Shown here piece after piece: positions 1 through 42,909 of a stretch of DNA of 42,909 nt. Origin of the DNA: Anaerolineae bacterium (GTDB taxonomy: Bacteria; Chloroflexota; Anaerolineae; Aggregatilineales; J027); the NCBI GenBank assembly GCA_019913005.1, contig JAIOHL010000253.1, forward strand, positions 1-42,909. Reading direction: 5' to 3'. The position numbers and the translations under genes were made by a program. Position 1 is the first letter of the stretch. Each line of letters opens with the position of its first letter. The notes under the pieces are model-generated. The model did no database searches. It saw only the letters and a list, made by a program, of their open reading frames with translations, and was not told where the DNA came from.

Positions 1-167
1 GCGATATGTTGGATGCTGGGGCGGATATTGTGACGGTCAAGGATTTGGCAGGCCATGCCAGTATTCAGACAACGGCGCGGTATGATCGGCGGGGACAGGA
101 ACGGCTTCAAAATGCGATGGAGCTGCTCAATACGCCCTATACGGGTCGAAAAGGCCCATTATCATAA
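1..167 (+). CDS. Tyrosine recombinase/integrase, C-terminal fragment (5' end outside window)
   Basis: Reading from base 3, the frame gives the C-terminal end of a site-specific tyrosine recombinase and stops with TAA at 165-167. The peptide contains LAGHASIQTTARYDRRG. In this family the His of the GH pair belongs to the catalytic set and the Tyr in ARYDR is the nucleophile that attacks DNA. About 55 residues are visible and the rest lies upstream of the window. The preceding DAGADIVTVKDLAG stretch is typical of the helix before the GH box. Nothing can be said about its substrate. A degenerate copy of the same C-terminus lies about 400 bases downstream, which points to a decaying mobile or integron-like region at this edge. 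Family assignment is secure; whether the whole gene is intact is unknown. Confidence 0.85.
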   Translation, partial: DMLDAGADIVTVKDLAGHASIQTTARYDRRGQERLQNAMELLNTPYTGRKGPLS

Positions 168-785
168 CCTAGTTTAACATAAATTGGGTCATAGATTTAT
201 GCCACCGCCGCAAACGTACCGCCCTGCCCTTGGCCTAATCCAAAGTTGCCGATGATGCAGCCGCCAACTGGGGAGGGCAAGATGGAGCGCAAGGCGACCC
301 ATCAAGGGGGTAGAATAGACGTTGCGGCCTTTTGTTTTCTATCACAGACAACCGCAAGCCTTATTTGTACGGCGCGGTTGCATCGAACCCCAAAACGGAG
401 CACATACATCGTGTCCACAGAAAATGGCGACTTTGTACCATTTTCAGGCCTACATCGCCTTGGGTTTCCAGCCAGTCTCCCAACGGCCAGTTTACTGCTG
501 GTGGACTACCAGATCGCTTTGAAATCGCTCGTGACGATGGTATATTCCAGTATCCAAACAACCGTGCGGTATGATCGGCAGGGCAGATCACAGGAACACC
601 CACAAGTACGTCATGGCAAGCTAAAGATCTTTAGCCCACTATGGGCACTCGGTTATGGGGTATGATTTATCAAGCTTAGGCACCTATTTTGATGGGGGTA
701 GCCGTCACAGTGTGCTTCTCAGTTACATCAACGCCATCCCTACCCCAACCCAATTGTTGATCGTTGTGAGATCATAAAACATTAT
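168..785. other. Gene-poor gap with recombinase debris
   Basis: Apart from the recombinase remnant near 530-665, I see no supported gene, RNA or convincing promoter here. The stretch from 666 to 785 precedes the P450 start and must hold its promoter. I could not pick out a good -35/-10 pair, and no copy of the CarH-type 11-bp repeat is visible in it. Confidence 0.5.
530..665 (+). pseudogene. Decayed duplicate of the tyrosine recombinase C-terminus
   Basis: An open frame running 246-665 ends with SSIQTTVRYDRQGRSQE, which matches the end of the recombinase at the window's left edge (SIQTTARYDRRGQE). The DNA match is also clear around 547-590. The GH box that should precede it has been lost, and the residues after the match are unrelated. 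The upstream part of this frame (246-530) has no recognisable domain. It may contain scrambled recombinase sequence, because GGRIDV at about 307-324 resembles a stretch often seen in integrases, but this is weak. I read it as a remnant, not a gene. Confidence 0.6.
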
Positions 786-2072
786 ATGAGCAGAATTCCT
801 CTACCCACCGCTTCGACATCCAGAAATGCACTCAAAGCATTATTAAAACGAAAAACTGTTCTTGCCGCATTGGAAGTTTTCCATGCAGAATTGGGGGACG
901 TGTTTCAGATTCCCCTACCGGGCTTTAATCCGATCATGCTGGCTGGGTCGGAGGCAAACCGATTTGTTTTAGTCGAACAACGAGACACATTACGCTGGCG
1001 CTTGGAGCAAGACCCGATTGTTCGACTGCTGCGACATGGGGTTTTGGTAGAAGATGGGGACTCTCACGATAATCTACGTCGTCAAATGAATCCAGCTTTA
1101 CACCGAACCAAACTGCAAGATTATGTGCGGCATATGTGCGACTGTACGAATTTTGTTTTGGCCCAATGGGATTCTTCGTCACCCCTAAATATTTCATTAG
1201 AAATACGTCGAATGGCCCTCTTGGTTCTAACAAAAACGCTCTTTGGAGTGGATTTTGAACCAGAAATGAACCGGCTGTGGCAACCCATTCTGCGTACCTT
1301 GCGCTATATTTCGCCCGGCTTGTGGGTGATATGGCCCAATATCCCTCGTCCCGGCTACCAAAAGGCATTCCGACAGCTTGATGAATACTTTCACCGTCTT
1401 ATTGCGTATCGTCGCGCTAACTCCACTGGGAGAGAGGATTTATTGAGCCTTTTAATTGCCTCAGGGATGTCGGATGATTTGATTCGAGATCAACTTCTCA
1501 CGATGATAATCGCTGGGCATGACACCAGTACGGCTCTCCTAAGTTGGACGTTGTATTTACTATCACGTCATCTGGATATTCAGGTAGAAGCTCAAGCAGA
1601 GGTTGACAGGGTATTAGGTTCAAATCCTCCGCATTATAGTTCGCTATCGGAGCTACACTATTTAGATCAGATTATCAATGAGACCCTACGTCTATACCCT
1701 CCAATTCATGCTGGTTTGCGGATTGCAGCAACAGATATTGAATTTGGTGAGTATTTTATTCCAAAAGGAACACGAGTGATGTATTCCATCTACCTTAGCC
1801 ATCGTGATGCACGATATTGGCCTGAGCCGAATGTATTTAGACCGGAGAGGTTTGCATCGGCTACTCGCCCACCTTATGTTTTTTTGCCATTTGGCGGCGG
1901 GCCACGTAATTGTATAGGAATGGCGTTTGCTCAGGTCGAAGCCAAAGTTGTGCTTGCACGCATTCTCCAGAAATTTGATTTGCACTTCACTGGCAAGCCT
2001 GTACGTCCCTATATGGGGGCAACACTTGAACCACGCCCCGCTGTCTGGCTAAACATTAAAGAACGAGTCTAG
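786..2072 (+). CDS. Cytochrome P450, probable carotenoid hydroxylase
   Basis: A complete 428-residue soluble bacterial P450. Visible landmarks are the I-helix oxygen-binding motif AGHDTST (243-249), the K-helix ExxR as ETLR (299-302), PERF (353-356) and the haem loop FGGGPRNCIG (369-378) with the thiolate ligand Cys376. It would use molecular oxygen and electrons from a ferredoxin or flavodoxin system, which is not encoded nearby. The neighbouring phytoene synthase, desaturase and lycopene cyclase suggest a carotenoid substrate. The Thermus enzyme CYP175A1, a beta-carotene 3-hydroxylase, is the obvious functional parallel. The hydroxyl so made would be the attachment point for the sugar added by the adjacent glycosyltransferase. 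The P450 stands alone on the plus strand and its stop codon overlaps that of the convergent glycosyltransferase. No clear ribosome binding site precedes the ATG. Family certain; substrate inferred. Confidence 0.9.
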   Translation: MSRIPLPTASTSRNALKALLKRKTVLAALEVFHAELGDVFQIPLPGFNPIMLAGSEANRFVLVEQRDTLRWRLEQDPIVRLLRHGVLVEDGDSHDNLRRQMNPALHRTKLQDYVRHMCDCTNFVLAQWDSSSPLNISLEIRRMALLVLTKTLFGVDFEPEMNRLWQPILRTLRYISPGLWVIWPNIPRPGYQKAFRQLDEYFHRLIAYRRANSTGREDLLSLLIASGMSDDLIRDQLLTMIIAGHDTSTALLSWTLYLLSRHLDIQVEAQAEVDRVLGSNPPHYSSLSELHYLDQIINETLRLYPPIHAGLRIAATDIEFGEYFIPKGTRVMYSIYLSHRDARYWPEPNVFRPERFASATRPPYVFLPFGGGPRNCIGMAFAQVEAKVVLARILQKFDLHFTGKPVRPYMGATLEPRPAVWLNIKERV

Positions 2073-3217
2073 GCCTTATAATAACGACCTTTCCACTGAA
2101 TTTCTTTTCCCCGACGGAGCAGGGCGTTTAACCCTAATGCCATCACACTCCAAGCAGCCAAAGGCGTGGTCATCACTTCTAAGAATGACCTTCTAAAATA
2201 GAGGTTTAGGCATCCTCGCAAAAAAGCTAGCCAGCCAATTTCTAGAAAGGGCAACCGCTTCCGAGGAGCGCTCAACAAATAAAAGAACGGCAAAACGAAA
2301 ATACAGGCGTAACCCCATGCAAAGAGTGGGCCGAACCAAGCAGGGGGTTTTTTAGTTGCCGAAGTTTCGAGGCCCAACATGAGATTCTTAGAAAAACCGT
2401 CCCATACCTCATGAGTATTATGGTACATCCGGCAACTTAGCATAGATGTGCCATTCACCATTGCTGTTTTATATCCTCCTAAACGGACTTGTTTAGCCAA
2501 TGCAAAGTCATCTACGAGTTCATTAAAAATCGCTTGGTGACCGCCTATTGCATGATAGGCTTCGGCATTGACCAACAAATATTGCCCATTGGCAAGCGTG
2601 ATACTTGAACCATTTTGCTGAAGCGCATTTAGGTCAACAGCAATGAGCGGCAGGAAATCTAGGATGAATGAAACGACTATACGTTCACCCCAACTCTCCG
2701 TGATCTGCTTGGGGAAAGCGCTCAACAGCGCCGCACCCAACTTTTTAGCTTGTGCAATACCCTGTGCAACGCTGGTTGAAGTATGGACAGTATCTGCATC
2801 GGTAAATAACAACCATTCGCCCGTTGCCTGTTCTGCTAGGCGGTGACAAGCATAACTTTTACCATTCCATCCTTTGGGGGGTTCTTCTGTTCCATGCAGC
2901 ACCCTGACCTTCGGGTATTGAGTCGCCAGACTGTCCAACAATATCCCTGTTTCATCGGATGACAGATCGTTCAGCACAATAATTTCAAAATTTGGATAGG
3001 CTTGGCTTGCTAAGGATTCAATACAGGACACAATGTTACGGGCTTCATTCCGTGCTGGAACTAAAACACTTACCCGGGGCAGAGAACTGCTAGGGCTTGG
3101 TGTCAAGTGTTGAGCCTGTCGTAAATACCTGAGGTTGTGCCACAGTCTATAACTCATGAACCAAAGCAACGATAAGGCCGTAACATGGACTCCAATAGTC
3201 GTGTATTTTTTTGTCAT
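2069..3217 (-). CDS. Family 2 glycosyltransferase, CrtQ/CruC-like
   Basis: This 382-residue membrane-anchored GT2 enzyme would transfer a sugar from a nucleotide sugar to a lipid-like acceptor. An N-terminal hydrophobic segment (about 8-25) is followed by the GT-A fold: VLVPARNEARN (51-61), the DxD metal/nucleotide-sugar motif D140-A-D142, a GGH acceptor-region segment and a VDDFALAKQV segment. Hydrophobic stretches near the C-terminus (about 290-365) suggest further membrane helices. This arrangement matches the CrtQ (staphyloxanthin) and CruC type of carotenoid glycosyltransferases and also HpnB-like enzymes. Its start codon overlaps the stop of the upstream PlsY-family gene as ATGA (3214-3217), so the two are translationally coupled. 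Its stop shares CTAG (2069-2072) with the convergent P450. Context favours glycosylation of a hydroxycarotenoid; the sugar is unknown. Confidence 0.85.
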   Translation of the reverse strand: MTKKYTTIGVHVTALSLLWFMSYRLWHNLRYLRQAQHLTPSPSSSLPRVSVLVPARNEARNIVSCIESLASQAYPNFEIIVLNDLSSDETGILLDSLATQYPKVRVLHGTEEPPKGWNGKSYACHRLAEQATGEWLLFTDADTVHTSTSVAQGIAQAKKLGAALLSAFPKQITESWGERIVVSFILDFLPLIAVDLNALQQNGSSITLANGQYLLVNAEAYHAIGGHQAIFNELVDDFALAKQVRLGGYKTAMVNGTSMLSCRMYHNTHEVWDGFSKNLMLGLETSATKKPPAWFGPLFAWGYACIFVLPFFYLLSAPRKRLPFLEIGWLAFLRGCLNLYFRRSFLEVMTTPLAAWSVMALGLNALLRRGKEIQWKGRYYKA

Positions 3218-3813
3218 ATTTTGTGTTCCACAGGTTGATCCAGCGAAGGTTTCGACTGGGGCAAAAGAAGAAACACACTAATTTTGGCAAGGAGAATCAA
3301 CAATTGCATCAGCGCAAGTATCAGCATCCAAAATGGCTTTCCCCGTAAAATGAGGTAGGCGAACAAAGCGGCAGGGACGACAAAAGTCCGCAGTATATCA
3401 TTTTTGATTGTAAGCGAGGCCGCAATGGCTGCACCACCCATGACAAGGGGAATTTCGTACAGGGTTAACCCCGACCAAACCCCAAAAAAACTGGTGAGTG
3501 CCCGTCCTCCGCGAAATCCCAGAAAAATCGAAAATGCGTGACCGAGGCTTGGCATGAGGGCAATCCAAAGCAGTTGCTCTCCCGAAAAATCTAGTACCCA
3601 CCGTGCAATTGAAACAGGGATAAACGCTTTGAAGAAATCAAGAAGCAAGACACTAATGCCAAGCCGCCACCCTCCTACACGAAAAGCGTTTGCAGCACCG
3701 GGATTTCCATCTGCTACGGTACGAACATCAGTCTGAAAGAAAAGTACCCCCAACCAGACCGACCATGGAAATGCCCCCGATAGATAGGCAAGAATCAAAA
3801 GCGCGAGAAACAT
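3214..3813 (-). CDS. PlsY-family acyltransferase, possibly acylating a carotenoid glycoside
   Basis: A 199-residue integral membrane protein of the PlsY (acyl-phosphate:glycerol-3-phosphate acyltransferase) family. It shows the three family motifs: an N-terminal SGAFPWSVWLG segment, GNPGAANAFRVGG, and GHAFSIFLGFRGGRALTSFFG split by short hydrophobic helices. Canonical PlsY transfers an acyl chain from acyl-phosphate to glycerol-3-phosphate at the inner membrane face. Here it sits between a CarH-like photoregulator (17 bases upstream) and a carotenoid-type glycosyltransferase (4-base overlap) in one leftward transcription unit. That placement is hard to explain for a housekeeping enzyme. I infer that it may be a paralogue that acylates the glycosylated carotenoid, replacing the unrelated CruD/CrtO-type acyltransferases. 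An ordinary PlsY caught in the operon is the alternative. Confidence 0.8.
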   Translation of the reverse strand: MFLALLILAYLSGAFPWSVWLGVLFFQTDVRTVADGNPGAANAFRVGGWRLGISVLLLDFFKAFIPVSIARWVLDFSGEQLLWIALMPSLGHAFSIFLGFRGGRALTSFFGVWSGLTLYEIPLVMGGAAIAASLTIKNDILRTFVVPAALFAYLILRGKPFWMLILALMQLLILLAKISVFLLLPQSKPSLDQPVEHKI

Positions 3814-3830
3814 CGTCTGGTAATCACCCC

Positions 3831-4793
3831 TTAACGAATCAATGGTTTGAACTTATGCAATATATGGTCAAGTGTTTCAACGCCGTCTTGCAGGGTTTTG
3901 CCCAAAAATACACCGGGTACATGGGATACCAGTTCTGGTTTTTCCAAAAATATGCGCCCACCATAACTAACGAGTGGCTGATTCGTTTCTGCTGCTTTGG
4001 GTAACCAATTGGGCCAGTCAGTTAAAGCATGGGCTGTTTCTTCGCTCATCGCTACAAAGACGAGGGCCATAGCTTTTACGGCGTCTACAAATGATCCTAA
4101 ATCAGCGAGCGGCATAGTCTGTCCTAAATAGACGACGGGCCAACGCAACCGTCGTAATAGAACTGCCAACATCAAAAGACTGCCTTCATGGAGTTCCCCC
4201 GGGGCACAGGCCAGCACCACTGGATTGACTTGGTAGGCAGGTGGCCCGATTCTCATCCATAATATGAGGCGTTGGCGAAGAAAATGTGTTGCAAAATGCT
4301 CGGTAGCTATACCTATTTGCCCCTCGGCCCACGCCTCACCGATGTCATAAAAAGTTGGGCCAATGACCTCTAAAATCAGGATTTCGACAGAAAGGAGGAT
4401 GAGCGCTTCCTCTAGCACTTGGTTCGCCCCATCTAGATCATGACGACACAGTAAATCAAACAGCCGTTGGCGAAACATGGTGGGTACCTCCCCACGACTG
4501 ACTGTTGGTGTGTGGGATGGCGGCAAGATGTGATCATGATGAGGTTGTTGCAGCGCCCGTATCGCTTGGCTAATTTGCATACCTTCATCCACCCGCTGCT
4601 TAACCCATTCCAGTCGCATAACCTCTTGATGCGAGAAGAGACGATGACCACCGGATGTCCGCGTAGATTTTGGAAAATCATAGCGGCGCTCCCATACACG
4701 CAACGTGGTTTCTGGGATTTGGGTCATACGTGAAACCGCGCCGATGTTAAAGAGAGGTTCGTCATCGGATGTGAACTCAGGGGGTCGTAACAT
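3831..4793 (-). CDS. carH: CarH/LitR-like MerR-family photoregulator with a B12-binding domain
   Basis: A repressor of the CarH/CarA/LitR type, in which adenosylcobalamin in the dark drives DNA binding and light releases it. The N-terminal MerR helix-turn-helix (about 15-70) includes TLRVWERRYDFP and SGGHRLFS. The C-terminal half has the four-helix cap motif Wx9EH (W155, E165, H166) that packs over the adenosyl group, then the cobalamin segment E200-L-H202, where His202 is the expected lower ligand, then a Ser near 250 and G278-G279. The canonical glycine after ExHxx is displaced here (ELHEGS). I start at the ATG at 4793 because AAAGGA (4800-4805 on the plus strand) is 6 bases away, whereas the upstream ATG at 4799 abuts it directly. 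It heads the unit with the PlsY-like and glycosyltransferase genes and faces crtB across a shared control region. Confidence 0.88.
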   Translation of the reverse strand: MLRPPEFTSDDEPLFNIGAVSRMTQIPETTLRVWERRYDFPKSTRTSGGHRLFSHQEVMRLEWVKQRVDEGMQISQAIRALQQPHHDHILPPSHTPTVSRGEVPTMFRQRLFDLLCRHDLDGANQVLEEALILLSVEILILEVIGPTFYDIGEAWAEGQIGIATEHFATHFLRQRLILWMRIGPPAYQVNPVVLACAPGELHEGSLLMLAVLLRRLRWPVVYLGQTMPLADLGSFVDAVKAMALVFVAMSEETAHALTDWPNWLPKAAETNQPLVSYGGRIFLEKPELVSHVPGVFLGKTLQDGVETLDHILHKFKPLIR

Positions 4794-4816
4794 CTTCATT
4801 CCTTTGTTTTTAGCTC

Positions 4817-4845
4817 AGTATATAAGAAAATACTCATTTTGTCCA
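4817..4845 (-). promoter_or_regulatory. Sigma70-type promoter of the carH unit
   Basis: Read on the minus strand, TGGACA (4845-4840) and TATACT (4822-4817) are separated by exactly 17 bases, about 20 bases upstream of the carH ribosome binding site. It points away from the crtB promoter and lies next to the direct-repeat operator, so autoregulation is plausible. Confidence 0.7.
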
Positions 4846-4848
4846 ATT

Positions 4849-4881
4849 TATCTCTACATTAGTTTGACAAATATGATACAT
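4849..4881 (+). promoter_or_regulatory. CarH-type operator: tandem 11-bp direct repeats
   Basis: Three consecutive 11-bp blocks begin at 4849, 4860 and 4871, each with ACA at positions 8-10. The first two (TATCTCTACAT, TAGTTTGACAA) fit the consensus nAnnTnnACAn reported for the Thermus CarH operator at every fixed position. The third (ATATGATACAT) keeps ACA but lacks the A and T. The second block contains the -35 hexamer of the crtB promoter, so a bound CarH tetramer would exclude RNA polymerase in the dark. Confidence 0.75.
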
Positions 4882-4892
4882 TATTTTATGAT
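4864..4892 (+). promoter_or_regulatory. Sigma70-type promoter of crtB-crtI-crtY
   Basis: TTGACA (4864-4869), a 17-base spacer and TATGAT (4887-4892) make a near-consensus promoter. Transcription should begin near 4899, which rules out the GTG at 4893 as the crtB start and supports the ATG at 4926 with GGGAGG at 4914-4919. The -35 box lies inside the direct-repeat operator. Confidence 0.85.
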
Positions 4893-4925
4893 GTGTCTAA
4901 GTTTATTCTACATGGGAGGACGGCA

Positions 4926-5912
4926 ATGGGTGTCGAACTGGCGATATGGGAGTCTCGGTTACTTTCCTTAGCCCATGAGGCACTTACCAGCCCCACAGTT
5001 GATGCACACATTCGGGTTGAAGCTGATGCGCTTGCTACGGCATATGCCTATTGTGCCCGCATTACCCGAACCAATAGCAACACCTTCTATATGGCTTCTC
5101 AGTTTCTGCCAAAACACAAACGTATTGCTGTCCAAGCCTTATACGCTTTCTGTCGCTGTACGGATGATTTGGTTGACGAAACACAAGGTTTAGCCCATGC
5201 GGATAAGGTTTTTTCTAATTGGCGGGCCCGTTTGAATAATTCATATCTTGCTGCCCATGACCCTGTTCCCCTTGCGTGGATGGATACCCAAACCCGGTAT
5301 CAGATTCCGAAAGGCTATGCAGATCAATTAATCGCTGGAGTCGCACGTGATCTAACCCCAAAACGCTACGAGTCCTTTGCAGATCTGGCCGAGTATTGTT
5401 ATGGGGTGGCCTCCACAGTTGGACTTATGTCTATGCACATCATTGGTTTTGAAAGCCAAGCAGCCCTGCCATATGCAGTTAAGCTTGGTATCGCGTTGCA
5501 GTTGACCAATATTCTCCGGGATGTTGGGGAAGATTGGCAGGCAGGCCGTTTGTATCTTCCCCTCGATGAATTAAATATGTTTGGATTAGATGAATCTGAT
5601 ATTGCCGATGGACAGGTGGATAATCGTTGGCGGGATTTTATGAAGTTTCAAATCAACCGGGTTCATCATCTATATGAAGAGGCACAGCCGGGTATTCGGC
5701 TCCTCAATACAGAGGGTCGGTTCGCAATTGCCGCTGCTGCAAACTTGTATCGCGCCATTTTGGATGATATTGAAACACACGACTACGATGTATTTCATCG
5801 TAGGGCACATATCGGTTTATGGGGGAAAGCCAGCCGCTTACCGGGTATATGGTGGAACAGTCGAGCCAATAATCTGAACCACCCAACATATCCCAATTAT
5901 AGGGACATTTAA
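4926..5912 (+). CDS. crtB: Phytoene synthase
   Basis: Condenses two geranylgeranyl diphosphates to phytoene, the first committed step of C40 carotenoid synthesis, at the inner face of the membrane. The 328-residue protein has both aspartate-rich metal-diphosphate motifs of squalene/phytoene synthases: DDLVD (80-84) after the family-typical ALYAFCRC, and D199-V-G-E-D203 within LTNILRDVGEDWQAGR. The YLPLDEL that follows is also characteristic. I start at the ATG at 4926, not the in-frame GTG at 4893. The GTG follows the -10 hexamer with no room for a transcript leader, whereas GGGAGG sits 6 bases before the ATG. It is the first gene of a tight three-gene unit, with crtI 24 bases downstream. Expression should be light-dependent through the CarH-type operator on its promoter. 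Confidence 0.95.
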   Translation: MGVELAIWESRLLSLAHEALTSPTVDAHIRVEADALATAYAYCARITRTNSNTFYMASQFLPKHKRIAVQALYAFCRCTDDLVDETQGLAHADKVFSNWRARLNNSYLAAHDPVPLAWMDTQTRYQIPKGYADQLIAGVARDLTPKRYESFADLAEYCYGVASTVGLMSMHIIGFESQAALPYAVKLGIALQLTNILRDVGEDWQAGRLYLPLDELNMFGLDESDIADGQVDNRWRDFMKFQINRVHHLYEEAQPGIRLLNTEGRFAIAAAANLYRAILDDIETHDYDVFHRRAHIGLWGKASRLPGIWWNSRANNLNHPTYPNYRDI

Positions 5913-5936
5913 CCAGAACTATCTCAGAGGAAATTC

Positions 5937-7460
5937 ATGTCTAGGATTATTGTCATTGGGAGTGGATTTGGCGGATTGGGCGCGGCGATTCGCTTGGCAG
6001 CCAGAGGTCATGAAGTTGAGATATTTGAAAAGCGTGACAAGCTCGGTGGTCGAGCCTATGTTTATGAAATTAACGGTTTCAAATTTGATGGCGGGCCTAC
6101 CGTCATTACCGCCCCCTTTATGTTCGATGACCTTTGGGCTACAGCAGGCAAGCGTCGTGAAGATTACTTTGATTTAGTGCCATGCAATCCGTATTATCGC
6201 ATTTTTGACCATACGGGGCGATGTTTTAATTACAACGGGGATGAAGCCTACATCCTTAATCAAATTGAATCATGGAATCCAGACGATAAAGCTGGCTACC
6301 AAAAATTTATGGGGACCACCAAGTCTATCTTCCAAAAGGGATTTGTCGAGCTTGCCGATAAGCCCTTTCTCCATTTCACAGATATGTTGAAAGTGGCGCC
6401 TGACCTTATCAAAATGCAATCCTATCGCAGTGTATATGGCTATGTAGCCCAGTTTATTCAAAATGATTTTTTGCGCAGGTGTTTTACTTTCCACCCGCTT
6501 CTGATCGGAGGTAATCCGTTCGACTCTCCTTCTATTTATGCCATGATTCACTATCTTGAACGTGAATGGGGCATTCATTATGCACGAGGTGGTACGGGTG
6601 CAATTGTTGAAGCGATGGGCAAGCTTTTTGGTGAGCTAGGCGGTAGAGTACACCTGAACGCTGATGTTGCTGAAATTCTTGTGGATGAAAAGCATGGACA
6701 TCGTGTACAGGGTATCCGTCTGGCTGACGGGACTGTCCATACAGCAGATCATATTGTTTCCAACGCGGACGTAGCATTTACTTATCGTAATTTGATTCCA
6801 GCCAAATACCGACGCATCTACACTGACCGCAAGCTCGAACGAATGAAATATAGCATGTCGCTTTTTGTTATTTACTTTGGCACCAAGCGACAGTACCGCG
6901 ATCAGGGCCTAGCACACCATAACATTATCCTGAGCGAGCGTTACAAGGCGTTGTTAAGTGATATCTTTGATAAACAGCACCTGCCAAACGATTTTTCACT
7001 CTATCTGCATATGCCGAGCCTGACTGATCCTTCGATTGCCCCAGCAGGGTGTGAGAGTTTTTACGTTTTGTCACCCGTTCCTCACCTTGGCGGTGATACC
7101 GATTGGGCGCAAATGGCAAAACCGTATCGAGATGCAATCATGCAATTTTTGGAGGAAAATTACCTGCCGGATTTGCAGGCGAATATCATCGCCGAGCATT
7201 ACATTGACCCGCTACATTTTCAGAATGTACTCAATAGCCATAAGGGAGCAGCCTTCTCTCTACAACCAGTTCTGACTCAATCCGCATGGTTCAGACCCCA
7301 CAATCGCTCGGAGGAGTTTGAGAATCTTTATTTCGTCGGTGCAGGCACCCATCCGGGCGCTGGGTTACCCGGCGTTTTGTCCTCTGCCATCATTGCAGAA
7401 AATCTGATCGGCGACCCTGTACCCTCACCATCCTCGCGGTTATCCCTTGTGAGTGTATAA
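5937..7460 (+). CDS. crtI: Phytoene desaturase
   Basis: FAD-dependent CrtI-type desaturase of 507 residues that converts phytoene stepwise toward lycopene. The N-terminal Rossmann motif GSGFGG (8-13) sits in [18 protein letters not shown]. It is followed by [11 protein letters not shown], where the acidic residue binds the ADP ribose, and FDGGPTVIT. Near the C-terminus, [19 protein letters not shown] is the conserved FAD-binding signature of the carotenoid desaturase/isomerase family. AGAGGA lies just upstream of the ATG. The gene lies between crtB and the lycopene cyclase, so lycopene is the expected product that the next enzyme cyclises. How many desaturation steps it performs cannot be read from sequence, though a cyclase partner makes the four-step lycopene outcome likely. 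Confidence 0.95.
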
Positions 7461-7465
7461 TCCAT

Positions 7466-8263
7466 ATGACCTATTTTGCTTTTCTCCTTTACTTTCTCGT
7501 GATACCTATTTTGATACTGAGCATACTCACCTACAATGATTGGCGCAGGGGACTAAGGCTTCCTCCTTCATTGAGACTGATAGCCCCTTGGCGGATAGTG
7601 GTGATTCTTATTGGAATTGCGGTGGTCTATACCACCCCATGGGACAACTACTTGGTGGCTACGGGGGTCTGGTCATATGATCCTGCACTTGTTACGGGGA
7701 TTACTTTTGGCTGGGTTCCATTGGAAGAATACACATTTTTTATTCTTCAGCCCATTATGACTGGCCTCTGGTTGCTGTTTTTGGCTCGTCGTGTGCGCCC
7801 CGAAGAGCCATTTGTCCCTCAACTCAATATTCGCCTAGCGTCAGTGGCTGTGATAAGCATTGCTTGGCTCACTTCAATCGGCCTTTTTCTTTCGGGTTGG
7901 GAACCTGTTACCTATCTGTCCTTAGAATTGATGTGGGGATTCCCGGCAATCATGGTGCAGCTCGTTTTTGGGGCAGATATTCTCTGGCACCAGCGCCGCC
8001 TCGTCATACCAGCAATTCTAATTGCCACGCTTTATTTGTGCGTTGCAGATAGTCTTGCGATTCAGGATGGGACTTGGACCATTAATCCTGATCTCAGTCT
8101 CGATATTTTGGTTGGGGGTATCTTGCCAATTGAAGAAGTGCTCTTCTTTTTGCTCACCAACACATTGGTGGTGTTTGGAGTCATCTTGGGATTGACCTAC
8201 GAGAGTTCCTATCGTTTGTCTTCACGGGTCATGAATCAACTAATACGGAATTCGGGTGAATGA
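7466..8263 (+). CDS. crtY: Lycopene cyclase, fused CrtYc-CrtYd type
   Basis: A 265-residue polytopic membrane protein made of two homologous halves, each with the catalytic PxEE motif: PLEEYTFF (85-92) and PIEEVLFF (221-228). This is the fused form of the heterodimeric actinobacterial CrtYc/CrtYd cyclase, as also found in archaea and in the N-terminal part of fungal bifunctional cyclase/phytoene synthases. It should turn psi ends of lycopene into beta rings, giving gamma- and/or beta-carotene. The start lies 5 bases after the crtI stop with little Shine-Dalgarno signal, which suggests translational coupling. The last codons (about 8240-8263, LIRNSGE and stop) fall inside a dispersed repeat that recurs at 31895. 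The native C-terminus therefore seems to have been rewritten by an insertion, without loss of the motifs. Confidence 0.9.
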   Translation: MTYFAFLLYFLVIPILILSILTYNDWRRGLRLPPSLRLIAPWRIVVILIGIAVVYTTPWDNYLVATGVWSYDPALVTGITFGWVPLEEYTFFILQPIMTGLWLLFLARRVRPEEPFVPQLNIRLASVAVISIAWLTSIGLFLSGWEPVTYLSLELMWGFPAIMVQLVFGADILWHQRRLVIPAILIATLYLCVADSLAIQDGTWTINPDLSLDILVGGILPIEEVLFFLLTNTLVVFGVILGLTYESSYRLSSRVMNQLIRNSGE

Positions 8264-8386
8264 TGTCTGGTTAACCCCACCCCCCTGCCCCGTCAACGGC
8301 TGAGGGGGAAGCACGCCTGTTTGACGCCCTTCCTCGCCTGCGGGGAAGAGTTGGGGATGGGGTAAGCATTTAGTCGAATCTGGTAT
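8239..8386. repeat. Dispersed palindromic repeat, copy 1 (uninterrupted)
   Basis: This 148-base stretch recurs at 31895-32177, where it is interrupted by a second small element. Both begin ACTAATACGGAATTCGGGTGA and end TAGTCGAATCTGGTAT. The ends are imperfectly inverted (ATACnnnATTCG), and the middle forms G/C-rich hairpins. It starts inside the crtY reading frame and ends in the space between the convergent crtY and GH39 genes, where the hairpins could also stop transcription from both sides. Confidence 0.8.
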
Positions 8387-8583
8387 AACCCATTTACGAA
8401 AGGGAGAATAAGTTTGTGGTGTACCTGTATGCTGTTAAGGGTTCCTTCGTTTGGCTCACCGAAGCGAGCAAACAATCATTGATTTCAACACCTTGACTCA
8501 ACCGATAGCGTTCCCCCTGCCCTACTAAGTGCTTTTTAGCTCGGATAGGATTTCCCCATCATATAGGGGTTCTAAAATCATCT
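8387..8583. other. Non-coding space between convergent crtY and GH39
   Basis: Together with the repeat before it, this makes a gap of about 320 bases. I see one imperfect hairpin around 8449-8473 (GTTTGGCTC against GAGCAAAC) and no supported gene. Short open frames here are too poor to call. Confidence 0.4.
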
Positions 8584-10122
8584 TTAGGAGAAAGCACTCT
8601 CTGAAATATCTACGAGCGTTACCCCATGCGGTTGCACTGGTAAATTCAAGGTTAACAGATTTGGAGCAGGCGAAAGATATTCGACGTTCATCTTTAGTTC
8701 CATCTTTTGCCGGAGTAGGTCAAGGTCTTCACGCAGAATCTGTTCCGGCGATCCCATATCAAACCAAGCATCCAACACGCTACCATGTTCACGGTCAAAA
8801 CGGGTGGTCTGAACCCGGACTTTTCGCTCAAATCCCGGCAAGTTCAAAGTGAATTGTTTCTCTGCGTTCTGTACAAACATATCGTAAAGTCGGCGCGTGC
8901 CAGCAGCTTTCTGGATGAAACGGTTATCACTTGCTGCCTCGTCCGTGTAATGACAATAATTCCACACCAGAACCGAGATTTTCCCGCTTGTATGGCGCGT
9001 CACAACGAACGAATCGCCCATATCGAGTATCTCGTTCCCCAATCGGGAAAGAAACCAGTAGCCATGATAGGAAGGTTTTTTAAGGCCCTGCGTATTAATC
9101 AAACCGAAGCCACCATGAAACGGGGTATCCCCGGCACGCGATTCTTCAAAAATGTCACTGATCACCCAAAACGATAGGGAATCGGCATGACCATGTCCGG
9201 CTAGGTTGTTCTGTACGATAAAGGGGGCAAGGAATGCTGTATCGTGAATGGGGTCACGCGGACTTGGGCTACTGCTCCATTCAGTATAATGCTTTTCGAG
9301 ATGTGAAAAACCGTTCTCCTCAAGCGTTTTTTCATAGCCTGTCAGGTCAACCATGAGACGCTCTGGCCCATCCCACGTCATATAGCCATTACCGTCTGCA
9401 TCAAATGGGTGATTGGTAGGATAGGGATGTGTTGAGAAGAAATCAATCGGTATATTTTCTTTACGGCACGCACTTAGGAACTTATCGCCCCATGATGCTA
9501 TACCGGGGCCAGCAGATGCCGACGCAGTTGCAGGGCCGCCGACTTTGAGATTTTCATCAATCTGCTTAATGGCACGCGCGGTCCGTTTATACAACTCCAT
9601 ATAAGCATCAAAATCCGCATCCTTCCAAAAGAAAAACAAGTCCGGCTCGTTCCAGACTTCAAAATACCAGCGTCGTACTTCATCCCGACCATAGCGTTCG
9701 ATAATGTGCTGGATAAATTGTTGAATAAACCATTCCCAGCGCTCCCAATTATTGGGCGGGGTAATGTTGCCTTTCCACCAGAAAACTGTCTCTTCACCGC
9801 TCGCAAGGTCATATGGCATGAAACCAAGTTCGACAAAAGGGCGAATATTGATAGAGAGCCAGTGGTCGTATACGAGATCGACGTATTGCCAGTTCACAAT
9901 GGGCTGGCCGCCCTCTTCTCGATAGACCATCATATCTTCGTGGAATAACCCGTGCATTCGCATATAGTCGAAGGGCATCTCACGCTGGATAAGTTCCAGA
10001 TGTTTTTGGAAGTCGGCGCGTAGGGCTTCCGCAACCCGTCCGCCACCGACGCACACCTTCCAGTATGGGTTAAGAGGTTCACCCGCTTTATTGCGGTCAA
10101 TCGTGATTTCTGTTTTTGTCAT
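8584..10122 (-). CDS. Glycoside hydrolase family 39, beta-xylosidase-like
   Basis: A 512-residue GH39-type (clan GH-A) retaining glycosidase without a signal peptide, so it probably acts on imported oligosaccharides. The TIM-barrel shows the acid/base glutamate in WNEPD (E159) and the nucleophile in TEWSS (E281), at nearly the spacing known for Thermoanaerobacterium XynB. FFSTHPYP and SFWVISDIFEE are also typical GH39 stretches. The C-terminal part (about 390-512) is the expected beta-sandwich. AAGGAG is seen about 12 bases before the ATG. It is the last gene of a leftward group with GH43 and a serine hydrolase, consistent with xylo-oligosaccharide breakdown. Alpha-L-iduronidase activity, the other GH39 activity, fits the context less well. 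Confidence 0.88.
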   Translation of the reverse strand: MTKTEITIDRNKAGEPLNPYWKVCVGGGRVAEALRADFQKHLELIQREMPFDYMRMHGLFHEDMMVYREEGGQPIVNWQYVDLVYDHWLSINIRPFVELGFMPYDLASGEETVFWWKGNITPPNNWERWEWFIQQFIQHIIERYGRDEVRRWYFEVWNEPDLFFFWKDADFDAYMELYKRTARAIKQIDENLKVGGPATASASAGPGIASWGDKFLSACRKENIPIDFFSTHPYPTNHPFDADGNGYMTWDGPERLMVDLTGYEKTLEENGFSHLEKHYTEWSSSPSPRDPIHDTAFLAPFIVQNNLAGHGHADSLSFWVISDIFEESRAGDTPFHGGFGLINTQGLKKPSYHGYWFLSRLGNEILDMGDSFVVTRHTSGKISVLVWNYCHYTDEAASDNRFIQKAAGTRRLYDMFVQNAEKQFTLNLPGFERKVRVQTTRFDREHGSVLDAWFDMGSPEQILREDLDLLRQKMELKMNVEYLSPAPNLLTLNLPVQPHGVTLVDISESAFS

Positions 10123-10222
10123 CTTAAAGGCCGCTCCTTAAACAAAAGATGGAATTTTTTGAAACTTGCGTCCGCTTTCTTTAGCGCATACTCTCAAAAA
10201 ACCTCATCTACGATTCACATAA

Positions 10223-11452
10223 CTACGCCAGTATTGCCTGATAGGTGAGCGCTTTGGTCGTTGCAAAGATCGGGTAAATCCAAAAGGGATCTAGCTGATA
10301 ACAAACTGTACCCACGAGTTCATAATGGGGATCAACCCAGAGCAAAGTTCCAGAACCACCATCCTTCCAGTATTCTCCAGTTGCACTAGGCGTTCCCGCC
10401 AGTCCGCGATCCATTAAGGTGTGGACACCCAGACCGTGCCCATAGCCGTAGATTGGCTGTGCATTCGGGAAGTGATACGGTAGTAGATCAGCCCGAAGGT
10501 GGTTACTGGTCATGAGATCAACGGTGCTGGGCGCGAGAATGCACACCTTATCGAGTGTGCCCCGATTGAGCAGCATATTGCCAAGCCGTTGAACATCCGA
10601 TGCTGTTGACACAAGACCAGCCCCGCCGTACTGCCATTGTCCGGGTGGTCTGTGACCATTCGATATGTAATGAACACTCTGACTTGGTGCTTCCAAAAGA
10701 GTCAGACTGCCATCCTGTGCTCGCGTGTAAAATGCGCTGAAACGATCAATCTGGTTATCCCCGATAACATAACTTGTGTCCATCATTCCCAGTGGATCGA
10801 AAATATAAGTTTGTAAAAAGTCGGCAAAATGCAGTCCTGAGGTGATTTCGACCAGCCGAGCCAAGATTTCAAACGATTGACCGTAACGCCAAAGTGTATT
10901 CGGTTGAGCAACCAATGGGACTTGGGTAATGCTCTCCACGATCTCTGCCAGCGAAACATGTGACGTTTGCAGCGCTTTGATCTTGGCGCGAAGCATCCCT
11001 TCAGGTGGTTCAGTTGCTCCACCAAATCCGGATGGGATGCCGCCTGTATGGGTAAGCAAATGCCGAATGGTGATCGGACGTTCCTGTTTGACGAAACGGG
11101 GTTCATCCCCCTCCATGCCGGCATAGACCGGGGTTGATCCAAACGCGGGAATGAAGTCTGCAATGGGTTGGTCTAGCACAAATTCACCACGTTCATAACA
11201 AATCAGCGCCGCAACAGCCGTGATCACTTTGGTAATTGACCACAGCCGAACCAAGGTATCAGGTTGCATCGGCTGATTCGTTGAGAGATTGGCAGCACCA
11301 TAACCTCTCGCATGGAAAACCTGTCCACGCCGCGACAGCACAGCAACAACGCCCGCAACTTTGCCTTGGTCAACATAGCGTTGCAGCGCGTTATCGAGAA
11401 AAGTCAGTCGCTCAGATGAAACTTCAACCCGTTCAGGAGCAATCGTTTGCAT
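10223..11452 (-). CDS. Serine hydrolase of the class C beta-lactamase / esterase family
   Basis: A 409-residue member of the beta-lactamase fold family that includes penicillin-binding proteins and EstB-like esterases. The nucleophile motif SxxK is S72-I-T-K75, in a region beginning TLVRLWSITK. A YGQ in the RYGQSF stretch stands where YxN is usual, and a KDGGSG near the C-terminus takes the place of the KTG box. No signal peptide is visible, which argues against a cell-wall role. The frame is open upstream to 11608, but that extension overlaps the GH43 coding end. I therefore start at the ATG at 11452, 25 bases after the GH43 stop. In a xylan locus, a de-esterifying role (acetyl or feruloyl groups) is a reasonable guess but only a guess. 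Confidence 0.8.
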   Translation of the reverse strand: MQTIAPERVEVSSERLTFLDNALQRYVDQGKVAGVVAVLSRRGQVFHARGYGAANLSTNQPMQPDTLVRLWSITKVITAVAALICYERGEFVLDQPIADFIPAFGSTPVYAGMEGDEPRFVKQERPITIRHLLTHTGGIPSGFGGATEPPEGMLRAKIKALQTSHVSLAEIVESITQVPLVAQPNTLWRYGQSFEILARLVEITSGLHFADFLQTYIFDPLGMMDTSYVIGDNQIDRFSAFYTRAQDGSLTLLEAPSQSVHYISNGHRPPGQWQYGGAGLVSTASDVQRLGNMLLNRGTLDKVCILAPSTVDLMTSNHLRADLLPYHFPNAQPIYGYGHGLGVHTLMDRGLAGTPSATGEYWKDGGSGTLLWVDPHYELVGTVCYQLDPFWIYPIFATTKALTYQAILA

Positions 11453-11477
11453 AACACTTTGTCTCGGACATGACTCT

Positions 11478-13064
11478 TTAGATTTCCCTATAATCAAACC
11501 AGTCAAAGTCAGCAATATTTGGGCTGGTGAAGCCATTACTGCTGGCGTATAAACCGATATAAGTTCCAACAAACCCGCCTGCAACTGTTGTGCTGAGAAT
11601 ACGTCCATCTACATTTTCAGCAACGGTATGCCATTGTTTGCCATCTTCGCTGACAAAAAAACTATAGGCTTGCCCTTGGGCGGTCACTTTGAGATAGCAA
11701 TGATCGTACGAGAGCGGAACTTCGGCGAGTTTTGTTTCTGTCTTCTTGTCGCGTTTTATGAGCGAAATCATGCGTGTATCATGGATGAGTGACACCACCA
11801 AACGAAAGTGATGATCACTGTTTTGATAGACAACGACCCCGGCACATTCATGCTCGTTCTCCGGCGCAAAGTCCATCAACGTTTCAGCGACAAAATTGAT
11901 ATGTTGTTGTCGTCGCCCCACAAAACTAGGATTTACCCACTCGCTTACCTGCTCTGGTCGCAAACGCAAACGCAAATGACCGGGGCGATCCGTCAGGCTC
12001 CAAAACGGATCACGAGGATTGCGTAAGAAATTCCAGCAAAAAGCTAATGTATCCGCGTCAAAATCATCACGGGCAGGCTGTTCAGGCCACGGATGAGGAG
12101 GCAGATTGGGCGACGGAAATTCTGGTTCGATGCCACCGCGTCTCGGATTAACAACCGGCCAGCCATCCATTTCCCATGTAACCGGAGCCATAAACGTTTC
12201 GCGTCCCAGATTGTAATGGTAGCCCGGTTCAAAGGGTGTGCTGTAGGGACGGACACCTAATGCAACCATCCACCATTCACCATTTTGCGTCTGGACTAGA
12301 TCGGCGTGGCCTGTCGCCGCAATCTCAGAGAAATAACCTTTATGACGATGTGTGAGGATTGGGTTACGGTGACACGATTCATAGGGTCCGGTGATAGTTT
12401 TGCTGCGAGCTATAGTGACGGCATGATAGGCATCCGTGCCACCCTCTGCAATCATCAAATAATAGGTATCCCCGATGTGGTATAGGTGAGGGGCTTCGGG
12501 GTGAATGGCTCGTTTGGCTGCACCATCCCACAGCGCATATTTTTCTCCAATTAGCTGCATCGAGTTCAGGTCTAGTTCCTGAAGCCAGATTTCCCGATGA
12601 CCATGATCGGATTCGCCAGTTCGTGGAATACGATTCCCGGTGTACCATACTCGCCCGTCATCATCAAACAATAAAGATGGGTCAATTCCCGGCGCATCCT
12701 CCAACCAGTAGGGATCGGACCAAGGGCCCGCTGGATCGGTGGCTGTCACAATAAAATTGCCATAGGGTGGTGTTGGGTCTTTAGAATTGGGAACCAGCGT
12801 ATTGATGACGTAAAAGAGACCCTCATGGTAACGGATGGTGGGCGCATATAGGCCTTTTGAATTTGCCAGACCATCTAAACTTAGCTGCGATGGGCGATGT
12901 ATGACGTGCCCAAGCTGTCGCCAGTGAACCAGATCGCGGCTGTGAAAAATTGGCAGTCCCGGAAAATATTCAAAAGTTGACGTTATCAGATAATAATCTT
13001 CATCAACCCGGCAGATTGATGGATCAGGATAAAAGCCCGACAATATTGGATTTTGAAATGTCAT
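11478..13064 (-). CDS. Glycoside hydrolase family 43, two-domain beta-xylosidase-like
   Basis: A 528-residue inverting GH43 enzyme with the five-bladed propeller followed by a C-terminal concanavalin-like domain (about 330-528), the layout of XynB-type beta-xylosidases. Catalytic candidates match that group closely: the base D14 in FYPDPS, the modulating D128 in GIDPSLLFDDDG, and the acid E190 in IHPEAPH. There is no signal peptide, so it should release xylose from imported oligosaccharides. Arabinofuranosidase activity is also common in this subfamily. It is the first gene of the leftward unit with the serine hydrolase and GH39. Its promoter overlaps a LacI-type palindrome shared with the divergent dioxygenase gene. 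Confidence 0.9.
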   Translation of the reverse strand: MTFQNPILSGFYPDPSICRVDEDYYLITSTFEYFPGLPIFHSRDLVHWRQLGHVIHRPSQLSLDGLANSKGLYAPTIRYHEGLFYVINTLVPNSKDPTPPYGNFIVTATDPAGPWSDPYWLEDAPGIDPSLLFDDDGRVWYTGNRIPRTGESDHGHREIWLQELDLNSMQLIGEKYALWDGAAKRAIHPEAPHLYHIGDTYYLMIAEGGTDAYHAVTIARSKTITGPYESCHRNPILTHRHKGYFSEIAATGHADLVQTQNGEWWMVALGVRPYSTPFEPGYHYNLGRETFMAPVTWEMDGWPVVNPRRGGIEPEFPSPNLPPHPWPEQPARDDFDADTLAFCWNFLRNPRDPFWSLTDRPGHLRLRLRPEQVSEWVNPSFVGRRQQHINFVAETLMDFAPENEHECAGVVVYQNSDHHFRLVVSLIHDTRMISLIKRDKKTETKLAEVPLSYDHCYLKVTAQGQAYSFFVSEDGKQWHTVAENVDGRILSTTVAGGFVGTYIGLYASSNGFTSPNIADFDWFDYREI

Positions 13065-13090
13065 ATGTTAAATCTCGCAAATGAGTTTTA

Positions 13091-13119
13091 TAGACTAATC
13101 TGATCTAACCTGATATAGT
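13091..13119 (+). promoter_or_regulatory. Candidate promoter of the PhyH-family gene
   Basis: TAGACT (13091-13096), 17 bases, then TATAGT (13114-13119). Its -10 box overlaps by three bases the -10 box of the leftward GH43 promoter, and the palindrome at 13130 lies where transcription would begin. The -35 match is only moderate. Confidence 0.5.
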
Positions 13120-13145
13120 ATAAACTGGTTTACAAGCGCTTGCAA
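13117..13145 (-). promoter_or_regulatory. Promoter of the GH43-serine hydrolase-GH39 unit
   Basis: On the minus strand, TTGCAA (13145-13140) and TATACT (13122-13117) are 17 bases apart. The -35 hexamer is one end of the LacI-type palindrome at 13130-13145, so bound repressor would mask it. Confidence 0.6.
13130..13145. promoter_or_regulatory. LacI-type operator O1
   Basis: TTACAAGCGCTTGCAA is a 16-base palindrome with one mismatch and the central CG typical of LacI-family operators. It is nearly identical to the sites at 14307 and 14411. It covers the -35 of the GH43 promoter and the start region of the dioxygenase promoter. Confidence 0.8.
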
Positions 13146-13191
13146 AAAGATTGATAAGAACTATTGGAAATCCCTTTCAGGAGATAAGAAT

Positions 13192-14055
13192 ATGGAGTAC
13201 ACAACGTTATCACCAGAAGAAGTTCAACATTTTTTGGACTATGGTTTTGTTCACTTAACCAATTGCTTTGATCTAGGCTTTGCCGCGCAATCAACCTCTG
13301 CTGCGTTCGAGCGACTTGGCTATCGGGAAGATGCTCCCGCAACATGGGAACAGCCCATCATCCATCTGCCCAATAATGCGTATGTTGATGTCAAAGAATT
13401 TGCGCCAAAGGTTTACGGTGCTATCTGTGATTTGCTGGGTGGGGAAGATCGGGTTCAAACCCCTGTTCGTTGGGGTGATGGCTATATTATCAACTTTAAA
13501 CTCGGAGCTGACCGGGAATGGATTGCCCCATCTCCGGAGTCTGGCGGCTGGCACAAGGATGGCGATTTCTTTTGGCATTTTCTGGATAGCCCTGAACAGG
13601 GTCTGCTTTTGATCGTCGTTTGGCGGGACATTGAACCGAGGGGTGGTGGAACTTTTATGGCCTGCGACTCGATCAAACCCGTCGCTGAATATTTGAACAA
13701 CAACCGCGAAGGTTTACATCCCTTTGAAGGCGGTTTTGGGAAGTTCATTCATGAATGCAAAGACTTTCGTGAACTAACCGGCAAAGCGGGTGATGTTGTC
13801 ATTATGCATCCCTTTATGCTTCATGCGTCCTCACAAAACCATTCCGGCAAAGCCCGCTTTATCACCAATCCACCCGTAGCATTAAAAGCGCCGATGAACT
13901 TCAACCGCGATAATGTGGAAGATTTCTCCCCCGTTGAATTAGCGGTCTTGAAAGCATTGGGGGTTGAACGGCTTGATTTCCAAATTCAGGGCGAACGTCG
14001 GCGATTTGATGCAAAGGCGTATCGTGAAGCACGGGCACAGAAGCAAAATTCGTGA
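13192..14055 (+). CDS. Phytanoyl-CoA dioxygenase (PhyH) family Fe(II)/2-oxoglutarate oxygenase
   Basis: A 287-residue protein of the PhyH family, non-haem iron oxygenases that hydroxylate a substrate while converting 2-oxoglutarate to succinate and CO2. The metal triad is visible as H121-K-D123 in GGWHKDGDF and a distal histidine in MLHASSQNHSGKARF (H211 best placed). An arginine follows in ARF as the likely 2-oxoglutarate anchor. AGGAG lies 9 bases before the ATG. It is divergent from GH43 and shares its LacI-type operator, and the ABC transporter follows downstream on the same strand with a second and third operator. It is thus co-regulated with carbohydrate genes. Its substrate is unknown; a sugar-derived or aglycone compound is possible. 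Confidence 0.85.
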   Translation: MEYTTLSPEEVQHFLDYGFVHLTNCFDLGFAAQSTSAAFERLGYREDAPATWEQPIIHLPNNAYVDVKEFAPKVYGAICDLLGGEDRVQTPVRWGDGYIINFKLGADREWIAPSPESGGWHKDGDFFWHFLDSPEQGLLLIVVWRDIEPRGGGTFMACDSIKPVAEYLNNNREGLHPFEGGFGKFIHECKDFRELTGKAGDVVIMHPFMLHASSQNHSGKARFITNPPVALKAPMNFNRDNVEDFSPVELAVLKALGVERLDFQIQGERRRFDAKAYREARAQKQNS

Positions 14056-14275
14056 TTGAGTCCTAGTACAAAATCGCAATACAGCAATTCAATCCAGTCG
14101 CCACACCCGAGAGTATATCTTTTGCCTGTCCAAAGTTGATTCAGAATTTGGCGCAGGTGGGGTATGCTCGTTTTGTTATTCCAGACAGAGCGAATCTTAG
14201 GCGAAAAGGGTGCATCAAAGACTCACCCACTGACACTCGTAGACTATTGGGCTATGGCTTTTAAAGTCAAATTGC

Positions 14276-14304
14276 TTGACACGGTATCATTTTCATGATA
14301 TGCT
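14276..14304 (+). promoter_or_regulatory. Sigma70-type promoter of the ABC transporter operon
   Basis: TTGACA (14276-14281), a 17-base spacer and TATGCT (14299-14304). The LacI-type operator O2 begins 3 bases downstream and covers the expected transcription start, a classic repression geometry. Confidence 0.8.
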
Positions 14305-14306
14305 TT

Positions 14307-14322
14307 TTGCAAACGCTTGCAA
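14307..14322. promoter_or_regulatory. LacI-type operator O2
   Basis: TTGCAAACGCTTGCAA differs from a perfect palindrome at one base. It lies immediately after the -10 box of the transporter promoter. Its centre is 104 bases from that of O3, close to ten helical turns. Confidence 0.82.
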
Positions 14323-14410
14323 AGACCTTTTTGTTGTGGCATCCCGCTGATAGGGTGTCGTATTGATATTGCTTACCAATAAAATAACGGCAATATTTTT
14401 TTAGTAAAAA

Positions 14411-14426
14411 TTGCAAGCGCTTGCAA
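14411..14426. promoter_or_regulatory. LacI-type operator O3
   Basis: TTGCAAGCGCTTGCAA is a perfect 16-base palindrome, and the flanking A and T extend it to 18. It lies in the transcribed leader of the transporter operon. Helical phasing with O2 would allow a repression loop or a roadblock. Confidence 0.85.
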
Positions 14427-14441
14427 TCATGAGGCGCTCTT

Positions 14442-14693
14442 ATGAAACAACACAAAGTTGTTGAGTTGAAAAATGCCGCCATCCACATTGTTGACCACAC
14501 AGCCGGGGTTTTCTATTCAACTGTCCGTTGTCTAGTGACTGGCTGTGAATTTGTTAGAGCGCCAATTCAAATTCACCGTAGCTTCCTCGTCCCCATGCAC
14601 AGGTCATTACTTGGATTCCCATCCTGTTTTGTATTTCAAATCAACATCAACCGATCAGAAAAAGGAGGCACCCAGCACAGCATAGTAATTTAG
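14442..14693 (+). CDS. Possible leader ORF of 83 codons, doubtful
   Basis: The frame starts with ATG 15 bases after operator O3, has GAGG 7 bases upstream and follows a strong promoter, so it would be transcribed. The product has no recognisable domain, signal peptide or membrane helix, and its composition does not look like a selected protein. It could be a short leader, a remnant of a lost gene or chance. I list it only because its expression signals are better than those of other small frames here. Confidence 0.2.
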   Translation: MKQHKVVELKNAAIHIVDHTAGVFYSTVRCLVTGCEFVRAPIQIHRSFLVPMHRSLLGFPSCFVFQININRSEKGGTQHSIVI

Positions 14694-14768
14694 TATCGCA
14701 GTTGGCAGTAAACGATTAAGCATGTATGTATTACACATTTTCATACATATTGAGTTGAGGAGCTTGAA

Positions 14769-16712
14769 ATGCGTAAACTTGGCCTTTATTTTTTGGCTAT
14801 ATTACTCTTGGTCACTTTGGCCCCTGTCGGTAACCTCGTAAATGCACAGGGAACCTATCACGAATCTCCAATGTTAGCTGCACTGGTTGAAGCTGGAGAG
14901 TTGCCACCCGTCGAAGAGCGTTTGCCAACGAATCCACGACTCGTGGAACCCTTCAAAGAAGTTGGTCAATACGGCGGTGCAATGCGTATGGGCTTCGTTG
15001 GGAACAATCCCGGTTGGGGCGGTATGTGGTATGTGACAGGTTGGGAAAACCTCGCCTCTTGGGCGCCTGATTTCTCCGGCGTTGTCCCTAACATTGCGGA
15101 AAGCTGGGAAGTCAGCGATGATGTGCGTGAATACACCTTCCACCTACGTGAGGGGATGAAATGGTCAGACGGCGCACCCTTCACCGCCGATGATATTATG
15201 TTCTACATTGAGGACATTCTATTCAATGTAGAATTATCGCCTGCTGGCCCAAGCGCCGACTGGTTACCCCGTGAAGGTGCTGCGGACTTCCGTGCTGAGA
15301 AAATTGATGATTACACAGTCAAGTTCATCTTCGCTAATCCCTACGGTACATTCCTGTACACCCTTCCCCAATGGAATGGTCGTCATATCACATGGTTCCC
15401 GAAACATTATTTGTCACAGTTCCATGCGGACTACAATCCCAATGTTGCTGATCTTGTCGCCGAAACCGAAGGCGCAGAAGACTGGGTAAGCCTCTTCAAC
15501 ATCAAAGCCTCTGGCCCCACAGAAGATACCAATAATTACTTCAACAATTTGGAACGCCCTCTGCTCTTCCCGTGGATTCCAACCAGTGTACTGGGTGGTA
15601 GCACCGAGATGAACATGGAGCGTAATCCCTACTACTGGAAAGTTGATACTGAAGGCAATCAACTACCCTACATTGATGAGGTCATCGGGGTGTCTTACCA
15701 AGATGACGAAGCCCGTAATCTCGCGATGGCAAATGGCGATATTGATTACATCAAAGACGCGACAGGTCGTGAATTCTTCTTCGATGCCCTCGATTCTGGT
15801 GCGCCACTGGCGATGTCCTTCTGGAATGACGAAGCCGGCAATACCAACTCGATTCACTTTAATTTCAATACACAAGACACCGTGCTTGCGGAAATCTTCC
15901 AAGACATCAACTTCCGTATCGGGCTGTCGCACGCGATCAATCGTGAAGAGATAATCGAAATTGTCCATCAGGGACAAGGTACACCTGCACAGGTTGCACC
16001 GCTCGAAAGCTCACCTCTATACAATGAACGCCTCGCCACGCAGTATATTGAATACAATGTTGACCTTGCAAATGAATATCTTGATAAGGTCGCCCCAGAC
16101 CGAGACTCCGATGGGTATCGCTTGCGTTCAGACGGTGAACGGCTGTCTTTCGTCCTCTCAGTACCAAATTCTGAGGCATGGATGGCCAATTGGGTATCCG
16201 TTGGTGAATTACTGGTTGGCTATTGGGAAGCTGTGGGTGTTGAAACTCTCCTCGATGCTGTCGCGTCCGACGTGATGACCGAACGCCGTGAACAGAATAA
16301 CTTCGAAGCCACCATCTTCACTGGAGAAGGTGGTGCGGGCCTGACCCCGATTCTTCAGCCGCGCTACTACGTCCCCGGCGAATATGACAGCCTGTTTGGG
16401 GTTAGCTGGTACTACTGGTGGGTAGGCGCACAGGATACCGTGAATGTTGAGCCACCACAAGACATAAAAGACCTGCGCGTGCAGTTTGAGCAGGTGGGTC
16501 AACAACCCACTCAGGAAGCTCAGGTTGCAGCGATGACTGAGATTTTGAATGTTGCGGCGGATAAATTCTGGGTCATTGGTATCTCGCGTCCCGGGAATGG
16601 CTTCCAGCCCTATCATGAACGAATTGGGAACTTCCCCGATCAATGGATTCATGGCTGGGGTGAAGGTGTTGAAAAGATTACCTACCCTGAGCAATGGTAT
16701 CTGAAGCAATAA
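14769..16712 (+). CDS. ABC transporter substrate-binding protein, family 5 (Dpp/Opp type)
   Basis: A 647-residue exported binding protein. It has a clear Sec signal peptide (hydrophobic 4-22, probable cleavage after VNA at 26) and the family-5 body found in dipeptide/oligopeptide and several oligosaccharide binding proteins. Typical stretches are PNIAESWEVSDDVREYTFHLR and KWSDGAPFTADD. No lipobox is present. In a locus with GH43 and GH39 and sugar-type LacI operators, a xylo-oligosaccharide or other glycan ligand is more likely than peptides. The Thermotoga xyloside and cellobioside transporters are precedents of the same family. GAGGAG precedes the ATG. A stable hairpin follows its stop codon and probably raises its expression over that of the permeases. 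Confidence 0.9.
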   Translation: MRKLGLYFLAILLLVTLAPVGNLVNAQGTYHESPMLAALVEAGELPPVEERLPTNPRLVEPFKEVGQYGGAMRMGFVGNNPGWGGMWYVTGWENLASWAPDFSGVVPNIAESWEVSDDVREYTFHLREGMKWSDGAPFTADDIMFYIEDILFNVELSPAGPSADWLPREGAADFRAEKIDDYTVKFIFANPYGTFLYTLPQWNGRHITWFPKHYLSQFHADYNPNVADLVAETEGAEDWVSLFNIKASGPTEDTNNYFNNLERPLLFPWIPTSVLGGSTEMNMERNPYYWKVDTEGNQLPYIDEVIGVSYQDDEARNLAMANGDIDYIKDATGREFFFDALDSGAPLAMSFWNDEAGNTNSIHFNFNTQDTVLAEIFQDINFRIGLSHAINREEIIEIVHQGQGTPAQVAPLESSPLYNERLATQYIEYNVDLANEYLDKVAPDRDSDGYRLRSDGERLSFVLSVPNSEAWMANWVSVGELLVGYWEAVGVETLLDAVASDVMTERREQNNFEATIFTGEGGAGLTPILQPRYYVPGEYDSLFGVSWYYWWVGAQDTVNVEPPQDIKDLRVQFEQVGQQPTQEAQVAAMTEILNVAADKFWVIGISRPGNGFQPYHERIGNFPDQWIHGWGEGVEKITYPEQWYLKQ

Positions 16713-16740
16713 CATAATACGCCAATAGCGTTTCATTTAA

Positions 16741-16767
16741 GGGGTTCTCCGCTAGATGGAGGACCCC
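16741..16767 (+). promoter_or_regulatory. Intercistronic hairpin after the binding-protein gene
   Basis: GGGGTTCTCC and GGAGGACCCC pair over 10 bases (one G-U) with a 7-base loop. No run of T follows. It lies between the binding protein and the first permease. Such hairpins commonly stabilise the upstream mRNA or cause partial termination, giving an excess of binding protein. Confidence 0.65.
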
Positions 16768-16804
16768 TCCCCGCCTAGAACTAGAGTTTAGAAAGAAAAT
16801 AGCC

Positions 16805-17794
16805 GTGCTAAAATATCTTGCCCGTCGTTTACTCTTTATGATATTGACTGTTTGGATTATTACGGTGATCGCATTTGTGGTCATCCAAATACCACCGGGC
16901 GATTATGTGACCAACATGGTTACTGAAATGATGTCGCAAGGCTCAGACAGAATAGACCCGGCTGTTACAGAACAGTTGCGCGACCAATATGGCCTGAATG
17001 ATCCCGTCTATATTCAGTATTATAAGTGGATGAAGAACATTGTTACAGAAGGTAACTTTGGATACTCCCTAACATTTAGGCGCGATGCAAGGGTCTTAAT
17101 CATTGAGCGTCTCCCCATGACATTCTTATTGACAAGCTCATCAGTTCTGTTCGTATGGTTTGTCTCCTTACCGATTGGGGTCTTTTCGGCAGTCAAGCAA
17201 TACTCTATTTGGGACTACATAGCGACCTTTATCGGTTTCATCGGAGTAGCGACCCCCAATTTCCTCTTCGCTTTAATCCTGATGTATCTCAGTTATCGTT
17301 ATGGAGGCAAAGCCTTAATTGGCTTATTCTCAAACGAATATGTCAATGCGCCTTGGAGTTGGGCCAGAGTTGCTGACCTGCTGAAGCATATGATCATCCC
17401 CGTGATTATCATCGGCACATCGTATACGGCTGGCTTGATCCGCACGATGCGGGCAAATCTCCTTGATGAACTGAAACGCCCCTATGTTGATGCTGCCCGT
17501 GCAAAGGGCCTTCCCGAAACACGCCTCATCTGGAAATACCCGGTACGCTACGCCCTAAATCCATTTGTGAGCACAATTGGGTGGGCATTGCCCGGACTTG
17601 TCGCGGGTGAGGTAATTGTGTCGATTGTGCTGAATTTGCCAACATCAGGCCCTGTCTTGTTTGAAGCCCTCAAAGAGCAGGATATGTATGTAGCAGCCGG
17701 ATTTATACTCGTTTTGAGCACCTTAACTGTTATTGGAACCTTTATCTCGGATGTGCTACTAGTCATCCTTGATCCGCGCATCCGCCTAGAATAA
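16805..17794 (+). CDS. ABC transporter permease, DppB/OppB type
   Basis: A 329-residue inner-membrane permease with about six helices. The start is GTG with a weak AGAAAG upstream. The EAA-loop region VDAARAKGLPETRLIWKYPVRYALNP, which contacts the ATPase, lies near 222-247. The sequence begins MLKYLARRLLFMI, the usual start of DppB-like subunits, and an N-terminal periplasmic loop carries the family's LRDQYGLNDPVYIQYYKWM. It should pair with the next permease as a heterodimeric channel for the ligand delivered by the binding protein. Confidence 0.9.
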   Translation: MLKYLARRLLFMILTVWIITVIAFVVIQIPPGDYVTNMVTEMMSQGSDRIDPAVTEQLRDQYGLNDPVYIQYYKWMKNIVTEGNFGYSLTFRRDARVLIIERLPMTFLLTSSSVLFVWFVSLPIGVFSAVKQYSIWDYIATFIGFIGVATPNFLFALILMYLSYRYGGKALIGLFSNEYVNAPWSWARVADLLKHMIIPVIIIGTSYTAGLIRTMRANLLDELKRPYVDAARAKGLPETRLIWKYPVRYALNPFVSTIGWALPGLVAGEVIVSIVLNLPTSGPVLFEALKEQDMYVAAGFILVLSTLTVIGTFISDVLLVILDPRIRLE

Positions 17795-17806
17795 GGATTA
17801 ACATTG

Positions 17807-18952
17807 ATGGATACAACTTTAGAACAGCACGAGGCTGTAACGCCTGTGCCAAAGAATACGGCCCATACCGATACCGAGGTATCCGTCGAATTCGCGTCGC
17901 AATGGCGATTAATGTGGTGGAAGTTCCGCAAACATCGTCTAGCAGTTGTGGGCTTGATTATCGTCGTCACCTATTATGTCGTTGCGCTTTTCGCTAACTT
18001 TTTTGCACCGCAATCGCCCAAAACATATATTGCCGAATATGTATATTCGCCGCCACAACAGCTACATTTTTTCCGGGATGGTCGCCTCGCGCCCTATGTT
18101 CATCCGTATACCTATGAACGCGATCCGCTTTCTTACAAGAAAATCTATAAGGTAGATACCGAAACATTCATCCCAGTAGGCTTGTTTGTGCATGGTGATT
18201 CTTACGAGGTATTTGGCCTGTTTGAAACAGATATACACCTTTTCGGCGCAAAAGAACATGGGCAGCCTTTCTACCTGTTAGGCGGTGATACTATCGGGCG
18301 CGATCTTCTTAGCCGTACTATCTTTAGTGCGCGTATTTCCCTAGTCGTTGCATGGGTTGGAGTTTCCATCAGCATGACCATTGGGATTATCCTCGGTGGG
18401 ATATCAGGGTTGCTGGGTGGTATGGTTGATAACATCATCCAACGGCTTATCGAAATTACGATGTCCATCCCTACGCTCCCAATCATTATTGCAATTGCGG
18501 CCTTAGTGCCCATTGATTGGAGCACCCTGCGGGTCTATACCATTATTGTGCTGCTGCTGGCTATAACAGGCTGGACAGGGCTGGCACGTGTGGTTCGGAG
18601 TAAATTCCTAGTGCTGCGTGAAGAAGATTTTGTCCTTGCCGCACGCCTAGATGGGGCGCGTTCCATGCGTTTAATCTTTAGACACATGCTGCCGTCATTT
18701 TACAGTCACATCATAGCTTCCGTCACCCTTGCTTTGCCGGGCATGATTCTGGCCGAGACAGCGCTCAGTTATCTTGGTTTTGGTTTGCGTCCGCCTGCTG
18801 TTAGCTGGGGGGTGCAATTGCAACAGGCCCAGCAGATCAACGTGATTTCAAACTATCCTTGGATGCTGGCACCAGCGATTGCAGTCATTATTATTGTCCT
18901 CGCCTTTAACTTTTTGGGCGATGGATTGCGCGACGCGGCTGACCCGTACTAG
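17807..18952 (+). CDS. ABC transporter permease, DppC/OppC type with enlarged periplasmic segment
   Basis: A 381-residue partner of the DppB-type permease. I start at ATG 17807 with AAGGA 9 bases upstream; a TTG three bases earlier is also open. The OppC N-terminal helix (about 45-65) is followed by roughly 90 residues of soluble, aromatic-rich sequence. GGDTIGRDLLSRTIFSARISL then marks the usual beginning of the permease domain. The EAA loop is AARLDGARSMRLIFRHMLPS. OppC proteins are usually near 300 residues, so the extra segment between helix 1 and the core is notable. It could contact the binding protein. A 7-bp hairpin (18954-18970) follows the stop. Confidence 0.88.
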   Translation: MDTTLEQHEAVTPVPKNTAHTDTEVSVEFASQWRLMWWKFRKHRLAVVGLIIVVTYYVVALFANFFAPQSPKTYIAEYVYSPPQQLHFFRDGRLAPYVHPYTYERDPLSYKKIYKVDTETFIPVGLFVHGDSYEVFGLFETDIHLFGAKEHGQPFYLLGGDTIGRDLLSRTIFSARISLVVAWVGVSISMTIGIILGGISGLLGGMVDNIIQRLIEITMSIPTLPIIIAIAALVPIDWSTLRVYTIIVLLLAITGWTGLARVVRSKFLVLREEDFVLAARLDGARSMRLIFRHMLPSFYSHIIASVTLALPGMILAETALSYLGFGLRPPAVSWGVQLQQAQQINVISNYPWMLAPAIAVIIIVLAFNFLGDGLRDAADPY

Positions 18953-19007
18953 TGTGTATTAAAAATACACGGGCTTCTTGAAATTTAAGTGTTTATAAAG
19001 GTTTATT

Positions 19008-20024
19008 ATGGCAGAGACATTACTTGAAGTAAAAGATTTGCACATCCATTTCTTCACCGACGCTGGTGTGGTAAAGGCTGTTGATGGTGTGGATTTGGTC
19101 ATTCAGCGTGGCAAAACATTGTGTTTGGTAGGGGAGAGCGGTTGCGGCAAAAGTGTAGCCAGCCGTTCATTTCTCAAAATCATCCACAGCCCCGGCAAGA
19201 TTGTGAAAGGCGAACTGCTGTATCACCAATCAGACGGCACGCCGATTGACATCGCTAAACTTGATGAAAAAGGACGGGCTATACGGAGAATACGCGGCAA
19301 GGAAATTGCGATGATTTTCCAAGAGCCGATGTCGTCCCTAAGTGTCATGCACACCATTGGTAATCAGATCATTGAAATGATCCAGCTCCATACAGATGCT
19401 ACCAAGCAAGAAGCCCGCGAACGCGCTATTGAATTATTGCGCCTCGTCGAAATCCCAAGACCAGAACGTTTAATAGATGAATATCCGTTTCGCCTGAGCG
19501 GTGGGATGCGCCAGCGTGCGATGATTGCAATGGTATTATCTTGTAACCCGGCCCTGTTGATCGCTGATGAACCAACAACGGCCCTCGATGTCACTACGCA
19601 AGCCCAAATTCTCGATCTGATGCGTTCGCTGCAAGAAAAATATGATATGGCGATCCTCTTTATCACTCATGATTTAGGGGTCGTCGCCGAAATCGCCGAT
19701 GAAGTGGCCGTGATGTATCTGGGGCGTATTGTGGAGCATGGGGATGTCAATACGATTTTCCATAGTCCAAAGCACCCCTATACCAAAGCCTTACTCGAAA
19801 GCATCCCCAAAATGGCAGCACAGCGTAACCCGTTAAACCCAATAGAAGGGATGGTTCCCAGCCCATTCCGCCGACCAAGTGGCTGTGCTTTTCACCCCCG
19901 TTGTCGCGAACGTATTGAGCAATGCAGTCATGTCGTGCCAGAAATAACGCGACTGAGTGACAGCCATCAGGTGCGGTGTTTATTGGCCTCTCAGAATCAC
20001 GTGCAATTAGAGCGAGAAGTTTAA
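19008..20024 (+). CDS. ABC transporter ATPase, DppD/OppD type
   Basis: A 338-residue cytoplasmic ATPase. The Walker A motif is GESGCGKS (42-49), the ABC signature LSGGMRQR (163-170), and Walker B with catalytic glutamate is LLIADEPT. These are followed by TTALDV and the switch histidine in FITHDLGVV. The C-terminal oligopeptide-transporter extension has GCAFHPRC and a later EQC, the cysteine cluster found in this subfamily. It follows the DppC-type gene by 55 bases and is 1 base from the next ATPase. Together they should form the heterodimeric motor of this importer. Confidence 0.93.
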
Positions 20025-20025
20025 G

Positions 20026-21123
20026 ATGGAAGCACAAACAATAAAGGTAGAGGGACTGTCCATGAATAACCCTCACAATATGTTGGAACTCCGCGATTTG
20101 AAGATGCACTTTCCTATCAATAAAGGCCTATTTGGACAAACAACTGGGCATGTAAAAGCAGTGGATGGGGTCTCGCTGGAAATTCGTAATGGCGAAACCT
20201 TTGGGCTGGTGGGTGAAAGTGGCTGCGGTAAAACAACTATTGGACGTTGTATTGTCCGTGCGTATAACATTACACAGGGACAAATGCTCTATCAGCAGAA
20301 ATCGGGTAATGTTGTTGATCTTGCACACCTGCCCGCTAATCAATTGCGAGGTCTACGACATGAAATTCGTATGATCTTCCAAGACCCGTATTCATCACTT
20401 AACCCGCGTATGACCGTCTTTGAAAATATTAGTGAGGCGCTCAAAATTAGTGGTACACCCCGCAGCGAAATGCAGGAGCGCGTGGCGGTAATCCTGCGGC
20501 GTGTAGGCTTACGTCAAGAATACATGTCACGCTATCCCCATGCCTTTAGTGGTGGCGAACGGCAGCGTATTGTCATTGCACGTTCCCTGATTACTGAACC
20601 GCGTCTGATTGTTGCTGATGAGGCCGTGTCAGCGCTGGATGTCTCGGTGCGTGCTCAGATACTCAACCTGCTTAAAGAGTTGCAGGATGAATTTCAACTC
20701 ACCTTTCTTTTTATCTCGCACGACTTAAGCGTTATCCGTCATATTTGTGACCGTATAGCGGTGATGTATGTTGGAAAACTGGTCGAAATGGCAAGCGGCG
20801 ACGATTTATTCCGCCAGCCAAAACACCCCTATACCGAAGCCTTACTTTCGGCTGTACCTATCACCGATCCTTTGGATAGAGGCAAACGTAGTCGCATTCG
20901 TTTAACCGGTGAAGTCGCTGACCCCTCCAATCCACCAAAGGGGTGCTACTTCCATCCACGATGCGGCTATGCTCAGGATAGATGTTCCACAGAAGAACCG
21001 CAGTCTCGACCTAGAGGACATGACAAAGGTATAGTTAAATGCCATTTTTCAGAAGAACTCAATTTACAAGGCGTTATCGTGGAGGATGGTCATTCGACAT
21101 TAATGGCAGAAAACGCACGCTAG
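20026..21123 (+). CDS. ABC transporter ATPase, DppF/OppF type
   Basis: A 365-residue partner ATPase. The Walker A motif is GESGCGKT (63-70), the signature FSGGERQR (174-181), and Walker B reads [14 protein letters not shown]. The residue after the catalytic glutamate is Ala where Pro is more common. The C-terminal extension has [15 protein letters not shown]. An in-frame ATG at 20062 has a better ribosome site (GAGGG 7 bases away) and would give a 353-residue protein that starts at the usual point for the family, so it may be the real start. It is the last gene of the transporter operon. Confidence 0.92.
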
Positions 21124-21355
21124 GGAGCCTCAGCCGTTGAATCAGCCCGTTGAAAAAAAGGGGCGATCTTGGATCGGTGGTTAAACTGGCCGACCAATAG
21201 GAAAGGCTTGGCGTTTGCGGCGATTTATTGGTGTGTTGGCGACCCATCAGAAATGAATCATTCGCAACTTGGGTGTCGGCATTGGCACTTTTCCTGTGAT
21301 AAAGTGAAAATGGACACGCTCAAAATACCCTCATTTTAGACTAAATCAGGCAGAA

Positions 21356-21385
21356 TTCCTGCGATAAAATGCATTATCGCAGGAA
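21356..21385. repeat. Perfect inverted repeat, 12-bp arms
   Basis: TTCCTGCGATAA and TTATCGCAGGAA flank a 6-base loop. A directly repeated relative (TTCCTGTGATAA) lies 65 bases upstream. No T-run follows, so it is not a simple terminator. It could be an insertion-sequence end or a protein-binding site. Confidence 0.7.
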
Positions 21386-21426
21386 GCATGAATGCCCGTT
21401 CAATTCTTGTTACCACTCGATTGATT

Positions 21427-21447
21427 CCCTGTTACAGGGGTTTTTTT
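21427..21447 (+). terminator. Rho-independent terminator
   Basis: CCCTG-TTA-CAGGG followed by seven T residues. The stem is short, but hairpin plus T-run is the expected form. It lies about 300 bases after the ABC operon and just ahead of the GNAT gene. Confidence 0.6.
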
Positions 21448-21502
21448 GTTCCGTTGTCCCCGATAAGCCTAGGTTCATAGAACTGAGCGCAGGAGGTGAA
21501 AC

Positions 21503-21979
21503 ATGCAACCGTTCACGATCCGTACTGCACAGCGAGCGGATGCCTCAGCCATCTACGCCATTCATCAAGCATCTCTCATCACCCTCTGTGTGACCCACTA
21601 CCCACTCGATACATTACAGCGTTGGTTTTCCAACAAGTCACCTGAAGGATATTACCCGGCAATTGATGATGGCGAGTTGTTTGTCTGCGAACAGAGTAAG
21701 ATGGCGATAGGTTTTGGGCACGCTGTACCCGGCGAAGTGGTGGCGATCTTTGTGCATCCTGATTTTGCTGGACGCGGTGTGGGAAAGTGCCTGTTACGTC
21801 ATGCCATCCAATGCGCCAGCAAGGATCACGAAGGCCCTATTAAGTTGATTGCTACGCTCAATGCCGAACCGTTTTATGCCAAGCACGGATTTCATGAAGT
21901 GCGACGTTACACCATTGAGCGCGGCGACCTACAATTTCCCGCCGTGGAAATGGAATTGGATGCCGACAAACCCAACTGA
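21503..21979 (+). CDS. GNAT-family N-acetyltransferase
   Basis: A 158-residue GNAT acetyltransferase that would transfer acetyl from acetyl-CoA to an amine. The acetyl-CoA pyrophosphate loop is seen in VVAIFVHPDFAGRGVGKCLL (motif A, GRGVGK). The C-terminal part AEPFYAKHGFHEVRRYTIER matches the usual strand-helix-strand ending. A strong AGGAGGTG lies before the ATG. It appears to be a single gene, downstream of a terminator and ahead of the DUF624 gene by about 190 bases. The substrate cannot be inferred from sequence or neighbours. Confidence 0.88.
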   Translation: MQPFTIRTAQRADASAIYAIHQASLITLCVTHYPLDTLQRWFSNKSPEGYYPAIDDGELFVCEQSKMAIGFGHAVPGEVVAIFVHPDFAGRGVGKCLLRHAIQCASKDHEGPIKLIATLNAEPFYAKHGFHEVRRYTIERGDLQFPAVEMELDADKPN

Positions 21980-22168
21980 CCAACAAGATTGGCATTGGGT
22001 AGCTGGCTCCACATACGCTTCATCGAAGCTATTCAAGCCGCACTATCTTAACGTGCGTTTATGTTTTGCTACTCATTGATTATTTTCAGTACAATAAAGT
22101 GGGTGAATGAGTATCACCCAACCCCATCCGGCAAAAGATATTTTTACCATAAGCTGAAAGACTAGACC

Positions 22169-22804
22169 ATGCGGTTATCCAATTTGGCAGAAACAGCATT
22201 TTGGACAAGGCTGGAAAGAGCGGCTGAGTTCGTCCTCGTAAGTATTTTGTGGGTGATTTTATCGCTGCCCTTGATTACCTTACCCGCCGCGACAGCAGGT
22301 CTATTCGCCGTATGTACCGATTGGGTGCGGGGCAAAGAGAACGAAGCCTTGCAACGATTTCTCAGTGCAATGTTGCGATATGCTTGGAAGGCAACCTTGA
22401 TAGGCTTGGGTAGCGCACTTGGATTGGGATTGGTCGCTGCCAACCTCACCATCTTGCCCGACATGGAACTTCCCTTTGTGCTATTTGCTTTTTCAGTCGG
22501 GATTAGTGTGTTCGTAGGTGGGCTAATCCTCGTGGCAAATCTTTATCTGTGGGTGCTGCTGCTGACTTTTGATTTCCCATCATCCAAATTGGTGAAGATC
22601 GCGCTGCAACTCGCCTTTCAGCATGTCCTGTGGTCAATAGGAGTGCTGCTGGCAGTGGGTGTGGTCGTGCTGGCAAGTCTTTGGCTCTTGCCTGCTGGTG
22701 TCATCGTATTGGTGCTACCCTCCAGCCTTGCTTGGATGATTAGTCGGGGTAGCTGGCGGGTGATTCGCACCTACGAAGGAGAGCTTTTAAGCCAACAACA
22801 ATAG
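22169..22804 (+). CDS. DUF624 / YesL-like membrane protein
   Basis: A 211-residue integral membrane protein with about five hydrophobic helices. It resembles the DUF624 (YesL) family, whose signature is visible in the N-terminal half: ILWVILSLPLITLPAATAGLFA followed by a charged loop and LRYAWKATLIG. The family's function is unknown, but its genes are often linked to sugar ABC transporters and, in Bacillus, to rhamnogalacturonan use. Here it converges on the oxidoreductase/GH78 locus. A short inverted repeat (TGGGTGA/TCACCCA, 22100-22120) lies upstream. Only about 10 bases separated it from the convergent gene before a small element inserted there. Confidence 0.8.
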   Translation: MRLSNLAETAFWTRLERAAEFVLVSILWVILSLPLITLPAATAGLFAVCTDWVRGKENEALQRFLSAMLRYAWKATLIGLGSALGLGLVAANLTILPDMELPFVLFAFSVGISVFVGGLILVANLYLWVLLLTFDFPSSKLVKIALQLAFQHVLWSIGVLLAVGVVVLASLWLLPAGVIVLVLPSSLAWMISRGSWRVIRTYEGELLSQQQ

Positions 22805-22807
22805 CTG

Positions 22808-22979
22808 GCTCGGGTTGCTCTGTTGCGAGGTTCAAAATTAGGTGGGTCGTGGTGAGATTCAAGTTTGGGCAGGTCTTAGCCCTGCCCCTACAAAATGCGG
22901 TTACGATGCGATTCTGTAGGGGTTGGTCTTAGCCCAACCCGGCCTTTGAAACCGAACCTTGCGACAGAGCAGCTCGGGC
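22808..22979. mobile_element. Small non-autonomous element (MITE-like), copy A, with target duplication
   Basis: The 156-base element (22816-22971) starts TGCTCTGTTGCGAGGTTC and ends with the near-inverse ...CGACAGAGCA. It is flanked by GCTCGGGT / GCTCGGGC, an 8-base target duplication with one mismatch. Inside are two larger inverted arms around GGTCTTAGCC. It codes for nothing. A second copy with the same ends lies at 31932-32053. It sits between the convergent stop codons of the DUF624 gene and the oxidoreductase, and the last duplicated base forms part of the oxidoreductase stop codon. Confidence 0.8.
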
Positions 22980-24277
22980 TATCTTTTTTGAGGCAGGAGT
23001 GGAAACAACTCACTCACATTCACCAATTCCCCACGCTGCATAGACAAATTCGCGGAAATCCCGACTAAAACCGAGGCCGCCCCATCAATATGCGATGCTG
23101 CCCGATTTAAGGGGTCTTTCGATGCGGCGGGGTCAAACAGGTCGGCTAGAAGAACTGGGTCTGCTCCACCATGCCCTCCCGTACCTTCATCTATCACAAT
23201 CTCGTGAGGGGACTCGAACATTTTTTGGGTGGTCAGTTGGACGCTTCGGAATTCACCTTTGCTGGCGGCGAGGTTGGCCGGGGTTGCCTGCCCCATAATG
23301 GATTGTGTGCCTTCATGTATAGTTAGCTCCAAGCGCCCTTTTGTTCCGGTAATGGATAAGCGCAAACCCTCCCACGGCGAATAGGCCACTAGCGAATAGG
23401 AAAGCCGAATGCCATTCTGATACTTCACAATCACGCACATGGTATCTTCGATGGTGATGGGTTCGCCAAAGACATTGCGATCCCGTACATAGCCAGAATC
23501 GCCCTCGGCATCAAGATATAGCCCCTTTAAGCCGGGATCGGTATCTAGAAATTTGGCAAAGGGGTCGTTTTTGGCAGCCGCCTCACCTGTATAACGCGCA
23601 TAGCCATAATGTTCGCCCCGTGCTTCAGCGTTGGTCTTTCCATAGAAGTATAGATCACCGCTGGCAAAGACTTGGGCAGGGTAAGAATCAATCCACCAAT
23701 TCACCAAGTCGAAATGATGGGTCGCCTTATGCACCAGCAAGCCACCGGAATTTTGTTTTTCACGATGCCACCGCCGAAAATAATCCGCGCCGTGTGTGGT
23801 GTCTAACATCCATGAGAAATCTACGAACAAGGGTCTGCCAATCGCCCCCTGCATGATGAGTTCTCGCACTTTCGAAAATGTGGGCGCATAACGATAGTTG
23901 AAGGTTACACGCAACGACTTTCCAGTACGGGCAATACCATCATAGATGGCTTGCAGTTTCGCTATATCAATCGTCATGGGTTTTTCGCTGATGACATCAC
24001 ACCCCAGTTCCATGGCCCGCACAATATACGTATGATGGGTGGCATCAACGGTGCAAACTATGACAATATCTGGTCTTGTTTCCTTAATCATGTCCTCAAA
24101 TTGGGCCGGGGCGAACGTCCTACAGGGCTGTGGTAGCTGTTGGTTGTACCAATTCATACGAGTTGGACTCAGGTCACACAGGCCCACGAGACAAGCTGTC
24201 GCCGCATAGGTCTTGGTGATCGCTTCGATAAACATGCCGGCTCGGCCACCAGTTCCAACGATTGCATAGCGTTTCAT
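22979..24277 (-). CDS. Gfo/Idh/MocA-family NAD(P)-dependent oxidoreductase
   Basis: A 432-residue sugar dehydrogenase-type enzyme. The N-terminal Rossmann motif is VGTGGRAGM (7-15), and the family EKP motif with the catalytic-region lysine is seen in [13 protein letters not shown]. The C-terminal alpha/beta domain carries [18 protein letters not shown], the usual HxxD-type active-site stretch. Members oxidise or reduce sugars, inositols and related compounds. It follows GH78 by 31 bases in the same direction with AGAGGAAA before its ATG, so it probably acts on a product of rhamnoside degradation. The exact substrate is not readable from the sequence. Confidence 0.9.
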
Positions 24278-24308
24278 TTCGTTTCCTCTATTTTTTTGGG
24301 AATTGAGC

Positions 24309-26981
24309 CTACTGCAAAATCGAATTCGGTGATTTGTTTTCGGCCACCACTAGGAAATCCTTTTGGCGGAGCAGATATTCGAATTTGTAACAACCCGCAC
24401 CAACGGTTAATTCCACGTTATCCCCCATTTGCTCCCCTTCTAATAAAGGGTTGCCATTGATCCATATCTGACCCACACGGGCATCGGGGAGCACTATGTC
24501 TGCCGATGCGTTGAACGGAATCGTGATGTTGAGGGTGAGGTGTCCTGTATTATCTATATGCCAGTCGCTTTCGTAGAAACCTGCCGCCGAACAATAACGC
24601 GCCCTTGCCCATTGGAGTGATCTGTCCGGTTTGGGAGCGATGCGGGCATGGCGAAAACCCGTGACCCCATCCTCGCTCGCAGTCGGGTTCAAGCCACACA
24701 TATCCCGATACATCCATTCGACAATCGAACCGTAGGCGTAGTGATTGAACGAGTTCATACTGGTTGAGCTAATTGAGCCGTCAGGATTGAGGGAGTTCCA
24801 GCGTTCCCAGATGGTTGTCGCGCCGAGGTTGATGGCGTACAGCCATGAAGGATAATCCTCATTGAGCAGCAACCGATATGCAAGGTGGTTAGCCCCGATC
24901 TTCGAAAGTGTCCGACAGAGATAGGGTGTGCCGACAAAACCCGTTTGCAGATGAACATTATCTTTATAGAGAAGGGCGATAAAATCGTTTTTCACCTGCT
25001 CATATTGCCCATCGGGCACTAAATCCATGAACAACGCCAACACATAGCCCGTTTGGGTAGGCGTAACTAACTGTCCACTCACCGTAAAGTATTCTTTTTG
25101 GATGGCGGCCTTAATTTCCTCAGATAAACGTTCATAGGCATCCGCTTGCTCGATCTTGCCAAGCGCTCTAGCCGCTTTTGCCACCAATCGCGCCGAATAA
25201 CAGTAGAACGCCGATGCGATAAAATAATCGGGTGTACCGCCCTTGCGGGACGCCGGATCACTGCCATCTAGCGCCAGCCAATCGCCAAAATGAAAGCCCT
25301 CTGTCCAAAGTCGTCTACTGCCGGAGGATTCATCAATAGTTTTGATGTAATCCACCCAACCCCGCATACTTTCAAACTGCTTTTCCAAAACATGGATGTC
25401 ACCATAGAATTCGTAGAGTGTCCAAGGCACGATGGTCGCGGCATCGCCCCAAGCGCTGGAGCCGCCACGACTCAGATTCGCCATTGGGACAATGTGCGGC
25501 ACCATCCCGCCGAGCTTTGTTTGCTCTTTGGCGAGGTCATAGGCGTATTTGGAAAGGAAGGCATAGGTATCCATATTGAAACAGGCCGTGCCAGTAAATA
25601 TTTGGATGTCACCCGTCCACCCCAAGCGCTCATCCCGCTGTGGGCAGTCGGTGGGAATGTCGAGAAAATTGCCTTTCTGTCCCCACATCGCATTCTTAAA
25701 AAGCTGGTTGACCTTCTCATTCGACGTTTCAATCTCGCCGATCATGTCCATCCGTGAATAAACCACGCAGCCCGTGAAATCATCAAGGGTGAGATCACCC
25801 ACCCAGCCTGAGATTTTGACGTATCGGAAGCCATAAAATGTGAAATAAGGTTCGATCACCGCCTCCGTCCCATCCGCGATGTACGTGTATTCCGCTTTTG
25901 CGGTGCGTAGGTTATCGCGGAAGAAGTTGCCCTCCTGCAAAATCTCACCAAATTGGAGATAGATACGAGTCCCTGCTGGGGCGTAGGTTCGGAAGCGCAC
26001 CCATCCCGTCATAATCTGGCCCATATCCAATACGGTCTCGCCCAATGGTGTGCGGATGATTGCTAAAGGCTTTATTTCTTCAATGATACGAACGGGTAGC
26101 GACCTTCGAGCCTCTAAGCGAGATGTACCGAGGTCAATCACGCGCACAGGAGAGGCATTGGGCGACGGCACAATCTTAGGGATACGCGCATCAACCATCT
26201 CGCCGTCGAATATATCGCTTTCAATAACAGGGGAAGGTGTGGCTCTCCACGAGGGATCAGTAACGACGACCAGTTCATCGCCATTTTCCAATGTGACATG
26301 TAGCTCACAAATCAGGGCAAACCGATCTCCATAGAAATCTATACTGCCCCCGTCCGCACCGTAGCGCCCCTTGTACCAGCCATTACCCAGCATGACCGAA
26401 ATGAGATTGGGGCCAACCGTAAGCTGATCGGTGATGTCAAATGTCTGATACTGAATCCACTGGTCATAGGCATTGCAATGGGGTGTGAAGTATTCATCTC
26501 CGACCTTCTTGCCATTCAATTCCATGTGATACAGGCCCAAGCCGCAGATATAGGTCCGTGCCGTCACCACTCGTGCGGGAAGCTCGAAAGTCTGATATAA
26601 AATCGGGTGTAGCCGATTGTCCTGCCAATCCGGGGTAATCCACACGGCTTGCCATGCTTCGTCTAGTTTGGCAGTCTCGAACCACGCCGTTTCACTTTCG
26701 GCGCTTTCGGTTTCGCCCCAGACCCTGACCCTCCAGAAATAGCGGGTACGTGGATTGAGACGGATCGGCGGACAGTAGCTAAGGCTGTCAATGCCAGAGC
26801 CAGCCACCTTGCCGCTATCAAAGATAGTCTGCGTGAAATCGCCGTCACGACTGATAAGGAACTGAGCGGCGGTTTGTACCGTATCATAAGTATCCTCGAC
26901 TACCCATGAAAAGGTCGGTCTTTCCATAGTAAAGCCTAAGGGGTTTACGACATGGTTGGTCTTGAGATGGGTTATTTTCAC
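24309..26981 (-). CDS. Alpha-L-rhamnosidase, glycoside hydrolase family 78
   Basis: An 890-residue inverting GH78 enzyme that releases terminal L-rhamnose. The N-terminal beta domains (about 1-400) include the [10 protein letters not shown] and [21 protein letters not shown] stretches typical of the family. The (alpha/alpha)6 barrel follows with [18 protein letters not shown] (441-458), which carries the conserved acidic residues including E451. Later come [13 protein letters not shown] and [10 protein letters not shown], and a C-terminal sandwich ends the protein. There is no signal peptide, so it acts on imported rhamnosides. It lies between a carbohydrate ABC transporter (133 bases upstream) and the oxidoreductase, which supports a rhamnoside-use operon. 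Confidence 0.93.
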
Positions 26982-27114
26982 GATATACCTCAGTTATCAG
27001 GGATTTTCCTATAAGCATCATCATCATTTTGCCAAGAGGCCTCAAAATAGGCTCGGCAGATTATGCGGTTGAAATCAATCGCCTGTCAACTGAAACGCGC
27101 GATGTCATGTTGGT

Positions 27115-28131
27115 CTATCCTTTAAGTCCTGTCGTGCTAATCCCTTCCACCATGTATCGTTGGAACAGGATAAACAGGAGGAAAACTGGAACAAGCGCGA
27201 GAATGCCCATCGCAAAGACAGCCCCCCAATTGGTGACTGAGGAGGGGTCGGCAAAATTGCGTAGTGCAACCGATACCGTATATTTTCTTGGATCGTTCAA
27301 GTAGATCAGTGGGGTCAGGAAATCGTCCCAACTCCAATAAAAAGCAAAGATGGCTGAAGTGCCTAGCGCTGGCTTGATCAGGGGTAGAATGATTCGAAAG
27401 AAGATGCCCGCCCGGCTGCATCCATCAATTTCAGCCGCCTCGTCCAGTTCGATGGGTATGCCGCGAATAAACTGTACCATCATGAAAATGAAGAATGGCA
27501 TTCCAAAAAATCGCGGGATGATGAGGGGTTTATAGCTATTGATCCAGTCCAACTTGCTGAATAGGATGTACTGCGGAATGAGCTGCACTTGGGAGGGCAG
27601 CATCATGGTCGAAAGCATCACCGCAAACCAGAATTTCTTCCCGGTAAATCGGATGCGTGCAAAACCATACGCCACTATCGCCGACGAGAAAACGGATGCC
27701 AGCGTACTGACCCCACTTACCCATAACGAATTCTTAAAGAACGTGGTAAACGAGATACCCGCAAACCCTTTCCAGCCGGAGCGGTAATTATCGAGGTTTA
27801 ACTCGTTTGGAATAAGTGAGGATGTCTCAGTCCATATTTCTGACTCGCCCTTGAATGAACTGGCGAGCATCCAGATAAGTGGGTAAATCATCACAAAGCC
27901 AAAAGCAATCACAATCGCATGGAATACGAGACCCCTCATGGCGTGTCTGACGTGCTTGCCGTACATCCGATAAGCATCAGCCGGATGGAAGATGATATTG
28001 TTGATTACCCTTTTCATCTGATGGTAATACGTCCGGTAGGCGTGCATCGGGTAGAAGATAATACTTCGAATCGTGCTCGTAATATTCTTGCGATAGTTCC
28101 GGTATACACGGGCCAAAGTTTGGTTTGACAT
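27115..28131 (-). CDS. Sugar ABC transporter permease, MalG/UgpE type, with triplicated N-terminal repeat
   Basis: A 338-residue inner-membrane permease of the carbohydrate CUT1 type. The EAA loop [23 protein letters not shown] lies near 232-254, and six helices follow the usual pattern starting at [19 protein letters not shown]. Ahead of helix 1 it has an unusual cytoplasmic extension. The pattern YRxY-(10 residues)-I/L-I/V-F recurs at residues 10-26, 32-48 and 54-70, a period of exactly 22 residues. Corresponding DNA similarity is visible around 27955-28070. Ordinary MalG-type subunits are about 275-300 residues, which fits the extension. It is separated from the upstream permease by 3 bases. 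Confidence 0.9.
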
Positions 28132-28134
28132 AGT

Positions 28135-29103
28135 TTAATTCTCCGCAGTGTCGTAAAAGACCCAGAAGCGGGATGACAAGAAAATCACGCCCGTGAATGT
28201 GGCAATGACCACCAGCATCACCCAAGCCATCGCCGAGCCATACCCCATATTAGCACCCACGCCAAAGGAACGAATGTAGATGTAAAGGCTATAGAACAGC
28301 GTTGTATCCAGTGGTCTACCAGTACCCCCGGACACCACATAGGCTTGCGTAAAGGTCATGAAGCTAAAGATCAACTGCATCACGAGATTAAAAAAGATCA
28401 CGGGGGTCAACAGCGGCAGCGTAATGCGGGTGAATTTGGATACAGTCCCCGCACCATCTATCGAAGCCGCCTCGTAATATTCACTGGGAATTTGTTTGAG
28501 GCCCGCCAAAAAAATCAGCATTGGCGAACCAAATTGCCATACCGCCATCAGGATCAATGTCCAGATAGCGTATTTGATGTCAAATAACCACAATTTTCGC
28601 TCTAGGCCTGCATCGAGCATGAACTCATTGATAAGCCCTTTGCTGGCAAAGATCTGCCGCCACATCACAGCGACGGCGATGCTTCCCCCCACGATTGAAG
28701 GGGCATAGTAGACGGCCCGATAGACGCCAACAAGCCGGCGTGCATTATAGAGCAGTTCCGCCACAAGCAACGCAAACAATAATTTGAGTGGGACCGATAT
28801 AAAGGCGAATTTGACCGTCGCCCGAACCGCTCGCCAATATCGAGGATCGTCGTAAAACATTCTTCTAAAGTTTTCTAGGCCGGTCCATTCAACATCACCT
28901 GACAAGATATCGTATTTGGTGAAACTCAAGACGAGTGAGGCCGCAATGGGGATCAACGTCAGCGTAAAAAAACCGATGAGCCAAGGCGAGATGAACAAAT
29001 ACCCCATCAGGTTGTTATGACGCCATTTCTTGTTGCCCTTCTGTGCTACAACCTTCTTGGCTAGGCTAAACTTGCCCGCATCCTTCTGCAATACGCTGGT
29101 CAC
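28135..29103 (-). CDS. Sugar ABC transporter permease, MalF/UgpA type
   Basis: A 322-residue CUT1-type permease. An N-terminal hydrophilic stretch of about 35 residues precedes helix 1 (GYLFISPWLIGFFTLTLIPI). The EAA loop is seen in SEYYEAASIDGAGTVSKFTRITLPLL. It should form a heterodimer with the following permease and receive sugar from the Tat-exported binding protein encoded upstream. No ATPase is encoded in this operon. CUT1 systems commonly share a general MsmX-type ATPase, which is presumably encoded elsewhere. Confidence 0.92.
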   Translation of the reverse strand: MTSVLQKDAGKFSLAKKVVAQKGNKKWRHNNLMGYLFISPWLIGFFTLTLIPIAASLVLSFTKYDILSGDVEWTGLENFRRMFYDDPRYWRAVRATVKFAFISVPLKLLFALLVAELLYNARRLVGVYRAVYYAPSIVGGSIAVAVMWRQIFASKGLINEFMLDAGLERKLWLFDIKYAIWTLILMAVWQFGSPMLIFLAGLKQIPSEYYEAASIDGAGTVSKFTRITLPLLTPVIFFNLVMQLIFSFMTFTQAYVVSGGTGRPLDTTLFYSLYIYIRSFGVGANMGYGSAMAWVMLVVIATFTGVIFLSSRFWVFYDTAEN

Positions 29104-29146
29104 TTTTCACCTCGCTGAATCTTCCTGACTATCGGGGTATAATGGA

Positions 29147-29183
29147 GTGTAACAATCCCCACTTCTCCTAGGGATTGCTACAC
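29147..29183 (-). promoter_or_regulatory. Intercistronic hairpin after the sugar-binding-protein gene
   Basis: Arms at 29147-29159 and 29171-29183 pair over 13 bases with one mismatch around an 11-base loop. It is in the same position as the hairpin in the other transporter operon: between the binding protein and the first permease. No T-run follows. Confidence 0.65.
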
Positions 29184-29225
29184 ACCGTTCTATCAGGACA
29201 ATACTTGCAGCACCGTCATGAACAC

Positions 29226-30560
29226 CTATTGATTGGCTTCTGCAAGTATTTCGTTTGACATTTCCCGCAAGGTAGCCGCACCTTCCTCAGGTGAGATGGC
29301 GCCGTAGCGTACCGGGTCGGTGAATTCAGGGTAGTAGACGTTAACCCGTATATCCTCGACCCCTAATGGATCTGGAAATACAAATGGAGCGGAATCTTCG
29401 GCGAGCCGGGCAAGGTAATCGTAGATCGCTTGCTGCGGTGCTGCGGCATTCTCCTTCAGGGCATCCAAGACCACTGTATTGATTGGAACACCGCGCTCGG
29501 CATTGAGGATTTTGTTGGCCTCCACATCATTGATGAAGAAGTTAAGGAACATCGCGGCCATTTCGGGATTCTCGGAATTGACCGTTACCGCCTCATACTG
29601 ACTGGGCCGGATGGCTAATCCCTGCCGTCCGCCTTCGGGTCTTGGGACTGGCATGATCTTGAAGTTACGATCTTCACCTGCGGCTGTCCACATGGCGACC
29701 AACTGGTTGGAACCCGCCAAGTAGTCCATTGCACATTGACCCTTCACAATGAACTGGGCTTCTGGGCCGAGGGTGTTTACCTCGGATTCCTCCGAAATGT
29801 GGGGAATTGCTAAGGCATCTTGCAGGCGGAGCACCATCTCCATATGATCCACGATTGGCGCATCGTCCGTATAGGCGAGTGATTTACCATCCGTCGCATA
29901 GAGGTCTGTGCCGTGTCCGGAATAGATAATTCTCCACAGGTCAACGTGATGAAGATAACTACCAAAGCCCCAGATGCCGAGGTTCTCGCTTAGGCCAGTG
30001 ACAATTTCTTCAAAATCGCCCCATGTCCAAGTATCCGGGGGGACATCAATACCTGCTTGCTCAAAGGCATCGAGGTCAATAACGAAACCGTTGGCGTTGC
30101 TACCCGCGCTGACGGCATAAATCTTGTCATTCACCTTGCCATGATTTTGCAGGACTTCGGGCACATTGGTGAAGTCAATCACACCGGATGCGATATATTC
30201 ATCCAATGGGTGGAGCAAGTCTTTCTTTGACCACTCCGCAAGCGTGGTCGTGCCGTGCTGCATAATATCTGGCAATCCACCACCGGCAGCTTGGGCTGTC
30301 AATAGGGTCCAGTAATCCTCAAAGCTGAGGAACTCGTAGGTGAAGTTGACGTTCGGATTCTTCTCTTGGAACATCTTGATGACTTGGGTTGTGATGTCGG
30401 CGCGAAGTTGCCCGCCCCACCAAATAAACCGCAAGTCCACTTTATCTTGCGCCAAAGCCGGTAAGCCTGACAAGGGTGAACCATACACGGAGAGCACCGT
30501 GCCTGCCCCTGCTGCTGCCGACAAGCGTAAGAAATCTCGACGTGAAATTCCCTTTGGCAT
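29226..30560 (-). CDS. Sugar ABC transporter substrate-binding protein, family 1, Tat-exported
   Basis: A 444-residue extracellular binding protein of the family-1 (CUT1) type. The N-terminus has a twin-arginine signal, SRRDFLRL (6-13), then a hydrophobic stretch and a likely cleavage after ALA (about 36-38). Folded export through Tat is common for such proteins in Chloroflexota and Deinococcota. The mature part begins VDLRFIWWGGQLRADITTQVI, a typical first strand and helix of the fold. A strong AGGAGG is 11 bases before the ATG. It is followed by two permeases and GH78, so a rhamnose-containing oligosaccharide is the likely ligand. Confidence 0.9.
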   Translation of the reverse strand: MPKGISRRDFLRLSAAAGAGTVLSVYGSPLSGLPALAQDKVDLRFIWWGGQLRADITTQVIKMFQEKNPNVNFTYEFLSFEDYWTLLTAQAAGGGLPDIMQHGTTTLAEWSKKDLLHPLDEYIASGVIDFTNVPEVLQNHGKVNDKIYAVSAGSNANGFVIDLDAFEQAGIDVPPDTWTWGDFEEIVTGLSENLGIWGFGSYLHHVDLWRIIYSGHGTDLYATDGKSLAYTDDAPIVDHMEMVLRLQDALAIPHISEESEVNTLGPEAQFIVKGQCAMDYLAGSNQLVAMWTAAGEDRNFKIMPVPRPEGGRQGLAIRPSQYEAVTVNSENPEMAAMFLNFFINDVEANKILNAERGVPINTVVLDALKENAAAPQQAIYDYLARLAEDSAPFVFPDPLGVEDIRVNVYYPEFTDPVRYGAISPEEGAATLREMSNEILAEANQ

Positions 30561-30651
30561 TTGATTGATCCTCCTAAATTGAGCGTAAAAATCTATTGTT
30601 TGTGATGTGCTTATCGTGATTTTGGTTCGCCTGTGGATTCCCTTTCTCCTG

Positions 30652-31674
30652 TTATGGAACGTGTCCGGTGGATTCTCGAATAATGAGTTGCACTTCCGCC
30701 CTCGTCACCTGTCGGGGAAGATCAGGCTGTTCAATACGCCTGAGAAGCAGCCGAACGGCCTCGCGTCCGCTTTCTTCGGCCTTCCCAGACACAGTGGTGA
30801 GGCGTGGCAAGGTGTATTTTGAAAAGTCAATATTGTCAAAACCAGCAACGGAAAGATTACCGGGAACAGTCAAGCCGAGGTCACTTGCTGCACGTAACAC
30901 GGCAATGGAGAGCAGATCGTTGATGACCATCAATGCTGTCGGGCGATCCGGACGGCTTAACAGGGTATAAGCAGCTTGATAGGCATCTTCCAACTGGTCA
31001 CCGCAATGCACCTCGTAGGTACGATTGTTGGGCAACCCATGTTCGTGTAACATTTGGCGATAGACGTGTAAGCGGTCAAATCCCTGCGTTTCCTGCGTTA
31101 CCCCGTAGATGAAGCCAATTTGTCGGTGTCCGAGTTCAATCAAATGCGCCATCAACTCACGGGTTCCGCTGGAATAACCATGAATGACATGATCGAACTC
31201 CGCTTCAGTCGCGGTAATTTCGACAACGGGCTGCCCAGCCTGTCGTAGGTAATTGGTTAATCCGGGTAACAAATGCTTGACACCCGCCAAAAGGATGAAG
31301 CCATCTACACGGTGGCGTGTTAATTCACGGACGGAATTGTCACCCTGTTGGGTATTTTGGGGATTAAGGGAAAGATAGAGACTAAACCCGGCTTCCTGTA
31401 GGGCATCAGCGATGCCGGACAAGATTTGCCAGAAAAATGGATTTTGGATGACGGGGATAATGACGCCAATAATGTTGGTGTTGCCCCGGCGGAGAGACTG
31501 TGCCCGCGCATCAGGTTCATACCCAAGGTCAGAAATCGCTTGCCATACACGCTGGCGGGTTTCTTCTGAAATTGGGACCTTGAGCTTGTCCTGCTGGTCG
31601 TTTAACACATAGGACACGGTAGCCCGAGAGACACCCGCCCTAAGTGCAACATCTTTTTGTGTTGGGCGTTTCAT
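30652..31674 (-). CDS. LacI-family transcriptional regulator
   Basis: A 340-residue repressor. The N-terminal helix-turn-helix (TQKDVALRAGVSRATVSYVL, about 5-24) is followed by the hinge helix PDARAQSLRRGNTN. The periplasmic-binding-protein-like effector domain begins IIGVIIPVIQNPFF. I use the ATG at 31674; the frame is open to a TTG at 31686. It heads the rhamnoside operon, 91 bases before the binding-protein gene. A perfect 16-base palindrome lies in the spacer of its own promoter, so autorepression is likely. That palindrome differs from the TTGCAAGCGCTTGCAA sites of the xylan-type locus, so this protein probably does not control that locus. Confidence 0.92.
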   Translation of the reverse strand: MKRPTQKDVALRAGVSRATVSYVLNDQQDKLKVPISEETRQRVWQAISDLGYEPDARAQSLRRGNTNIIGVIIPVIQNPFFWQILSGIADALQEAGFSLYLSLNPQNTQQGDNSVRELTRHRVDGFILLAGVKHLLPGLTNYLRQAGQPVVEITATEAEFDHVIHGYSSGTRELMAHLIELGHRQIGFIYGVTQETQGFDRLHVYRQMLHEHGLPNNRTYEVHCGDQLEDAYQAAYTLLSRPDRPTALMVINDLLSIAVLRAASDLGLTVPGNLSVAGFDNIDFSKYTLPRLTTVSGKAEESGREAVRLLLRRIEQPDLPRQVTRAEVQLIIRESTGHVP

Positions 31675-31702
31675 AAAAAAATCCAAAGTCTTTTTAAAGT
31701 TT

Positions 31703-31731
31703 ACTGTATCGTGTCAATTGACACGTGTAAA
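31703..31731 (-). promoter_or_regulatory. Promoter of the LacI-family gene
   Basis: On the minus strand, TTTACA (31731-31726) and TACAGT (31708-31703) are separated by 17 bases. The spacer is almost entirely the palindrome at 31710-31725. Confidence 0.6.
31710..31725. promoter_or_regulatory. Likely LacI self-operator
   Basis: CGTGTCAATTGACACG is a perfect 16-base palindrome inside the promoter spacer, just upstream of the LacI-family gene. Its centre is AATT and lacks the CG usual for the family. I did not find another copy in the window. Confidence 0.7.
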
Positions 31732-31894
31732 TTAAGTTTAGAATCAATCGTAAATTTTGTCAAGCAAGTGGTATTGTTTGGGCTAAGGTATGGTCATAAA
31801 CGGCATTATGACGGCCCAGAGATGAGGAGATAAAAAGGCATAAGTAAGCTGGTCTATATCTGCCAGTTTCAAATCTTGTTTCGTCGGTTTGGCG

Positions 31895-32177
31895 ACTAAT
31901 ACGGAATTCGGGTGATGATGTCTGTTTAACCTGTTCTGTTGCAAGGTTCAAAACTGGGCAGGTCTTAGCCCTGCCCCTACGCATCAACAGGCCCTTCGTA
32001 GAGGGTCAGGCTCAGACTGACCCTGCTTTTTGCTATTACTTCGCAACAGAGCAGTTTAACCCCACTTCCTTGCCCACTGCCCCGTAAACGGTGAGGGGGA
32101 AACACGCCTGTTTGATGCCCTTTCCCGCAGGCGGGGAAGGGTTGGGGATGGGGTTAGCATTTAGTCGAATCTGGTAT
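31895..32177. repeat. Dispersed palindromic repeat, copy 2, interrupted by a second element
   Basis: The same ends as the copy at 8239-8386 are present, from ACTAATACGG to TAGTCGAATCTGGTAT. A 122-base element has inserted 37 bases from the left end and duplicated GTTTAACC. The copy at 8239 shows the uninterrupted site (GGTTAACC at 8269-8276). Confidence 0.8.
31924..32061. mobile_element. Small non-autonomous element (MITE-like), copy B, with 8-bp target duplication
   Basis: The element spans 31932-32053 and begins TGTTCTGTTGCAAGGTTC and ends ...CGCAACAGAGCA. It is flanked on both sides by GTTTAACC (31924-31931 and 32054-32061). It shares ends and part of the interior (GGGCAGGTCTTAGCCCTGCC) with copy A at 22816-22971. 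No coding capacity. Confidence 0.82.
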
Positions 32178-32314
32178 GAGTGGACTCGCAAAGCGTGGGT
32201 CAGTCGGCACGGAATTACTGTAGTGCTCCCGCTGACTGACCCCGTTTCCAGCTAAGTTCAGCATGGCGGCTTTAACCCTGTATGATAACCTGCCCCCTAC
32301 CCTTTCATCTCTTT
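32178..32314. other. Imperfect inverted repeat downstream of the GH43-like gene
   Basis: GGGTCAGTCGGC (32197-32208) and GCTGACTGACCC (32231-32242) are inverted with one mismatch, with GCAC/GTGC pairing further inside. No T-run follows on either strand. It may be a weak terminator for the leftward gene or another small repeat. Nothing else is seen between here and the gene. Confidence 0.5.
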
Positions 32315-33190
32315 TCAGACGATCTCTATTGACGACCCACTTTCTCGTAGGGGGACGAACAGCGGGCGTTCATTAGGAGTTTCGTTGGGGCGATGGAGTG
32401 CCAACCGCAGTTGTCCATCGAAGGTACGAAACACCATGCAGTGACCACCATCTCCGGCATACAATGGCGTGGACAATTGCTCCCACGGCCCCAGAATTTC
32501 ACCAGAAGCCGATTTAGCCACCCCCACTGTATAACCACCCACGCCAAAGCTCGACCACAGCATAATTAGTTGGCCGCTGGCTAGGCGATGTAGCCACGGG
32601 CCATCGGTAACATACCCTTTTCGGCCCTTCGAGTTAATCTCTTGAGACCAAGCTGCCTCGGAAGCCCGAAACAATACATGTGGCTCCCCAATCGCCGATT
32701 TCAAATCATCACTTAGCCGCAAGGCACAGACTTCGCCATCACCTACCTGTACCCACTCATGACAGAAGACGATCCAAGGTTGGTTATCGGCATCCACAAA
32801 CAAGGTTCCATCCAAGCATTCCCAACCCTGCGGTGTAGCTGGGCCGTCGCTGATAGGCAAGAAGGGTCCTTGTGGGCTATCGGCTGTCAAGATTTGTGTC
32901 CCCCGGCAGATGTCTGGGGCTTTGAAGCTGACAAACATGGTGTAGCGCCCTCGGTAAAAATGGACTTCGGGTGCCCAAAAGTTGCGGTCTGCCCAAAAAC
33001 CGATGGGTGGACGGAAGGCCGGGAAAGGCCCTTGCCAGCTTTCTAGATCGGGGCTGGTGTAATAATTGATACCCGATGCGTGGTTTGTCCAAGTTTCCGA
33101 GCCAGTTGTGCCATATACATAATATTGCTGCTCCGCCACGATGGGCAGCACAAAGGGGTCACGGATATGGAGGTGGGTATTGTTCAGCAT
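32315..33190 (-). CDS. GH43-like glycoside hydrolase (five-bladed propeller)
   Basis: A 291-residue single-domain propeller enzyme with family-43 features: the base aspartate D11 in HIRDPFVLP, WAPEVHFYRGRYTMF near 72-86, and LDGTLFVDADNQPWIVF. Where canonical GH43 enzymes carry the acid glutamate in an EGP motif, this protein reads VTDGPWL. An aspartate therefore occupies the position, or the acid comes from elsewhere. There is no signal peptide. It is a separate gene about 500 bases beyond the LacI regulator on the same strand, with GGAG before the ATG. It is probably part of the glycan-degrading set, but its linkage specificity is unknown. Confidence 0.78.
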   Translation of the reverse strand: MLNNTHLHIRDPFVLPIVAEQQYYVYGTTGSETWTNHASGINYYTSPDLESWQGPFPAFRPPIGFWADRNFWAPEVHFYRGRYTMFVSFKAPDICRGTQILTADSPQGPFLPISDGPATPQGWECLDGTLFVDADNQPWIVFCHEWVQVGDGEVCALRLSDDLKSAIGEPHVLFRASEAAWSQEINSKGRKGYVTDGPWLHRLASGQLIMLWSSFGVGGYTVGVAKSASGEILGPWEQLSTPLYAGDGGHCMVFRTFDGQLRLALHRPNETPNERPLFVPLRESGSSIEIV

Positions 33191-33421
33191 AGTTCGCTCC
33201 GGAAAGAGTGTCGTTCATCTTCAATAGGTTTAAGGATTGTAGTGGCAATCCCCGAAATTTGGTAAGCGTGGCAAATGAAAATGACCGACGGGGCTGCATC
33301 GGTTTGAAGAGGTCTTTAAGGTTGAATGAAGGGGAGGCGTTCCCATCGCCGGGGGACTCTATCGGCGACCAAATCGGGACACTTCTCGGCGCGTAGTTCC
33401 GACCTCCCCAGAAATTTTCGT

Positions 33422-34735
33422 TTATGAAGTAATCCAGTGTACCCGCTTGTACCGTGCGGCTTCTCCGACACTCCCGTCCCGCACGATGTCAAACGCCTCC
33501 TGACGCAAAACCGTCGTGGTGTTGGTTGTTAAATCGGTGAGATTCAGGGTAGATTCGCCTGTCAGTATGCCACCGCCAATCCACAACAGGTAGCGGCTGT
33601 CAGGCGAGACGGATAAATTCCACCCCGCCCCAAAGCCAAAACCATCAACACCGGGATCAAGGGTATCCGTTAACAAAAGTGCATCACCGTCCGGCACGAC
33701 CCGTCGCAGGTTCGCAGTTGGCAGGTCAATATCACAGTTGGTATAGGTTCGTTCGCCAACAAGATATGACCCGTCTGACAATGGGATCACTCCTGTGATT
33801 TGAGCCACATCCCCGCTTTCATAAATGGTCGTGGTAGTTTCGCCACTGTGTTGGCGTACTGCCCACACATTACAAATATCTGACCAATTGCCATCAACGG
33901 GCGTCGTTTCCAGTCCGTCGGGGAAAAACCCCTCACTGTTTGGGTCTAGTGGCGGTTCAGCAAACTGAATACCCTGACCTTCGAGCGCTGCCATCAGACC
34001 ACTCCAATTATCTTGATACTGGGTCACGTCCAAATCATCCATGACCTGAAGCGTGCCAACAGCGGGATCGAATCGCCAGACCCGTGACAATTCATTCAAC
34101 TGAGCCAACTGATCCCAGTCGTATTCAATTCCTAAAAGCGTATCATCCGCCAACCAGATCGGTTGCAAGTTATTGGTCGTTCCGAGGTCGAAGCGTTGAC
34201 TGCCATCACTCTTGACGAGAATGCTGTCCTGCCGTCCTGTCCACAGGCCCACCACAAACCAACCGCGTTCCATATCCGCATTATGCAACCACCAATTTGG
34301 GGCAGGTCTGGCAAACCGACCTTCAACCCGGGTCAGATGCGTTTTGACCCCGCTGGCAACGTGCATCATCTCAATGTCCAAAATCTGACGGCGGTCTTCC
34401 TCAGAGCGAATTGAATACAGCAGATATTCATTGTCCGGCGTGAAATACATCTGGTTTGGATCAATATTTTCCGCTTCCAAAACTTCGGCTGCGTTCAGTT
34501 CCCAGCTATAGAGATTGAAGCCCTTCACCAAAAGCACCTTGCTGCCCGCTGCGGTGATGTCGGCTGGAACCGCGTTGGATTCGTTTTCAATGGATTCCCC
34601 GGCGGACGACGAATTATTCGATGAGGCCACCCCGCCCGATTCCAACGAGGCCTCTTTCTTATTACTACACGCGCTCAAAAATAGAGAGACGAGCAGACCA
34701 GCGATGAGAGTGTATCGAATTTTCAGGTGCATCAT
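33422..34735 (-). CDS. Lipoprotein with propeller-like repeats, function unknown
   Basis: A 437-residue exported lipoprotein: a hydrophobic signal (about 8-20) ends in the lipobox LSAC with Cys23 as the lipidated residue. A Ser/Asn/Glu-rich linker follows (24-60). The rest has repeated short strands with phrases such as MYFTPDNEYLLYSI and LSVSPDSRYLLWIGGG, typical of PD40/TolB-like beta-propellers. It is the third gene of a leftward unit with an ECF sigma factor and its membrane anti-sigma, 118 bases after the latter. That suggests it belongs to the sigma regulon or senses the envelope signal. No catalytic motif is visible. Confidence 0.75.
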   Translation of the reverse strand: MMHLKIRYTLIAGLLVSLFLSACSNKKEASLESGGVASSNNSSSAGESIENESNAVPADITAAGSKVLLVKGFNLYSWELNAAEVLEAENIDPNQMYFTPDNEYLLYSIRSEEDRRQILDIEMMHVASGVKTHLTRVEGRFARPAPNWWLHNADMERGWFVVGLWTGRQDSILVKSDGSQRFDLGTTNNLQPIWLADDTLLGIEYDWDQLAQLNELSRVWRFDPAVGTLQVMDDLDVTQYQDNWSGLMAALEGQGIQFAEPPLDPNSEGFFPDGLETTPVDGNWSDICNVWAVRQHSGETTTTIYESGDVAQITGVIPLSDGSYLVGERTYTNCDIDLPTANLRRVVPDGDALLLTDTLDPGVDGFGFGAGWNLSVSPDSRYLLWIGGGILTGESTLNLTDLTTNTTTVLRQEAFDIVRDGSVGEAARYKRVHWITS

Positions 34736-34853
34736 CTTTCCAAATCTCTAAAGCTGCATTGTTCTATAGTTTGGGGCGACCCGGCATTACCCGAAGTCAC
34801 CCAAAGCAATCATCCAACACCTGTAATACACCCTTCGACTCCCACCCGTTCCC

Positions 34854-35657
34854 CTATTGCAATGATTCTGCGATCAAGACCGCATCTTCAAGTGCAACAT
34901 AAGTTTCAAGGCGATAGGTCAGTGGGCCTGCTGTCCATATCAAGACATGATTGATGACATCCCACGCATATTTGTCGAGCAAGCCCGAATTGTTGGCATA
35001 CACTTCCACCTGATGTGGCTTGGTCAGCCAGTAGGCCTCACGCTCATTAACGAGTGTAGTCGTGATGGTCTCTGTTTTGTAATCATCAAAAAACTGCTTG
35101 GCGACATAGGAGTCTGAATCCACCATATGCAGGCTCAGGGCGAGATCGCTGCCATTTTCGTTGAGCCATCCCAAAACCACATAGGGGTGGCCCGTCTTGA
35201 GCACATACACCACATCCGGCTGACCCAAGTTTTCAGGATAGGTCGGCAGACGAACGGGGTACGGAAAAATGGCCCGCGCCTGAACTATACTGGTCGCTAC
35301 TCCGTCCAAATCGAGAATAGACCGATGAGGCATGGTCGAATCCGGCACGGCAAGTTCGACATCAGGGTTAGTTACGGCTTGGGTCGTCGGCTGGATTTGT
35401 TCAATCCGTACCGCGCTGTCCCCCAAACGGAGGGTCTCCAACACTTGGGCACGAATATTGGGGACTAGCAGAAGCGAACAGGCCAAAACCGCTACCATCG
35501 TTCCAAAGCGGAGCACTAAGCGCGTAGTACGGGCTTGACGTCGCGGATGCAGCGTGCCATAGACGCTACCCGCAATATCCGGGGTTGGTGGATAAGCTAA
35601 TTGACGGGCAATATCGCGCAACTGCACTTCCCAATTCTCCTCGTGTTCTGGTGTCAC
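34854..35657 (-). CDS. Membrane anti-sigma factor-like protein with DUF4367-like sensor domain
   Basis: A 267-residue protein with a short cytoplasmic part (1-45), one membrane helix (about 46-65, LVLRFGTMVAVLACSLLLVP) and an extracytoplasmic domain. The end of that domain (LIWTAGPLTYRLETYVALEDAVLIAESL) resembles DUF4367 domains found in anti-sigma-like proteins. The GTG start overlaps the TGA of the sigma gene by four bases (35654-35657), a tight coupling typical of sigma/anti-sigma pairs. No zinc-binding HxxxCxxC motif is seen in the cytoplasmic part, so it is not a standard ZAS-type anti-sigma. The role as sigma inhibitor is inferred from topology and coupling. Confidence 0.75.
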   Translation of the reverse strand: MTPEHEENWEVQLRDIARQLAYPPTPDIAGSVYGTLHPRRQARTTRLVLRFGTMVAVLACSLLLVPNIRAQVLETLRLGDSAVRIEQIQPTTQAVTNPDVELAVPDSTMPHRSILDLDGVATSIVQARAIFPYPVRLPTYPENLGQPDVVYVLKTGHPYVVLGWLNENGSDLALSLHMVDSDSYVAKQFFDDYKTETITTTLVNEREAYWLTKPHQVEVYANNSGLLDKYAWDVINHVLIWTAGPLTYRLETYVALEDAVLIAESLQ

Positions 35658-36208
35658 CGATAGTCCTCCACCAACTGGGGAAATCCATCCTCCACTACCC
35701 CTTTGAGGCGGCCTAGCGCACGGCTGAGACGAGATTTCACCGTCCCTTGTTCAATCGCCAACACCTCGGCGGTCTCAGCGACGGATAATTCTAAGAAATA
35801 GCGCAAGTAGATCACCTCTTGATCGGTTGTATTCAAACGACGCACCGCATCCCACAGCGCCTGTGCTTCCATCTGTCGGGCGCTTTCGGCTTCAATACGG
35901 GCCGCAGGTGGGGCTTCAAATAGGGCACGTTTGAGCGCGGCCAAGTAGCGACCCGCTGCCCGCCGATGATTTTTGGAGATATTGGCGGTAATACTCAACA
36001 GCCATGGCCGGAGCGGGCGTGTTTGGTCAAAAGTGTGCAGGGCACGGTGGGCACGGATAAACGTTTCCTGCGCCACATCTTCGGCGTCATCGGCATCGCC
36101 CACAAACAAATAGGCCAAGCGATAAACGGCCTCCTGATGCTCTCGCACCAGCATGGCATAGGCGTCATCATCCCCGTGCAGTGCTCGCTGCACTAATTCC
36201 ACTTCCAA
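35654..36208 (-). CDS. ECF (RpoE-like) RNA polymerase sigma factor
   Basis: A sigma factor with region 2 (YRLAYLFVGDADDAEDVAQETFIRAHRAL, with the DAEDVAQETF core) and region 4 (LNTTDQEVIYLRYFLELSVAETAEVLAIEQGTVKSRLSRALGRLK, the -35-binding helix-turn-helix). I propose a TTG start at 36208 with AAAGG about 10 bases upstream, giving 184 residues, the usual ECF length. The frame remains open to a GTG at 36265 (203 residues), which has no ribosome site and a cysteine-rich, atypical N-terminus. It is coupled to the anti-sigma gene and followed by a lipoprotein gene. Confidence 0.9.
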   Translation of the reverse strand: MEVELVQRALHGDDDAYAMLVREHQEAVYRLAYLFVGDADDAEDVAQETFIRAHRALHTFDQTRPLRPWLLSITANISKNHRRAAGRYLAALKRALFEAPPAARIEAESARQMEAQALWDAVRRLNTTDQEVIYLRYFLELSVAETAEVLAIEQGTVKSRLSRALGRLKGVVEDGFPQLVEDYR

Positions 36209-36353
36209 CCGCTGTGCCTTTCGACAACAAGCATATAACTTTATATATCTTCCACTATACACCACTCACTAAGTTCGAGTTCCCGCGCAACCTGATTTCA
36301 CCCTTCGCGTATTGAATAACAGAACCTGTGTAAAGTTTGCGGAGTAACGTCGT

Positions 36354-37034
36354 ATGAAATCCAACGAATTTCAATTTAGCGAGAAATGTATCGCCCGTTT
36401 ACTGCTTGGTGTTGGCGTGCTGGCCCTGATATCCATTGTCTTTGGCGGTCTTATTTTCAGCCTACTGTGGCCGTTGATAATTGTCGTGCCGGGGCTACCC
36501 TTCCTCTATTTCGCTTCCATAGCCGAAGGAAAAGACCGCGATAATGCGTGGTTAGCCGTTCCGGGTGGCCTAATCACGGGCACGGGACTGATGATGTTTG
36601 CCCAAAATCTAACCGGGCATTGGGAAAGCTGGGCCTACGCGTGGACACTCTATTTTGTCATTCTGGGAGCGGCCTTCGTTTATGCTGCCCCACGTAACGG
36701 CGATGAAGATACAGCCACCGTTGGGCGCTATTTCATCTTTTTCGGCACACTCGGCTTTATGGGGTTGGGCTTGTTCTTTGAATTGTTCATCTTCGACACT
36801 TTTGGTTTTGTTGGCAAGGTGATGATCGCAGGCTTGATGATCGCATTGGGCTGGTGGCTGATGAATCGGGAAGATTTGGGCCAACTCGATAAACCCAAAC
36901 GCAAAAACACGCTTGAGGACTTTGAGGGTAATGTCGCCCAATTTCAACAAACCTCTAATCAAGTTCGCCAGAAAGCGCGGGTCGTCGCCGGTAATGATGG
37001 CGAAATCGTTAGTATCGAAAAGCAGCCGAAATAA
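36354..37034 (+). CDS. Membrane protein of unknown function
   Basis: A 226-residue protein with about five hydrophobic helices between residues 13 and 165, then a charged cytoplasmic-type tail (170-226) rich in Lys, Gln and Asn. GGAGTAA precedes the ATG. It is divergent from the ECF sigma gene with a 145-base shared upstream region (88 bases if the sigma GTG is used), so it could be a target of that sigma factor. I recognise no family beyond general similarity to small polytopic proteins with a C-terminal tail, and I assign no function. Confidence 0.75.
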   Translation: MKSNEFQFSEKCIARLLLGVGVLALISIVFGGLIFSLLWPLIIVVPGLPFLYFASIAEGKDRDNAWLAVPGGLITGTGLMMFAQNLTGHWESWAYAWTLYFVILGAAFVYAAPRNGDEDTATVGRYFIFFGTLGFMGLGLFFELFIFDTFGFVGKVMIAGLMIALGWWLMNREDLGQLDKPKRKNTLEDFEGNVAQFQQTSNQVRQKARVVAGNDGEIVSIEKQPK

Positions 37035-37111
37035 AGCGCGTTGATACTCCCCCTGCCTGCCGTGTATCCGCTAGAATCCAGCCCTGATTAGTGGATGCAC
37101 GGGAAGTTGGT

Positions 37112-37519
37112 ATGAACAAAACAGGCATGACTGAAGAAGTGCGGCGCTTTTTGCAAAAACCATTGATTGCACGTTTGAGCACAGTAGACAAGGACGGTTA
37201 TCCGCATACCGTCCCCGTTTGGTTTGACGTAGATGGGGATGATGTCATCTTTATCAGCGTGCGCGATACCCTCAAAATTGGGCATATCCAAGCCAATTCC
37301 AAAGGGTCGGTGTCCATCGGCGGTCAGAACGAGGATGGTGGGGGTTATCTCATCAAAGGTCAGTTAAGCATCGAGGAAGACCCCGGCGATGTTTGGATGA
37401 AACGGCTGATTTATCGCTACGAAAGTGGCCCCGATGCCGAACGGGATGTGGCAAGTTGGGCCGAATTGGACATTGTATTGATTCGACTACAGCCATCCCG
37501 TATTGTCAAAGTCGCGTAA
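37112..37519 (+). CDS. PPOX-fold flavin/F420-type oxidoreductase family protein
   Basis: A 135-residue protein of the pyridoxamine 5'-phosphate oxidase-like split-barrel family. Typical segments are RFLQKPLIARLSTVDKDGYPHTVPVWFDVDGDDVIFIS and a C-terminal strand ending IVLIRLQPSRIVKVA. Such small members bind FMN, F420 or haem and carry out diverse reductions. I start at the ATG at 37112 with GGGAAG 5 bases upstream; the frame is open to a GTG at 37091. It is probably a single gene. A hairpin with 7-bp arms (37581-37613) follows it. Cofactor and substrate cannot be decided here. Confidence 0.82.
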   Translation: MNKTGMTEEVRRFLQKPLIARLSTVDKDGYPHTVPVWFDVDGDDVIFISVRDTLKIGHIQANSKGSVSIGGQNEDGGGYLIKGQLSIEEDPGDVWMKRLIYRYESGPDAERDVASWAELDIVLIRLQPSRIVKVA

Positions 37520-37580
37520 CAAAATACGAAAACCCTCTCCAGATTTGCACCTCAAAGCGCCTAAAATGGCATATGGAAGG

Positions 37581-37613
37581 CCCTCACCATAATGGAGGGG
37601 TTTGCCGTGAGGG
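37581..37613. terminator. Possible bidirectional terminator hairpin
   Basis: CCCTCAC and GTGAGGG pair around a 19-base loop that can itself fold. It lies between the convergent PPOX and MBL-fold genes, immediately before the latter's stop codon. The T-runs are weak. Confidence 0.4.
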
Positions 37614-37616
37614 AAA

Positions 37617-38606
37617 TTATAACGCCTTAACCTTGACCGCCGACCAATGACGGGGACGGGATGGCCCGGTCACCCAGTCTTTCGGAGGCGCATTATAGGG
37701 CGTTTGGGCAATAAAGCGGCCATTAATCCACGCCGCCGCCCCAGAGCGCAGCATCTCATCAATCAGCGGAGCGACAAAATCTTCGGGTTTGCTATCAAAA
37801 TACCACTGACTGTAATCGCGGAACCACGGACACTTCAGCAAATACGGTTTCACTTCACGTTCCGGCAAGCCGTCTACCAACATCAACGCATAGGCAAAAA
37901 TGCGCTTCATCGCGTGCCATGCCAGCTTCTGCGGCTCATTAAGCCAGCGCTCATAACGCTGTAAGGCACGTTCAATCGCGTCGGTGGCGTCCTCAATCAA
38001 TGGGCCGTGTCCGGGGCAAACGACATCAATCGGCAGGCGCAATAATCCGTCAAGGCTTTCCATAATGCGCTGGACGGCCCCTACCCCTTCTTGAAACACA
38101 TTCATCCACGCCACATCACCCCGATGCAGCAAATCCCCGCTGATTAAGACACGCTTTTCCATTTCGTAAAGGCAAATATGACCGAGCGTATGACCGGGGG
38201 TATGCAATACCTGAAGTTGAACCTCGCCGGCATTCACCACATCCCCATCCGACAGCGGCAAATCTACCTGATAGGCTTCGACGGGTTGATCTAGCCACTC
38301 CGCTCCACACGCCATCCGGTCACGCCGATTGACCAAATCCGCTTCCCAACGTTGCGCCCCAATCGGCACACCAAAACGCCGCTGCAAACCACTGTTCCCG
38401 CCGCTGTGATCGCTATGATAGTGGGTATTGACAATAAGGCTTAGGTTTTCTGGCGCGACCTCAGCTTCGGTCAATAGGCGTTCGGTAGCCGATAGATCAC
38501 TGCCAAAACCAGAATCTACCAAGACAGGGCGTTCGGTGCGGATTAAGATCGAATTGGCGCTGGGGAAGCGACGTTGAAAGAAGCACAGCCATTCGGGAAG
38601 CTGCAT
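37617..38606 (-). CDS. Metallo-beta-lactamase-fold hydrolase
   Basis: A 329-residue MBL-fold hydrolase. The metal-binding HxHxDH is visible as THYHSDHSGG (H62, H64, D66, H67). Further ligands are expected in HTPGHTLGHI, in LISGDLLHRGD and in VCPGHGPLI. The N-terminal strand VLVDSGFGS is typical. A C-terminal helical domain (about 220-329) resembles that of LACTB2 or glyoxalase II-like enzymes. No signal peptide is present. It stands alone, convergent with the PPOX-fold gene. Thioester or ester hydrolysis is likely, but the substrate is unknown. Confidence 0.88.
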   Translation of the reverse strand: MQLPEWLCFFQRRFPSANSILIRTERPVLVDSGFGSDLSATERLLTEAEVAPENLSLIVNTHYHSDHSGGNSGLQRRFGVPIGAQRWEADLVNRRDRMACGAEWLDQPVEAYQVDLPLSDGDVVNAGEVQLQVLHTPGHTLGHICLYEMEKRVLISGDLLHRGDVAWMNVFQEGVGAVQRIMESLDGLLRLPIDVVCPGHGPLIEDATDAIERALQRYERWLNEPQKLAWHAMKRIFAYALMLVDGLPEREVKPYLLKCPWFRDYSQWYFDSKPEDFVAPLIDEMLRSGAAAWINGRFIAQTPYNAPPKDWVTGPSRPRHWSAVKVKAL

Positions 38607-39100
38607 GACTTCAAAACCTTTCGAAGAGGCTCAAATAATCTAGTTGATGGGAGGTACAAACGATACGGACTATAGTATAGTATACAGTGTGCAGTGTTGG
38701 GGTCGAGTGGATTGGTGAACTTGACTAAAGCGTTAAGAATTTTTATACAAGGGTGAGCAGACCGGAGAGTTTTGAGGCACTTCTGATTCCTTATGGCTTT
38801 GGCCGCCAGATAATTTTTTGGCAGCAGCGCATTCAAAATCAAAAGTGCTTCGTGGGTTTTGCAATAATTATTTCCATTATCATCAAAAGTTGATGGTTTG
38901 TAAACCACTGTGGCGTAAAATCGAAAAAATTTATACAAAATTCATTTTTGACGGCAAACACCTCTTCCCTACTAAGATGAGATTTTGGTACACTTTTAAT
39001 GTTGCGTAATTTTATTCTTCCCTAATCGTAGTTACCCAATGTTTTCTTTATGCGTCGTTCCTCTTCTGCCTGCTGTCAATTCAAAAGGAGTTACCCAATT
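38607..39100. other. Non-coding gap before the secreted protein gene
   Basis: About 490 AT-rich bases without a supported gene. The only features noticed are a run of TATAGTATAGTATAC near 38670-38685 and the ribosome site AAAGGAG at 39084-39090 for the next gene. Promoters for the flanking divergent genes presumably lie here, but I could not fix them. Confidence 0.4.
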
Positions 39101-40315
39101 ATGACCTTGCGCCGTTATACCCTCTTTGCTACTCTCTTACTGCTAACCATATTGATCCCCCTACCCGCCTCCCATGCCCAAGAACCCAGTGCGTTTTGGA
39201 TCTACTTGTTTAATCACGACACCAAGACATTTGTCAGCGTCAATTTGAATGATGCGACCTCCACCACCTTTACCCTTCAGATGCCCGCCTCTTTTGCCGA
39301 TGTCCCCTTTTCTCCGCAGGCCTATTCACCTGATGGCACTCGTCTGGCCCTCTGTTTAGACACAGATGGCGACCCTTATACGCCTTCGGATTTATCCCTG
39401 CTGATTTTCGATCTGCCGTCTGGTCAACAAATCGGGACCTATCAAATTCCCCAAGCCAGCTATTGCGATGTCACCGCCGCTGGTTGGGCCGCCGACAGTA
39501 GCACCTTTACGTTTAGTGTATTGAATCGCATAGATCAAGGCACTGGCCCGGTATGGAGCATCCATGTTTTTGACACCGCCACCCAAACTGCCGTTCAAAC
39601 CTTGACCTCTGATGATCCCGCCGTCGCTAATTTACCCTATGATTTCACCGGATTTTTCCCAACCGTGCGTTGGGTCTCCCCCGGTGCGATGGTCGCCTTC
39701 ATGGTGTTCCCCTTTGGTGTCGGAGGGCCGTTCGCAGGCGAAGGGTTCGTGTGGCGTGTCGCAGAAGGAACCGTCGAAGCCAATGAGATTTTTGGCGGTG
39801 CGGAGCTATCGGTGCTGGGTGGTGAAGTCCTCTGGCTCGATGAAAACCCGGCCTTCGCAGGCATTAACCCTATTGGCGACGGTCCCATCTTTAATGAGGT
39901 GATGTTCTCCGACAAGAGTGGGGAAGGCCCCCGCCCATTGTATATTGACAGGGGCTTTTTCATCTGTGGCGCGAAATATGTGGACGGTGGACGCAAAGTG
40001 GCGATTCTGACGTGCAGCTTTGATTACACCCAATATGTCTGGCGTTTTGTAGATCGTGCTGGCGGCGGCACAACTCTCCCGATTGAAGACGCCTGCCACT
40101 TCAGTTCCATCAGTCTGGTTGGCACACCTAACGGCTATCTCGTCCTCAAGTGCGACGATCAAAATGGCGCCGAACTGGAACGCCACACCTTTGTGGGCAG
40201 CAATACCATGCCCGATGTCGGGGTACTCTGGTTTGAACCAACAGGCCATTGGAGCCTTGCCGCTGCACCGCTCACCCCTGACGCTGCCGGAAGTGGCTGG
40301 CCCGGTGCCCAGTAA
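39101..40315 (+). CDS. Secreted propeller-like protein, function unknown
   Basis: A 404-residue exported protein with a Sec signal peptide (hydrophobic 8-22, likely cleavage after SHA) and no lipobox. I start at the ATG at 39101 with AAAGGAG 10 bases upstream; the open frame begins earlier at 39050 but that would bury the signal peptide. The mature part has repeats such as AYSPDGTRLALCLDTDGD that resemble PD40/TolB-type propeller blades. In style it resembles the lipoprotein at 33422-34735. It contains several cysteines near the C-terminus. No enzymatic motif is seen. A strong hairpin follows its stop. Confidence 0.75.
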   Translation: MTLRRYTLFATLLLLTILIPLPASHAQEPSAFWIYLFNHDTKTFVSVNLNDATSTTFTLQMPASFADVPFSPQAYSPDGTRLALCLDTDGDPYTPSDLSLLIFDLPSGQQIGTYQIPQASYCDVTAAGWAADSSTFTFSVLNRIDQGTGPVWSIHVFDTATQTAVQTLTSDDPAVANLPYDFTGFFPTVRWVSPGAMVAFMVFPFGVGGPFAGEGFVWRVAEGTVEANEIFGGAELSVLGGEVLWLDENPAFAGINPIGDGPIFNEVMFSDKSGEGPRPLYIDRGFFICGAKYVDGGRKVAILTCSFDYTQYVWRFVDRAGGGTTLPIEDACHFSSISLVGTPNGYLVLKCDDQNGAELERHTFVGSNTMPDVGVLWFEPTGHWSLAAAPLTPDAAGSGWPGAQ

Positions 40316-40325
40316 GCTGAATCCT

Positions 40326-40359
40326 TGATGTGGGAGGGTTCACCGCCCTCCCCACGTCA
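40326..40359 (+). terminator. Terminator-like hairpin
   Basis: Arms 40326-40338 and 40346-40359 pair almost fully, with one mismatch and one bulge, around a 7-base loop. It begins 10 bases after the stop of the secreted protein. The stem is G/C-rich, but no clear T-run follows. Confidence 0.55.
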
Positions 40360-40456
40360 AATGTCATCATGATTAGTGAGCTTTAGTGGTGTCCCCCAAC
40401 TAATAAACTCGGTACAATCCCCCACATTGCATTTATGACCTCATAAGGATGTGTTT

Positions 40457-42835
40457 ATGCAGTACGGATATTTTGACGATCAGAATCGGGAATACGTCAT
40501 CACCCGCCCCGACACGCCGCGCTCATGGCTCAACTATCTAGGCTCACGCCTCTATGGCGGCATCATCACCAACAATGCAGGCGGCTACAGTTTCTATAAA
40601 TCCGGTGGCACGGGTCGCCTGTTGCGGATGCGCTTCAATGGTGTCCCTGCCGATCAACCCGGACGTTACCTCTATCTCCGCGACGAGGCCAACGGTGACT
40701 ATTGGTCAGCCTCATGGCAGCCTGTGGGTAAACCCCTCGATCAATACCACTCGACAGTACGGCACGGGCTTGGATACACGGTTTTTGAATCGGCCTATAA
40801 TGGCATCTCAACCACCCTCACCTGCTTTATTCCGCATGGGCAGGCCTTTGAATATTGGTCGCTGGCGATTACCAACACTGGCTCAAACACCCGCCACCTA
40901 GCCGTATTCAGTTATGCCGAATTGACCAACGAATGGCACTTCCGGCAGGACTTGGAAAATCTGCAATATAGCCAGTATATCATCCAGATGCGCTATCAAG
41001 ATGGCCTATTGGTGCGTCGCAACTATGCTGGTGAATGGGCCGAGGGTTATTTTGGCATGACGGGAGCAGATGTAGTCTCCTTTGACACTGACCGCGACCT
41101 CTTCCTCGGTCAATATCGCTCCCCCGCCAACCCTATCGCCGTTGAAAAAGGCATCTGCTCCAATTCGCTGGCTGTCGGGGATAATGCGTGTACTTCTCTA
41201 CACAGCACCCTCGAACTCGCCCCGAACGAAACCCGCCAGTTGATTTATATCTTGGGGGTTGGTTCACCGGATAAAGAATGGCAGGGATTGCCCTCCGGCA
41301 AAAGCACCCTCGCCGAATTTGCTAATCCGACCCGCCTTGACCAAGAATTAGCCTCGATTAAAGCCGAGTGGCGCGACCATCTGGCAGGTTTCCAAGTCCA
41401 CACCCCCGACGCCGAACTCAACAGCATGGTGAATGTGTGGCACGCCTATCAGACTCACATTACCTTTAATTGGTCACGCGGCGTCAGTTTAATTGAAGCG
41501 GGTGATCGGGACGGCCTCGGCTATCGGGACACGGTTCAAGATATGCTGTCCATCACCCATAGCATCCCCGAAGCAGTCGAAGCGCGATTGGACTTGATGC
41601 TAACCGCCCAAACATCGGCAGGCGGCGGGATGCCATTGGTCAAACCGCTGACCCACAAACCCGGTCATGAAGCCGCCCCCCCTATCGAAAAATATCGCAG
41701 TGACGACGCGCTGTGGCTGCTGCTGACCACCTCCAACTTTGTTTATGAGACGGGCAATCTGGCCTATCTGGACAAGGTGCTGCCCTATGCCGACAAGGGC
41801 GAGGCCACGATTTACGAGCACCTCAAGCAGGCCCTTTTGTTCAGCATCAACCACAAGGGCAATAACGGCTTGGTGCAGGGTCTCGCCGCCGATTGGAACG
41901 ACTGCATCCATCTCGGCACAACCGGGGAAAGCCTTTTTAGCACATTCCTGTTTTATGCCGGATTGCAGCGCTTCAGCCAATTAGCGTCCTATATGGGCAA
42001 TCAAGCCGATGTCGAGTGGTGCGCCGCCCAAGCCGCCGAAATTAAAGCCCAAATTGACCGCCATGCGTGGGATGGCAAGTGGTTTATTCGTGGCATCTCC
42101 GAAAAAGGTGGCAAACTTGGCACACACACCAAAACCGAGGGTCAAATTTATCTTGAATCCAACGTATGGGCCGTCATCAGCGGTGGCGCGAGTGATGAAC
42201 AGGCCGTGCAAGCTATGGATGCCGTGCATCAATACCTAGCGACAGAATACGGCGTGATGTTGTGCCACCCCGCCCATACTCACCCTGACCCCGATGTGAA
42301 TTTGTCGCTGATTGTGTTCCCCCCCGGTCACAAAGAAAACGGTGGCATCTTCTGTCACAGCAATTCGTGGGCGATTGTGGCGGAATGCCTCTTGGGTCGT
42401 GGTGATCGCGCCTACAAATATTACCGCTCCTACCTGCCAGCCCGTTATAACACCGAGGCCGAAATCCGGCAAGTCGAGCCGTATGTTTACAGCCAATTTA
42501 CGCATGGTAAGCCCTCCCCGCGTTTTGGTCAATCACGCAATCCGTGGCTGACCGGGACGGCGAGTTGGACATATATCGCCCTCACCCAATACATTTTGGG
42601 GATTCGCCCTACCCTAGAGGGCTTGATTGTTGACCCGTGCATCCCGGCGGCATGGGACGGCTTTGAAGTCACACGCCAATTCCGGGGCAAGCAGTTGACC
42701 ATCCGCGTCCGCAACCCGCAGCATGTCCAATATGGAATTCAATCACTGGCGCTCAACGGCCAGCGGCTAAATGGCAAGCTCATCCCCGCCGACCAATTGC
42801 AGGCCGAGAATGAAGTCGTGGTCGTGATGGGCTAA
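40457..42835 (+). CDS. Glycoside phosphorylase, family GH94 (cellobiose phosphorylase-like)
   Basis: A 792-residue cytoplasmic enzyme of GH94, which cleaves beta-glucosidic disaccharides with phosphate to give a sugar 1-phosphate. The N-terminal beta-sandwich (about 1-270) includes YGYFDDQNREYVITRPDTP and GGYSFYKSGG. The (alpha/alpha)6 domain has GLGYRDTVQDML (about 353-364) and DWNDCIHLG (479-487), where the conserved aspartate is the general acid. The C-terminus ends with PCIPAAWDGFEVTRQFRG, as in cellobiose and cellobionate phosphorylases. I start at ATG 40457 with AAGGA 8 bases upstream rather than the GTG at 40451. No transporter is adjacent. Cellobiose is the default guess; cellobionic acid or chitobiose cannot be excluded. 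Confidence 0.9.
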   Translation: MQYGYFDDQNREYVITRPDTPRSWLNYLGSRLYGGIITNNAGGYSFYKSGGTGRLLRMRFNGVPADQPGRYLYLRDEANGDYWSASWQPVGKPLDQYHSTVRHGLGYTVFESAYNGISTTLTCFIPHGQAFEYWSLAITNTGSNTRHLAVFSYAELTNEWHFRQDLENLQYSQYIIQMRYQDGLLVRRNYAGEWAEGYFGMTGADVVSFDTDRDLFLGQYRSPANPIAVEKGICSNSLAVGDNACTSLHSTLELAPNETRQLIYILGVGSPDKEWQGLPSGKSTLAEFANPTRLDQELASIKAEWRDHLAGFQVHTPDAELNSMVNVWHAYQTHITFNWSRGVSLIEAGDRDGLGYRDTVQDMLSITHSIPEAVEARLDLMLTAQTSAGGGMPLVKPLTHKPGHEAAPPIEKYRSDDALWLLLTTSNFVYETGNLAYLDKVLPYADKGEATIYEHLKQALLFSINHKGNNGLVQGLAADWNDCIHLGTTGESLFSTFLFYAGLQRFSQLASYMGNQADVEWCAAQAAEIKAQIDRHAWDGKWFIRGISEKGGKLGTHTKTEGQIYLESNVWAVISGGASDEQAVQAMDAVHQYLATEYGVMLCHPAHTHPDPDVNLSLIVFPPGHKENGGIFCHSNSWAIVAECLLGRGDRAYKYYRSYLPARYNTEAEIRQVEPYVYSQFTHGKPSPRFGQSRNPWLTGTASWTYIALTQYILGIRPTLEGLIVDPCIPAAWDGFEVTRQFRGKQLTIRVRNPQHVQYGIQSLALNGQRLNGKLIPADQLQAENEVVVVMG

Positions 42836-42909
42836 AGGGTCTTAGTGCGGTTTTCAAGATTGTCTTTTCGTACACGGGGCTAATGCTCTTTAATAATTAA
42901 ATCCGGTCA

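Follow-up and report, generated by a model that had tools for sequence, protein, structure and literature searches.

The described system closest to the locus reported here is that of Thermus thermophilus, in which carH and crtB are divergently arranged on pTT27 and the operator consists of tandem 11-bp repeats, one of which contains TTGACA. This operator is composed of three full TnnACA repeats in the carH direction, and its TTGACA fits a carH promoter. CarH proteins are defined by Wx9EH together with the classic motif ExHx2Gx41SxV/Tx22-27GG (PMC8156234), and known CarH operators overlap the -35 box of a crt promoter (PMC9304148). According to the latter source, the operators of the myxobacteria Cystobacter, Haliangium, and Sorangium are mixtures of full and degenerate 11-bp repeats lying over crt promoters, and mapping experiments have defined one myxobacterial operator that is made up of a single full repeat and two degenerate ones (PMC9304148). 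Myxococcus CarA, which belongs to the same family, shares a crt operator of roughly 55 bp with the CarH of M. xanthus (PMC9304148). A relative of the regulator reported here that has a solved structure is CtMerR (8JBS/8JBT), a MerR-type protein that carries Arg at the position of His132 of Thermus CarH, binds adenosylcobalamin (AdoCbl), and responds to light; the same source gives GxxW, EH, GxxH, and GxxxP as a light-response signature (PMC11796333). For Chloroflexota, we found no experimental work on CarH in the open-access papers searched beyond a remark on Herpetosiphon, in which carH lies beside a phytoene synthase gene and carotenoids are made constitutively (PMC6210107).

Here, a regulator, a predicted site, and a presumed target are brought together at one locus in Chloroflexota. 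The stretch of DNA analyzed, called the window below, comprises 42,909 nucleotides of contig JAIOHL010000253.1 from an Anaerolineae bacterium (assembly GCA_019913005.1). As in Thermus, carH and crtB are divergent: the minus strand encodes a CarH-type MerR regulator of 322 aa (3831-4799), the plus strand encodes the phytoene synthase CrtB (4926-5912; SQS_PSY, E 5.1e-78), which is the presumed target, and the two genes are separated by an intergenic region of 126 bp (4800-4925). In the direction of crtB follow the genes for a crtI-family desaturase (5937-7460, plus strand; TIGR02734, E 1.3e-177) and a lycopene-cyclase-domain protein (7466-8263, plus strand; TIGR03462, E 4.5e-38, in two matched stretches). 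On the minus strand, a PlsY-like acyltransferase gene (3214-3813) and a family-2 glycosyltransferase gene (2069-3217) are the second and third genes of the presumed carH operon. A cytochrome P450 gene (786-2072) lies on the far side of the carotenoid block, and a P450 gene is likewise found beyond phr and crtB beside the carH of Thermus.

The repeats occupy a 33-bp tract of the intergenic region (4849-4881, plus strand). A first-pass annotation of this DNA had placed three ACA triplets 11 bases apart, starting at 4856, 4867, and 4878, and these positions are exact (4856-4858, 4867-4869, and 4878-4880). It had further stated that two of the three blocks fit nAnnTnnACAn at every fixed position, a consensus it gave for the T. 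thermophilus CarH operator and that agrees with the published one (PMC8156234). The two blocks are the direct repeats DR1 (4849-4859, TATCTCTACAT) and DR2 (4860-4870, TAGTTTGACAA), both on the plus strand. The third block (4871-4881, plus strand) is a degenerate pseudo-repeat of the form GnnACA, in which the consensus A (position 2) and T (position 5) are replaced by T and G, respectively. The middle block, i.e., DR2, holds TTGACA of the predicted crtB promoter, as had also been noted; this -35 box (4864-4869, plus strand) is separated by a 17-bp spacer from the -10 box TATGAT (4887-4892, plus strand). For carH, we infer a promoter on the minus strand consisting of TGGACA (4840-4845), 3 bases from DR1, and TATACT (4817-4822) at a distance of 17 bp, and this TGGACA-17 bp-TATACT arrangement is identical in the two relatives of the same genus that carry both genes (L003/L009 and L004/L008). 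All of these boxes were assigned by their match to the consensus and not from mapped starts.

The hallmark of a CarH operator is a tandem array of 11-bp nnnnTnnACAn repeats over the -35 or -10 box of a crt promoter, and the window contains such an array, made up of two full repeats and one pseudo-repeat with the -35 box within DR2. As in Thermus, TTGACA lies within one of the tandem repeats; in contrast to the three full repeats in the carH direction found there, the window has two full repeats and one pseudo-repeat, in the crtB direction. Degenerate repeats also occur in documented operators of myxobacteria (PMC9304148), and this composition therefore lies within the known range, although the myxobacterial systems differ from the window in phylum and gene order. 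Against an operator speak the facts that the full repeats number only two in the window and that the third block is not conserved. On balance, we consider it very probable that the adjacent CarH-type regulator uses 4849-4881 as its operator, and the sequence of this tract provides good support for regarding it as a new example of the CarH-operator kind, classical in form.

The explanation of the whole locus that we consider best, and to which we give a somewhat better than even chance, is built on observed features, i.e., repeats that lie on the promoter and recur in relatives, and kept residues that contact the adenosyl group or serve as cobalt ligand. What we infer in addition is the operon structure, the repression, the AdoCbl binding, and the light release. 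In the dark, AdoCbl would be held by Wx9EH and His204 of the regulator, and an oligomer of the regulator would occupy the two full repeats and the pseudo-repeat, covering the crtB -35 box and abutting the divergent carH -35 box. Because the oligomer would cover or abut both -35 boxes, both the crtB-crtI-cyclase set and the carH-acyltransferase-glycosyltransferase set would be repressed. In the light, the adenosyl group would be lost, binding would be weakened, and both operons would be turned on.

The regulator was compared with 34 clade loci, consisting of 24 from the same order and 10 found at the phylum level, and with 28 comparators outside the clade; these loci are the best 30 per search by similarity to the window, and the counts below are therefore not a census. 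In a quick tree of 61 rows, the clade (33 rows) forms one side of a branch with an SH-aLRT of 98. The first-pass description of the divergent neighbor as CarH-like is borne out by family and structure matches, which identify a MerR-cobalamin protein of the CarH type. CarH chains head the PDB matches, led by Thermus CarH (E 8.7e-33), and CtMerR is a weaker match (E 2.2e-10). The DNA-binding domain is of the MerR type (Pfam MerR_1, E 1.3e-13), with 30 of 67 aligned positions identical to Thermus CarH, and its recognition helix RxWERRY reads RVWERRY. Like Thermus CarH, the regulator has Wx9EH (W157, E167, and H168) and the lower axial cobalt His of E/DxH (E202-L-H204). The Trp of Wx9EH is present in 33 of the 34 listed clade members (Phe in L019) and the EH in all 34, and the lower His is kept in all 33 members that cover it. 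The signature parts GxxW, EH, and GxxH are present as GEAW, EH, and GELH; GxxxP was placed at G226-P230, an unsure assignment given that PMC11796333 puts the motifs between residues 128 and 177.

In contrast to these kept residues, six positions of Thermus CarH (numbered here as in that protein: 132, 176, 180, 192, 201, and 222) are all replaced in the window. His132, which is the upper cobalt ligand of the light state in Thermus but is not universal, is Ala (residue 158) in the window and Ser in both genus relatives, and it is kept in 9 of the 34 listed clade members (absent in 25), L013 being of the type that has it, vs. 24 of the 28 comparators. Of the classic motif, GG is present, and the remainder (the Gly/Pro of ExHx2G/P, and SxV/T) is replaced by HEGS and VAM; Gly180 has become Ser and Ser222 has become Val. 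Among clade members, G180 occurs in 3/33 and S222 in 0/33, and the comparators have S222 in 23/28 and Ala or Thr in 5/28. The R176-D201 bridge of the Thermus head-to-tail dimer is replaced by Leu and Thr. Both residues are absent from all 33 clade members, but they are weak markers because they are mostly missing in the comparators as well (R176 is kept in 6/28 and D201 in 7/28). G192, a dimer-dimer contact, is Arg in the window and kept in 5/33 clade members. The NCBIfam equivalog TransRegCarH is the best NCBIfam match, with a score (159.7 bits) under its cut-off of 400. The Pfam B12-binding Rossmann domain (PF02310) was matched at E 0.0014 in the window and at E ≤ 1 in all 23 aligned members, the best at 4.5e-10. 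The weak score in the window (18.9) does not disqualify the protein, because Thermus CarH itself (25.4) is below the cut-off of 32.1. An AlphaFold2 model from the window, L008, and L009 sequences had a mean pLDDT of 50.5 and was left out of the evidence. To judge from these residues and matches, the regulator is a new CarH variant and a putative AdoCbl photoreceptor in a divergent clade, which departs from the formal definition of that class in one tested motif. Two other identities were rejected: CarA lacks the Trp of Wx9EH, whereas Trp157 is present in the window protein, and a class II LitR has the four-helix half of the cobalamin domain only, whereas the alignment of the clade profile with CarH extends into the Rossmann half.

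Not all regulators of the order show these replacements. In five loci of the same order (L031-L035), His132, R176, G180, G192, D201, and S222 are all kept. Seven genomes of family f7 (G134-G138, G140, and G141) have two regulator matches each, one of those in G138 being partial, and in five genomes of this family the better match is one of L031-L035, with Thermus-type residues. In the same family as the window, two further loci, L007 (1117-2460) and L005 (1468-2823), encode CarH-like proteins of about 450 aa with a C-terminal extension. The match of the L007 protein to the photocobilin structures 8j2w/8j2x spans residues 141-418 and so runs past the cobalamin domain, which suggests that the two proteins may be MerR-cobalamin-biliverdin regulators.

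The first-pass annotation had predicted B12-based light control of carotenoid synthesis. The part of this claim that concerns B12 is supported by Wx9EH, the lower cobalt His, and a PduO-type adenosyltransferase encoded in the genome of the window, in which no BtuR-type adenosyltransferase was found. B12-dependent light control as a whole is only partly supported, since part of the published B12-binding motif (the Gly of ExHx2G, and SxV/T) is replaced, as are the light-state ligand His132 and the R176-D201 bridge. We consider AdoCbl binding by the regulator probable and light control plausible, as predictions from its residues. The exact Thermus release, by bis-His cobalt and a break of the head-to-tail dimer, is excluded because His132, R176-D201, and Gly192 are replaced; to judge by these residues, light release must differ from that of Thermus CarH, or it may be weak. 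The joint claim that the tract is the operator of the adjacent regulator and that release from it is AdoCbl-dependent and driven by light has, in our estimate from the sequences, a chance barely above one-half.

The alternative that survives best is that the regulator binds the operator but has no direct light switch. It would then be a stable dimer like CarA, indifferent to light and B12, or a sensor of cobalamin, oxygen, or a partner protein. In its favor is the replacement of His132, R176, D201, G192, and the motif residues Ser (of SxV/T) and Gly (of ExHx2G). The carH-phytoene synthase pair of Herpetosiphon is without light induction (PMC6210107), and the family can lose B12 sensing, as in the B12-independent CarA (PMC9304148) and the class II LitR (PMC9758184). 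However, the adenosyl-contacting Wx9EH, whose Trp is lost in CarA, is retained across the clade with a single Trp exception, the lower His is retained throughout, and every aligned member matches the Pfam B12-binding Rossmann domain at E ≤ 1. We consider the absence of a direct light switch less likely than not, although it is the most serious competitor of light release. For the branch as a whole, a tentative model, to which we give somewhat less than an even chance, is that it keeps the adenosyl-capping Trp, the EH, and the lower ligand, lacks the dimer bridge, the motif Ser, and mostly the upper His, and that light or another signal frees the 11-bp operators via a different cobalt ligand and oligomer. 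The H132A variant of Thermus CarH binds AdoCbl and is mostly tetrameric in the light according to PMC10442372, and an earlier report cited there disagrees; in that work on Thermus, absorbance after photolysis was at 359 nm for bis-His and at 352 nm for hydroxo cobalamin (PMC10442372). Because His132 is absent in 25/34 members while the adenosyl-cap residues and the 11-bp repeats persist, the branch is suited as a natural test of this dispute, i.e., of whether light-driven release requires the His that adjoins the Trp.

The persistence of the operator was analyzed in relatives. Five genomes of the genus were searched; carH and crtB were both found in three and both unfound in two. The first-pass annotation had named the absence of the 11-bp pattern from close relatives that keep the gene pair as evidence against it, and such relatives still have two of the three repeats. 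The two same-genus carriers retain every one of the eight T/ACA bases in DR1 and DR2; both have T for A at position 2 of DR1, and their third block is TnnGCA vs. GnnACA in the window. The idea that, within the genus, the operator changes less than its flanks was rejected, the changes being 4 and 6 of 33 positions in the tract vs. 5 and 4 of 93 in the remaining intergenic DNA. The intergenic region as a whole is slower (9 and 10 of 126 changed) than the four-fold sites of crtB (40 and 38 of 127). In L010, which belongs to another family of the same order and has a regulator 63% identical, the gene pair is kept, along with two full repeats in phase; the second repeat holds the -35 TTGACA, and an extra TnnACA lies 12, not 11, bases upstream.

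Across the clade, carH faces crtB in 10/34 listed loci and a crtI-family gene in 2/34; several of the remaining loci have little upstream DNA. Thirteen carH-crt regions were tested as whole intergenic regions, including L086, whose contig ends before its crt gene. The repeats were significant on the crt strand in 10 of these (P ≤ 0.016), and no significant crt-strand tract was found in L078 (0.52), L080 (0.06), or L084 (0.09). In nine of the 10 significant regions (all but L079), the crt-side TTGACA lies within a repeat; besides the window, these are L003, L004, L010, L081, L082, L083, L086, and L087. A tract on the carH strand was not significant in the window, and it was significant in L081, L086, L087, and L079 (P 0 to 0.04). 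These results bear on the view that the repeats serve mainly in carH autoregulation, with crtB control as a by-product, which is not exclusive with the operator reading. Repeats of this type lie upstream of carH in many clade members with no crt gene found nearby, and the TTGACA inside the T. thermophilus repeats fits the carH side. However, it is the crtB -35 box and not the carH -35 box that sits within a repeat in the window, and the same applies to the crt-side TTGACA in the eight further loci named above, which makes a mainly autoregulatory role improbable.

The strongest evidence for an operator comes from tests that are independent of the motif of the first-pass annotation. When the 24 carH upstream regions from the order were compared with themselves, lag 11 gave the best self-match (12.92 of 22) and lag 22 gave 11.04, vs. 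8.6-10.0 for all other lags between 4 and 25. In the 15 members under 75% identity, the corresponding values were 12.93, 11.47, and 8.8-10.2. Taken singly, only 14 of the 24 regions gave P < 0.05 at lag 11, and the periodicity is therefore a group property; for L003 and L004, the lag-11 window with the best match is located downstream of the operator. An unsupervised three-block model, with free strand and offset and no preset motif, was trained on 15 orthologues without a crtB neighbor. At 11 bp, the model scored 15.7-15.8 log units per sequence vs. 7.7-9.6 at 9, 10, 12, and 13 bp, and the 11-bp controls gave 6.7-7.4 on shuffled and 6.7-7.8 on further-upstream regions. The learned repeat was nAncTnnWCAA, and all 15 sites were antisense to carH. 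In the held-out window, the model selected 4848-4880, one base off the frame of the first-pass annotation, with P = 0.002 in one test and 0 of 500 in another.

Chance was also evaluated by shuffling. Over the whole 42.9 kb of the window, the two-block pattern has a single occurrence vs. 0.15 expected, and at least one in 14 of 100 shuffles; two blocks with a third ACA occur once vs. 0.01 expected, and in 1 of 100 shuffles. For the intergenic region alone (126 bp), 5000 dinucleotide shuffles scored on both strands gave P = 0.010 for the two-block score and P = 0.0016 for the three-block score of 11 of 12, and none of the other periods from 6 to 17 bp exceeded 9 of 12 there, vs. 11 at 11 bp. By themselves, these shuffle statistics are moderate evidence against chance. 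In the 7.6-Mb genome of the window, TnnACA-n5-TTGACA has 16 sites, vs. 4 for the reversed-pattern control. None of the 15 sites outside the window was seen before a crt gene, as judged from frame starts. A near-consensus -10 box was found at the window site and at L067 only, the others having at best 4 of 6; the L067 site precedes a putative uracil phosphoribosyltransferase gene (named from first residues), and the L064 site includes a third ACA in phase, but the best -10 candidate there matches at 3 of 6 positions and is followed by no more than a 91-aa frame. It is very improbable that the 11-bp pattern is a chance feature of an AT-rich promoter in which TTGACA alone matters, as the degenerate third block that differs in close relatives, the two-block P, the 14 of 100 whole-window shuffles, and the 16 genomic sites might suggest, since a model from other genomes with no preset motif picks the same bases and the 11-bp periodicity is shared by the carH upstream regions of the clade as a group.

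The neighborhoods of the clade loci were also inspected. Conserved carotenoid neighbors at other members of the order were rejected, as 20 loci, some of them cut by contig ends, had crtB in one case and a photolyase gene in three. In three of the 20 loci (L047, L055, and L061), a clade member without a crtB neighbor lies within about 6 kb of the photolyase gene, and an epimerase-like SDR gene (putative, named from first residues) faces carH in L011, L023, L029, and L030; both are possible light-stress targets of other kinds. The acyltransferase and glycosyltransferase genes follow carH in the window and in eight of the 10 phylum-level clade loci (L078-L080 and L083-L087). Six of these eight have a divergent crtB, and the contigs of L085 and L086 end first. 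The carH-acyltransferase-glycosyltransferase set may represent a module for carotenoid glycosyl esters that is controlled by the same switch.
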